From: Scleroderma bovista | Lineage: Eukaryota; Basidiomycota; Agaricomycetes; Boletales; Sclerodermataceae | Assembly: GCA_037178675.1 (NCBI GenBank) | Contig: JAYMGJ010000370.1 | Coordinates: 1-64,000 of the forward strand | Reading direction: 5' to 3' | Length of the DNA: 64,000 bases | Made by a program: the position numbers and the translations under genes | Part shown: positions 1 to 64,000 of the stretch, in pieces | Position numbering within the stretch: the first letter of the stretch is position 1 | Layout of the letters: every line of letters begins with the position of its first letter | The notes under the pieces: model-generated | Seen by the model: the letters and a program-made list of their open reading frames with translations, nothing else | What the model was told of the DNA's origin: nothing | The model's database searches: none

Positions 1-1367
1 CTCACTGGGAGGTACTCAGCACTGATCAATGCGACCCCTTTCTTCTTATCTCGGCTCGTCGGTAGTCCCATGCGAACGACGTTCAGTTCCTATCAGGCGA
101 GCGCGTTCACAATCACTGGTGTACTCTCCCAGGCATACTACACAGTGACGTCCAAGCAGGTCGGTAATGCGTCCTTTGAAACTTTAGTCTCGCGATTTAC
201 TCCACTGTTGCAGGCCTCCAATTCACGTCGTGTATTCCTGTCCATCATTATCCTCACTAGCTTTCTGTTCTTGATATTCTTCAGCACGTTCATTCACATC
301 AATCCATCACCATTCTTTTCATTCGTGCTCTTCAGTTCAGTCTGGATGTCCGCATCTGGAGCATGCCTGTCAACTGCTATCTTCGCAGCGGCAGCTTTAC
401 TTGGACGACCATACATGCAGATCATGGTCTCTGGGCAGGCTGCGGTTGGCGTGGTTGTGAGCACAGTTCAGCTGGTCAGTGCAGCAATATCTGTTTGGGG
501 TGCATCTCCAGAGGCCATTGCCGCCTTCATCGCAGGCGGCGGTATTGGGGAGGGCGTGGCCGAGGAACAGGCTGCACGGATTTTCTTTGGAGTATCTGTT
601 TTATTTATGGCCTCGACCTTGTCAGCGCACCTGTGGTTGACGAGGCAGCCACTGTACAAGTCAACCGTTGGCCGTGCTGGCCTGCACAAGCATCAAGCTA
701 CCATAGAAGATACCGATGAACATCGTGGCCTTATTGCCGTTGGGCCAAGTGCCTCGCCATCTGACTCGGCGTCAGATGTGCTGCGAGTTTTCAAAGCTAA
801 CTTCATTTTTATGTTTTCAGTTGCATACACTTTTACGGCCACTCTGGTTCGTACGCCGATTTGTTGTGTCCGTGCCATTCTCATTGTCTTGGCCAGGCTA
901 TATACCCTTCCATCACAGTTTCGGTGCTACCGACAAATCCGAATGTGCACCCGCTCCTTTTTGCCGCTGTCCACTTCGTGGCATTCAATATAGGGGACTT
1001 TCTGGGGCGGTACATCTGCGCGTTCCCGCGCCTGATTGTCTGGTCGGCTCACAAGATTCTGGCGATATCCTTACTGAGGACTTTATTCATTCCTATCGTC
1101 CTTCTCTGCAATGTCCAACGCCCGACAGCAACGGCTCCTCCCATCATCAGTTCCGACGTGCTTTATATCCTCATCATGCTAGCCATCGGATTGACCAACG
1201 GTTATAGCAACACAATATGTTTTCTGGCTGCATCGTCGATAGAACACAATCACAGGCTAAAGGGTTACGAAGACATGGATATTGCGGCTACCCTCATCGG
1301 ATTTCTTATTGTTGTTGGACTGGCAATCGGGTCACTGCTTAGTTTTGGTGTCCGTTCCGCAATGTGA
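1..1367 (+). CDS. FUN26: Equilibrative nucleoside transporter (ENT/Fun26 family), C-terminal part
   Basis: The 5' end lies outside the window, because the frame is already open at base 1. Two exons are seen, 1-846 and 897-1367, joined across a 50-nt intron in phase 0. The protein is mostly hydrophobic segments. The stretch ATPFFLSRL and the following SPMRTTFSSY match the conserved early loop of ENT permeases, and YMQIMVSGQAAVGV matches the conserved helix around TM4-5. After a hydrophilic loop (about 680-790) come the C-terminal helices with YPSIT and FNIGDFLGR, both typical of the family. ENT proteins move nucleosides or nucleobases through membranes; fungal Fun26 acts at the vacuole. Family assignment is firm; substrate and membrane are inferred from the family. 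Confidence 0.9.
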
Positions 1368-1468
1368 GATTGGTTTATAGAAGTAACATATACAAATGGC
1401 TTGTGAAGTGCGACCCAACAACTCGGTCGCGTGGTATGCAGTAGTTCAATACTCAGATATGAAGCCCT

Positions 1469-2052
1469 CTATCGTATGGTGTTGGTTGGAGTACCTGGTA
1501 AGCGAGGTGCAAGGGTCTTAGCCTGGGTTACCTGTCTCCGTCTCCGATGCTCTGCAACTCTGAGAGAAAATATATCGCGGTGAAGGACGTAGCGTTGATG
1601 CGTCGGTGTCGGGGCAGGAGTTGATTGACCCGATGCTGCAGCAGCAGGTCGAGTTTCTTGGGTAGTCTCTTCAGGTAGTTTCCCCTTTCCCTCCTCTTCT
1701 TTCCCTTCCTCACGTTTCTCTTTCTCTTTCTCTTTCTCTTTCTCCTTCTTTTTCTTCTGCTTCTCTTCCCACTCCTGCTTTGCCTTCACAATCTCCTCGG
1801 CACTCGGGCTGGCTTTCTTCGTATCAGGCTCATTGACACGGGTAGCGAAACCAGGGTCTGTCAGATGGACGGGACAGGTGTAAAGGAAATCCGTCGTGTC
1901 GATTGTTGCTAGCACGGCAGTTGTGGGCTTGTAGCAGATGAAACATGATTTCGCTGTCGCTGCAGTCTAAAGCGTGCTCTGCTCGGGAGAAATGTGGAAC
2001 CTAGAGGATGTAGTGCACTTACTCGCTTGTAGTAAAGGTTTGGGAAGGACAT
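1469..2052 (-). CDS. VFA1: Vps4-associated protein 1 (Vfa1)
   Basis: There are two exons: 2052-2023 (ten codons beginning MSFPNLYYKR) and 1966-1469, with a 56-nt GTAAGT...TAG intron in phase 0. The predicted product is 175 aa. The N-terminal Cys pairs (CFICYKP and later CPVHL) and the DPGFA motif are the Vfa1 signature. A long Lys/Glu-rich stretch, likely helical, occupies the middle, and the C-terminus is basic. Yeast Vfa1 binds the MIT domain of the AAA ATPase Vps4 and raises its activity in ESCRT-III disassembly at endosomes. The charged middle is partly encoded by a hexanucleotide repeat. The gene is divergent from the formaldehyde dehydrogenase gene across 144 bp. Confidence 0.87.
1715..1744. 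repeat. (TTTCTC)5 hexanucleotide microsatellite inside VFA1
   Basis: Five perfect copies of TTTCTC, read on the minus strand as alternating Lys and Glu codons in the charged middle of Vfa1. Length change here would add or remove KE pairs without shifting the frame. Confidence 0.9.
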
Positions 2053-3981
<1,929 letters not shown>

Positions 3982-4168
3982 ATTACTCCACCAACGAAAC
4001 AATGGCGAAATGCATCACATTCCGTTTCAACAACGATCGGCCCGTTACAAACAATCAGTAAAATTTAGCATAACTAGTTAAGCCATGTGCATGAAACCTA
4101 GGTGAGGTATAGATAACAGAGTACCTGTTGTAAATTAGCAACAACGAAAACATCCTTGTCCACACTAC

Positions 4169-5773
4169 CTACACCGCACGACTGATCAGCCGCCGATTAT
4201 TCCCAGTCACAGCATCCCATAATATACCCAGCGCTGTGTTGATTTCTCGTCTCCGCGTGCGCGACTTCCTCCAAGCTAGCTTGAGTAATCCAAGGACCGT
4301 TAACGTGAAGGATAGGTCTAGACACAACCGCCGGACTATCACCAGAATAGGTGATTGATTTTCGCTCCGCAATATGAAGAGAAGAAGAATCTTCAAGTAC
4401 TGGCTACCCTGTAACAGCGGTCTCAGCACATAGGCCCATAGGCCCATGTCGTCTACGTCCCACTCGAAACCATCTGATTGGTTCCTTGTGGGGCTTCCTC
4501 GCCCCGACGAGCTCATAGACGGCATGGAAGCCAAGGGCCGCTGAGGTTGTGTTATTGAACCCTCGAGGGCATCGAGGCGTTCTGTCAAAGCCGCCAAATG
4601 TGCTTGGACGTTCTCAACGGCCAATTCGAGAGGTACAGTTGTGCATCGTAATGGTGGGGGCATGACTTGACTCATATGATGTGGCAGAGTGGAGTGCGCC
4701 TGTGGACTTTGCGCGCGCGAGGGTGACGGGAATGTTCCGGGAAGAGTTGCAGATGCGGTGGATGGATGTAGAGAAGTCGACGCTATTGATGCCGACTGAG
4801 GATCTTCGAAAGCGGATTCTGATTCATAAAGAGGGAGCGGTTGCATGGCGTGTACGCTTGCGCGACGTGGGGGTGGTGACGTTGCAATCATGCTCGTAAG
4901 AGGCGTGCGGTATCGTGAAGATATCGAGGAGAGAGGTCGAGCTGATGGTTCACGCAAGGATGGCAGTTCGCCTGCTTCATCGTCACTCTCACTTGCGCCC
5001 GAGCACTCCTCGGATGCATCGGCATCGAACTGCTGAATCTTGTCGCGTGTTCCAGGAGGCTCAGAGATGAATGAAGATGGTAAGAGAGGTGAGTTGTTGG
5101 AAGTGGTGGAACCAGACGAGTTGGACCCCGATGATGTTGGCCTAACTAGAGAATCTGGAGAGGGGTGTCAGTCGTGGGTATGAAGAATGAGAATTCGACA
5201 TACGTCCTAGGACAGGATTCTGCGGAAGCGAATATGATTGCAGTTCGTTGATAAGGTCTTGGGCTGCCGTCGTGTCAGAGTGCCTGCCTAGAGTCTTAGG
5301 AATGTCAGTACCACCCGAGCTAGCTGATCCACAAGTATCTATACCTTGAGCAGAGCGTCTACATATCGCCATTTTGCTTCGTGAGATTCCATGTCTTTGA
5401 GCTTTGCCCAAGCATCCCTATAAAGTGGGGTTACGTTGATCTGGGAACAAGAGCACAAAGGCGCACCATTTTGCACGCCCAAGCATGTCCAAGAGACCAG
5501 GGCGAGAAGAGTTTACGTTTCCAAGAGTAGCTGGGGAGACAAGAGAGTCAAATGTGGTCCTGCGTTCCTCGTCCAGCACAAAGTACCTTGCTTGTACAAG
5601 CTGCATATGCGACGAGACTTGGTCAGTATCCTTGGGAAACAGTGGGCAAGGACGTACCTGTACATGGTGAGTTTGTCTTCGTATCCCGTCTGTATTGGTC
5701 CGGTCTTTGGGAGACCTTGGACTATCTCTACTGCCCGACTGAACTGGGCGTCGATGAGGTGCCGAGAGTCCAT
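4169..5773 (-). CDS. Tail-anchored acyl-CoA-binding protein (ACBD4/5, Atg37-like)
   Basis: About six exons on the minus strand. The first four or five encode an acyl-CoA-binding domain: FSRAVEIVQGLPKTGP, then YKQ, then GRAKWDAWAKLKDM, with the conserved Tyr/Lys pocket residues and the KW...W core. A Ser-rich linker follows, then a short acidic stretch, a coiled-coil-like segment (LAALTERLDALEGS) and, near the C-terminus, a hydrophobic segment (LDLSFTLTVLGLLKLAW) followed by basic residues. This order, N-terminal ACB and C-terminal membrane anchor, matches ACBD4/5 and fungal Atg37, which sit in peroxisomal or ER membrane and bind long-chain acyl-CoA; Atg37 acts in pexophagy. Localisation is inferred. 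Start chosen at the ATG 10 residues before the domain; an upstream in-frame ATG 14 codons earlier is possible. Confidence 0.83.
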
Positions 5774-6107
5774 TGCTATCGTCGTGGAGTTCGAGCAAGG
5801 CGAATGAGTGGGCACCTGGAACCGAGAAGAATGTGACAGCCCTGTGACACATTCCTCAAAGAATCACATGCAATTAAATTCTAACATGTATGTACCAGTC
5901 CTAGGTAGAGTCCAAGGAAGACAGTCGTTCCCCTATGCGGGACAAGTTCAGTTGACTGGAAAGATCTATACTGATGTCCCTGCATCTTTAACTGCCTTTA
6001 CAACCTCCCGGCAGGCGAGTGGCAGCGAGAAAATACGTGTCTGCAGCCAGTGTTGCGAGCAGTATGAGCATGCAAGCCTTTAAACATAGCGCACAACGTA
6101 CGTGATG
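5774..6107. other. Intergenic, no gene seen
   Basis: These 334 bp lie between the start of the acyl-CoA-binding protein gene and the stop of the mS34 gene, both on the minus strand. They should hold the promoter of the former and the 3' UTR of the latter. Short open frames here show no family features. Confidence 0.5.
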
Positions 6108-6491
6108 TCATGAACACCCGCTCATCCAGTTGTATTTCAATGAACCAGGGATGAGCTCTTCATGCGGGCTCACCATTTTCCCTAAGCATCCATCAGCTGA
6201 AGTCGAGTAGTGGTAGCATGGCTGGCACTCACCTTTCCAAACCAACCTTCCCCATGCCTTCCCGTGCTTACCCTCAAGCTTCAACTTTGTCCTGGTCACC
6301 TGCCAATAGCAGCCATGGATGCCCTTCTGCGACCATCTGGATTGATGCACAACTTTGCCAACACCGTCATGTGGGTATCTCGACAGCACTTGGTAGAGAT
6401 TTCCTGACTTCGTTTGCAGTGACGGAGGGAGCTCCTTTGGGAGCAGTGTGAGGATAGCGCGGGTCGCATTGGGCGATAGCTTGAGACCCAT
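6108..6491 (-). CDS. Mitochondrial small ribosomal subunit protein mS34
   Basis: Two exons, 6491-6233 and 6181-6108, split by a 51-nt GTGAGT...TAG intron in phase 1, give a 110-aa protein. The core reads GVGKVVHQSRW, then CYWQVTRTKLKLEG, then KHGKAWGRLVWKGK, which is the MRPS34 signature (GVG..V, CYW.vTR and HGKAWG). It ends with KYNW close to the family's terminal HDW. mS34 sits on the body of the mitochondrial small subunit. The start at MGLKLSP is chosen because upstream in-frame sequence would run into the divergent neighbour. It shares an 83-bp upstream region with a GatC-like gene, so both partners serve mitochondrial translation. Confidence 0.8.
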   Translation of the reverse strand: MGLKLSPNATRAILTLLPKELPPSLQTKSGNLYQVLSRYPHDGVGKVVHQSRWSQKGIHGCYWQVTRTKLKLEGKHGKAWGRLVWKGECQPCYHYSTSADGCLGKMVSPHEELIPGSLKYNWMSGCS

Positions 6492-6574
6492 CACAATATG
6501 CTTGCTCAGTGTTTCTGCAGAATACGGTTTTCGCGTGCGTTTTCCCACGGCCGTCTCTCTTGCAATAACCGTCC
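6492..6574. promoter_or_regulatory. Short divergent promoter region mS34 / GatC
   Basis: Only 83 bp separate the two start codons, so the genes must share control DNA. Both products are predicted mitochondrial translation factors. No named motif was identified. Confidence 0.5.
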
Positions 6575-7054
6575 ATGCTGATAGGAGCAACAAGACGTTG
6601 TGGACGCTATCCACGGACGAGAATATACAGGCGACTGGTATCAAAACCAGCTGTCGACACGGACGAATGCGGAATCCCCGTCAAACCGACCTGGTCTGTC
6701 AACGAACTGCTCTCTTCGTACCCCACTCCATCCATATCCTCCGCCACTCTCCGGCGTCTTCATGAATTATCTGCTCTCGTACCTCCTGAAGAAGGCACAC
6801 CTGAACATGAAAAAATGCGTCGAGAGCTCGAGCACCTAGTCAGACTTGTCGAAGCTGTCAAACTCGTCAAGGTTGACCGCCACGCGGACGATACGATTCC
6901 CGACGGTCGGATATGGGCTCAGGGGAAAGGAATACCTTTGAAGGAGGATGCTTCTCGCGTAAGAGACGACGAAAAGCGAGGGAGAGACTTGCTCAAGCTT
7001 GCCAGTCGAACCCTGGATGGAATGTATGTCGTGGAGACCGACAGACAAAGATAA
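6575..7054 (+). CDS. gatC: Mitochondrial Glu-tRNA(Gln) amidotransferase subunit C (GatC-like)
   Basis: Single exon, 159 aa. The first 25 residues hold many Arg and no acidic residue (ATRRCGRYPRTRIYRRL), a good mitochondrial presequence. CGIPVKPTWSV opens the mature part. A helical region follows (LRRLHELSAL ... ELEHLVRLVEAVKLV) that fits GatC, then LKLASRTLDGMYVV near the end, like the terminal FFVV segment of GatC. GatC supports the GatAB heterodimer that turns Glu-tRNA(Gln) into Gln-tRNA(Gln) in mitochondria. A GT inside the final codons could in theory begin an intron, but the uninterrupted reading looks natural. GatF-type fungal subunits carry a related segment and cannot be fully excluded. 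Confidence 0.75.
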   Translation: MLIGATRRCGRYPRTRIYRRLVSKPAVDTDECGIPVKPTWSVNELLSSYPTPSISSATLRRLHELSALVPPEEGTPEHEKMRRELEHLVRLVEAVKLVKVDRHADDTIPDGRIWAQGKGIPLKEDASRVRDDEKRGRDLLKLASRTLDGMYVVETDRQR

Positions 7055-7243
7055 TCACACGCACAAGCAGCCGAGGCAGCGGTATGTGAGATGACGTTTC
7101 AATGTAGCATACTCAACGCGTCTCGAAAGGTCTGTTCAAACCATCGAGTACAAAGATGAAAACGGAAACACGATATATTATTGCAGTGACACACAGGATA
7201 CAGTTGTGGTATCTAAAAGGGAGCTGTAATATAGTAGCAAACT

Positions 7244-7958
7244 TCATACAGTGGCGAGCTGGCTGTGACCACCGGTGGACCCGAATCCATTGGTACCTCT
7301 GGCAGTGTCGTCGAGACTCTGCTTAACACATAAATATGCTTCGGACATCGCGGTACGAGTAAACGTACCTCAACTTCTAGTACTTGTGGGGTATAGATTC
7401 TCTCCAGGATAAGTTGGGCGATGCGGTCACCCTCGTGGACTGGGGGGCTATCAGGGTTACCTGTCGTGACAAGGTGGGGTAACACGCACCTTCGAAATTT
7501 TTGTCTGAAAGGTTGTAAAGAAGAACGAACAGTGGACCACGGTAGTCTGCATCAACAACACCAGCGCCAGTATCGATCATGAATTTCGAAGCTGGGTTCT
7601 CTTGTCATTGAAGCCCTTTGACCATGGGTGGGTCTACGTACCGAGGCCACTTCGAGGGGCGACGCGTCCATATGTGCCTAGTGGCACGGCTATTGAGATC
7701 TGGGTGTCTATGAGAGCCTTTCCGTGGGCCGGAATGACTTTATTTTCAGCACTGCATGAATGTCTCGGGTCAGATGCAGCAGATACGCGTGTATACGACG
7801 CGTTACCTGTACAAGTCATAGCCTGCTGCGAGAGCAGATCCACGGGTGGGCAGCTTTGCCTTGTCGGATAATCTCTTGACGCGAAGTTGGGTGGCAGTCA
7901 AGTCGACAGAGTCCTGAGACATTCTGCGTTTCTTGGGTTGGTGGTGGTCGACAGTCAT
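7244..7958 (-). CDS. DUT1: Deoxyuridine 5'-triphosphate nucleotidohydrolase (dUTPase)
   Basis: Five exons (7958-7807, 7751-7642, 7591-7490, 7439-7369, 7318-7244) give 169 aa, the standard trimeric dUTPase length. The conserved motifs appear in order: AGYDLYS, PRSGL, the GVVDADYRG loop that binds uracil and the catalytic water, EGDRIAQLI, and the C-terminal arm [10 protein letters not shown] that closes over the triphosphate. The N-terminus has QPKKRR, a likely nuclear import signal. The enzyme makes dUMP and keeps uracil out of DNA. It is divergent from an unknown gene with only 60 bp between start codons. Confidence 0.95.
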
Positions 7959-8018
7959 GATGTGGCTCGTGACGCGACGCGTCGTTGAAAGTCATCGACT
8001 GAGTTTGAATTCATCTTC
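7959..8018. promoter_or_regulatory. Very short divergent promoter region DUT1 / unknown gene
   Basis: Sixty bp separate the dUTPase start from the start of the next plus-strand gene. It contains repeated GACGCG-like sequence (GTGACGCGACGCGTCG), which includes ACGCG cores like those of MluI cell-cycle boxes. That reading is suggestive only. Confidence 0.45.
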
Positions 8019-9693
8019 ATGGACCTGTCTCAACAGGAGCTTCCACTGACTGCGTATTTTTCCAAGGGCACTTCTCAGAAACGGAAAAACACAGCTGGTG
8101 AACGCTCGTCCAAGCGGGCGAAAGCAGGAGATGCACAGAGCACCCCCTCGCTGCTGACGCGTCGTGCTAAACCACGGGTAAATGCCACTCAGTTGCAGAC
8201 TCCTGCTACCTCAACCCGAAAGCATGGGCCACGTACGAGTATTCGGTCTGTGGAAGATGTATCTCCAAGGCCACCGGTTCATCGCAAGCCATGCGAAATT
8301 GATCTCACCTTAAGTGACTCTGGCGAGACACTTGCAGAAGCACCCCGGCAGGCCCGAAAGGATGGAGAAGTGATCAGTGTTCCCCCTCCTTTGGCCACTC
8401 CCTCTAGCAATGAAGTCACACGGAAAGAGGTAGTGGATGCCAATCGCCGACTTCTTCAGACCTCCCATACATGTCTTCCTACTCCCAGTACAACTGTACG
8501 GAAACTAACTGCACCTAAACCCACACATTCCCCGCCGGAAGATTCTCCGACTGCCGTTCGTTTACGACCATCCAAGTTAAACATTGCATCTGCTGTCTCG
8601 CATACACGCCCTGTTCCATTCGATAAGCCCGTTTCCCACCATAGTACCACGATTAATAACTTGGACAAGTCCAAGCGCTGTGATGATGACAATCCTTTCA
8701 CTTTGCCTGTAAATAAGCAACCGCCGGTTCCCCATGAAAACTGGACCCAGCGGGCACCTCTGAAACTCACTGCAACCAGATCTAACTCTGACGTACCTGC
8801 AGCAGACGGGGGTGCACATACTACGTCATTTCAAATGGTGCCTTCTTCGCAGAGTCAATACTTGCTACCTCTCGAGGCAACTCCGACACGGAACAGAATT
8901 ATTCGTCATGATGACATCGTTCCAGGCTCACAGACCCAGGAGGAGGGCGAAATATTTATAGGATTGGCACCTTATTCTTTCCACAAGAGTTCTGCAAAGG
9001 AGTCGATCAGAAGACAGTCGTTAACAACGCAAGTCATTCCTTAGTCTCTTGGATATTGCTGCTAATGTTGTTTTTAGAGATGACTCTGATCCTGCATATA
9101 GACTCACAGCTTCCACAGTGCAGACCCCTCAGCCTCAAAGTGCTTCCTGCAGTGGATCACACGAGCCAAATGTTGCTCCCCGACAAGACCTCAGCAAATC
9201 TCCTTTACACAAATCTCCCACACGATGTAAACGAGGATCTCAATCTCGTGCACGCGCACGCTCTCCTTCGTCTCATACACTCTCGCGTGAAGATTCCATG
9301 GATGTCCCTCCCATACTTGGAGACGAATCTGCAACGGAGCCAGAATCTGATACTGAAATCCAGGAGTGTCTGGATGCCATCAGACGAAGACGGGTAGAAC
9401 GAGCACCCATCCCTTCTCCGTCCCGTTCTGGAGCTTCGCGACCATTGATATCCCCGCTTGTTTCTCCTGTGGGACGACGATACACCACCGAACCTTCTAT
9501 CTCAGGTTCTTTGGAGGCCCTTATGCAAGATGGAGCAGGAATGAGCATCCCTGGGATAAACACGTCAAGTTGCGATCGAAGAAGCCTCGGCAGACGGTCG
9601 GCACCTTTTCCTTCTGTGGTTCGGGACTTCATGGACATGTTTACGGGGGATGGGAGTTATCCGGATGACTTCCCAGAGTCCCTCCGCATATAG
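8019..9693 (+). CDS. Unknown Ser/Pro/Thr-rich protein, possible PIP-like N-terminus
   Basis: Two exons, 8019 to about 9022 and about 9088-9693; the donor is either of two GT sites a few bases apart (CA|GTCGTT or TC|GTTAAC) joined to a TAG acceptor after a GCTAAT branch site. The product is roughly 535 aa, low complexity, rich in Ser, Pro and basic residues, with KKRKNT and SSKRAK clusters that look nuclear. The N-terminus ELPLTAYF resembles a PCNA-interacting peptide without the usual Gln. A short SQSQYLLPLEATPTR segment and a C-terminal SVVRDFMDMF helix may be conserved. I do not recognise the family. It is divergent from dUTPase, and its downstream side borders the transposon. Confidence 0.65.
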
Positions 9694-9848
9694 AGTATCG
9701 GGTCACGCATCAGCATGTGTGCGAACTCCTTACTATAACCTGTATCCCTATAATTTTCCTGCACTTACCCAAAAGCCATACAGGGAAGTCATTGCGTATT
9801 AGGTATATAATCGTCCAAAATTTGTCTCTGGCAGTTTTGGTTGTGAAG

Positions 9849-9857
9849 AAATTTCTC
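9849..9857. repeat. Left target site duplication, AAATTTCTC
   Basis: This 9-bp word directly precedes the left inverted repeat and is repeated perfectly just after the right one, at 15022-15030. Confidence 0.9.
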
Positions 9858-9968
9858 TAGTCTGGATACCAGACTGTCAAAGGAGCTTGGGCAATAAGCT
9901 GTTGTTAGACAGTCTGGTAAATCTGGGTTTGAATTCATAGGGCTGCGCGGGTGGCCTGTGTCACATGA
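9858..9968 (+). repeat. Left 111-bp terminal inverted repeat
   Basis: It matches the reverse complement of 14911-15021 at 109 of 111 positions; the two differences are both T/C. The outer 60 bp hold three copies of AGTCTGG: forward at 9859-9865, inverted at 9869-9875 (together a 17-nt palindrome), and forward at 9911-9917. These look like binding sites for a transposase. The inner half is GC-richer (GGGCTGCGCGGGTGGCC). Confidence 0.95.
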
Positions 9969-10056
9969 CTTCTGGCCAATGAAACAATGCCATATTTGCA
10001 CGTGAGAAATAAAAAATATAATCAAAATCATATTGTTAAGTGACGCATCTACGTCG

Positions 10057-12204
10057 ATGTGTTCTGACGCCTCTCCTACAACAATGGACGTGTCCACCAT
10101 TAACAATACGATTATGAACAGCAACCTGGGAGCCCTCAAATACATCGCATTTCAGCTATTGGATGATCGCCTGCCCTCCGACTACATTTCAAGTCTGAAA
10201 TCTGATCAAGACAAGATAGATACACTTCGTGCATGCTTGATCGTCTATATCCTCACAGCGACGAAGATTGTACCGCGTTCTTTTCAGCTTCAAGCATCAC
10301 TCGCAACACTGAATGGCCGTGATACGATTGTAACAGCTGGTACAGGAAGTGGCAAGACTTTATGCCTACTCATTCCGCATTTACTTCGGCCAAATTCCAT
10401 CTCAATCACGATTTCGCACTCAAACATCTTCAGGCCACTCAGGTGATGTCTTCTACAATTCCTGGATTTACTTGCACACGAGACGGTGCTGTGTGAGTAG
10501 GTACGGGAGTCCCAGGCATATGGGATTAACACGATCGCGATCAATGAAGACACACCAAATGACCAAAAGCTCTGGGAGGTGAGTGTGGTCTGGTTTAAGA
10601 GTGTATCGCTAAGTGCTCTAGGCAATCCGCTCGGGCTACTACCGACATCTTCTTGTCTCACCCGAGCAACTTGGAATATATAATGGCCACCTCCCACGTC
10701 TAGCACGACTCATTCGGCAAGATCGCAGATTTGTTCAGCATATTAAGTGGGTCCATGTTGACGAGGCACATAATATCTACACAGCTGGCCTTCCACATCA
10801 CGGCAAAGAACCCTTCCGACCCACATATGGTAAACTGGATGAGTTTCATATTCTCCTTTCCAAGGGAACTCCATTTCAAGCTTTATCAGCGACACTCCCA
10901 CTTCATATACTCAGTGCTGTCAAACACGAGCTCGGCATTCAACCAGATCACCTGGCCATTCGACTTTCTGTAAATTGTCCTAACATCACATACGCTACAA
11001 CAATGATCGTTGGCGGCACGCGTAGCTTTCGTAATTTTGATTGTTTGATTCCGGCTCACTTCCACCCGCCCATGGAGATTCCGAAAACGCTGATATTCCA
11101 CGACTGCAAACAGGAAGCAACAGACGCTGCCTCATACAATGATGCTCGACTGCCACCTGGCCTCCGAAATATGGGCATTGTCAAACACTACCACAGCGAC
11201 ATGTCCACTGAATACCTTCAGCAAACATATGACAATTTTGCTTCTCCTGATGGTCGCTGTCGCATTCTTCATGCCACAGCTGGTGCCTCAACCGTAAGTG
11301 TACTCTTATATTACTGTTAAATTAAATTCCCTTCAAGGGCCTTGATATCCCTGGAGTACGCATTGTCATTCAGTATGGCATCTGCCAAAACATGTCCGAT
11401 ACTATTCAGCGTGCAGGCCGTGCCGTTCGAAATCCTGACATGGATGGTCTTTTTCTTGAAATGGTTGAACCATGGGTGCTCGACATCCCCCTTTCGAATA
11501 CAGGCCTTGATTGGAGTGATCCCGACCAGCCGAATGTTTTGCCACTGAAGAAAACTTCATCCAAGCAAGAACGGACGAGTCGTGCTTCCCTGCATTTTGT
11601 CAGATCCGAGACGTGCCTACGGGAATTCATTGCAAGATATGTTGATGACCAGACAGAGTCGGGTAGGCGAAACTAAGACACATGAACTAACTACTAATGA
11701 TTTTGAGCCTCAGCCTTTTCAGCTCGATGGTGCTGTGACCGGCACCCTGACAGCGATTTTTATCTCTCTAGATTCTTTCTTGGCAAGTTCTGCACAGGGA
11801 CACTCAGTGACGAAGACTTGGAGCCAAAGGCATCGAGCAAACGAAAACGCAGTCAGGTTCGTCAGAAGGAAGATCGTGAGCCGCTTTTGAGGAAGCTTGT
11901 GGAGTGGCGGGAGTTGGCTTGTGTGAAGAGCCCTTATGACTTAGCAATCCCAGTCTCCTGGGTTTGCAGCGACAACATACTCCAGAGACTCAGCAAAGTG
12001 CACCCAAGCCAACTTGGCTCGCTTCAAGACATCGTAGCGCTTCTTGACGAAACTGAGGAGTGGGGGGAAACAATTGGGGTGCAAATATTTGATGTCATAT
12101 GTTGCTTTGATCGGGAACAGAGTACAAAAAAGCCAGGTCGCACGAAGAGAAGTAAAGTTTCATTGTCGAAAACTGGACTGACTTTTATACATTATGTTCC
12201 GTAG
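10057..12204 (+). CDS. RecQ-like ATP-dependent DNA helicase of the transposon, one frameshift
   Basis: Five exons: 10057-10442, 10501-10578, 10622-11293, 11338-11662 and 11714-12204. Their summed length, 1,952 nt, is one base short of a whole number of codons. The frame breaks near 10417, inside the RecQ motif Ia region, where one base appears deleted; no GT site there allows an intron. Otherwise the superfamily 2 motifs are intact: Walker A TAGTGSGKT (about 10334), the DEAH box VDEAHN (about 10756), the SAT motif LSATLP, and motif VI QRAGRAVR (about 11405). The SPEQLG segment is RecQ-like. A CCD.H segment in the last exon may be a remnant zinc-binding region. The protein would be about 650 aa. 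It may unwind DNA during transposition (inference). Confidence 0.82.
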
Positions 12205-12210
12205 TCAACA

Positions 12211-14756
12211 TTATCCATCCCTGTCTTCATTGTTGTCTGCAAAGTTGAATGCCACCTCAGGGATTTCATCTTCGTCTGCCCCTGGAAGTTCACCCACCAT
12301 CAACCCCCGCACCTTTTTGTTGAATGTAGCGAGCGTTGCTGACTTCAATTTATGCTCGCCAATAGCAATTGTGTCAACCACGGGATTGATGACATCATTT
12401 TCCTTCCGCATCAGATTGAACGTACCAAGGGCAAGTTCTGAAAGCTTGTCCGCCACTCTTTTGATTGATGAAGATGTGTCAGGTGTGATGTGGCTGATGC
12501 CTTGATGTGGTGTGCCAAGCACAGACCCAACTTGTTTCCGCACGTTCTGGAGTAAGTCGACAATGACCGAGATGTCCCCAAGACGGTCCCAACTGGCATA
12601 AACACCTTTGGCAGCGTAGAAATGCTGCAAATGTTATCAGAAACCATGTAACCAGTTATGAGACAAAAATGACCTTCAAAAACTTGATGTGATGTTCGAT
12701 GTTGAGGTCTATGGCCATAGAATGGCCCTCAAAACCGCTCAGATTGACAAGCATGTTGTCACGCATGATATTTCTTATCTAAAGTGTCAGATTTGTGTGA
12801 CGGAAATCCTGAAATACTCACGCAAATTCCGGTGTCCAAACCTTTTTCAGATTATACAGAAAGTGAAGAATCTCAGTGCAGTAATTGTTGGACCCTGCAC
12901 CACGAAACATCATGCACAAGCTGCCAAGTATGTCTTCAATGCGACCAAAGTCTCCGCTGGAGCACGCTTCCACAAGCTCAAGCACAAATAAGAGGTCACG
13001 GGTCAGCACTTTAAGGTTGTGGTGTGCGTGATCACTGGCATAAGGCTCTTCGCAAATCTCTGAGTCTCCTACTGTGGGCTGTTTGTGGAATTTGTCACTT
13101 GCTGAGGGTGTGGCATGATTCCTAATGATGTGAGCAGCAATGTCGAGAAGTTTATCGGGTGATGGGCAGGATGACGCGAATGCTGCAAGGTTCGGAAATT
13201 TGCATTCAACCTTCCAAGCATTGAGTATAATGCCTTGGAGGATCTGGAGTAGTGTCGCCAACAGAGTGTGATAGTCTGGGTGTTCGCAGCCAAGGCGTAC
13301 ACGGTCAAGTAAAGCGAAGAAATACGAGAGACTGCCAACTTGATGGATTGACCCTCGGTGAACATGGAGGAGTGCCCAAATGAGATTCATACAAAGGTGA
13401 AAAAGGCCAAATCCGAGCTGTAAATTCTGGATCCGTGTGAAGGGGTTGACGTCCTTGATGCGCAGAGCCTTTGCACCACGTATCCGAGCATTTGTTGACT
13501 GGTCATTGATACTTGGAATCGCAAGTTCAGACAGCTGTGCATGGGTCATTTGCAGCTGATTGATATAGACATCGTTGATCACAGCAATGTTGCCCGTGAT
13601 GGAGCTCTCATCGATGGTTGATGTCCGCAGGGCATATTGTTTGGTACGGTGTCCCCATGGAATCTTTCGACGTTCACAATGTTGTAAGAGGGGATGGGAT
13701 CGATGTTCATACATATTGAAGGCCTTGCAATGATCAAGGAGGGCTTTGACAACGTGTACTTTAAACTGAGTCTGGAATGTGCAAAGTTGGTCCAGTGTAG
13801 GATGGATGTGAGCATTAAACGTAAGTGGAGTAGCTTGCTGAGCGCAGTGAAGGATTGGTGTGAGTGACATATGAATTGGGTTAGCATTCCAGACTTCATA
13901 GAGAATGGCGAAAGTTCCAGATTGAACCTTGGCTGGTGCTGCGGAGCGCTGCTCGACGAAGATGGATGTGCTAATATTGATATTGTCATAACATAGAATG
14001 TGGGGCCCTCGTGAGATCTGTCCTGCTATCTCAAGACAACACGACACGAGTTTATTGATGAGAGTCGAGAGAGACGTGAATGATATGCACATGCCACATT
14101 TGTGCAGCGCTTCAATGATCTGTCGAGAGGCGCCGTTTGCCCACAAAAAGAGTGTGAATGGCGCTGAGAAGAGGATGCTGTGATGGGAGCGCTGGACAGC
14201 AAGCTGCGTGACGATAACATTGCATGCCTTTCAATAAAATAATCACGTTGAGGGCAAATGCTAGGACATAGAATAACGTGCATACTGTACTACAAGACTT
14301 GACCTTATTCTTTTCCTTTGCACGGTCCGTTTGAGCTGCTGATGAAAGCACGAGACCAAGGACAGGAGCCTTTTCTTTGACAATGTTGGCAACAATTGAA
14401 TTGAGATCCTGCGTCACAAGAGATTGTGGATGGATTGTATCAATTGTTGCATATAACGCGGCCTTGACATTGTCCATCTCACGGTATACTGTGTGCGAAA
14501 CAAATTCAATTGCATGGGGAGTCATCCAAGAAGTGAACTGAGCTTGACCACGATGATCACTGTAGACGTGATCAAGTAAAGCATGTAGCTTTGATGAAGC
14601 ATAGAACCTGTCACGGTAGACTGAAAATTCCAGCTCGGATGGGTCCAGGACCTTGATGATGCAGTCGATGAGCGATAATCGACCCATACGAAGGATGCTC
14701 AATGCTTTGCGGATGCGGTCATTGGGGGACAATCGAGAGGGTGGAGGGTCAGTCAT
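12211..14756 (-). CDS. DUF6589-like protein, candidate transposase of the element
   Basis: Four exons (14756-14304, 14227-12822, 12773-12674, 12624-12211) join without a stop into 790 aa. The sequence resembles the DUF6589 family, which I recall as multicopy in Agaricomycetes. Recognisable stretches are LFLWANGASRQIIEALHKCG, ILCYDNINI (about 13990), IPSINDQSTNARIRG (about 13510), FGLFHLCMNLIWALLHVHRG and LVNLSGFEGH. The spaced acidic residues in YDN, INDQ and GCEHPDYH could form a DDE/D-type active site in an RNase H-like fold; this is speculation from pattern alone. It is the only gene in the element that is not a helicase and is intact, which favours a transposase role. Start chosen at the first ATG after the right repeat. 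Confidence 0.8.
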
Positions 14757-14910
14757 CTGCAGGATCTGCAGTTATATTTCGACAAAACGAACATTGATTT
14801 TGGGTAGGACTCACTGCAACGGCAACGAGAAACAGCTGAAGCTCGCAGGACTTAGCAGCGGTGTTATCCTATGATTATGTAAACTGTCTATGCCTTGATA
14901 TGGTTTATCG

Positions 14911-15021
14911 ATCATGTGACACGGGCCACCCGCGCAGCCCTATGAATTCAAACCCAGATTTACCAGACTGTCTAACGACAGCTTATTGCCCAAGCTCCTT
15001 TGACAGTCTGGTATCCAGACT
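14911..15021 (-). repeat. Right 111-bp terminal inverted repeat
   Basis: Inverted partner of 9858-9968 with two mismatches. It ends CCAGACTA at 15021. Upstream of the DUF6589-like gene, so it probably also supplies that gene's promoter or leader. Confidence 0.95.
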
Positions 15022-15030
15022 AAAATTTCT
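15022..15030. repeat. Right target site duplication, AAATTTCTC
   Basis: Perfect copy of the 9-bp word at 9849-9857, immediately outside the right inverted repeat. Confidence 0.9.
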
Positions 15031-15320
15031 CCCCAGTCACAAGTGCCATGGAACATGGGTTGTCAAGGTATTGAATGAACATTGATTGAACAAATACGGA
15101 TCAGATCACCTGTCCTGCATACATACACTGACCCATCTCGGAAGGCCGCAATTCATGAGGCCCATCTCCGCTACATATAAGCTCATCTCAAAGTCAGCGC
15201 GTCATCACGTGAGTGACTCTCCGCGTTCCGAGGCATTTAATTTTAATTGTGTAACCAACATAGACACTAGCTAGGCTGGGAAAATCTTCCTATCGACATC
15301 TATCACTTGCTTGAACCAGA

Positions 15321-16696
15321 ATGCCTGCAAGACTTCAGTACAAGGTCAGTCTTTACTACCAAACCCGATGCTGGCTTTATTAACTCTGATACGATCGTAT
15401 ATAGAGCGCATTGATCACTGGTGCTGGATCGTAAGTTCGCAGAGACCTGTGGCAGATCTAGCCTGATAAGCGGGGATGGATAGCGGCATTGGCTTTGAGG
15501 CGTCCCTCTTGTTTGCGCAGGAGGGTGCCAATGTCCTCCTGGTGGATATTAACATCGCAGCTGCTGAGAGGGCTGCTGCCCTAGTCAATGAACGATTCCC
15601 TGACATCAAGGCATTGGCTTGCAAAGCAGATGTTGGCAAAGAAGCGGACGTCAAAGCTGCAGTCGATCTTGCCGTTAAGGAGTTTGGAAGACTTGATATC
15701 ATGGTATGGACCATTTTCGAGCCGCGTGCTGACAAGTTATTCTGAATCCCAAGATCCGGCGCAGTTCAATAATGCTGGTACGTATCGATGCATTCCTGCA
15801 TCCCATTGTATTGAAATCTTAACAGGTATTATGCACCCAGAGGATGACCATGCTCTCAACACGGAAGAGCGTATCTGGGACCTGACTATGACGATCAACG
15901 TCAAGGGGGTATGGTATGGTTGTAAACATGCCATCCTTGCAATGCGCCAGAATTCTGTGGATGAGACTAAGGGTCTCCGAAGTGGTGGGAGCATTATCAA
16001 CACGGCGAGTTTCGTTGCCATTATGGGGGCTGCGACTCCTCAGCTGGCTTGTAAGGCATCTGTATATCTACATCCGGGGCCGTATGACTGACGAATCCAG
16101 ATACTGCCTCCAAGGTAAATACCTCTGTGCGAAGACACTTCTGAGATCCTGATCGCATTAGGGGGCCGTTCTCGCCATGACCCGTGAACTTGCGATGGTA
16201 CATGCTCGGGAAGGTATCAGGTTAAACTCGATCTGCCCGTATGCCCCTGTCTGTCTTGTATTTCGCCTGCTGATGAGATCGCATACGGTAGTGGACCGCT
16301 GAAAACCCGTAAGTAAAGTCTTAAGCCTGCTCAGAGGGCACGACAGTTGAAAGAAAAGCACAGCTCTCCTTATGGACTTTTTGAATACCCCGGAAAAGCG
16401 GGACAGACGGCTTGTCCATCTTCCTATGGGTCGCTTTGGTGAAGCTATTGAAGTTGCCAAAGGCGCTCTTTTCTGTATGCAGCTCTATTCATTGTCGTTC
16501 GACCTGATCTGACAACAGCATAGTGGCAAGCGATGACAGCAGTTACGTTACGGTACGGTTCTTTCTTTACCCGTTACTGCCGCACTCACTCCAGCTTCGA
16601 TAGGGAACGGATTTCAAGGTCGATGGTGGTCTGACCTCCTGCTATGTTACACCTATTGGAGAACCTGCTCTGCAACCTCCTGCCAGCCTTATTTAA
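15321..16696 (+). CDS. Short-chain dehydrogenase/reductase (classical SDR)
   Basis: About nine exons, several tiny, encode roughly 280 aa. The Rossmann motif TGAGSGIG is split by the second intron (GGT GCT GGA TC | C GGC ATT GGC). LLVDIN with an Asp after the second strand suggests NAD(H) over NADP(H). NNAG, then the catalytic Ser of NTAS and the Y..SK pair (YTASKGAV, across two introns) follow, and CPGPLKTP lies in the substrate region. VDGGLTSCYV is the usual SDR end. SDRs of this type oxidise or reduce alcohols, sugars or polyketide-like ketones; nothing here names the substrate. No secondary-metabolite core gene is nearby. The promoter lies directly beside the transposon insertion, 290 bp away. 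Confidence 0.9.
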
Positions 16697-17044
16697 GGGA
16701 GGTAGAATACTACTTGTTCGTCACAATTTCACCCTTGTAGCAATGTGTTGTACGATTTAGATTGGACGATACGCAATGGATCGGATATTGATGGCTTGTA
16801 ACTGCCTCCTGTGCGTGTCACTGTGCTACTGGGCCCCAGCTTGCCTCAAGGGTTCGTTGCATTCATCGATAACGGGGACCAACCGCATTGGGTACGATGC
16901 TAGCATCTGTGATACTAGGGAACAACAACGATGGTAGTACATGGAGTCTGGCTGGGGGAATATAATCTGCCTGTTGGCAGTAAGAATGTGAATTCCACGA
17001 TACGAGATACTATGAAAGCCTGATCTTTAGATTCGAGTATAGCC
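16697..17044. other. Convergent intergenic gap, no gene seen
   Basis: Between the stop codons of the SDR gene and the minus-strand Mpo1-like gene. It should hold both 3' UTRs. No coding signal was seen. Confidence 0.5.
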
Positions 17045-17878
17045 TCAAGAAGTTTTTTTGCTGGCCCTCTCTTTCTCCGCCTTTTCTCTTTGGATCCTGG
17101 CGATTTCCACCCCGACGTCATTCTTGAGCTGCTTGTGCAGTGCAGGTCGGTAGCCAAACTGAAACAGAATCTCCAAGTGGACGAAGAAGGGGGCAGTGAC
17201 GAGTGCTATGAGGCGGCTTAATCAGTGCATGAAGAGAAGGCTAAGCGAACAATACCCACCGCCAACGAGGTTATCCAAAAGAGCTGGAGCGCGACCCTCT
17301 GCACAACCATGTCCGATGAACTGAGCGATCCATGAAAGAGTTTGAATGATAAGAGCGTCCCGGACGGCGTTGGGTCGGTATGAGAACGCGGTCGCGGTTA
17401 GCACAGTCAGCGTCATCTGGGGTACAAAGAGGAGCTGAGGGAGACATCAGCTTGGCAGGAACTGCCACGGAATGGTACATACGGTGGCGACTGGATCAAG
17501 AATGGCATAGTAAACCATGTAGAGCGCCATGGTCAGCGCGGGGGCGTTCGTTTCAAAGATCATATATTCATTAAAGACATAATGGGTAGAAGGAAGGAAG
17601 GTGGGTGGTGGGAGTCGAGTGCCAAGGACAAGCGCGCTCCTGAGGAGGGTTCATATGTCGTCTCTGGCTGGTCAGGAGCGAAATAAAGTGGCATACCAAA
17701 CGATAGCGGGCACACCGAATATGTGAATCCAGACATTTACTGGATTGGAATGGTATGCGCCATAGAAAGCGAGCTAGAAAAGGAACGTCGACGTCATCAA
17801 CAGATCGTATCGCGCATAAGGTAAAGTGGCTTCAGAATGAAGCTGACGCACCTGTTTGCGCAAGTCGAAGTTCAACAT
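17045..17878 (-). CDS. MPO1: DUF962/Mpo1-like membrane protein (2-hydroxy fatty acid dioxygenase family)
   Basis: Several small exons on the minus strand. The first encodes MLNFDLRKQ; the second continues LAFYGAYHSNPVNVWIHIFGVP, the diagnostic Mpo1/DUF962 segment with conserved Tyr, His and Asn-Pro around a His that binds iron in the family. Hydrophobic segments follow, and the last exon reads LEILFQFGYRPALHKQ, then a Lys/Glu-rich tail ending before a TGA at 17045. Yeast Mpo1 is an ER Fe(II) dioxygenase of 2-hydroxypalmitate in the alpha-oxidation of phytosphingosine. The role is by family membership. The gene is divergent from SEC22 across 288 bp. Confidence 0.82.
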
Positions 17879-18166
17879 GGTCTGCATCGGGTTGTGGGGG
17901 TGGTGGTGGAAGAGGGGAAAAGCAGAGACGGGCTTTTATGATACAGAGACGCTGCGGAGACAATTCAGGTTGTGTGAGCTGGCGGTGCTCGCGCCGAAAA
18001 CACATGCTCGCAACCTTCCTTTGACCAGTAAAAACGTAGATAGTACATCCTACTCAGTGCAATCCTCGCAGCTCGTCGAGAGACAACCCAAATGCTCCAG
18101 AGGCCAATCACGTGACATGAGGGGTATGGTGGCGACTATGTCCACGTCTTTGCTCTGCCACTCAGC

Positions 18167-19036
18167 ATGGTTCGGTCAACAATAATAGTACGAGCAACAG
18201 ACGCTCTCCCACTTGCAGCCAGCGTGGACGATGAACAGGTTGGTAATTGCTCATGACTGGAGAGCATTCAACTGACTAGCCAAGCCACGTAGACCGAGCA
18301 GGCTCTACAGGAGCACAAACAACAGGCGAAACTCGTATTCCGACGCATAACACCCAACTCTGAGCCAAGGTGTTCCATAGAAAGTGGAAAATACACTCTG
18401 CAGTAATATTCACTTCCCCGAATGGCGTGGCGCTTCGTTGACACGTCTCCACAGCTACCTCCTTGCTGACAATGTCGTATATTTGACCATTGCTGACCAG
18501 TCATATCCCCGAAAACTCGCCTTCTCGTACCTAGAAGAGCTCTCGAAAGAATTCTCCGTCTCATATGGTCCGAAAGTCGAGTCTATTCGGAAACCCTATG
18601 CCTTTGTGGGATTTGGTAGGTTTGGCGTCAATGGCTTTTGATTCCTGTCCTCACCATTGTTCACAGACACCTTCATGTCCAAAACTGCACGGTTGTACCG
18701 CGATACACGAGCTGCCGGCGCTGCTCGGGGCTCTAATCTCGACAAGCTCAACGATGAACTGCAGGATGTCACTCGCATAATGACGAAGAACATGGAGGAG
18801 CTCTTGTGGAGAGGGGACTCCCTAGACAGTAGGCAGCGACTTATGCATAGTTAGAATCCCGCTCACATTCCTTTCGTGCAGGAATGTCGCACCTGTCTAC
18901 TTCTCTTCGGACCGAATCAGAAAGGTATCGCAAGGCTGCAAGGAACATCAACATACAGGCTATGATTCGGCAATATGCACCAATCGGTGCTGTGGCATTT
19001 ATTCTTATTATCCTCCTGTGGTGGCGCTTCTCATGA
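18167..19036 (+). CDS. SEC22: Vesicle-trafficking v-SNARE Sec22
   Basis: About five exons. The N-terminal longin domain opens MVRSTIIVRATDALPLAAS and continues through YLLADNVVYLTIADQSYPRKLAF and YLEELSKEF. The SNARE motif in the last exons reads LQDVTRIMTKNMEELLWRGDSLD, with Arg in the zero layer of an R-SNARE, followed by a short basic linker and a hydrophobic tail anchor (GAVAFILIILLWW) just before the stop. Sec22 works on vesicles moving between ER and Golgi. Length and order fit the family well. Confidence 0.92.
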
Positions 19037-20018
19037 TATTTGGTTCTCTATTCGTTAGATTCTGTCATTGTACGCACCAGTGGTATAATATCTATCATTC
19101 GGAGCCTTGTGCAGCTCCCGTGATGTCCAGTTTGTTGTTTGTCTTACAGATCATTTCGTCGGTATACGTTTCCGTGCAAAGAAGTTCCCGCATAAACGAA
19201 TTTCTTTTCCACACGCGAACCTGACCACATGACAATGTGCGATGGGTTTCCCGTTACTGGGGCCGTGGGATTTACAGTTGCTTCAACAATAAGGTCGCAG
19301 CCATCTCGAGTCCGTCAGCCGTAATCCACAAAATGGATCCCCTTGTCCGCAGCCTGCCTGAAGTCCTCGGCCCGACGGTGGTTAGGGTGCATCTCAAAGT
19401 GGCATCGAACGCTACGTAATCGCATGCACATTACCTGCAAGGCTTCGGTCCCTAAGTCTGGTCAGGTTCATACGGCTTCATCTTCCCCACAGGTAAAGAA
19501 TGACACTCCACCCCACCCATGACACTTGCTTTATGGCATAATTCACCATCAGGTGATCGAATGAATATGCACAGGTTATCGAACAGCATCCAACTCGGTA
19601 GCAAATGTGAGTTCGGCGTTAAACCCTATCACAACGACGCGAAGAGCCATCCGCGTGCAAAGGGGATTGTGCATCGTGTTGAGCATAAGCATGCCTAAAC
19701 AGCTGACAAGCAACCATCCACCATCCACTGCATGCAAGTGGTGGCCTAATACTGTAATGTCGGGTCTCCCGACGTTGTGTCCTTTGTGCAACAGGAAGTA
19801 CGGATGTCTGAGACACAGTTGAGCTCCACACCGAGTTGACGCTGACTGCAGTATCGGGACTCATCAGAATTGATCAACTCGATATATCCAGGCACGAGGC
19901 CCAGTTTTCCTCCGCGATTATCTGGTGGTACAAGGGCAGCACAACAAAAAGGGACCCTGCAAGTCGAACGAACCCTTATCGTTCCCCTCCAACTCTTCCA
20001 CCCACCTCTGCGAAGACC
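19037..20018. other. Long gap with no intact gene; possible gene relic
   Basis: A 982-bp stretch between SEC22 and the next plus-strand gene. No multi-exon gene could be assembled on either strand. On the minus strand near 19315-19407 a short segment resembles part of a 6-phosphogluconate dehydrogenase (listed separately). Confidence 0.5.
19315..19407 (-). pseudogene. Possible decayed 6-phosphogluconate dehydrogenase-like fragment
   Basis: Minus-strand reading gives CHFEMHPNHRRAEDF and then KGIHFVDYG before a TGA. The spacing of HRRA, KGIHFVD and G looks like the substrate-binding segment of decarboxylating 6-phosphogluconate dehydrogenases. No start, Rossmann motif or downstream domain was found, and stops surround it. 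It may be a relic or a chance likeness. Confidence 0.25.
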
Positions 20019-22208
20019 ATGAGCACTTACGCTTCCACTGGTGGAGTCCCGTCGTATGGTGGACCCCAGCCATATACCCCAGCTTCAGGCGGGCAGATCC
20101 AACCGGGCGCTGTCACCTACACAACCTCCACAAACCCCGATGGCCAAATCATCTACCATCCATTCAAGTGAGTCTCAGTTGCAATGATCGCTTTTGGTTC
20201 CTTAACAGGAGCTGTGCCCCAGAGCTATCCCCGCCAGGTGAGCAGTATCAGCATGGCATCGATGTCCCGATCTAACGTCCTGCAGTTACCAGACCCCCCA
20301 GGGCGTAGTTCACGGGATCCAGTGGATCCCGGCAGAAGCTACCTCCATGTTACCTGCTGGCGCTCAACCAGCTACCGCCGTGAGTTGCTAAGCAACCTAA
20401 TGCAGCTGACACTTAGGCCGATTGCAGGAGTTCGCGGCGTCCTGGAATCGGGGTCATCACGCGAGGGAAGACGAGCGCTCCCTCGAAAAATGGTGGGTAG
20501 CGATCCGACATCCAGCTTCCGGCCTTAATTGACATAAGACAGGCAAAAATCAGAGGAGAAGCGCAAGAAGAGGGAACAGAAAGAATCCGTTAGACGCTTG
20601 TCCAAGCAATTCGAAAAAGATAGAGAAGATACTGATATAATAGTGCAGAGGGAACGCCGTCGCAGTTTCTACGACGATTCGGGCGTTCCACAATCCTACA
20701 CTTCTTCCTACGCTCACTCTCAGAGTCCCACCAGTGTCGCGGGTGACCTCGATCGCAGGTTCAACGATCTAGATCTCGATAGAGAACGAAGGTCCTCAGT
20801 CTATACATCCACTACTCGTACTAGGAAGCACTCGATCAGCGGAGGAGAACGCACCTACGGTCAGCCGGGTGCTGCTGTTGGTTATGCCGCCTCTGGAGGC
20901 TACCCAGCCCCTGGATCTACTTCCCCGTATCGCCAATCCACATATTCGACTTCTCCAAATCCTCGCCCTCAGGATTTCTCCGCCTATCCAGGTGGACCAG
21001 ACCCCATTGCCAGGGCTGCTTCGCCGTACGGTAGACCGCCTACTGAGCCGATTGCGAGGGCCACTTCGCCGTATGGTAGGCCCCTTACTGAACCCATCGC
21101 TAGAGCGCCTTCTGCCTACGGCAACCGGGCTCCGAGTGAGCCGATCCCCAGGGCTGCTTCTCCTTACCATTCGGCATATGTCCCTCGCGCCCCGTCCCCG
21201 ATCCCTCCCCGTGTGCCTTCTCCATACTCTGCCAACCATTCTTCGTACATCCCTCGGGGGCCATCTCCAATCCCTCCTCACCACGCACCTTCTTATGGGA
21301 AGCCACCTCTTCGCCCCGCATCTCCATACTCTCGTGCGCCGTCCCCATATGCTTCTTCCCAAGTGTACCCCCCAGGTCACGTTTTGGAAGGTCAAAGGTC
21401 CCGTGCGCCATCCCCGATGCCGGGACCCCCATCTGCCTTCCCAACCTCCCCCCGCATGCCAGTATCTATGGGCGGGGAACAGCTCACCGCGCCAGAAGCA
21501 TTTGCGCGCCCTGCTAATGCAGCACAGCCTTACACACCTTTCGCAACGATGAGGATTCAGAACATGGATCAGTTTTATGATCAAATTCCCCGCATGCCCC
21601 TCGTTTTGGACACTCATGATGTCTATCACCAGGATTGGATCAGGTTCATGACTGTGCGTCCAGTTTCTCCTCTTTTGTTCTTCACTTTCAACTGAATCCC
21701 TTGCGGAATGTAGGACCTTGCTCTTTCATGGGCTGGAAAGTTACCCCTGCCAGAGTTCTCCCACGAACATCCTCCCAGGCGCTCTGCTCTCGTTGCCGAT
21801 CTCATCGATTTGTGGAATGTCTCATTCTTCCTCCCACGCCGAGTTGAAGTTGTTCTGTACAAAGGTCGCGAACGCCGCTCTGGCCCGAATGCGGGCACCA
21901 TCGATCACCATCTCCCTGGCTTCACCAGCGATTCAGATTTTGATGATGATTCTTCCTCGAGCTCATCGGACTCTGACTCTGATGTCTACCCTGGCTATGG
22001 CCCCGGTAACGACCTCACTGAATCGAGGAGGCGGGCCAAGGAGAAGAAGGAAGAGAAGAAGCGGCGCAAGAGGGAGAAGAAACTCAGGAAGAAGGCCAAG
22101 GAGCTCGAAAAGACGTATGCGCTCTATGTCACGTACGTGCATCCCAGGGATATCATGCCACCCGCTACCCATGGAAGCTATGGAAGCTATGGGAACTACT
22201 ATGCCTGA
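20019..22208 (+). CDS. Unknown Ser-Pro repeat protein with conserved C-terminal domain
   Basis: About seven exons. The first four small exons encode Gly/Pro/Tyr-rich sequence (MSTYASTGG..., YQTPQGVVHGIQWIPAE). The large exon (about 20545-21655) starts with a Lys/Arg-rich helix, then Ser/Arg blocks, then repeats of the form PIARA.SPYGRP.TE and PRAPSPIPP. The last exons hold a more ordered region: FYDQIPRMPLVLDTHDVYHQDW, then SALVADLIDLWN..FFLPR.VEVVLYKGRERRSG, an acidic Asp/Ser run, and a Lys/Glu-rich basic helix. The ordered region looks like a domain shared by Agaricomycete proteins, but I cannot name its function. Many SP sites would suit proline-directed kinases. Confidence 0.72.
21001..21420 (+). 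repeat. Degenerate coding repeats rich in Ser-Pro
   Basis: Two unit types in the unknown gene: four copies of a roughly 16-residue unit with PIARA or PIPRA plus SPYG (about 21004-21170), then shorter PRAPSPIPP and RAPSPY units to about 21420. They are diverged at the DNA level. Confidence 0.75.
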
Positions 22209-22637
22209 ACGCCATAGCTCAAACAAAGTCAGAGGATGTCATGACAGTGTCCGTTTGAGTAATCATCTTCGTTTCCTCTCCCCTTGTTCTCACCTGTATG
22301 AAAATCTCCGATACATGCATGTTGAATCAAGTAGATATTCAGCTGGCTGTATACCTTTCTTGTTTGATGACATATAAACGAAGTTTGTGATAGGTGTAAT
22401 GAATACGAGGTCCTTTGCTTTTAGGACTATAAATGACTGAAGAGTTGGAGACAGGGGATATCGATACAAATGTGATCTGATACTACGGAGGACGACCAAA
22501 AATAGCTGACAGCTCTATGCACATGTATTTATAGATCCAGTGGAAGAAAGCAATGTGACAAATAGGCCGGTATATTTTGAGCCATCCCGCGGCTGTTGCA
22601 CGTTCGGAATGTGGAGAAGACAACAGGAACCCGATTC
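22209..22637. other. Convergent intergenic gap, no gene seen
   Basis: 429 bp between two convergent genes, presumably 3' UTRs and terminators. AT-rich in its middle. No coding signal. Confidence 0.5.
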
Positions 22638-23983
22638 TTAGTTCGACTCTTCAAAATCCAACATCAAGGCGTTACTCGTTGCGGATGTTTGTTGTACTGG
22701 TTTCCCGATGAACCATGACTGAATGTAGTTGGCTAAGCCACCAAAAAATAAATATTCCTGAACATAACGTACCGGAACCCATCCACGATCACCAGTCCCC
22801 TTAACAGCCTACTCAATTCTCAACATCGGTTAGACGTTGGGGTAGGGGGATACGTACATAGGACCAATGGTCATGCACCTTGAATATTCTCACCGCATCA
22901 CCCATCACTAAATCTACCTCTTCTTCACCTTTCATTTTGTAATCCATCAAAACGACACCGGGGGAACTCGAGGAAATGATCCTGTGCGGTAAAATTGGTG
23001 CTCTGGAGCCAAACGGAGCAGATGCCATGGCCTCCGCAATAGCCGATGCTACTGGGATACCAATCTCCAGACAGCAACCATTGGGCACCCAACCCCACAT
23101 TGACGTATCTGTACCCACGGTGCCAGCTCCTGTAAAGTCCCGCTGCACCACGAACCAGCTGTAGAGGCGCGAGATAATCACAAAGGTATCACCACTTTAT
23201 AGGTGTGTCAGTAAGACCAGTCAATGTCAGATGAGCTCGAATGCGTACACGGAAACGTTTAGCTCATCCTCTTGCTCTGCGACGTACGGGTAGATGGATA
23301 CCGCGAACGAAACCCCGGCCAGAGGAGGGGGCATTCCCCCGCCAGACGTTGATGGGATAATTGTATTTAGCAGAGATGTTAAATTGTCCACTGGACGCTG
23401 AACACACCGCCGACTAGTGTTGCAGACTCTGGGACCGAATGTAGATCACTCACTTGATTCTCTCTAGATCTCGCCCTAATTGACGGGTGCATAGAAGTTT
23501 CATGTGCGAATCGTCTCTGCCGAGCAGCTGCTATGGGTGAGGGGATATCTTTCACATGCTTGAGCACAAAAATGGGGTTCTTCTCGGCATCCTTAAGCTT
23601 CTGAAATGCTAGAAGTGGTTTCTTGTCGTAGTTCAGGCAAATTTCAGTGCGATTGTCTACGATAATGGCAGATCGTTGAGTGGAAAAGGCCAATCTTTGG
23701 ATGAAGTTCACAAACTAGGCGGTCCATAGCAAACGAACATGGCATAATTCTCCCAGTTGTTGTCGCGGTAATAGTTATTGTGCTCATGTTTCTTCAACGC
23801 AGCAAGTATAATCTTCCAGGTCGGATCATCCCACCTGACATGGGGGCTATCAGGATCGTTGGAACCTGCATGGAGGGGAGGACCCGTTCCTGCGATACGA
23901 GTGGGATGGCCAAAAGAGAAACGGAAGTCATTTAAAGAGGGTATGGTTGCCAGTGGGTGAGAGGACGAGGGATTGGCTGACAT
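22638..23983 (-). CDS. Ste50/Ubc2-like MAPK-pathway adaptor: RA-type domain and two SH3 domains
   Basis: About six exons. The N-terminus (MSANPSSSHPL) leads into LNDFRFSFGHPTRIAGTGPP and WDDPTWKIILAALKKH, then NYAMFVCYG, CLNYDKKPLLAFQKLKDA and NPIFVLKHVKDI, a Ras-association-like domain. A first SH3 follows (FAVSIYPYVAEQEDEL...GWVPNGCCLEI) and a second at the C-terminus (VVLMDYKMKGEEEVDL...HWSYAVKG...GWVPSWFIG), with the ALYDY, W and P positions recognisable. Basidiomycete Ubc2/Ste50 adaptors combine SAM, RA and SH3 domains and link Ras-type signals to the Ste11 MAPK cascade in mating. No SAM domain was found upstream. The linker between RA and SH3 is short. Confidence 0.78.
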
Positions 23984-25216
23984 TTGGGTCGTGTGACCAA
24001 GGTGAGAGGTCGTGTGCCAGCTTTCTCGAGTAAGACCTAATATAAATACAAGATCACCGATGTGTGTACGCCAGGAAGAGCGACCAATGGAGCAGGGTTT
24101 CGTTGCTTGACAAATAACCAAATCGGTGCTCTGGCAGTCGACTTTTCCAAGTAAGGCCGCTATTCAAGGATCCTGAGCAGGAAACCGCTCGATGAGGGGA
24201 TGTATCACGACCCTTTCCGGGGATGCCCATATCACGAAGCATGGCGACTGGTCAGTAGATATGATCGATGAGGATAGAACATCCGATAACGGTGGTCGAG
24301 TTGGAAAAGGGTGCTTCTCAGAAGTTGTGTCTCGGCATGTGCCGATCGGCGTAGTACCCCATATTGTTATCATGAAGGTCCGTTGAAGTTCCGCCATGTT
24401 CTGGTTCAAGACATAGCGTGGCGTAAGGTGTTTCGATAAGCGTCCGTAGTGACGGCAGCAGGTTACAGGCACAAGGTCCCGAGATAAAGATTACTTAAAG
24501 TAATCCTACCCACACCTTTGCCGTCCAGTCTATCCCCCGTCGACATTGCGCTGGTGGTGGTGGCGCCAATGTTGCCATGGTGGCTGCCAGTCGTTAATGC
24601 CTCCGTGCTGGTGGTGATGCTTACCGTCAACGTTGCCATCCTGGGGTGGTGGGCCGCCGGCGTCACTTTGTTGGGGTGGCGGGGTGGTCATCATCGTCAT
24701 GGAAGAGATCCTTAGACATGCACTCACCTCACACTTGAATGAGTCGTCTCACGTTCAATCTCATGCGGGTAGTTTCCCTCCTTATTTACGACCACAACAA
24801 CGCTGCAGTGACGTCGACTACGAGCGATCTTGACAGGCTGCCGAGACTATGTGCAGATGAGAAAACTGCAGGAAAGAGATGGAAAAGATTGGCTGTGATC
24901 CTAGAGGGTATACATGCGCGGACAACTAACCAGCTTGACATATGAGAGTGACTCCACGAACCACCACCACCGCTGTCACAATAAATGATGATGGGGGTGA
25001 GTAGTGCATGCTCAGGTAGCAAGACAACGGCGGCGGTACGACAATGCAGTGGGTCAACACTCTTGTATGAGATTTCCTGATACATGCACATCGAATCACG
25101 TATATATATATGGATCCAGCTGGCTGCATAGTAATCATTTGTACATACATCGATGAAGAGATACTACGACGTATATATATCAAATCAAGATCTATTAGTG
25201 TGGATAAGTCAGTAAA
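23984..25216. other. Long gap upstream of the adaptor gene; no clear gene
   Basis: 1.2 kb between the adaptor start and the RAT1 stop. Minus-strand sequence at 24533-24693 could encode a His/Pro/Gln-rich 50-residue stretch, and further 5' exons of the adaptor could lie here, but no SAM-like motif or credible splice chain was found. Short TATATA runs occur near 25100 and 25170, in the likely 3' region of RAT1. Confidence 0.45.
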
Positions 25217-25800
25217 CTACCAGCCACCGCGACCTCTGCCCCGAGAATAAGAGTTGCCATACCCACCCCCACCGTAGTTTCCGCGGTTTGGAGGTCCACC
25301 ATATTGTGAGCCAGAGCCACCATAGTTTGATTGGTTACCATACCCGCCCCCATAACTGCCACCTCCACCTCCTCCACCGCCGCCACCACCATATCCACCA
25401 GAGTAACCACCTCGTCCATATGACGAGGGTTGGTTACCATATCCCCCACCGTATCCTGGCGGTGCACCCCTTTGTGGACCCCCACCTCGGGGAGGACCTC
25501 CGTGAGACGGACCGCCCCGAGGGGGACCGCCCCTAGGAGGCCCGCTTCGATAACCCTGGTATCCACCACCTCCTTCATAGCTTTGGGGAGGTGGCCTGCC
25601 ATTCGAGCCAATGCCACCAAATCCGCCCTGGGGCGGGGAGTACGAATGACGGGGCTGCTGTGAGTGCGGTGGGGGGTAAGGTGGGCGTCCATTACTGCTT
25701 CCATACATATGCCCATTTCCGTATGACGCATAAGATCCACGCGGTGGTCCGTTTCGTCCATTGTGGTCTCGGTCGAACCCGCCACGGCCCCCACCGCGTC
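25217..25800 (-). repeat. Gly-rich / RGG coding repeats in RAT1 tail
   Basis: Repeated GGY, RGG and poly-Gly codons, including a run of about eleven Gly near 25370. Likely RNA binding and disorder; prone to length change. Confidence 0.8.
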
Positions 25801-28800
25801 CACCGCCCCTGCGTGAGCGGGAATCTAGGTCCTCTTGAGAGAGTTGTCTTTGCGGCTTCCGCACGCCAGGTAGGAGCATCGAACGATGAGGTGTGAGTTG
25901 TCTGGGGAAAAAATATAAAGCAGAAAGAGAGCGGTCATTTTTGATATCGTCAAGATCGACAGATGTCAGTGGGGAATAGAACGTAGAGCCTGGTATACAT
26001 TCGGGGTTGGGGAGCACACTGCCGCTGATTCCCTTGGAATCTTTGACAGGCACTACGACAGGCTGCATAATGGAGTATTAGATCATGGCGTGCAACATAA
26101 CGAAACACTAAAAGCTTACTTCTTTGTCCTTTCGCTTCCCATATAAGCCCTCGAAGAAGGGATATAATTTATGCACATCGGACACATAAATGGCGTTATT
26201 TCCCCAGCTGTTCCTGCGCACCTCATCTTCCGTCAACCCAGGATATCTACTCCGCATTGCATCTAACAACCTCTTCTCATCGATGAACGGAAGTAGCGCC
26301 ACACCTTGCCAAAGCATTTTCTTTCCATTCATGTCTATTTGGAAGGACGTTGGATAGAAATCGATGATAGGCGATTCGGGCGATGTCATGAGGTCATGGA
26401 AGACGGAGGGAATGTGTTTTCTGGAAGCGGGAGGAAAGACACCCATCAGCTGTTCGTAGGGCTTGAATGGATTACCAAGAATGAAGTCGAGTTTCAGCTC
26501 GTGAAGATCTTCAAAGTCGGAGGCGAAAGGAGCGAAATGATAAGGATAGTACCATTGCCACGATGGAGTCTAGAGTTACTCGAAAATTAGCTAGATTCGA
26601 TGGCAGGTTGTATTATGGCTCACCCCTTGATAATAGTAATGTAGCACCCATGCAAGTCCTTCTGCATATTGATATGTAATGCTGTCAAAGAGGCGTAAGA
26701 TGGAAATACCACTGTGAAGCGATGGCTGCTTACTTCTTCCTGAAGTCTGCATCTGAAGTTGAGATCCCAAACTTCTGCTGATAATATCGCTCCTTGTAGC
26801 CTGGTTCCCATAATCTAACAATGATGGTTAACCGTAACTCATAGAACAATAAATGATCACCTTACTTGACATTATCAGCCTGCTCTACAGAACCGTCTGC
26901 CCTCACAACTAAGGCATACGATGGCTCTTCGTCGTCTCCTGAGTTCTCATCTACAATCACGTCTCCTTCTGCATCTATCTCTGCGTCCTCAGCTTCGACC
27001 TCTGAATGTTTACGCTTAACACCTGTTGAAGATGCGAAGGATACATCTGGGGAGGTTGCTTCAGCAGCCTCTTCGGAGATACTGCACGCTCTGACACTAT
27101 CGAACATTTGAGAACCAGTATTTCCAAGGCCAGGAAGTTCGAAATCATCCAAAGATGGCTCTGGCTCTGGCTTGGATACAGCCTGAGTTTCAGTCGCAGC
27201 ATTCGTAGACATTGACGCAGACGCGCTTGGTTTCACAGGCATCAATCCACCCAGTTCTGCCTTGAGCATCTCTGCCGCGCTCATGTTCGCAAGTCGGATC
27301 GCAGCCCGATTTGCAACGACGTCCCTGTTTGACCCCGCAAGAGCTTGGGCTGCAGCAGGTGCATTACTCCGAGACTGATCTGTTTGCGGAGCGCCAAAAC
27401 CAATAGAATCAGCTTTTGCGGCGAAATCATTTACTATTGACTGTGAAGACCCAGATAGACCAAGAGCAGCTGAAGGACCCGTGGCATTGCGAATATCCGG
27501 ACCATTCGAGGATTCAATACGACGACGTTTTGTTTCATGGTCCTGTCGTTTCTCCGCTGAAATTGAGGCAATTTTAGCTCGCACTACGCGAATATCTACA
27601 AGTGGGCTCACCTTCCTGTCTCTTGCGGAATATCTCATCTTCTCTTTTGGCCAATCCCTCTAATATTATTTGTGCTCTCTCCATGACCAGTTTCCCATGG
27701 TTCGTCAAATATCCACCCATCCTTGCAAGCTCCACCTTCCATATCCTTAGCAATGTGTCAATAGCACCTTCTCTTATTTCCAAGCTTGGCAGATGTGGCA
27801 AGAAATCATTTCCCACAAAAAATATCAATAGAACCCAGTCGTCGATCGCTTGCTCAAGGTTAAATGGGAACGGCACAGAGGGAACATATAACTCGGCTTC
27901 GAGGTACTCGCGCAGGATGGAGACATCGAGGAAAATGAACGGCTTCTTTTCAGGTGGGGGAGGTTTTGGTTTGACAACGTCAAGCTTAGGACCAGTGCAC
28001 TGGGCAGCATAATGCCCTTCCTCACCACATATCCTGCAAGCTGTGCTTTTGTCCTGAGCAAATACATCTTCACGCAGAACACGGAAGTGGGGCTCGTGGG
28101 TTGCTAGTGCAAGCATAATAAGGTCAGCGTCCTACAGTACTGATTAGAAAAATGGTGAACACAAGAGACGAAAGCAATCGTACCAAACCATATATGACAT
28201 GTTTAGTGTTAGGGTCATGCCCAGGGTTGACACGCTGCCTACGAATCCAATCCATGATCTTGTGCTCTCCCTCTCCCGGAACGCTGGCATCTGAGATTAT
28301 CACCTGAAGCTAAAAAGGAGATGAGCGTAACATTAAATAGTTTGAAGGAAGGACAAACATCTTTCCAACCAGGATCTGTGTTCATCTTCTGTACAACCCA
28401 GTACCGCAACGACGATGCAAGTAAGTCCATGAATGGGGTCCCAGGTGTGATAGCATTCGAATCCCATGCCTCTTTGTTTTTTTCTTCGTCACTAATAACT
28501 TTACCCATAGCTAGGAGGTGACATGGAACATGAGACAAATTGCATACAGAAACAAGAACAGTATGTATTTACCTTCCCATTCTGCTACAGCCAGTCTGCG
28601 CGCCTCAGCCTTATCAATTGCCTCCTGCGCAGACCGAAACCGACGCGAGCGTTGTTGGTTCATCTTAGCACGCGGTGCCACGCCATCTGGAAGGATGGGC
28701 ATCAGCCGTAAAGCAAAACTCGGATGGGCGTACCAATTGCCATGAAAAGTAGCTTTCGAGGTCTAATCATGTTGACAACGCGACCTGTGTATTTGAAAAC

Positions 28801-29279
28801 CTCCAACATCATCTCTTCCTCCGTTTCTGGAGCCGGCTGAACAGAGATGATAATGAAGTGAGGGAGACGTCGTTGCATAAAGTGAGGAGGGATACGCACC
28901 TTGCCTTCTGGGTGTGTACATGGATGGACCTGAGGGCGGGATACCGTCAGCGCTTGGCATAAAAGTTACAATGAGTTCTAAACGCACGATACCATTCATG
29001 TCGAGGTAAAGGTTATCGAACTCAACTCCATTGGGGTTTGGAGTTGTAATGTCAACGGGAAACTTGATTGCCTCGCCAGGAACTTCCTCCTCGGCTTCCT
29101 CGACAACAGAGGAAACTGTGGTTTCGTTTCAATGTCAATAAAGAACAATGCAAGAGAAAATAAAACTACGTACCGATCTTCGGGTACTTTTTACTGAGCC
29201 AGCGAAATAGTGCGGGCACACCCTTGAATCAGCAGTTTTAAGTACAATGGGGGGCAAAGTTTCTCTGGCTACGCACCAT
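25217..29279 (-). CDS. RAT1: 5'-3' exoribonuclease 2 (Rat1/Xrn2)
   Basis: More than ten exons. Exon 1 contributes only the start codon (29279-29277); after a 54-nt intron, exon 2 gives [16 protein letters not shown]. The nuclease motifs follow in order: [54 protein letters not shown] and VIYGLDADLIML, all with the acidic metal ligands. [14 protein letters not shown] is the CCHC zinc knuckle that marks Rat1 rather than Xrn1. Later come [16 protein letters not shown], a long low-complexity part, the conserved region around NNAIYVSD, and a very Gly-rich RGG tail ending RGRGRGGW. Rat1 degrades RNA in the nucleus, matures rRNA and snoRNA and promotes polymerase II termination. Divergent from GCD2. 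Confidence 0.95.
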
Positions 29280-29488
29280 GGCTTTGCTGGGGCGATGTTC
29301 TCAGGCAAGGCTCTGAAGTTCTGCCGGTGCTCGCCAATATGTCAGCAAGACACAGCCACCTCCAGAAGTCTGCTTACATACGCATGTGATTCCCACGGGT
29401 CTTATGGTGACTCGTTCAATCGAAACCGAAGATGTCATTGCGAGCAATCACAGCCAAGTTCCACTGTTTCCAAAAGCACAGGTGTACA
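29280..29488. promoter_or_regulatory. Divergent promoter region RAT1 / GCD2
   Basis: 209 bp between start codons of two RNA and translation factors. It must hold both leaders. No specific motif was identified. Confidence 0.45.
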
Positions 29489-31340
29489 ATGAGCACTACG
29501 GGGACGATAACACACGAAATGAGTGTGCCGATTGCCACTACCTCTGTTAAACTCGCAGCTCCACCCACTTCAGACGACACCCCACCGCCCTCGTCTCACA
29601 ATCAAGGCCGTGCCCGGTCATCGAGCAAGGCATTCCTACCGACCCAATCTCCCTCACATCCCTCCGCAAATCACCACCATAGCGCCAGCGCCAGCGCTTG
29701 TACAGGCATAGAGCCCAATGCGTCCTCGGATGGCGCTCCCAAGTCCCAGAAGCAGATGTCCAAGGCTGAACGTCGTGAGCTGCAGGAACGCCAGCGAGCT
29801 GCTAAGGCCGCTGCCAAAGCAGTTGCGCCAGGTTCCATCCCAGGCCCTGCGAAACCTAATGCTGGAGCTGGCAAGGGCACCCCACAACCCCCTGTTGTTG
29901 CACCCAAGAAGCCCGGTAAAGCCGGAGATGCGAAGCCCGGAAAGGCTGTAGATGGGAAACCCGTAAAGGGAGAGCAGAAGGATACCTCCCATACTCACCC
30001 ACACAGCCAGATAGAGGAGAATACTCATTGTCTACGCATATTTTCCCACTTTGGTCTTCCAAAGTCCCCAAGCGTGACCAAGGGAGACGTCCATCCCGCA
30101 ATCATCCGTCTAGGACTTCAGTTTTCAGATTTCAAAATTACTGGGGCCAATGCAAGATGTATTGCTATGTTAAATGCGTTCAAGACCGTAAGTGATTGTG
30201 CTACTGTCCATGATGCAACGATCCTCAGACATGTACTCATATGTTCATAGGTGATCCAAGATTACATCACACCTCCGAATACCACCCTCTCTCGCCATCT
30301 GATGACACATCTCTCGCCCCAGATTACACATCTCGTCTCTGCGCGTCCGATGTCCGTCACTATGGGTAATGCGATCCGACAATTGAAACTAGAGATCAGT
30401 GGCTCAGATATTGATCTACCCGAACAGGACGTGAGTCGATCTCATACGCCACGTTGTGGGTGTACTCATCAACCCTCGATGCTACATAGGCAAAGAATGC
30501 TCTCTTCGTTAAGATCGACGATTATGTTCGGGATAGAATTATTATTGCCGACCAAGTGATTCAGGAGACTGCGGGAAACAAAATTAAAACCGGAGATGTC
30601 ATTCTCACGTACGCAAGGTGAGCGTTTAATTTCTTGCCACAACACATACCGAGTGTTTACTCCACGGGAAAAGATCATCAGTGGTGGAAAAGGTTCTCTT
30701 GGGTGCCTGGGAGGACGGTAAACGATTTTCAGTTATCGTTGTTGACGCAAGACCCATGTTGGAAGGTGTGAACCTCGGATTTACCTTTTTGTCTTTGGTT
30801 TACGTATGTATGCAGGCAAAATCCTTCTAAAAGCCCTCACCGCGGCATCGATCCCTTGCACATATTTACTGCTTCCGTCTCTCCCGGCGGTGCTTCCGCA
30901 CACCACAACGCTGTTTGTCGGTGCACACTCGATTCATGCCAATGGCGCTGTTTTCTCCAGGGCAGGGACGGCGACGGTTGCTATGATGGCGAAATCGCAC
31001 AACGTACCCGTCGTGGTTTGCTGTGAGACATACAAGTGGTCGGAGAGCGTTCGGTGGGATAGTTTTAGCAAAAATGAACTGGGTGAGCTGGCACAACGTT
31101 TTGTCGATAGTTAATTCCTGACTATCAGCCACAGCACCTACACCCTTTCCCGCAGCAAGTTCAAACCCCTCGCGTCACAACCCTGACATTAAGCCGAGCC
31201 AGAACCTTTCGGTCTTAAGCCCACTCTACGATCTCACCCCACCATCATACATTACGGCCGTTGTCACCGAGGTTGGGGTAATTCCGCCGAGTTCTATGTC
31301 GTCCATCCCCGGTGCTTTGGGGAAGACGATTGGTGTGTGA
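29489..31340 (+). CDS. GCD2: Translation initiation factor eIF2B subunit delta
   Basis: About seven exons. A long low-complexity N-terminus (Ser/Pro, then Ala/Lys/Gly with MSKAERRELQERQRAAKAA) is followed by the eIF2B alpha/beta/delta fold: HPAIIRLGLQFSDFKITGANARC, then VIQDYITPPNTTLSRHL, SARPMSVTMGNAIRQLK, IKTGDVILTYARSS, FSVIVVDARPMLEG, VFVGAHS-type loop (LFVGAHSIHANGAVFSRAGTA) and VPVVVCCETYKW. It closes with SPLYDLTPPSYITAVVTEVG, diagnostic for the delta subunit. eIF2B recharges eIF2 with GTP and is the target of the stress response in the cytosol. Start taken at MSTTGT; an in-frame run upstream is likely leader. Confidence 0.95.
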
Positions 31341-31640
31341 GGACAGTCCAATCAAGTTAAAGAAGAGGCCAGTTGGAGTATTTATGACATTTCTTTCTCC
31401 GTATTTTCTTGTGAGTGGCGCAGCGAGTGGGCGAATGTAATGGAGGATGTCAGCAGGAGGAGTCGGTGTATGAGGAAGGTGCAGCATAGAGCACACATTA
31501 CGCGTAATCCACCGCATTCGTCGCATTATTCACGCAATCGTGCACCAGTGACTTACCCTACAACAGAGAGTTGTGATTGGCGTTCTTCATTAGAGGTATC
31601 CTGGCACAACCTAAGATATCATGAGTCATCTATGACGTTT
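31341..31640. other. Convergent intergenic gap, no gene seen
   Basis: 300 bp between the stops of GCD2 and the MTFP1-like gene; 3' UTRs only, as far as can be seen. Confidence 0.5.
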
Positions 31641-32546
31641 CTATCCGCGGAGCTTATCCCCCCCTTGGCCCACTTCTTCGTTGTGGATCTTCTCGTCAAA
31701 CATACGCGATTCGAACCATTCCCATGCACGGTCGACCGCATGTTCTACTGGATTGTCAAATAAATAGGGAAGAACAGGCACGATTGCAAGCCCTGCAAGG
31801 GTAGGTCCCCACGTGCGTATGCGAGGATACTTGGAGCGGGTGAACAAGGGTTTTGAACGGGCCACGATAGTATGGATGGTAAATGCCGGAAGAGCCCTGC
31901 AGGGAAAATGATCAGTCCAAGGAGTGGAACATGGGACGCGAATGAATGACAAATGGAATGAAAAATGGACGCAGTACGGAGATCATATCAGTACAAGGAC
32001 CCCGTGCACAAGTCGATCCTTGCCAAGAAAGATACGTTGCACCACTGTGCGCCCTAAGAGACGAACGTGCAGGAAATACTCACATGCTTGCAACGCTTTG
32101 AAACGCCGCACGTTTGACGGCTACTAAACCCACGCGTGTTTGTTCGGAAAAATGCGCTGCCTCCATTGGAGATGGCCCGCGCCTGTGGGCCTTGTATGCC
32201 TCGTAGGATACGTCACTACAGTGAGCGTTAATCAATCACAGTGAACAGCAGAAATGCTTACGCAGAGAGGTATAGCCAGGAGATTCCATATGCGGCCCTG
32301 ACGACTGCCGGTGGCACGATGGGTCTAAACGCTTCACCGACATCGCTGGTCTAGCTAGCAGATGAGGACATGCTGATGTGGCCAGCGAATGAATGCACGC
32401 ACGTAGGCGACATATCGGTGAGCGGCTCTTAGGGCGGTGCGAAGGCGTGCACCATACGCCATATACCTCAGATCTGTATCTGTGGTGTCGACATTTTGGT
32501 TAGCAAGGTAGTCGCATACCTTTTGCTTGAGAGACGACCCGTCCAT
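31641..32546 (-). CDS. Mitochondrial fission process protein 1 (MTFP1/MTP18) family
   Basis: About five exons. Exon 1 encodes MDGSSLKQKVCDYLANQNVDTTDTDLRYMAYGARLRT..., then TSDVGEAFRPIVPPAVVRAAYGISWLYL, then a segment around YEAYKAHRRGP, and the last exon LPAFTIHTIVARSKPLF followed by WGPTLAGLAIVPVLPYLFDNPVEHAVD. SEVGEAFRP, the IHT motif and PYLFD.PVE are the MTFP1 signature. The human protein spans the inner mitochondrial membrane and affects fission and membrane integrity; fungal members are little studied. Start shares a short divergent region with the forkhead gene. Confidence 0.85.
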
Positions 32547-32698
32547 GGTACAATATGTTCTTGTACTTAGATGAATTGTTGACTATGCCAGTGGTATCTA
32601 GAACGTGCGCTTACGTGATCCAAGAATGTTCGGGAGTTACCGGTTTTGTGGGACTGACACCAGCAGACGACGAGAGCAGTCTTCGCCATCCGCTGACG

Positions 32699-35055
32699 AT
32701 GTCACCCTCTGTAGTGCCGACCACCGCCGCGCCATACGGCGCTACCCTCGACCTCGACGACCCCAAACACAGCGCCATCGAGGACAGTGCACTAGCGAAG
32801 ATTAGCGCTTACTACTCCCTGGTGTTCCCGAACATTACTTTCTACCTCCAGACCCTCACTGTCACCATCGGTCGCAGGTGCATTCCCGCTTCGTCGTCTG
32901 CCGATGCCGGCGATGCCACAGCGCACAATTACAATCCCGTCGACGTCGACCTCGGTCCATTGAAGAGCGTGTCCAGGCTGCACGCCAGAATAGAGTATGA
33001 GGAGGAAGACGAACGCTTTGTCCTTGTCGTCATCGGCAGGAACGGGGCGTGGGTGGATGGTGTATGGTCAGGGGCCGGGAGTCGTGTGCCACTCGGAGAA
33101 AGGTCCGTCTCTCGTCTGTCTTTGTTAACCCAACTAACCACTTTAACCACTGCAGATCACAGATACAGATAGCATCTCGCACATTTCATTTCGTGCTCCC
33201 TCCCCCTCCAGCGCCGGAGGATTCACCCTCACCGTCTTCCAATTCTTCTGTTCCGCGTGCGCGCTCGCCGTCTGTTGACATCACGTCTATATCTCCTCCT
33301 TCCTCTCTACCCTCACACTCACCTCCCCCTCGAGAGGCGCTTCCCCACAGACGACCGAAGTGCTCTCCTTCTCCGGAACCACAACTCCCAAACTCCAACG
33401 CAATTTCCCGCTCCCCAACGAAGAAAGGTGCTACGTCCTCAACCACTTTAGCTCCCACCTCCAAGAAACGCAAGAAGCTCGCACAGTCACTCCCCAAGCC
33501 GGAAGTAATGCCTCCGAAGCCCCCGTTTACATATGCGCAGCTTTGCTATCGTGCTATTAAGGCTATGGGTGGTAAGGCAACACTGCAAGATATATGCGGG
33601 TGGATGATAGAGAATTATGACTGGTATCGGTACAATGAAGGTGCTGGTTGGGAGGTAAGTTTTGGCGTCTCACCATTCTTTATGCCTTTGCGGTCTTCAT
33701 CATATAACCCCTATACATTTGCCTAACCTTGTCCACAGAATTCCGTCCGCCATAACCTATCCTCTGGACGCGCCTTCAAGAAGATGGAACGTTCCTCTGG
33801 TGAACACGGAAAGGGGTTTTTCTGGTCTGTCGACGAGCAATATGAACGGACTTTTGAGGAACAGGAAGCGAAGGCTCAGGCTCAGTCCCTTGCCCAATCG
33901 CGGGCACAGTCGCAAGTTTCCAACCAAGATCAGACCCCTCTCCTCACCGGTGGCAAGGATGGAAAGAAGAAAAAGGGCGTCCCTTTGGATCCTCCATTGA
34001 AGCGAAGTGTAAAGAGTGGCAATGGGCCGTTACCACCCCCACTAACGTCGACACCATTACCCCTTCCTTCTCGAACAGCGACTGCGTCGCCGAGGGGACT
34101 TGGATCAGGACAAGAGTTGGGAGGGGCAACTGTCCCGATGGTGAAAGCAGAGCCCGTTGCACCAACGAAGATTGGCTGCCCAAGTTCAGGCGAATCATCT
34201 ACTGCAGCCAATCTCAGTGCGAATTCTGCAGCCGTCGTTGGTGCCACTAATGCCACTGCTACCGCTTCTCCTCTTGCAGCCCTTCCAGCATCCGTTCGCT
34301 TGCCCATTGTCGTGGGGACTGTCCCTTCTTCCTCAGCACCGAGTTCAACGGAGGATCCGCCACCTATCGTTTTGCACGACAACACCTTGATACTCTCCCC
34401 GCTTATATTCTCTTCGTTGGCTCCCGATCATCTCAAGGCACTCGAGGAAATGGGCGCACAGCGAGCGTTGGAGATACTCCAGGGACATATCGTCCGTTAC
34501 CTCAAGGAACGCATGGGTCGCCGAAAAAAGCGAAAGGCTAACGGTGAGAAGGACACAAAGAAGGGCGACGGAAAAGTGGACACACAAGAGCGGTCGAGCC
34601 TATTCACGACGGTTCCACTTCCACCTCGTGGTGGGCAGACCGTCCCTCGGTCGACACCCCAGAAATCAGAAATTTTGGGGTCTCAAACGTCGCCAGAACC
34701 ATCACTTCCAGGTCTGATAGCAACAGGGCCGGATTTTCGGAATGACTGTTTCAAGTACTCTGCACAAGACCCCGCGGAAATCAAGGAAAGTGTTCCGGCG
34801 TCCGTGGATAGCAAGCCTCCGGTGCCTGTACCAATTTACACCATCACGAATGTTGCGCCTATATCCAGCCCCGAGGGGCCGGCGAGTCCCATAATCATCA
34901 TTGATGACGAAGATGAAGATGATGGACGGGTAGCGAAGAAGCGAAGGATTGATGTCCCTGATAGGCCATCCCTAGGAAGTGACGTGGCAGTGAATACTGA
35001 TGCCATGCAGGTCATACAACCAGCTGACGAAGATATTGACGTCGACGTTTGCTAG
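32699..35055 (+). CDS. Forkhead transcription factor with FHA domain (Fkh1/Fkh2-like)
   Basis: Three exons with introns at about 33103-33155 and 33655-33738. The FHA domain reads VTIGRRC, SRLHARI and GRNGAWVDG, the three conserved blocks that bind phosphothreonine. A Ser/Pro-rich stretch and KKRKK signal follow. The forkhead domain begins KPPFTYAQLCYRAIKAMGG and continues IENYDWYRYNEGAGWENSVRHNLSSGRAFKKM and GKGFFW, including the recognition helix. The C-terminal half is low complexity with an acidic end (IDDEDEDDGR). FHA-forkhead factors in yeasts drive G2/M genes. Start chosen at MSPSVV; an upstream in-frame ATG at about 32585 would extend toward the divergent neighbour. Confidence 0.9.
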
Positions 35056-36008
35056 CCATAGTGCAACTTTTTCACCTACAGCAACAGATCCTTTCTCGGA
35101 AATCGCCGTCCGCTTTCCTCTAGTTGCTTTCATGACGTTTATCTTCCGGGTTGAAGTTCGTCTACAGGGCTTGGACACTAATTCGATGGCTTGCTCGCAA
35201 ATTCGCATTATTCATACCACAACGTAACGCATCATATTTATCATCACATATATCTTACCCACACACCCGTCTGCGCACAACCTCCTGCTGCGATATTTCC
35301 CTCCCCCGGTATTCCAGTCATCACTGCGCGCTCTGCGCCCACTACTTCCTCTCACATACTCACCTGTCCTCACGCTTCCATAGACACGACGTTACGTCGA
35401 TCCATTGCCAGTGACTACGAACATGCCCCAGGTCTGTTGGTTGTGGATAGCTGTCTACATGTTTATGCTACTTATTTTTTTTCGGTGATCTCTTGACATT
35501 GTCTTCGAGCGCCGTTCTTAATAGGAGTTGGTTTGGAACCCAAGTCAGTCCAGTGTCGGATGTTCGCACATGTCAATGATTGCAAGTCCGTATGGTATAT
35601 ATACAACTGGGTGGCCGCGTTTAAGAAACAAGGTAATTGTGAATGATGAAAGGGAATCGTACGCAGGAAAAAGGATGCATGCAAGATGATGTACAATCGA
35701 TGAACAGAAACAAGGCAAATGCTTGCCTTCAGACTTGCGGCACACTCCAAATGGTGCCCACAGATTTTTCGCCGAACCCGGACTGAGAAACGTGTACCAC
35801 AGTCATATCAGGAATCGGTAGCAGACCATGCCAGTGCCACCTTCGAATGAGCGCTCGTCGAGATAGCTGCCGTGTGGTTCGCATGCTTGCTGTTGGCCTG
35901 CAGTCCACATCCAGTATGGACCCTGCCATTGCTTGCCTTCTGGCTACCACGCTCCAACCCCCCCTCCCCACCACGACATCCGTCCGACTCTTCCCTCGTA
36001 TCTCGTCC
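35056..36008. other. Long convergent gap, no gene seen
   Basis: 953 bp between the forkhead stop and the stop of the next minus-strand gene. Frames of about 100 codons occur on both strands but lack splice support and recognisable motifs. Probably long 3' UTRs. Confidence 0.45.
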
Positions 36009-37665
36009 TCAAGGAAACCTCCTATTAGAGAAACGCTGGCCAAAGTTGTCCAAGATTCTGCTTGCGACCTGAACGGTCTCCGCCTCGCCGCCGTCAGCCA
36101 CGCAGGAAAGATAGATCTTTTTCAAGCGTTTCGCAAGTCGAGTCGAGAATGCCTCGTCGTACGTGATCCAGTTCTTGTTGTCATCGATTTTCTGGAGAAG
36201 GTTCAGCAATTTCTGGCAATCAGACTAAATAATTAGCATGAGAATTCTTTTTCGACAGACACGTTCAAGTTAAAGTTACTCACCGGTTCGTCATCTCCAA
36301 AGATATCTGACAGATTCTTTCGCGTCAGGTAAATCTGCCTCAACATGTTCGACCACCCCTCGACGTCGATGATCTCGGGCTGGACCGCTCTTTCTTCTTC
36401 ATCAACCTCCGTATCGTGCATAGATGGAACTCGCGTGCGTTCCAACGTGACGTGACTGCCAGATGCTGGTCCACTATCGCTGAAACATGGATGGGCTCTG
36501 ACGGGCTGCTTGCCTTTGCGCCTTTGTTCCGCCCCGGCGTGCATAGTGGCCCTTTGTTTGCGGAGTTTGATAGACGCCGTGGAAACGCCGCCGGATTCGG
36601 CAGGGCTGGTTTCGCGGATGCTGCTGTCATCACCGAGACGATCCCAAAAAGCCTCGAGGCTGTCAAGACTAGGGTTCTCGGGCGTCACGGACCTTGGTAT
36701 GTGGCGTTTGATAGACGCGGACGATCTTGTCGAAACGCCGGAATCGGTGGCAGGGCTGATGTCATCACCTAGATTGTCCCAAAAAGCCTTGAGGCTCCCT
36801 TGAAGATGGGCAGACTTCCGAGTGGATCTTGCAGACTTGGTAGGTGAGGCATGCTGTGGTGAAGCTGTGCCACCAGCCACTGCTGTGGGTGAATCATGTG
36901 GACCCCTATCTGGCAATGGCATATTTGTAAATACACCAAGACCACTGGTTGCATCAGCATCCAAATCTCCTTCCTTGACATGGCTAGCAGAGGTGTTGGC
37001 CTTATCCCTTTGAGTGTCAAGCTGGAGCTGGAGAGCTCTGGCAGTTTCCCTTCCCAATCTTGTTGGCTTGAAATCCACATCTGACCCATCTAATACACCT
37101 GCTTTACGTTTTCCTAGTATGGTGGAATGGTTCACCTGAGGAGTGAATGTTGGTGAATGATTGGTTGGCTAATACAAAGCATGAGACATGTTGAGTATCA
37201 ATGTTGAATATCCAAAAACATACAGTGTGCACATTTGAGGATGTAATGGTTGCCCCATCGCTACTACCATTTTGATGCTGCACTGAAGCTATGATTATAC
37301 CCTTAGAGAAATAAGCAAGTGGGAAAAGAAAACCTACATGCTAATTTTTGATGTCGATGCTTAGACACAAGGTGTCGCATGTTTACATTTAATTGTAATG
37401 CATTTGATTTTGACTGCATGTATGAAGAAGGGTTGAGATGTTTCCCAAGAGTATCATTGAAGGAACAGACATTACTATGACCAGAGCTAACAGCTTCAGG
37501 AAGAGACAGAGACAGAGATTGGTGCTTTACTTCATATAAATTTGATTGTGACTTACATGGCTGCACATCCTGAGAAAGTAGAGAATAGGCAGTGGGTATG
37601 ATTTCCCTTCTCATAGGTGCAACATTCAATGATTGGTCATGAGCACCCAACAATGCAGACATCAT
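36009..37665 (-). CDS. Unknown nuclear-type protein with duplicated FWDxLGDD motif
   Basis: Four exons: 37665 to about 37335, two that flank introns near 37287-37334 and 37136-37226, and the rest to about 36281, with a last exon of about 36214-36009 after a GTGAGT...TAG intron. Two diverged copies of a roughly 45-residue unit, SLKAFWDNLGDD and SLEAFWDRLGDD with following GVST..SIK, occupy the middle. The C-terminus (LRQIYLTRKNLSDIFGDDEP, CQKLLNLLQKIDD, STRLAKRLKKIYL, ASRILDNFGQRF) looks like a small helical bundle, somewhat like TFIIS N-terminal/LEDGF-type domains; this is a weak guess. GKRKAG suggests nuclear import. I do not recognise the family. Confidence 0.68.
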
Positions 37666-38941
37666 GAGACCCAATCAAGTACAGTTGAGTACTATTTAAT
37701 GTTGAGGCTTTGTGTATTATAGACAATGCTAGATGAATCTTACAAGTTGAGCTGATGAAATGAACCAGCTAGTTGATGCTAAGGTGAGGGAGGGAAGGAA
37801 AGAAGTGTGGGGATGCATTCTCAAATTTGGCCACTCTTTTATAGTGTGAGTCGGAGTTTGAAAATTCACGGCCACCACCACATGTTTCCTAAATAAGGTA
37901 CTATTCCGCACAGCCTTGCGCCGACGGAGAAGGCGACTTCCTCAAGGTCGTCCAAAGCAGCCGAATATAATAAGCTTTTTAGGTGTGATCCCACATAGTC
38001 GGATGCGAAGAGCAAGACACTGACATACATGATGCGAATAGCGGTATCCGGCGATAGAAAAGTGCCTATCGATGAAGGCTTCAAGTCACGTGATGGGGGT
38101 GGTGACTCGTGAGCCACCAAACGTAAACGAAGATGGTGCCGTTGATAAAGATCCGGGGCAACTTGAGTTTACGTCGACGCAGGTGAAGATACGTGGCAAG
38201 ATTGGTGCCGAGAGATAAAGTTGATAGGGGGCGTAAACACAGCGCCAAAGCGGAGATGGATGCACATACCGCGTTTGGTACTAGAGGGACGGGAGACCGA
38301 GTGTGGGAGGTGGCACTGACAGCGCTCAGCTATCACCTTGACATTGATATGAATTTGTAAAATCATGGACGATGTGAGAGAAGCGCCAACACAAACGGGG
38401 TATGCTGAAAGGGGATATAGTAGAAGGTGGGTGACTATCCGAGGGCATCGTTCCACTTTTGACCGCGTCCATTGGGGCCGCAACGAGGGAGCAAGGAAGT
38501 ACTAGTAGAAGGGCGGATACCCGTGGAGGCGGATAAACGTTGGACACAGCAGAGCGGAGGAGGACAGTCGAGGACGAACGTGCGATGGGACCCGTGGCAC
38601 CGCTGGCCATCGTGGCTGGATAGAAAAAGGGACCGAGGAGTTGGCTGGCTGCGATTTCCCCGTCCTTCCTCCAGAGCTCCTTCGTCCTCTCGTGATTCAT
38701 TCCAGCAGCCCTCCTTCAAGGTGTCTGGTGGCTTAGTCATCCAGATCGTTAGCACGTGTCTCAGTCCTATCGTCATGAAAACTTAACCAGGGCCTCCGCT
38801 TGCGTCCATTTCGAGCTGCCCGGTCGGTGCTCGCACAATAGCCTACTTGAATACTTAAACAGCCGTCTTACCCCAGGTTCGTGACTCAACGACTCCCGTC
38901 CAGACTTTTTCTCTGTCCGACCATCTCCATTCCGTGCTAAC
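37666..38941. other. Long divergent intergenic region, no gene seen
   Basis: 1.28 kb between two divergent starts. The left part is AT-rich, the right part near 38880 has pyrimidine-rich sequence typical of leaders. A CACGTG box lies at about 38089. Open frames on the minus strand (up to about 120 codons) show no domain. Confidence 0.45.
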
Positions 38942-41900
38942 ATGGGTCCTTCGTCGGATGCCACACAGACGATGCACCGTGGCTATCACTTCCCGCCCTC
39001 TCCCCCGCCGTCGACCCCCGAAACCGTCCACTCGTCACCGCAGACCGACCCCCTCAGCCTCCCAGATTTCCCCGGCGCGTCACCACGGCCCGCCTTCCGT
39101 CGCTCCGCGTCCCACTGGGCCACCCACGGCGACCCAGACTCACGCCCTCCACGGCCCGTTCTTCCGCGCAGTCACCGTGCCCTTACTCTCCCCTCCTCCC
39201 ACCGAGGTGCCCCCACCGATCGCTCCTTGCAGCAGCCCACCATGGCACGCAGATGCTCCTCTTCCTCGGGCTCGTCGTCCTCGGTCAGCGATTCGCCAAC
39301 CATCGCATCTCAGCCCCTCCCCAGTGCAGGCATAGGTCGCAAGGTCGCAGAGTCTCTCCAACTCTTCAAAGAATCCGCCCCTCCCACTATCACCGATACA
39401 TGGGACATTCCCGATACAGATAACCCCCCCGGGCCCCGCCGGCTTTCTACGTCCCACCATCCCGACAATGTCGCCGAGGCGAAGTACGAATTTGTCAAGC
39501 GCGCAGACTGGCCTGATCCCGAAACGGCTGCTATTCGGAGAGAGCGTAGTTCGGCCACCTTGGACCATGTCAGAACTCTCGAGGCAATGATGCAGCAGCA
39601 CAACGCCAGAGACGCTGACATGGCCAGCGAACAAACTAACCGTGATCCCACCGTCAGTGATCCGCCTCCGTGGCGTCGAGACATCGCCTCATATCAAGAG
39701 CCTTTCACACGTGGTCGACGCCGAGAACGCGTCCCCGATGTCCCTGTTTTTGGCACCCCTCCGTCGCCTTGTATTCGCCCACACTCTCGAGGGTATCCAC
39801 CATCCCCGTCCCCGTCCCGCTGCCCCACCAACCGTATCCCCCCTCTGGCTCTCTATAACCTCTCTCCGCCCCGCGATGCCACTCCACCCCAGCACCACAC
39901 TCCTGAAGCCCAGGATCCCGAGTCGTTGCGGCCACACTTACCACCACATATCCTATCTCCATATACATCACCAGCCATTTCTCCACCGCCGCCGCTCATT
40001 TCGTCTGCCCACCGGCCCTATTCGCCGTATTCCACAGACGACGAATCCGCCTGGGAAACGTCATCCATCGCTTCAGATGCTTCTACCACCACAGGGACCT
40101 CAGAGCAGCCTGTTTCTGCGCTCGCGTTTCCATCCCTTTCCCTCCACGGGAATCAGGATATCAATCATTCGCTGTCCCAATCAAAGGAGTTCCTGGATGA
40201 CCCTGCCACATGGAACGAGGATCATTTGAATATGACATTTAGCGACTCCCAGGAAAGTCTGCCGCATATACCTCTCCGTCCTTTTCGCAACCAGGTCGGT
40301 GGCCATAGTGCCCTATACAAGTTTACCAAAAGAGCACTCTGCAAGGTGAGATTGATTGGCGCTTCCGTGAACAATGTAGATTCACCTCGTCGTCAGCCTC
40401 TGGTTTCACGCGAAAACCAGTTTTATGAAGCGGTAGAACGGGAAGCACCGCCATTGCTCGGATTTATTCCACGATACCTCGGAGTTATGTTGGTAACCTA
40501 CAGACGCGTGCCAAAGGGCGCGTCTACGCCACCCACCACAGCTCATCCCGCCCCTCCGACAACCCATGCCTCCATTCCCTGTCGTTCCCATTGGGAACCC
40601 CGCGTCGGTCGCCGAAATGATTCCTCCCTCCCACCAAGCTTACCAGAGGAAGACGCCGGTGGGGATACAGACACAGGTGAGGCAGAGATGCCTGAAGTGG
40701 TTCTCCATCGCAATCGGCACATCGTCCCCACAAAGTGGATGCTCCGCATGGACAGCTTGCGAAACCGTTCCTATCCCCACCCGTACTCCTCTTCCCCCTC
40801 TCTCGTCACCCGAGATCGTTTGAATCCATCGCAGCTCAGCGCTACAGCGTCCACTCCAGCTCTGACACTAAATGAGCGGTCCCCAGTTTTAAAGCGTGGT
40901 CGTCTTTCTCGGCAAGCGACGATCACAGACGAACCGTCTTCCTTGCTCTCCAATTCGTCCCTTCCCCCATCTTCATATCCTCCGGACATGAGGTCCACAC
41001 CAAGGGCACTGGGCGGCATGGTTAAACCACAGGACCTGCGTCAGTTCTACTCCGAACCAAGTATTGCGCAGCAGCCGACATCGAGCTGGTTCGGAGGGAC
41101 TGGATCGACGACCGTGAACACCAAGCTGAGAGACCACGTCTTCAATACCATCCTGCGCCGCTTCCAACGTCGTGGTAAGCGCCACTCGTCCTCCAGCGGC
41201 ACCAAGACCGAAGACGAGAACGAAAGTGACCTTGTTCGTGAGGGCCACGTCAGGTGTACAGCCACTGCCACGTCTTGTTCGTCTTGCCGCCTGGGGCATG
41301 TCGAGCCGATGAAACACGAAGAATTGACACATGCGACCTCGGTCATTCGTCGAGTACAGAGCGATGGTGCGATGGACGGAAAAGATGGACAGGATTCCAC
41401 TGTTGACCTAGATTACAATGAACTGGGTGGCTGTAATGGGCGAGCATCGCGGGAGAAAGAACTTCAGCCTGGGCCCTATTTGCAGCGCCGAAGGAGTCGC
41501 TCGCGCTCGCTTGACTTCTCTGCCCAGATGCATCCATTCTCGAGTAGACCGCTGTCCTTCCCCCGTAATGACGATTCGATCACACGTCAACATCATTTTA
41601 TCCTCATGGAGGACCTCACTGGTCGGTTGAAGCATTCTTGTGTACTTGACTTGAAGATGGGGACGCGCCAATATGGGATGGACGCGACGTCATCGAAAAA
41701 GAAAAGCCAGCGGAAGAAGTGTGATCGCACGACCAGCCGACCTCTTGGTGTTCGGGTATGTGGTATGCAGGTAGGGTGTTTGACGGCTTGCATGTATTTA
41801 TCGAGCGCGTATTGACTTGCTGGCTCCGAAGGTGTGGAACCATGTCACCCAATCTTATGTGACACAAGACAAATACAGCGGACGTGACATTCGTGCGGAA

Positions 41901-42653
41901 GACTTTCCATCTGTGCTCGCTTCTTTCCTTCATGATGGCGAACGTCTCCTGGTCTGGCAAATTCCGGTTTTGCTCCAGAAATTATACGCGCTCGCACGCA
42001 TTGTCAATCGACTCAAGGGATTTCGGTTCTATGGCTGTAGTCTCCTCTTGATATACGACGGCGACCGCGATGCACAGGAGGCCTTCCGAATGTCCGCTCA
42101 AGAGCATCCATCGTCACGGAGCAAGAGAGGCGAATCCATGGAAAGGACCAATGCACGTTCCACCAGCATCAGCGAAGGTCCATCTCTTCGGCGAACCCAT
42201 AGCGAGGACTTTCTCTTTGGGCCGGTTGCGAAGTGGTCGAAGAGCAAGCGCAAGCGTGGGGAAGTCAATATTCGGATCGTCGACTTTGCGCATACGACAA
42301 CTGGCAGGGACTGGGCCCCGCATCCTCCACCAGCCGGTTGTAAGGTTGTGCACCAGGTGTCGGGTTCGAAGGGGTACCAGTCAGAGGTGGACGAGGAGAC
42401 AGGTATTATCTATGCACGCTTCCCGCCACACTACCCCGAGGAGCCCGATCGGGGGTTCTTGTTTGGTCTGAAGAACCTTGCGAGGGCACTTGAAAAGCTC
42501 TGGAACGAGGAGCGTATGCGGAGAATGAAACTGTCACGAGACGACCCTAGCGTGAACGCTCTCCCCCCTCTGCCAGCTGATGGCAAGGACGTGTTTGCGG
42601 AGATTTTTGGAAGCATCGCGTCTGACGATGACCCTGGCATGTTGTCCACCTGA
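38942..42653 (+). CDS. KCS1: Inositol hexakisphosphate kinase (Kcs1 type)
   Basis: Two exons, 38942-41770 and 41832-42653, with a 61-nt phase-0 intron, giving 1,216 aa. The first 800 residues are mostly Ser/Pro-rich and disordered, with one ordered island (VGGHSALYKFTKRALCKV and FYEAVEREAPPLLGFIPRYLGV), the N-lobe of the kinase. The C-lobe has HHFILMEDLTGR, DLKMGTRQYG, KCDRTTSRPLGVRVCGMQVWN, the GCSLLLIYDGD (SLL) and VDFAHT (IDF) motifs. The enzyme makes 5-diphosphoinositol pentakisphosphate, a phosphate-homeostasis signal. The usual PxxxDxKxG signature has Ser at its first position (Ser899; Asp903, Lys905, Gly907). Large low-complexity inserts are common in fungal Kcs1. Confidence 0.93.
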
Positions 42654-43477
42654 CGTGGGCGCTCTGCTTGTCATCCCATAAAACAAGCTTCTCAAGCTTT
42701 TGGCTGTACGCCGGCCGCAGGCTATTCCTTGTTGGTATTGTTTTGCTTTTTGCGCATTACACACGCTATCCTTTTTCCTTCATTAAAGCATTTCTGTATA
42801 TCCGCTTCCGCGGGTCCTTGCCCTGTGTCATCGCATGCATATCTGGGCTGTGTCTATTTCTGTCCCCCTCGTCCTTAACCTGTTTTTCTTTAGTCTCCAT
42901 TGTGCTGTCATTGTCATTTTTTGTCTTTCACGGTTTTATTTTTTCTGCCATTGCCACCTATCCATCTCACTAGACTTTTTTTTGCCTCTCTCGCACGCAC
43001 ATCTTGCAATCATCGTACATACTTCCATCACTGCACTTGTATGCACTTTTTGTGTCATATTTACCGCTCTCTCTAAGTGCACCAATGAAAACGTCGATAT
43101 CTTCGAACAACCATTGACTTTTGCCTTTGACCGTGGCGTGGAATCCTCCGGAGGGTTGGCGCAGGAACAATGCCTGGATGCTGACATGTGTAGCAGCTGG
43201 AATGCACACTGGACTATAACAGACAGCCTCTCCAGCGATGCTGCAGTGAAAGCGCTCGAGAAGTCATGAATAGTCAAAAGCAGACTAACAGGCGTGGATC
43301 GGCCAATCTGGGATCCTATAATACATGCGATAGCATCGAGAAGACGAGAGACAGTACCTTGACGCTACCTGGATCGTTCCTGCGGCCCGTGCGGGCATGA
43401 CAGTGTGGGAACAGAGAGAGAAAGCACGTCTATTGAGCAAGATTATACCACTGTAGCGTTAATCTCGGGGACAAATA
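42654..43477. other. Long convergent gap, T-rich on the plus strand; no gene called
   Basis: 824 bp between KCS1 and QCR9 stops. It starts with a T-rich stretch, likely the KCS1 3' UTR. A minus-strand chain near 42970-43400 could encode a short protein (GGFHATVKGKSQWLFED) but no family or convincing splice set was found. Confidence 0.4.
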
Positions 43478-43866
43478 CTACGACTCGTCAGCATCCTGAA
43501 CGTAGCGATCTCGGATGTCTTTCCATTGCCGCTGTTGCAAAAGAAAACAGAAGGTATGTGAGCGATTTGGCGGTAAGAGAACTAACAGGTGCTTTGGCTG
43601 ACTTACACCTTTGTTCCAGTGGTCCCAGAATTTCGTCACGCCAACATCGAAGCCGATGTTGAATGCGAAAGCTCCAGCGAAGATGGTGGAAACAAATACG
43701 CCTGACAAGGAAATAACGTTCAGAATGCAGTCACCATATTCTGGGCATAATCTCCGAACGCACTATTGCGCCTGACTATCGTGTTGTAGAATGCATCCGT
43801 GAACTGGATGGTGGAACCGTTCAGAACGTGATAAAGAGAACGACCAGGAAAGATGCTCACCGCCAT
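43478..43866 (-). CDS. QCR9: Cytochrome bc1 complex subunit 9 (Qcr9)
   Basis: Four exons make a 64-aa protein. Exon 1 is only 6 nt (ATGGCG, 43866-43861), exon 2 encodes FTDAFYNTIVRRN, exon 3 the core SVFVSTIFAGAFAFNIGFD and TKFWDHWNKG, and exon 4 RQWKDIRDRYVQ with the stop at 43478. The order YNT..RRNSV, one hydrophobic span and FWD.WN.GKQWKDI is the UCR 7.3-kDa/Qcr9 signature. The protein spans the inner mitochondrial membrane in complex III. Introns are larger in sum than the coding part. Divergent from the uS11m gene, 106 bp apart. Confidence 0.9.
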
Positions 43867-43972
43867 AGTTTATGTTTTGGTTGTAGAGACCGAAGTGAAT
43901 GAGTCTTTTTCCGGTGGTGTCCGAAGGCAGGACCTCGTTTCTCACGCTGTGAGAAACAACACGTTCTTAATC
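43867..43972. promoter_or_regulatory. Divergent promoter region QCR9 / uS11m
   Basis: 106 bp between two mitochondrial genes. Shared control is plausible; no motif was named. Confidence 0.5.
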
Positions 43973-44611
43973 ATGTCCTTCGCCAACGCCCTCCCTGCGG
44001 TGTCTCTGCGACCGTCTGTGCTACGGGCCGCGCAACTATGCCTGCACCAATCAAGAAACGTCCATGCAACAACCTCCAGAGCCTCGACCCTCTCTATCGA
44101 CTTGTTTGCCGACATGGGAATGGACAAACCGCGTCCAGTCGCGCCAGAACTCCCTCCAAGGGGCCCAATCGAATGGACCGAGAACCCAGTAGCCCCAAGT
44201 TCCAGGCCACTTCCCAGAAAAGATGGCATCCATCCTCCAAAGTACCATTTTCATGCCCATTTCAGCCCCAATAACACCAAGATTTTCCTCGCTGATGACA
44301 ATTTTCGCCCTGTGCCAAAGGGAAGTTGGTCTGGAGGGAGTTGTGGATTCAAAGGTGTCAACCGGAGCATGCAGGAAGCCGGATACCGATGCGCGGTGAA
44401 CGCGTTCGCGAGGATAAGCGAAATAGTACAGGAGAGGGGCCCTATAAGTCTTGCCATCCATCTTCGGGGATTTGGGAAGGGGAGACAGGCAGTCGAGCAG
44501 ATATTCCTGACGAGCGAGGGGGACAAGGTTCGACCGTTAGTTGTGGAGGTGGAAGACAGAACGCATATAAAGATTGGTGGTACGAGAGCTAAAAAGGCGA
44601 GACGTCTATAG
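43973..44611 (+). CDS. Mitochondrial small ribosomal subunit protein uS11m
   Basis: Single exon, 212 aa. The N-terminus is Arg/Ser/Ala-rich without early acidic residues, a mitochondrial presequence. An extension with PPRGPIEW and HPPKYHFHAHFSPNNTKI leads into the uS11 fold: CGFKGVNRSMQEAGYRCAV, LAIHLRGFGKGRQAV, and the C-terminal VEDRTHIKIGGTRAKKARRL that is nearly invariant in mitochondrial S11. uS11 binds 12S-type rRNA on the platform of the small subunit. Unusually for this window it has no intron. Confidence 0.92.
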   Translation: MSFANALPAVSLRPSVLRAAQLCLHQSRNVHATTSRASTLSIDLFADMGMDKPRPVAPELPPRGPIEWTENPVAPSSRPLPRKDGIHPPKYHFHAHFSPNNTKIFLADDNFRPVPKGSWSGGSCGFKGVNRSMQEAGYRCAVNAFARISEIVQERGPISLAIHLRGFGKGRQAVEQIFLTSEGDKVRPLVVEVEDRTHIKIGGTRAKKARRL

Positions 44612-44856
44612 TATTGCTGGTAAGTTAGTGCTGCATGGTGGCCCCTTCGTTGTGATTCTCATGTATGTATGACCAGGCTTTCTCGTGTCGATTCGCTATC
44701 TTCGCCTAATGTCAAGAAGCCAGTCATCGTATACGTTTCAAACTATCTGATACATTCAGCTTGCGAGGACTACATAAGTCCCCTGGTTGTCTAAGCATCT
44801 ATGATGGTAGTGACGATATTTGGCATGTGTGCCGGAGAAACGAATCCCAATTCGTG

Positions 44857-45665
44857 TCAGTTACTGCAGAAGAATGAATGTGAAGTGTATGTCTGGTATG
44901 CTGGCCTCGCCATTGATGTCAGCGCGACCTTCTTGTCCATTTCTATGTCTTCTATGAGTGCCTCTGGTTCCACATGTGAGTGGTGTCTCGATGCAGGTAG
45001 TAATGCATGCTTCCACGTACCACGCGACGTGTAGTCCAACTGGGGACGAACGTAGCCCAGTACGAGCACCTTCATATGGTGCCCGTAAAAATCGTCCGGA
45101 AATTCGTGCATGATATGTACTTCCTGAGAACAGGGGATGAGAGGGACTCCGTCATTTATCGTGCACCAAATCATACCGCCGACATGCGCTCATTCTTGTA
45201 AAATGGATTCCACCCTAGGCTCATGGCCATCGGCCACACTTGATGGTCTTCAGGCCGCAGCTTCGATTCATCCTCCTGGCTAGGCAGTACTTGTGCATAC
45301 CCGTAGTATACCCCGGGCTCGACCTTATCTGCCATGTCTGGGAGGGACTCGTCAGGTAGATTGGCTGAAAGTTACCTTTAGCGCCGCACTCGAGTGATGG
45401 CCCTGCGCTTACCAGTAGGACACCCAAGATCCTTACTCCCTCGACCGTAACCACGTTGGACGGTGCCCTCCAGAAGTATTGGATATGGGGGTTCTGGGAT
45501 ATCGGGTCCTACGATAGTTGGCCTAGTCTGACGAAACGCCTCGGTCTGGAATGGTGCTGGTGCATTGGGGGAATCCTTTTGTGCCATGGTCATCATCGAC
45601 CAAAAGTCGGAAAGGGTCTGGACAATCTTGCCGAACCCTTCAGAGTACCAAGTGTGGTCTTTCAT
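44857..45665 (-). CDS. FMN1: Riboflavin kinase
   Basis: Five exons. The core begins [38 protein letters not shown], with the PTAN motif that binds Mg-ATP (split by an intron after its first base of Ala), then [57 protein letters not shown] and [15 protein letters not shown]. The Glu in the EVH segment acts as general base in the family. The enzyme makes FMN from riboflavin and ATP. Several ATGs lie at the 5' end; MTMAQKD at about 45587 may be the true start, the one at 45665 being the longest option. Divergent from TAF8. Confidence 0.9.
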
Positions 45666-45778
45666 CTAGATTGAAATAACAATACAGAGGGGAGGGGAAT
45701 TACAATATTTACGGCGACCAGTCGCAGTAATGAGCTTTATCAAGGAAGCTCTACGTATGCTGACTCAATCTGTCAGCC
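45666..45778. promoter_or_regulatory. Divergent promoter region FMN1 / TAF8
   Basis: 113 bp between the outermost start codons (somewhat more if FMN1 starts downstream). No motif named. Confidence 0.4.
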
Positions 45779-46795
45779 ATGTCATCAACTACGATGTCGG
45801 GTCCATTTCCAGGCTACCCAGCGTTTGCGTACCAAGCGTACGCTCCCTACGTCACTGCGGCCGGCCAACCGGTCGCTGTTCCCTTCCCCACACAGTTCCC
45901 CATTCCAGGATATCCAATTATTTATGGCCTCCCGCCACCGAAAGCCCCAAGCACGAGCATAACGAACCAACTCCCAGTCGCTCCAGACATCCCCGGCATT
46001 TCGCAAGAGATAGCCTCCGATCAGATGCAGAAGTTGATTGTATCCCACTTGAAGCAGACCCAGTTCGAGGCGATCGAGCCGCGAGCACTCCAACGCTTGG
46101 AACTCGAGGTCGTAGCATGTAAAGGTCCATATCGAGGTATTGAGAAGAAACTCATCTCTCTTTTTATCTTGTTTTCTCAGTCATACAAAGATTATTCGAG
46201 CGCGCACATGAATACGCCAATCTTGCGAACCGAGCGACTCCAATAGCCAAAGATGTGCTTATGGCGTGCTACGAACGGGGTGTCACAGTTAACGATTTGC
46301 GGGCCATCACGGCGAAACATAAGTCGATCGGTACGTATAGCAGTGACTGAATTATTGTGTCAGAGGCCAAATCCGAGCATAGATTCGTCGATACAAACGT
46401 TGTTTGAAAGTCCACCCCCGCGATCGCGTTCCCCTGAACTACTACCGTCAGATGATGAAAGTCCCACGCCGACTGTACCAGCGACGCTACGTCAGATTCC
46501 ATCCAACTTCCCCCCTCTACCACCCAAGCATACATATCTCAAAACTCCTGTAAGAGATGTTCATCTACCCTGGCTCGTGTGTTGACGTCCCCAGGCATCG
46601 CCACCGAAAAAAGCGGCATTGCCATCCTTGGAGCGTAAACTGAAAACTGCATCCCTTGTGCAAGAATCCCTCAAGAACTTACTGACGGCTACGGAGGACA
46701 ACTTCGGACAGGAAGACGGCGAGCTACTGGGTCACATCGTGAATTGGGAAGCATCGACGTATCCGCGGAAGCGCTGGAGGGTATCGGCAGCATAA
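45779..46795 (+). CDS. TAF8: TFIID subunit TAF8
   Basis: About five exons. A Pro/Tyr-rich lead (GPFPGYPAFAYQAY) precedes a histone-fold region: ISQEIASDQMQKLIVSHLKQ, LELEVVAFIQRLFERAHEYANLANR, DVLMACYERGVTVNDL. The middle exon ends with FPPLPPKHTYLKTP, the diagnostic TAF8 motif that contacts other TFIID subunits. The tail (ERKLKTASLVQESLKNLL...NWEASTYPRKRW) resembles the rest of the family. TAF8 pairs with TAF10 and joins TFIID, and in some fungi acts only there, not SAGA. Frame is continuous through all joins. Confidence 0.88.
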
Positions 46796-47050
46796 ATTTT
46801 ACTTATCGATTCTCGCATGCATATTATGTACACCAGAAAGGGCTGGCCAACCTCGTGCACATCAAAACGTAAAAAAATCGGTGATCATCATTACAGTTGT
46901 AGCACAACGCACCTCCCAACTCCAACGAGTTTCCAGAGAAGCCCAGACTCGTGGCCTTGTGCAAATCCCGTTGGGATACATCTCACCCACCGATCTTGAG
47001 GTTCTGTTGCGTGCTTGCAGAACATTGTGAGTATTAGCGAGAGGAGTAAA

Positions 47051-49262
47051 CTATGTAATAGACGTCCCTAAGCTTGAGCTTCTTTCTGTTGCGCCAACAT
47101 CCATGGGCGCAGCCGAGGTTCGGCCAGATGCGTTTCCTCGAGAATCAGTGGGTGTCGACATCCCACTGCCGCTGGCGGAGGTAGGGCCAAACGTGATGAA
47201 GAGTTGGCCATCCATGCCAGCCTGTTTTGGACGAGTGAACTTCCGCCTTTTCCGCGGACCTTCCTCCAGGTTACCATTATTAGCAGCGCCTGTCTGCTTT
47301 TGCTTCCTCTTCCCCTTTTTCGAAGACGCCGATATCGATGAGCCAGGTGTTGATAATCGGTCTGGGGTGTTGGATCCGGATCCGGATGGCATGAGAGGTT
47401 TTGCGGAGTTCGACCGTCGATGGGGATCAAACAACGCCGGGTTGGAACTCACGACTGGTTCCAAGAAGAGTAGTGGAGTGCCTTCAGCTCGAACATAATG
47501 TTCCGGCAGAAGCAGGGCATTCGGAAGCAAAACACCAGGAGATTCCGAGGGACATTCAGATGGCGTCGTCGCGCCCGTACCTGACCATTCTGTGCTTGGT
47601 GTAGCTGCAGAATCAACAGAAGGCTGGCGGACTACGCTGAACGTCGCGGAAGAGCGTTTCGGACCTCTTTGTAGCATCATAAATCGATTCCGACACTGCA
47701 AAGGAACATAAACATCAGTGTAATTATGGGTGATGTATCGGGAATGACTTCACCATAGCATCTGTTCGACTGGTCCCAAGTAGCTCACTAATCTCCTTCC
47801 AAGTTGCATCCCTATTCCCATCTACCGCATCAAGCAACGCCTTGTCTTCATCTGGGCTCCACAGAGTCTTGTTGATCGTGGGATTGAGCTGGTCATTCCA
47901 TCGATCCCGGCATTGGTCATTGGTTCGGCCTGGCATAGCTGCTGCTACATCAACCCATGATTGGCCATGCGCCGCAACAGCAGTCCTAAGACGTGCATCT
48001 TCTTCAGGGGTCCAGTTGATACGCTTCACAGAAGGGTCTAACGTGCGTTGATATCTATTACTACATTGTGTTGGGGTCGCGTCTTCCGAAACGTAACGAG
48101 CAACTGTGAGACAAAGTGAGAACAGATTGCAAGAAATAAATTGGTGACTTACCCAGTGACCAATTATGCCCATACATGTGAATCGCTTTCAGTAGTCGTG
48201 CATCAGATGTTGCTGTCCACGTGTGGGCTTTTCGTGTTAGTCCTCGGCGCATACAGTCCAACGGTGTTCTGTTGGTCTGGCACAATTTCAGACTCAGAGC
48301 CAACGATGCTGATAAGCACCTACCCCCAGTTTTTGGGCTATGTCCGCCCAATCCAGTTGACTTCCTTTACACTCGCTGATCAGGGTCCTTAGCTTGGCCA
48401 ACTCTTCCTCGTTCCAAGCCTCGTGGTTGAAATCTGGATGGCGATCTCCAAGCCATCGGATCTCACACTCTCGTCCTGTACGAGTGGTCATCGACACCCT
48501 GGAAACCTAAACAAGTGAGGGTGGCTGAAAGGCGTGTTTGACTAACTCGGGCCTACCTTTTCTGCAATTCGATCCCAATCCAATCCATCTGTGTTACGTT
48601 CCAGGCTTTTGGGAGACTGTTGGTTGATATCGGCAAATGCTGGGAGATCCCTGTCACAATCATCATCAGCTGACTGGTAGTCAATAGCCACCAGAAAACG
48701 CACTGTATCTGCGCATCAAACACCATTTTACGGTAATTTTCGGATCGCACTGCCTCGGCCAGGGCTTCTAACTCTCGGGATTTCACTGAATAAGGTCAGT
48801 TAGCTGGGTCGTGTGATCGATAGATGGACGAAGTTACTGGGATGAATGTCTGTTACACTTTTGTACCGACTTCGCCGTAGTGCGTCTTCGTAGAATGGAG
48901 AATCCTGAAGTGGTCGTCAAATCATGGTAAAGCGAAATGTCAGAATTTCGACATACGGGGGACAACAAATCTGTGGACGATATCAAGCCCATCGCTCGGA
49001 CTGCACCTGGTACAAAGATGAAGCCTGGGACTTCAAGCTCAGGTTCCTCTTCCGGCTCCGCGTCGGCAGAATCCTACGATAATTACGATCCCAATTGAAA
49101 ATAATATGAGGAAAGAAAACGCACGATCAGCTTTTCGACAGTCTTTAACTCAGCCTCGAGTTTTGCGATATAAGCGTTCAGGGCCTGCTGGTGTTCCTTG
49201 TTGGCTTGGAGAGATTTCTGGACCAACTCGTGGACGTGGTTCGTGGTGTGCGGTTCCACCAT
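47051..49262 (-). CDS. Multi-Myb repeat protein, SNAPC4 (SNAP190)-like
   Basis: About nine exons. The N-terminus (MVEPHTTNHVHELVQKSLQANKEHQQALNAYIAKLEAEL) is a coiled coil, followed by acidic sequence and DSPFYEDALRRSRY. At least four Myb/SANT repeats follow: WDRIAEKVS...TGRECEIRWLGD, FNHEAWNEEELAKLRTLI with DWADIAQKLGTNRTPLDCMRR, WTATSDARLLKAIHMYGHNWSLVARYV with TPTQCSNRYQ, WTPEEDARLRTAVAAHG with RTNDQCRDRW, and WSPDEDKALLDAV with ATWKEISELLG. The C-terminus is Ser-rich with KKGKRKQKQ and RKRRKF basic patches. This order fits the snRNA-activating complex subunit 4; a Bas1-like regulator is the alternative. Divergent from SND2. Confidence 0.83.
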
Positions 49263-49428
49263 GAAGACCTTCACAGGGACTTCTGGACTGCACAAAAAAT
49301 GCGATAGAATGAACGAGGTGCACACATGTAGTGGTAATGGCTGCGATGAAAAATGTCACTGTCAGCACCCCGCGCGACTTGAAGTTGCAAACAGCAACAA
49401 CAGCTTTGAGTCATTCACAAACACCACC

Positions 49429-50150
49429 ATGGCCAAAGGCGCTGCCAAACGCATCGGTATGCAGGCGTCGTCCCTTGTACAGACGGTGATCGGACAATAA
49501 TCTGATTCACAGCTAGTCAGAATGAACAAAGCATCAGAACCCTCCGTCTAGGGATGGTCGTGCCGACGGTTTTGTCGCTTCTCTTTCGTCTGCTATTTAG
49601 ACGGAATTCATTGCCACCCTCGAAAGGCGCTCTGGTCATCTACGTGCTGACATATTTGCCGGCGCTCTTCCTTTCTCGATACCTAGAGAAGATAGGGACG
49701 GCACGCCGAGACCCTACAACAGGGGCCCTCATCTCGTCCGGCGAGGATCTCAGCCAACCTGGCGTCACCGAATGGTGCTTTGACATTCTATATGTCACAT
49801 GTGCGTCTGCGTATGACTCCATCATATGTAGGCTCTCTCTGACTCGTACACAAGGGGCATGCCAGATTGGCAGTGGGGTATTTGGAGAGTGGTTTTGGTA
49901 TTTATATCTTGTGGTGAGCGTTTACAGTAAACCCAATTCCAATCATAGCATCAATCGACGTTATTGGCAGATACCACTGTATGCCATCTTCAAACTTTGG
50001 TCCAACTTCATTGGGCCAATGATATGGCGGCCCTCTGCCAGCCCGTCAAAAGACGGCGAAAAGGGACCGGAGGCCCTTAGCAAGCGACAAGAAAAGCTCC
50101 GCAAAAGGAGTGAAAGGGGAGATGCGCGAGTCCGTGCTGTCCGCAAGTAG
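49429..50150 (+). CDS. SND2: ER SRP-independent targeting protein, TMEM208/Snd2 family
   Basis: Four exons: MAKGAAKRI, then the main exon (ASQNEQSIRTLRLGMVVPTVLSLLFRLLFRR ... YLEKIGTARRDPTTGALISSGEDLSQPGVTEWCFDILYVTW), a short third exon (ACQIGSGVFGEWFWYLYLV) and the last (IPLYAIFKLWSNFIGPM, then a basic KRQEKLRKRSERGD tail). MAKGA.KR, the hydrophobic pairs and the basic tail match TMEM208/Snd2. The protein sits in the ER membrane and helps post-translational insertion of membrane proteins independently of SRP. Length about 185 aa fits. Confidence 0.9.
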
Positions 50151-50568
50151 TGATATGACCGACCAATTGCGATTCTGCGACTATCCGAGCTTGGTAGTGT
50201 CTCATTCCCAGGTACCCCAAGTAACATTGGTCTGTCAATTATAGATCCTGTTCATCGCCTACCAATCAGCGTTTCTGGGAGGTTTGGCGGGATTTCTGTT
50301 GCTTGGTATGTCCATGAGAGTATCTAGGGACATCAAGTCTCGACTGGGCTTAACCTGGACAACATAGGTCCCATGCCATTTGGATAGTTCCGGCGTTGGG
50401 CTCCTGAATCACGAGATTCAATGAAACTGAGATCATTTCAGTGTGATGTATGAGCAGCGTGTGTTCATGATGCAGCGGCTGGCTGGGCGCAATGTTGGCT
50501 GCTATGTACTAGATCTTGTTCCATGGAAGAACCACGTGACTGACGCGTCTACACCCCTGAGTTCTACG
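50151..50568. other. Intergenic region upstream of the Sfr1/Mei5-like gene
   Basis: 418 bp between SND2 and the next same-strand gene. No coding signal was accepted; an in-frame extension of the next gene upstream of 50569 is open to about 50443 but unlike coding sequence. Confidence 0.45.
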
Positions 50569-52497
50569 ATGCCAACTACCCCGCAGAAGCTTGTGCAGGA
50601 AGGGCCAGTTTGGATGGAACCTAACGCCAATTCTCACTCTTTTGGTGATCCCCATGAAAACAGCGCGTTCCATTCGCCTTCCCCGCACATTGAACGGCAA
50701 GAAGTTGCATTCTCTCAATTTGTACGTGACACAATTTCTACATAGTACGCATATATTTTATGTTCAGGTCGATGAGCCTTTGATCAGGCAGAATGATCCC
50801 AAGCATATTGACACTGATGAATGGACACGCAGCACATCCCTGCCTGCTTCAATTACTGCTGGGACTACGAGCGGACAGCTTGCAGGACCACTCGAGAGCA
50901 GTAGTACTCAGACCTCGGAATCGTTGCCCATGGATAAAGTCAGGCAATGTACCGTAGATATACCCGCCGCAACTGCTCGAGAAGGAGGGACTGTCCATGT
51001 CAATGAACGCATACAGGGTGCGCAGGATCCCTCTGTGAGTGCCAGTACCATTGTCATGTCATACGTAGTGATTTGTGTAGGAGACGATTGAAACCGGCGA
51101 ATCACAATCTGTGACCGCGTCGCCACATGCCAACGTCAATAGGGATAGCCAGACTGAGCAAAGTCACCGTGCTCTTCAGGATGATGTTCTCGACATTGTT
51201 GATGTCAATCTTCGTGGTTCTTCTCTACCTCCGAGCTCGAGCCCACCTCAGATATTCTCGTCTTCACCATTCGCATCTTCTCAGTCATCGCTTGTACATT
51301 TTCCTGAGAAGATCTGGGACAATGAAAAGGTAAGATGATCTTCTTCCGCGGGCATCATACTACACAACGCTTTAGGACGCTGAGACAGAGGAAAGCATCA
51401 TCCAGACGAGCCCATATACCATGGAACTTGCACCTCTATCTCAGCCAAGACCCACCGCCTCCCCCGATTACAATGACGATCGTACGACGGGTGTTTTACA
51501 AGATGCCAAAGCCCGTACATCGAGGGTCTCCAGCGGCAGTAAAAGATCGCTCGAGGTCAGCGTAGTAGCATATACGCTGCGCAGCCCATATTTTACCACA
51601 CTTGACAGGGTCATACCCTAGTGTCCGAGGAAATGACGGCTGTCACAAAGCGCGCGGTAGGTTTTCTTCACAGCATGAAGCATTGAAAGGTTGTTATGGG
51701 TATCGCAGAGGACGGACGGGGACTATATGCCTCCTGCTCCAAAGCGATCAACACAGGAGTCGCAGAAACAACAGTACAAAAAATTGATCACTCCGTTTCG
51801 GTCTCCCCTAACGCACAAAGGCGCAGAGCGGTGCAATACCGTCAACATAGCGTCGAGATTGAAGCCCGTGCAGAAGTCAGAAGAAGCTGTCGTCAGTTCA
51901 ACCTGCAGAGAATATCCCCCAAGCCGGTCTCATGTTGGACAACAACCCGACCATCCGAAAGCTGGGATAAGGACCCCACGAGCCGCTGCACAGTTCAAGT
52001 CGCCTATACCCCACTCCAATGCTGCTGCAGTCAAAGATCGCGCTTCTATCCGCCTCACACCTACCGTACAAATGCTGGAACACAAACTGCAACTTCTACG
52101 GCGCGCTGTGAAGATGATGGAGGACAATGATGAAGAAGTCCTCGAACAGCTCGTGAAAAAGTGGACCGCGGCCGGACGAGAGGCCGCCTACGAGCTATGG
52201 GATCTCCTGAAGGATGTCTCCGAAATCCAAAGCAAGCCTTCGGACTTGTCAAACTTTTGGAATCGCAATATAACCGCTTTCAGCGATACCAACTGGGGAT
52301 GGGATAAACCAGCGGATGAAGAGGAAGGTGGACAACACGACGGAGAGGAACTGTGCGTACAGGAGAACGATATGACGGTTTTCGAGGATGATGAGCCCCG
52401 AAACACGATGGGAACGATGCTTCGACAACTGCGAATTGACCCAGAAACTTTGGGTTGGGATGACGAGACAGAAACATTTTGTGATAGACTACAATAG
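50569..52497 (+). CDS. Sfr1/Mei5-like recombination accessory protein
   Basis: Six exons joined across introns of about 45-55 nt. The first 500 residues are Ser/Pro/Thr-rich, with LITPFRSPL near residue 420 and a later FKSPIPH. The last exon carries the ordered part: LTPTVQMLEHKLQLLRRAVKMM, DEEVLEQLVKKWTAAGREAAYELWDLLKDV, then NTNWGWD-type sequence and an acidic tail with MLRQLRIDPETLGWDDE. The coiled coil followed by the KKW...REAA.ELW segment is the Mei5/Sfr1 signature. With Swi5, Sfr1 stabilises Rad51 and Dmc1 filaments in homologous recombination. The family call rests on the C-terminal third. It lies just upstream of IME4 on the same strand. Confidence 0.75.
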
Positions 52498-52854
52498 ACT
52501 CACGAAGCTTTGCTGGGCTGAATGGACTGTCACTGACCCTCGAGGATGATGACTGCCATTGGTATTTTACCATCTGCCCCTAAACAAATGACAAAAGAGA
52601 TATACAAAAAGGTCATGCTCAGAGCAAGCTGAGGGCCGAAAAATTGGCTAATGCGACATTGGAGTGAGGGCAGCCCACGGAACGCCCTAGTAAAAGGCGA
52701 GGGCGTTGTCTGTTTGTGCTGCCCCCTGTCGCCAATAATCATTGATTACAAATCGTACACGGCAACACACTTTTGTATTTGCCTCAGTTTGCAGGTTGAC
52801 GCTCCTTTCCCTTTTCAGGAAGGTATAGCAGCACCCTGCGCGGACTTGCTCGCC
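52498..52854. other. Intergenic region upstream of IME4
   Basis: 357 bp between the Sfr1/Mei5-like gene and IME4, same strand. It should contain the IME4 promoter and leader. No gene seen. Confidence 0.5.
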
Positions 52855-54747
52855 ATGGCAGAAGACGACCAGCTTGCAGCCGTCGTATCTTCCGTGCTGC
52901 GCGATGTCTTCCACTCCTGTGCCTTCTCAGTTCCGACCAGTTCCCGGGACCTCCTCCTTCACCTTATTTCCACCAAGACCTCAACTGGGTCAATATCCCT
53001 GCGTTTAACGGACCTATGTCGGCTGGATGCCGTTCTGGAAAACTTGGCCAGCCAGTGGGAGCACGGAGCGATCACCATACGTCGTGATAATGATGTCCTG
53101 ACGATCATGGATATCCAACTTGGGAATACTCGTGCTGATGCATCGAACCCACTCAAGCGGAAGCGCTCCGTGGACGAGGAGGCTGACTCGGCCGCCGGCG
53201 ACGAGAACGACGATCGCTCGTCACGCAGCATAAGTCGGTCGCCTCCCCCTTCTAGAACACCGTTAGGGAGTCTCAGCAAGGAGCTGAAGGAAGTCTATAC
53301 CCTCCTGCAGAGGAGCACAGCCAAGGGTCGTCTCTTGGCGGAACGCGTGCGTGTTTATTACCCTTCCCAACGATGTGGGTGTGACCGTACCTGTTGCATG
53401 GTAGTTTCGTTCGTTGCAGCCCACGTTCAACCCTATCTGTCCCCATGTCACCAAGGATGAATGCTCGAAAGCGCGCCGCGAAATGTTGGGTGCCAACAGG
53501 TCGACACAAGCTACTTCCCCTATTTGCGATCGGGTGCACTTTAGACCTCTTATTCGACTACACACAGATCCCACACTAGGGCATTGTTCCTATCTCAATA
53601 CATGCTACTCGGAACCTACATATGCACAGTCACCCTCTATACCACCGTTCCCATCTGGAAGCGCGACTAGAACATCTCTACCGTCAGGTCTAGGAGCAGG
53701 AGGTAGAGGTAAAGAGAAAGCTCCGTGTCGCTATCTGCACTTTGAGGTCGACTGGGACGAGAGAGATCCTCCTGCAGTGAGTGACCATGGAAGGGAAGTG
53801 CAGAATGTGCGCAAACCCTTCAAACTGGAAATCGGGGCAGGTCCGTCTGGCAAGGATGTATCGGTGGTAAGTGTCGCGTCTGCGAAGTCGGAGGTGCCTG
53901 GCTAACACCAAGTCATGTAGTTGCCGCCTCAGTGGATCAACTGTGATCTGCGACATTTCGACTATTCTGTACTCGGAAAATTTCACGTTATTATGGCCGA
54001 TCCGCCATGGGATATCCATATGAGTGTATGTTCACATCTCTGACTTTTATCACGACTGAATCGCCTACTTCTTTCATGAAGTTACCTTATGGGACAATGA
54101 CGGACGATGAAATGCGAGCTATGCCGATCCCTACTTTGCAGGATGAGGGACTTCTCTTTTTGTGGGTCACAGGGCGTGCCATGGAAGTTGGTCGAGAGTG
54201 TCTTCGCTTTTGGGGCTATACACGTGTCGACGAAGTCGTCTGGGTAAAGACCAATCAGGTGTGCATTTTCGTCGGGCGTGTGTATTTGTCATTAATGTTG
54301 GATGTAATGGTTAGCTCCAGCGTGTTATCCGTACGGGACGCACTGGTCACTGGCTCAACCACACCAAGGAACACATGCTTGTGGGAGTGAAAACCCACCT
54401 TGATCAAGCTGGGAACCTCAAGTTTCCCAGCTGGGTCAACCGTGGTCTCGATACCGATGTGATAGTGAGTGAAGTTCGCGAGACAAGTCGTAAGCCAGAT
54501 GAAGTATATGGCCTTATCGAGCGGATGTGCCCTGGAGGGCGCAAGGTTGAAATTTTTGGACGTAAACACAATACAAGACCAGGGTGAGTACCGGATACAT
54601 CGACGTTTTTCCACTTGTATTTGACCGGGATGCAGATGGCTCACCCTTGGAAACCAACTTGGCGCTGATCAGATCTTCGAGGAAGACCTGGCTACCCGGA
54701 TACGAGTCCGTTACCCGGAAAGACCTATTGGAGGATCAACTACATGA
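52855..54747 (+). CDS. IME4: N6-adenosine mRNA methyltransferase catalytic subunit (METTL3/Ime4)
   Basis: About seven exons. The N-terminal part is helical, then KRKRS and an Arg/Ser-rich patch. The middle has [16 protein letters not shown] and [23 protein letters not shown], diagnostic of METTL3 orthologues. The methyltransferase domain contains [19 protein letters not shown], the catalytic DPPW in [11 protein letters not shown], the gate [42 protein letters not shown] (RNA-facing loop) and [20 protein letters not shown]. The stop is at 54745. The enzyme writes m6A in mRNA in complex with Mettl14-like partners; in yeast Ime4 is needed for meiotic entry. All catalytic residues are present. 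Confidence 0.95.
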
Positions 54748-55110
54748 CCCTAAACGTACAGACATTTGTTATATGGACGCAGTCATCGGCATCGGCGCTG
54801 ACATTGTATCCAATAGTCATACCTGTTGTATTCCTCTCATGGCACGGTACGCTTTAGTCGTGAACTTGTGGGTGACAAGTAGGGAGGCGAAGGATCTTCT
54901 GCTATTACTCAAGTCATAATATAATGGTATTTGCACGGCCAGGACATAAAATATATACACCTGTGTGATAAATATGTGTGGATGGTATTGTTGTCTATCC
55001 TGCGGATGTGTGGGCACTATACAAAAAACCAAACAACTCCAGATCCAAAAGGGAATTAGCTGTCATATCAATGTAGCAGAATGAAGGGGGTCCAGTGGTA
55101 TGCAAAAACA
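54748..55110. other. Convergent intergenic gap, no gene seen
   Basis: 363 bp between IME4 and the Cld1-like gene stops; AT-rich near 54920-54980, consistent with 3' UTR and polyadenylation sequence. Confidence 0.5.
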
Positions 55111-56677
55111 TTATCGTTGATTGTCAGCACGATTAAGCTCTTCAGTTAACAGATCGTTGACAGCCTTTGGGTTGTCCATATACACTAGAATACAGTTGTG
55201 GAACTCCGTTACTGGAAATGGGTAGAAAACGTACCATGATGTCCCGCACCGGGGATGACGAGCATTCGTCCGTTACGGTTACCAGCTTCACGAAGCTTCT
55301 CGAGGGACTGTAGTCCCCCAAGGGGGTCCATCCAATCGTGCTCCCCATCTGTACATGTAGCAGTCAGGGTCAGATCGAAAGATCATACCGGATATACGCA
55401 CAGACAAATGTGATGGGTATCTTGAGGGCGGATATCCTATCCACTAGAGGCATGCGAGCGTGTGCAAAAGGTGCAAGAATGTGAGCTGGAGTGGGATAAA
55501 TGAGATGGTGGACCATGCATGTCACAAGACAGGATCACGAACATATACAATATTCGCTGGATCCTTTCGCAAGGGTAATATTGAGGAGATATTCGTGCAA
55601 GTCGCGTACCTCATCCTCAGCGAGCGCAGGAAAACGGCGGCTAGAGTACTGGAAGCTTAGAGTCAGCGAGCAAACACAGGATGGCAATGAACAAGCTGTA
55701 CTTTGCCGACCAGCATAGGCCCCCAGAAGAGTGTGGATCGCACCACCTGGAATGGACTCCATCCCTCTTCCCACAGATAGGTGATCAATTTCTCCACTCG
55801 ACTTTCCTGTCTCTTAGTACTCTGTTCTTTCCGAATACGCCTGACTTGAGCACCACCAGCCGGTACTGCCGGATCACTGACAGAACTGGCGGCATCTCCC
55901 GTGTCAGTCCATTCTCTGGAAGGCGTGGTAAGGTTATTTGGATCATGCGGGACACCGGCGGGAGACAAGAGGATGAGTTTGTGCACACGTGTTGGATAGC
56001 GTAGCGCATATGCGACGCTGAAATAAGCCCCTAGGGAGTGACCGATCAAGGTCATCTTGTCCAGCCCCATCTTGTCCCTCCACTCTTCTAGTGAGTTGAC
56101 AAAGAATGACTCTGCTTCGCGGACACGACCGGTTATATCGTCGCGTTTTGCTTTAACGTGGAAAGGGACACGCGCGGACCGACCCATACCAAGCCAGTCG
56201 AGGGCATAAATGTCCGTACCTCTGTGGCCAGCCCATGTAGCGAGCGAAGGATAATTAGGGAAAAAGAATCCTATGCCTGCACCATAGCCATGTAGGACAA
56301 CTGCGGGAGGTGGTGCGGCCGGAGACGGTGACAAGGACTTTATGGACAGCGTATTAAGGTAGTGCTTTGGAGTTGCAAGGTCTACTCGTTCGGTGCGCGC
56401 AATGACAGGACTGTCGCCAGCAGAGGAAGTGGGCATCTTCTCGGGAACAAAGAAAGGCAGACGCCTGGATGATACGTTAGTCACGGGTGGGGACATGGGC
56501 CGTAGGTTCTTTACCTCAGGAGGCGTTCCTCCGCGGCGGCACTTTGCTTCTCGCCTGCATGCCACCTGTACATGATCAGCGCAGGCTCCACAGCGTTGAG
56601 AGGGCGACTTACCAGCTTTTGAGACTGGCGGTGAAGGTGACGGGGATATCTCTTGCGGGTGGAATGGAGGAGGACAT
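55111..56677 (-). CDS. CLD1: Cld1/ABHD4-5-like alpha/beta hydrolase (mitochondrial cardiolipin phospholipase type)
   Basis: About seven exons. The first (MSSSIPPARDIPVTFTASLKSW) joins WHAGEKQSAAAEERLLRRLPFFVPE, typical of this family. The hydrolase core has VVLHGYGAG (oxyanion HG), DWLGMGRS, the nucleophile elbow GHSLGAY, LLSPAGVP, later GEHDWMDPLGG with the acid, and GAGHHVYMDNP with the catalytic His, which also forms the HxxxxD acyltransferase motif. In ABHD5 the nucleophile is Asn; here it is Ser, so an active lipase like yeast Cld1 (deacylates cardiolipin in the inner mitochondrial membrane) is favoured. Target and location are inferred. Divergent from CWC21. Confidence 0.87.
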
Positions 56678-56776
56678 TGGTGAGGAGGACGGTCGTGTGT
56701 GTATAAATATAGTAACCCATGCCGAGGATTGCGTGGGTGCCGTTTCAAAGTCCGCACTTGCTCTCTCAGCCACACC
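56678..56776. promoter_or_regulatory. Short divergent promoter region CLD1 / CWC21
   Basis: 99 bp between start codons. It contains TATAAATATA at about 56701-56710, which could act as a TATA box for one side. Confidence 0.5.
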
Positions 56777-57961
56777 ATGTACAACGGAATTGGGCTGACC
56801 ACTCCTCGTGGGAGGTGCGTCTCTGGAACGCTCGGGTTGCGTGTATCTGACAAATTTTCATCAGTGGCACAAATGGCTATGTCCAGCGCAATCTTTCCGC
56901 ACTGCGGGCACACCAAACACCGACCGACCGTGCAGGAGCTTGGGACATCGCCCCGCCAAAACACAGAGAGCCCGACCAAGCCATTCTCGAGCACGAGAAG
57001 AAACGAAAAGTGGAAGTTAAGTGTCTGGAGTTACAACTGCAGCTTGAGGAGGATGGGTGTGTACTTGCTCTGTTGTTCAACTGCCAGCTTATACTGACCT
57101 GGATTCAGATTGGATGATACAGAAATCGAGGTAAAAGTCCAGGAATTGCGAGAAAAGCTCAATGCGGATCTTGCATCGTTTTCAACGTCCGTGAAAAGTT
57201 TGAAGCCTTCTGACACTCATGCTATCGCTGCTGCGAAGAAGACCGAACTCGACAAAATGGCACGTGCACTTGGAACCAAGAGAGACTACGTCGAGGGAGA
57301 TGCGTTTGACCGTGAGAAGCAAGAAGAAAACAAGTTGCGCCGTATGACGGAGCGCGAGGATCGCGAGAGGAAGAGAGTCGAGGACCGTGCTAGGATGCAA
57401 GAGCAGCGCGAAAAATGGCAGGCAGAGCAAAGGGAAAGGGAGAGGCGGAGAAGAAGAGAAGAGGACAGGATCAGAAGGGAGCAGCAGGAGAGAAACCGGG
57501 AGAGGCCACGAGAACGAGACAGGAGTCGGGACAGAGAGTATCGGGAAAGGGACAGGGATGACAGAGACTACCGGAGAAGAGATCGCATGCCGCCGCCGCC
57601 GCCTCCACCCCGTCGTCGTCATCGATCGCCTTCCAGTTCACCACCCCCTCCTCCACGGCGATCCCCTCTTCCTTCACCGCCTCACCGTCCCCTCGAACGA
57701 TCCGAGTCGCCTGCCAGACGCCATCGTTCACGTTCTCCACCTGCGCATCACACTCGTAATCGATCCGATTCTCCACCGCCCCGCCGAGCCCGTGACCACT
57801 CCCGCGACTATGACAGTGATGATCGGGATGATGTGCGAGCTCGTGACCTTTCGCATTCTCCTAGACCGCCTAGCGACCTTGGCCGCTCTCGCTCACCGTC
57901 CACCGGTTCATCCATGTCGGTCAGCACAACTCGTAGTCGATCGGGAAGTCGCAGTGACTAA
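56777..57961 (+). CDS. CWC21: Pre-mRNA splicing factor Cwc21 (SRRM2 family)
   Basis: Three exons. [24 protein letters not shown] is the near-invariant N-terminus of Cwc21/SRm300. The cwf21 domain follows (ILEHEKKRKVEVKCLELQ..LED.G.. EIEVKVQELREKL). The rest is an Arg/Glu-rich helix and then RS/SP repeats (RDRSRDREYRERDRD, SPPPPPRRSP, RSRSPP), ending in Ser-Arg. Cwc21 binds Prp8 and Snu114 near the exon channel of the spliceosome. The RS tail is longer than in yeast, nearer to animal SRRM2. The two introns lie inside the conserved N-terminus. Confidence 0.93.
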
Positions 57962-58219
57962 ACTACGTTCTATTTCATTGACTACTAAAAGTTACATTGC
58001 ACTTACTTGGTACATATGTACTGTATGATACGCTGTCAATCCGAGCTTTAGCGTGGGCCACGTTCCAAGGCTTGCGCGAATTCTTTCATTCGTGAGTGCT
58101 GTTGACTCGGTCAAGTTGAGTCAGTAAGTGAGAAATGCTCGTTGAAGCGAGTTGAGTCACGGGCCCATCAGTGAACATATAGACTCAGTATTAGTTCAGA
58201 ATCCCCTGCCTCTCGAAAT

Positions 58220-59898
58220 ATGAGCCTCCGTTATCTCCAGCGATCGGTCGTGAAACTTGGAAACAGTGCGTGCACCAGGGGCACGAAGGGTCGCTTTGCG
58301 TCCAACGCTGCAGTAAAGGTGCGTACCAGTATGACACTCTAGTTGATTCATGCAGAATCTTTTTAGGCTGGCACGCTCCCAACTGAACCAAGCACCCGCT
58401 ACTTGAAAGCTACTCACGATATTTCGCCTCCTTCTGCGTCATCCAAGACTGCCAGTGTACTAGCCCTAGGAGAGAAGTACCTCCTCGCTGTCTATGCTCG
58501 CCCCCCATTAGTGCTGTCCCATGGTGACGGGTGCTGGGTATGGGACACGGAAGGACGGAAATTCCTGGATTTCAGTGCAGGCATCGCTGTCAATGCCCTC
58601 GGTCATGCTGACCCGGGCGTTGCAGAGGTCAGTCGGTTCTAAACCACAGATACGGCGTAGCATTGATACCTCTGACGCAACAAGGTACTTCACAAGCAAG
58701 CGTCGACGCTCGTTCACATCTCAAATATCTATCACAACCAGTGGGCTCCAAAGCTTGCAGAGCTCCTTGTCACGCTTACCGCCTCAGAAGGCGGGCTCGG
58801 GTTCGCTGCTGGTTCATCCTCAGCCTCTTCCGGGGCCAAGGTGTTCTTTGCCAATTCCGGGACTGAGGCGAATGAAGGCGCACTCAAGATCGCTCGTAAA
58901 GTCGGAAAAGACCGGTGGCTTCAAGCTACGAGAGGGAAGCTTCACGATTCAGCATGTTCCAAGACAAGGATCGTCTGTTTCGAAAATTCATTCCATGGCC
59001 GCAGTATGGGCGCACTCAGCGTCACGTCCACAGAAAAATACCAGGCACCGTTCAGACCACTGATTCCAGACGTCGACGTTGGCAAAATCAATGACTTCCA
59101 GGGGCTGAAAAGCTTGATCACCGATGATACCTGTGCTGTTATTGTTGAACCAGTCCAAGGCGAAGGTGGAGTGACCACCGCGGATGAGGCGTGGCTGAAA
59201 GCACTACGGGAGCGCTGTAACGAAACAGGCGCGGTCTTGATCTATGATGAAATACAGGTTGGCGTATTGCCCCATTATCATGGATGGGAGATTAATGCCG
59301 TTGGCAGTGTGGAATTTACAGGACTGGAACATTGTGGGCACATTCCACTCTGACTGTGGACTGTCACCCAGACATTGTGACGATGGCCAAACCTCTGGCC
59401 AATGGATATCCCATCGGGGCAGTGATGCTGCGAGATACAATTGCACCTACAATGACGGCAGGTAAGGGGTTATTCGTGACAGGAAAATGGTCCTATATTT
59501 ACATATCTCTGCTTCTCAAAGGTACTCATGGCACCACTTTCGGTGGATCACCTATGGCCTGTGCCGTCGGTCACCATGTGCTGAGTCGGCTTAGCTCACC
59601 ATCTTTTGCTGCTCATATCAGCGACGTAAGCAAGTATCTGGACAGCCGGCTTAAGCTATTACCGGGATGGTTCCCGGCCATTCTTGATAGCGAGGTCCGA
59701 GGTCGGGGTCTTATCAGGGCCTTGGCCTTCAACGATGAGAAGCATCCGGCGCAAGTCATGCAATTGGCGCGGGAACGGGGCGTCTTCGTGCTGACTGCTG
59801 GGAAGGACGCACTCCGTCTTGTGCCCCCTCTCGTAGTGTCCAAGGATGAGGTGGAACTTGCCATGGATGTACTAGAAGGTTCTCTGGCATCTCTCTAG
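58220..59898 (+). CDS. ARG8: Acetylornithine aminotransferase, mitochondrial
   Basis: Five exons. The first encodes a basic Ser/Arg presequence ([28 protein letters not shown]). The class-III PLP fold shows [81 protein letters not shown] (split by an intron after DEIQ) and [15 protein letters not shown], whose Lys binds PLP, then [16 protein letters not shown]. The enzyme makes N-acetylornithine from its semialdehyde in arginine synthesis, in mitochondria. The length of about 470 aa and presequence fit. Ornithine aminotransferase is less likely because of the VWDTEG and SGIAV-type blocks. Confidence 0.93.
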
Positions 59899-60269
59899 CG
59901 CTAGAAGCGCGAACCCAATCCACTTTCGGTACTAAAATCTGAGACTCCGGCCATGCATTATGCCATCAGTTGTCCATTAGCCATGTCTCATACCCGTGTC
60001 TAACCGTATATGTATATCTGTAGAGAATAGCTGTTTGCGGCCGAGTATCGCAATTAGCACGTGGTTTCACCGCAGCCAATCATAGCTCTTGCAATTCGAC
60101 TTTTATTGCAGCAGTGACTCGAAAATATTTACTCGTCAATCCTTTCTCAGCATCGAACTCACATTGCTTGTGAGTTACTCGCCAAGGAACCATGAAACAA
60201 AGCTTCTAACCTGTTCCACCACCAGTTATAGACAGTTTGTAGAACTCACTTTTCCAAAGAGCCTAAAAG
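59899..60269. other. Intergenic region upstream of HEM1
   Basis: 371 bp between ARG8 and HEM1, same strand; promoter and leader of HEM1. CCAATCATAG at 60075-60084 contains a CCAAT box core. Confidence 0.5.
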
Positions 60270-62473
60270 ATGGAAAGACTTTCGGCCATATCTCGGTTCA
60301 AGAATCTCTGCCCGTTCTTGGGGAGGACGCAGACCTCTACCCTGCGCACTCTATGCACTTCTGCTTCTCCTAGATTCCCCTCTCTGTCTTGCCTTACCGA
60401 GAGCGCCACCAAGTGTCCTGTTATGGGGCCAGCCCTACAGATGCGCTCTACCCAGCTCGTTGCCGGGTACGCCAGCGTTGCTGGCCAAGAAGATGTCCAG
60501 AAAATTCACCACAGGAAGGGAATTTTCCCAGGTGACCGTGTCACCGATGCCGACATTGCCAAATGCCCGCATGCTTCTGCTGCCCGTGCCGCTGCACGTA
60601 TGGCTGATGAGGTTGCAGCGGCGGCCAACGAAGGAACTTCTGCAAAGGAGAACAAGGCTGCGGCAGGGGGATGCCCATTTCATAAGACTGGCGCTACCAC
60701 TGCTAAGCCTGTCGCTAAGCAGGACAAGGATTCTAAACCCAGCGTACTCAAGGCTCCCACCCCCGAAACATTTCGCTATGAGCAATTTTATGCGACAGAA
60801 CTGGAGAAAAAGCATAAGGACCAGTCCTATCGTTATTTCAATAACATCAATAGACTTGCACCCAAGTTTCCCGTCGCTCATACGGCGAACGTCAAAGACG
60901 AGGTCGAGGTGTGGTGCGCCAACGACTACCTTGGAATGGGCAATAATCCAGTTGTCCTGGAGACCATGCAGTTCGTCCTCAGTGTAGCGCAACTTTGATC
61001 ATACTCATTTTTATTTACAGTCGGACCTTAGACCGATATGGAGCGGGGGCAGGCGGTACCCGAAACATTGCCGGAAATAGTGCCTTGCACCTTAGTCTCG
61101 AGAAGGAGCTTGCTTCCCTCCACCGGAAGCCCGCCTCCCTTGTATTTTCATCCTGTTATGTAGCCAATGATGCCACTCTGTCGACTCTTGGCTCCAAAAT
61201 ACCTGGCCTTGTCTACTTTTCGGATGCATCCAATCATGCATCTATGATTCAAGGAATCCGTCACTCTGGCGCGAAAAAGGTCATTTTCAAGCACAACGAC
61301 CTTGAGGACCTCGAGTCTAAATTAAAAATGTGGCCCCCCGAGACTCCCAAGATCATCGCATTTGAAAGCGTCTATTCTATGTGCGGCAGCATAGGGCCTA
61401 TTAAGGAGATTTGCGACCTAGCTGACAAGTACGGTGCATTGACCTTCCTGGATGAAGTTCACGCCGTTGGGCTGTACGGCCCACGAGGTGCCGGAGTAGC
61501 CGAACATCTTGATTTTGAAGCCCATCACAAGGCTGGTCAGAACCCGGAGGCTATAAAGGGTAGTGTTATGGATCGTGTAGACATCATCACCGGTAAGTAT
61601 AAAAAAAGGTGTAAAAGTTGTCCCGCTAATCCACCCTCAAAAGGCACTTTGGGCAAGGCGTATGGAACTGTTGGGGGCTATGTTGCTGGTTCCAAGGACT
61701 TCATCGATATGATTAGGTCTTACGCTCCCGGTTTTATCTTTACCACCTCCCTCCCACCTGCTACTGTTGCTGGCGCTCGCTCGTCCGTCATTTACCAGAT
61801 GCATCACATGGGTGACCGTGCCCTGAAACAAGTCAACGTTCGGAATGTTAAAGAACGGCTCGCCGCCCTTGACATTCCCGTTGTTCCTGGTCCTTCTCAT
61901 ATCATTCCAGTTCTCGTCGGTGATGCTGGCTTAGCCAAGGCGGCTAGTGATAAACTCCTTTTGGAACACAGCATCTACGTTCAAGCTATCAATTATCCTA
62001 CAGTGGCTGTTGGCGAGGAGCGCTTGAGGGTTACCGTTACGCCTCGTCACACATCTGAACAAATCGACGGACTCGTTAAAGCCCTTGATATAGTCTTCAC
62101 TGATCTGAATATTAACCGGGTCAGAGACTGGGTCGAGCTAGGTGGACGCGCCAATGTCGGGGTTACTCAAGCTGCTACAGTCAAACCGATCTGGACCGAC
62201 GCTCAGATTAACGTGGCGGGGAAGCAGAAGACACTGCGAAACGGACAAAGGGCGGTGATCAACGCTCAGGCAGTCCAGACTGTTCGCGATGAGTTCGAGG
62301 ACCTGTTGGGACCTATTGAGATGACCGAGGTGGGAAAGAGGACGGAGGAGGCGTTGTTTACAGGCGCAATGGATTTGACAGCAGCCAGACTCAAGAGCAT
62401 TTCTCGTCGCACCTATTCACCTGTTGCTCGTATTGAAGTTCCACGGGCTGTACAGGCTGCTGTTGCTGCTTAG
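60270..62473 (+). CDS. HEM1: 5-aminolevulinate synthase, mitochondrial
   Basis: Three exons (60270-60970, 61021-61592, 61644-62473) give 700 aa. The presequence is Ser/Arg-rich. Three Cys-Pro heme-regulatory-type motifs occur before the catalytic core: KCPVMG, KCPHAS and GGCPFH. The core has [76 protein letters not shown] and [12 protein letters not shown] with the PLP lysine. The enzyme condenses glycine and succinyl-CoA, the first step of heme synthesis. The second intron is 51 nt and has no in-frame stop, so its retention would add 17 residues immediately before the PLP-lysine segment. Confidence 0.96.
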
Positions 62474-62546
62474 AGTTAATTGCTTATCGTATGTGATTGG
62501 TCAGTTGGTAGTTTGTGGTATGGAATGTCAATCGATTGGGGCTGCG

Positions 62547-63474
62547 TTAGTTTGATTCTGTGAGAGCAGCGAGTAGCGAACGCGCTCGAGAGTCGATTGT
62601 GCTAATAGAGGATGAGCCTTGGATGGAATCAGCTTGACTTTCTGCGCCAGGCGCTGCTTCATCAGATGGTTTCATCTTCGACTTGCACGTCTCGGTCAGT
62701 GTCTGCAGTGCCTGGCATAAGATGTTTCAAAGGATGTAGTGCATAAACCCACTTGTCGAATCGCTCCCTTGAGGCCCATCAGATATTGTCTTACAAGCGG
62801 CGTGTATTTATCGGGAATCTGCAGGATGTCATGAGATGAATGGCACAAATGATTTGCGACGTAAACTCGCCGCCTGCTCGGACCATATATTTCGTATTAA
62901 CCAGTTCTGTTTTGCTTTATTGAATTTCCACAGTGATGGGGAATAAAAGCGTTGATATGCGTAGGATAAAGCTGGTGACAATGCACAAGTCCGCGTAGCC
63001 CAATATGACAAGTATGCCTACCTTTGCAATTTTGTTCAGTCAGTGATGCATCACTCGAGGGGTCAAAAGAAAGAAAATCATTTTCGTCGCCATCCGAGGA
63101 AAACGTCCGCGGAGGGGCTTCTTCTGTATTATCGTGTGACCTCCGTTTCTTGTTTTTCCGTTTCTTGCTCTTTTCCTCGTGTGCTGCAGAGGGGACATCG
63201 ACCACGGTGGACGGCGAAGTAGGATCGCGCTTCCGCTTCTTTCTTTTTTCCCCTCGGGCATCTAAATATCAGATTCTTTGTCTGTAGTAGGTACGTATGT
63301 AGAGTATTGCTTACCATCGTCGTCATTCCTCTCCTTTGGAGGGTCACTACCGTGGGCTGTGAGGACGTTACTATGTTGGGCCTCCCTCACTTGCACACTC
63401 TTTTTCGACTTCGAAGTGGTCTCATCCAGATCTCCGTGTTCGTTTGGATCTCCGTTGTATTTGCGAGGGCGCAT
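62547..63474 (-). CDS. WKF-domain protein (C7orf50-like, nucleolar type)
   Basis: Five exons. The start MRPRKYNGDPN and a charged lead are joined by GTAAGC...TAG to RGEKRKKRKRDPT and KSKKRKNKKRRS, strong nuclear/nucleolar signals. The conserved C-terminal domain reads ALSYAYQRFYSPSLWKFNKAKQNWLIRNIWSEQA, then IPDKYTPLVRQYLMGLKGAIRQ, the WKF signature. The tail ends TESN at a TAA (62547). The intron inside the domain (62870-62819) begins GCGAGT, a GC donor. Human C7orf50 is a nucleolar protein of unclear role; ribosome biogenesis is likely by association only. Divergent from the Arl gene. Confidence 0.83.
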
Positions 63475-63579
63475 AGTCTAGTAGTATTAGAGAAAAAGGG
63501 GGCGGTGAAGGCGAAGGCACGTGACCACTCATAGAATTTGGGTTCTGTGTTCCACCGTGTCGCACTCCTCTCAATTTCC
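63475..63579. promoter_or_regulatory. Short divergent promoter region WKF gene / ARL1
   Basis: 105 bp between start codons. CACGTGACC at 63518-63526 contains an E-box-like CACGTG. Confidence 0.5.
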
Positions 63580-64000
63580 ATGGGCCTCACGTTCTCGTCG
63601 CTGTTCCAGTCACTGGGACAGCTAATGCGGTGGAGCAAAGACAAGGACATCCGCATTCTCATGCTGGGTCTTGATTCAGCCGGGAAGGTGCGCAGTCAGC
63701 ACCACAGTGGTACGATCCCCGAGTTGACCACGATAACAGACGACTATCCTATACCGACTACAAGTGAGTGTGTCGTCTTCCCCTAGCTGTGTATGGCATT
63801 GACGCCCAATTAGATTGGGGAAGTAGTCTCGACGATACCCAGCAAGTCTGCTTCTACGCATGATGACATAACAAGCTGACGTTCACAAAATAGCCATCGG
63901 TTTCAATGTTGAGACTGTTCAGGTTGTCCCCCCTTCTCTAGATTCGCGGTAGATGTCTTGACTAACCCCTGCGCAGTACAAAAACATAAAGTTCCAAGTT
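63580..64000 (+). CDS. ARL1: ADP-ribosylation factor-like GTPase (Arl1), N-terminal part
   Basis: Gene runs off the right edge. Exons encode MGLTFSSLFQSLG (Gly2 for myristoylation), IRILMLGLDSAGK|TTILYRLQ (P-loop across an intron), IGEVVSTIPTIGFNVETVQ (switch I) and YKNIKFQV. IGEVV with IPTIGFNVETV and YKNIKFQV favours Arl1 over Arf1. The intron at 63842-63893 starts with GCAAGT, a consensus GC donor; the T of the PTIG switch spans it. Arl1 works at the trans-Golgi, recruiting GRIP golgins. Confidence 0.9.

What the first reader, a model, noticed from the sequence alone, without database searches (positions are those of the whole stretch)
9858..15021. Candidate undescribed transposon family pairing a RecQ-like helicase with a DUF6589 protein
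Seen: 111-bp inverted repeats with 109 matches, a perfect 9-bp duplication outside them, and exactly two genes inside, a SF2 helicase with DEAH and QRAGRAVR motifs and a 790-aa DUF6589-like protein. From memory, DUF6589 proteins are multicopy and unexplained in Agaricomycetes. The boundaries here suggest why: they would be transposases. I know of no published TIR superfamily with this pair.
Basis: partly seen in the sequence, partly recalled or inferred. Interest (0 to 1): 0.92.

Follow-up and report, generated by a model that had tools for sequence, protein, structure and literature searches.

The report
Mushroom transposon carrying a RecQ helicase
This is a jumping DNA element of a mushroom-forming fungus that most likely belongs to the published AcademH group, and it indicates that a common mushroom protein of unknown function, DUF6589, is the enzyme that moves such elements.

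Summary
Window 9858-15022 is bounded by 111-bp inverted repeats (109/111 identical) and a perfect 9-bp duplication (AAATTTCTC), with a DUF6589 protein (790 aa, three introns) facing a RecQ-like helicase whose frame is interrupted once in this copy. It is a mobile element: in the same genome 11 of 89 TAGTCT...AGACTA end pairs carry a perfect 9-bp duplication (0.0003 expected). Five of nine copies tested have an empty or paralogous site without the insert, one identical over 300 of 300 joined flank bases. Of 24 DUF6589 loci read (of about 27), 20 have a helicase beside them, each time convergent. DUF6589 proteins are predicted DDE transposases: AlphaFold models from two diverged branches match Hermes, P element, ISCth4, Transib and RAG1, and D/D/E residues are conserved. 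The Pfam model begins after the first D. The claim of an undescribed superfamily is not supported: helicase plus DDE transposase plus 9-10 bp duplications, in fungi, is the published description of AcademH (Kojima 2020, seen only through citing papers). What I did not find in the open-access library is the equation DUF6589 = transposase. Direct sequence comparison with Academ transposases could not be made.

The parts
9849..9857 (.). left copy of the 9-bp target site duplication AAATTTCTC
9858..9968 (+). left terminal inverted repeat, begins TAGTCTGGATACCAGACT (itself a short palindrome)
10084..12204 (+). RecQ-like SF2 helicase gene, five exons by my reading (10084-~10446, 10501-10578, 10622-11293, 11338-11662, 11723-12204); frame interrupted once at about 10,410-10,446
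   Evidence: relatives
12211..14756 (-). DUF6589 protein gene (790 aa), exons 14756-14304, 14227-12822, 12773-12674, 12624-12211; the predicted DDE transposase (D231, D393, E646 in this protein)
14912..15022 (-). right terminal inverted repeat, ends AGACTA
15023..15031 (.). right copy of the 9-bp target site duplication AAATTTCTC

Best explanation
A class II (DNA) transposon, most probably of the AcademH lineage of the Academ superfamily. The DUF6589 protein is the DDE (RNase H-fold) transposase: it binds the TAGTCT...AGACTA ends, cuts the element free and joins it to a target with a 9-bp stagger that is filled in as the TSD (ends, TSDs, empty sites, predicted fold and conserved residues shown here; chemistry and cut-and-paste route inferred). 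The convergently transcribed RecQ-like helicase is a functional partner, most likely opening the palindromic ends or the strand-transfer product during transposition and repair (inferred from linkage only). Internally deleted derivatives (MITEs) are moved in trans (inferred from shared ends and 9-bp TSDs). The window copy keeps an open transposase but a probably broken helicase.
Confidence: 0.82

Rival explanations
1. A transposon superfamily distinct from AcademH that has independently combined a DDE transposase (DUF6589) with a RecQ-like helicase and 9-bp TSDs.
For: No Academ transposase sequence could be compared; no held paper mentions DUF6589 and the one PF20231 hit is an unrelated physics paper; nearest solved folds are hAT and P element, but no row named as Academ was listed, so this says little.
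Against: Helicase type, TSD length and fungal host range coincide with the published AcademH description.
Confidence: 0.1
2. A KolobokH element (Kolobok with a RecQ helicase, reported only from fungi).
For: RecQ helicase and fungal host fit. [quoted passage not shown]
Against: Kolobok makes 4-bp TTAA TSDs; here TSDs are 9 bp of varied sequence. The DxxH is not at that place in any of 24 type B sequences.
Confidence: 0.01
3. A Mutator-like (MULE) element: long TIRs and 9-bp TSDs resemble MULEs (recalled).
Against: No MULE domain in Pfam for one representative of each branch; a RecQ partner is not a MULE feature (recalled).
Confidence: 0.03
4. A host DUF6589 gene and a host RecQ gene that happened to be captured between MITE-like repeats.
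For: The window helicase is probably broken; 15 of 24 DUF6589 loci read lack resolved ends with TSD.
Against: The pair recurs convergently in 20 of 24 loci and on equal-length contigs in other species, with transposase fold and residues.
Confidence: 0.02

Closest known systems
AcademH (Kojima 2020, Mob DNA 11:15; paper not held, known here from citing papers and recall)
   Same: DNA transposon with helicase partner, 9-10 bp TSDs, present in Basidiomycota at low copy number
   Different: No difference found in the features available; transposase homology could not be tested
KolobokH
   Same: fungal DNA transposon with RecQ helicase
   Different: TTAA 4-bp TSD, not seen here
hAT (Hermes) and P element transposases
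   Different: Identity in the structural alignments 6-10%; hAT and P make 8-bp TSDs and carry no RecQ helicase (recalled)
Academ-2 as annotated by repeat software in the Boletales fungus Phlebopus portentosus (PMC12411881, passages read)
   Same: An Academ-type annotation in a fungus of Boletales, the order (by my knowledge) of the closest named DUF6589 relatives
   Different: No domain structure given in the passages read

Membership tests
AcademH | encodes a helicase (where AcademX encodes a nuclease) | tested here: met
   RecQ-like helicase; 20 of 24 loci
AcademH | 9 or 10 bp target site duplications | tested here: met
   11 perfect 9-bp TSDs among 89 end pairs; single target copy at empty sites
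AcademH | DDD/E transposase | tested here: met
   predicted fold and D/D/E conservation, (not biochemical)
AcademH | transposase sequence homologous to other Academ transposases | not testable with these tools
   no Academ transposase sequence held; Kojima 2020 not held; protein searches list only the best 120 hits (of 345 and 162), the named ones Agaricomycetes by my knowledge
AcademH | found in fungi at low copy, including Basidiomycota | tested here: met
   about 27 DUF6589 loci in 51.8 Mb (a lower bound); named protein relatives are Basidiomycota
Kolobok / KolobokH | TTAA 4-bp TSD | tested here: not met
Kolobok, hAT, P, MuDR, Dada | C/DxxH motif between second D and E | tested here: inconclusive
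   no C or D three before the invariant H445 in 0 of 40; DxxH at 553-556 in 12 of 16 type A, 0 of 24 type B at that column
MuDR/MULE | MULE transposase domain in Pfam | tested here: not met
   Pfam scan of one representative of each branch (P0002, P0128) finds DUF6589 and one sub-threshold chance hit

The most novel reading that the evidence does not exclude
DUF6589 elements are a separate transposon superfamily, not AcademH, with at least two deeply diverged transposase branches (15-20% identity) sharing TAGTCT...AGACTA ends, 9-bp TSDs and a RecQ partner, and they account for the unexplained DUF6589 expansions of Agaricomycetes.
Probability: 0.1. Interest if true: 0.65.

Novelty: new member of a known kind. 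Interest (0 to 1): 0.4.

Why it matters
DUF6589 is a widespread 'unknown' protein in mushroom genomes, listed in databases as hypothetical protein. Showing that it is part of a DDE transposase, whose Pfam model begins after the first catalytic residue, would let these genes be taken out of host gene counts and let the role of the RecQ partner in transposition be tested. The transposon type itself is probably known.

Tried and rejected
KolobokH was rejected on TSD length; MULE on Pfam content. Sequence-profile searches of the PDB with both branch alignments gave nothing up to E 10. Foldseek against PDB gave only weak hits, the first four to RAG1; Foldseek against viral models gave one weak hit to a hAT-domain protein, E 3.5e-3. 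Academ itself appears in none of the structure lists, which excludes nothing. I first took E606 (YCTE) as the third catalytic residue; it is Y in all 24 type B rows and was dropped for E649. My first splice of the transposase gave 620 aa because of a wrong acceptor; corrected. TSDs for the long-TIR group L022/L023/L026 were not resolved. The RecQ paper PMC4522978 (passages read) concerns subtelomeric genes and is unrelated.

Papers: searches. Seen as passages: PMC10799480, PMC10045372, PMC9587614, PMC12210899, PMC12730594, PMC12411881, PMC4522978; only a reference-list entry of PMC8290104 and PMC9970103. Kojima 2020 was not seen; it is known from citations and recall.

Full report
Observation. 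The window element is real. Inverted repeats lie at 9858-9968 and 14912-15022 with 109 of 111 matches. Outside them is a perfect 9-bp duplication, AAATTTCTC. Inside are two convergent genes. The minus-strand gene, with three introns placed by me, gives 790 aa; its main open piece hits DUF6589 at 2.9e-81. The plus-strand gene carries DEAH and QRAGRAVR; of its four pieces one passes the DEAD cut-off, while Helicase_C, RecQ_Zn_bind and HRDC appear only below theirs. Its frame is interrupted once, near 10,410-10,446 (by eye), so this copy's helicase is probably inactive unless the assembly is wrong there.

It is one of a family that has moved. The own genome (51.8 Mb, 850 contigs) holds 16 matches to the TIR including the element's own arms and 54 DUF6589 matches (lower bounds), which I group by position into 27 loci including the window. 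I read 24 of these 27. Ends read TAGTCT...AGACTA. Over all fetched loci from L017 on plus the window, 89 such end pairs were tested: 11 have a 9/9 TSD and one 8/9, against 0.0003 expected at 9/9 with equal base use; with one side shifted, 1 of 4272 comparisons reached 8/9. The 11 are the window, L017, L024, L029, L030, L033, L034, L036 and the short elements L043, L044 and L051; L035 is the 8/9 case. So 9 of the 24 DUF6589 loci have ends with a TSD and 15 do not: L018 and L032 have good ends but no TSD, L022, L023 and L026 have other long inverted repeats with TSD unresolved, and in ten no ends were resolved.

Empty sites. I joined the flanks of nine inserted copies and searched the own genome (40 of 218 candidates scored). 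L030 has a site identical over 300 of 300 bases; L034 97%; L024 93%; L033 and L029 sit in multi-copy repeats, of which seven (95-98%) and 21 (85-95%) listed copies run through the junction. In the alignments the 9-bp target is present once; in the L029 paralogue it differs at two of nine bases. The L017 candidate (83%) has gaps at the site and is ambiguous. The window copy, L035 and L036 gave none. Near-identical pairs at different places (L029/L030 99.3%, L035/L036 99.0%, L033/L034 98.8%) point to recent movement.

Short derivatives. L043 (970 bp) keeps the window family's two ends at 83-92% identity and lacks the genes; L044 and L051 (1,131 and 1,116 bp) share the terminal motif with 72-75% identity. 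All three have perfect 9-bp TSDs. Movement in trans is inferred.

Pairing. Helicase segments, found with profiles grown from the window's own helicase pieces, lie beside DUF6589 in convergent orientation in 20 of 24 loci. The exceptions are L021, L031 (a truncated copy), L046 and L047. In L033 only the first helicase segment remains. In public proteins, 20 pairs of a DUF6589 hit and a helicase hit share species and longest-contig length among the 120 (of 345) and 114 rows listed; a 21st shared length joins different sources and is discounted. Some have neighbouring gene numbers, such as Coprinellus NMY22_g2257/g2258 and Suillus luteus 24807/24809. That equal length means the same contig is inferred, and on long contigs this is weak evidence of closeness.

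Helicase. An uninterrupted copy in L017 (674 aa) matches RecQ structures (E 6.5e-13), DEAD and Helicase_C over their cut-offs, and RecQ models of NCBIfam at 7.8e-27, below their curated cut-offs. It is RecQ-like, not an orthologue of a named RecQ.

Comparison with known kinds. AcademH 'generates 9 or 10 bp TSDs' while AcademX makes 3 or 4, which that paper relates to the helicase and the nuclease they encode (PMC10045372 passage); AcademH is reported as low-copy in Basidiomycota, Ascomycota and Mucoromycota (PMC10799480 passage). The element fits every AcademH feature I could test. KolobokH also has a RecQ helicase but TTAA TSDs, which fails here. The C/DxxH motif shared by Kolobok, hAT, P, MuDR and Dada is inconclusive: never at the invariant H445, but a DxxH lies at 553-556 in 12 of 16 type A and 0 of 24 type B sequences. 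Homology of DUF6589 to Academ transposases could not be tested, so membership is very likely but not proven. No held paper mentions DUF6589; the single PF20231 hit is spurious. The library is open-access only, and Repbase may already hold these proteins under Academ names.

Mechanism. Shown: ends, TSDs, multiple copies, empty sites, pairing, predicted fold and conserved triad. Inferred: end cleavage and 9-bp staggered strand transfer by DUF6589, cut-and-paste rather than replicative movement (no excision footprint was sought), and a helicase role in opening ends or resolving and repairing products.

Noticed in passing
window 9858-9876 and the right arm: The extreme ends are a short palindrome (AGTCTGG ATA CCAGACT), also seen with another centre (TGA) in L044 and L051; it could form a hairpin.
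   Followed up: no
L033 and L029 (flanks): These copies are inserted in repeats of which seven and 21 further copies were listed in the genome (a capped list).
   Followed up: partly
L036 1568-1717: The left flank reads like part of another transposase gene (by eye only), so this insertion may lie within another transposon.
   Followed up: no
G000:C678:16511-16810 (L037): The empty site of L030 is 100% identical over 300 bases on another contig, suggesting a very recent insertion or a second nucleus in the assembly.
   Followed up: partly
L022, L023, L026: A third group of DUF6589 loci with long inverted repeats (239 and 208 bp in L022 and L023, 82 bp reaching the contig end in L026) ending differently from TAGTCT; TSD not resolved.
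   Followed up: partly
window 38942-41812, 60995-62470, 55666-56994: Ordinary genes nearby: inositol polyphosphate kinase, class I/II aminotransferase, alpha/beta hydrolase.
   Followed up: no
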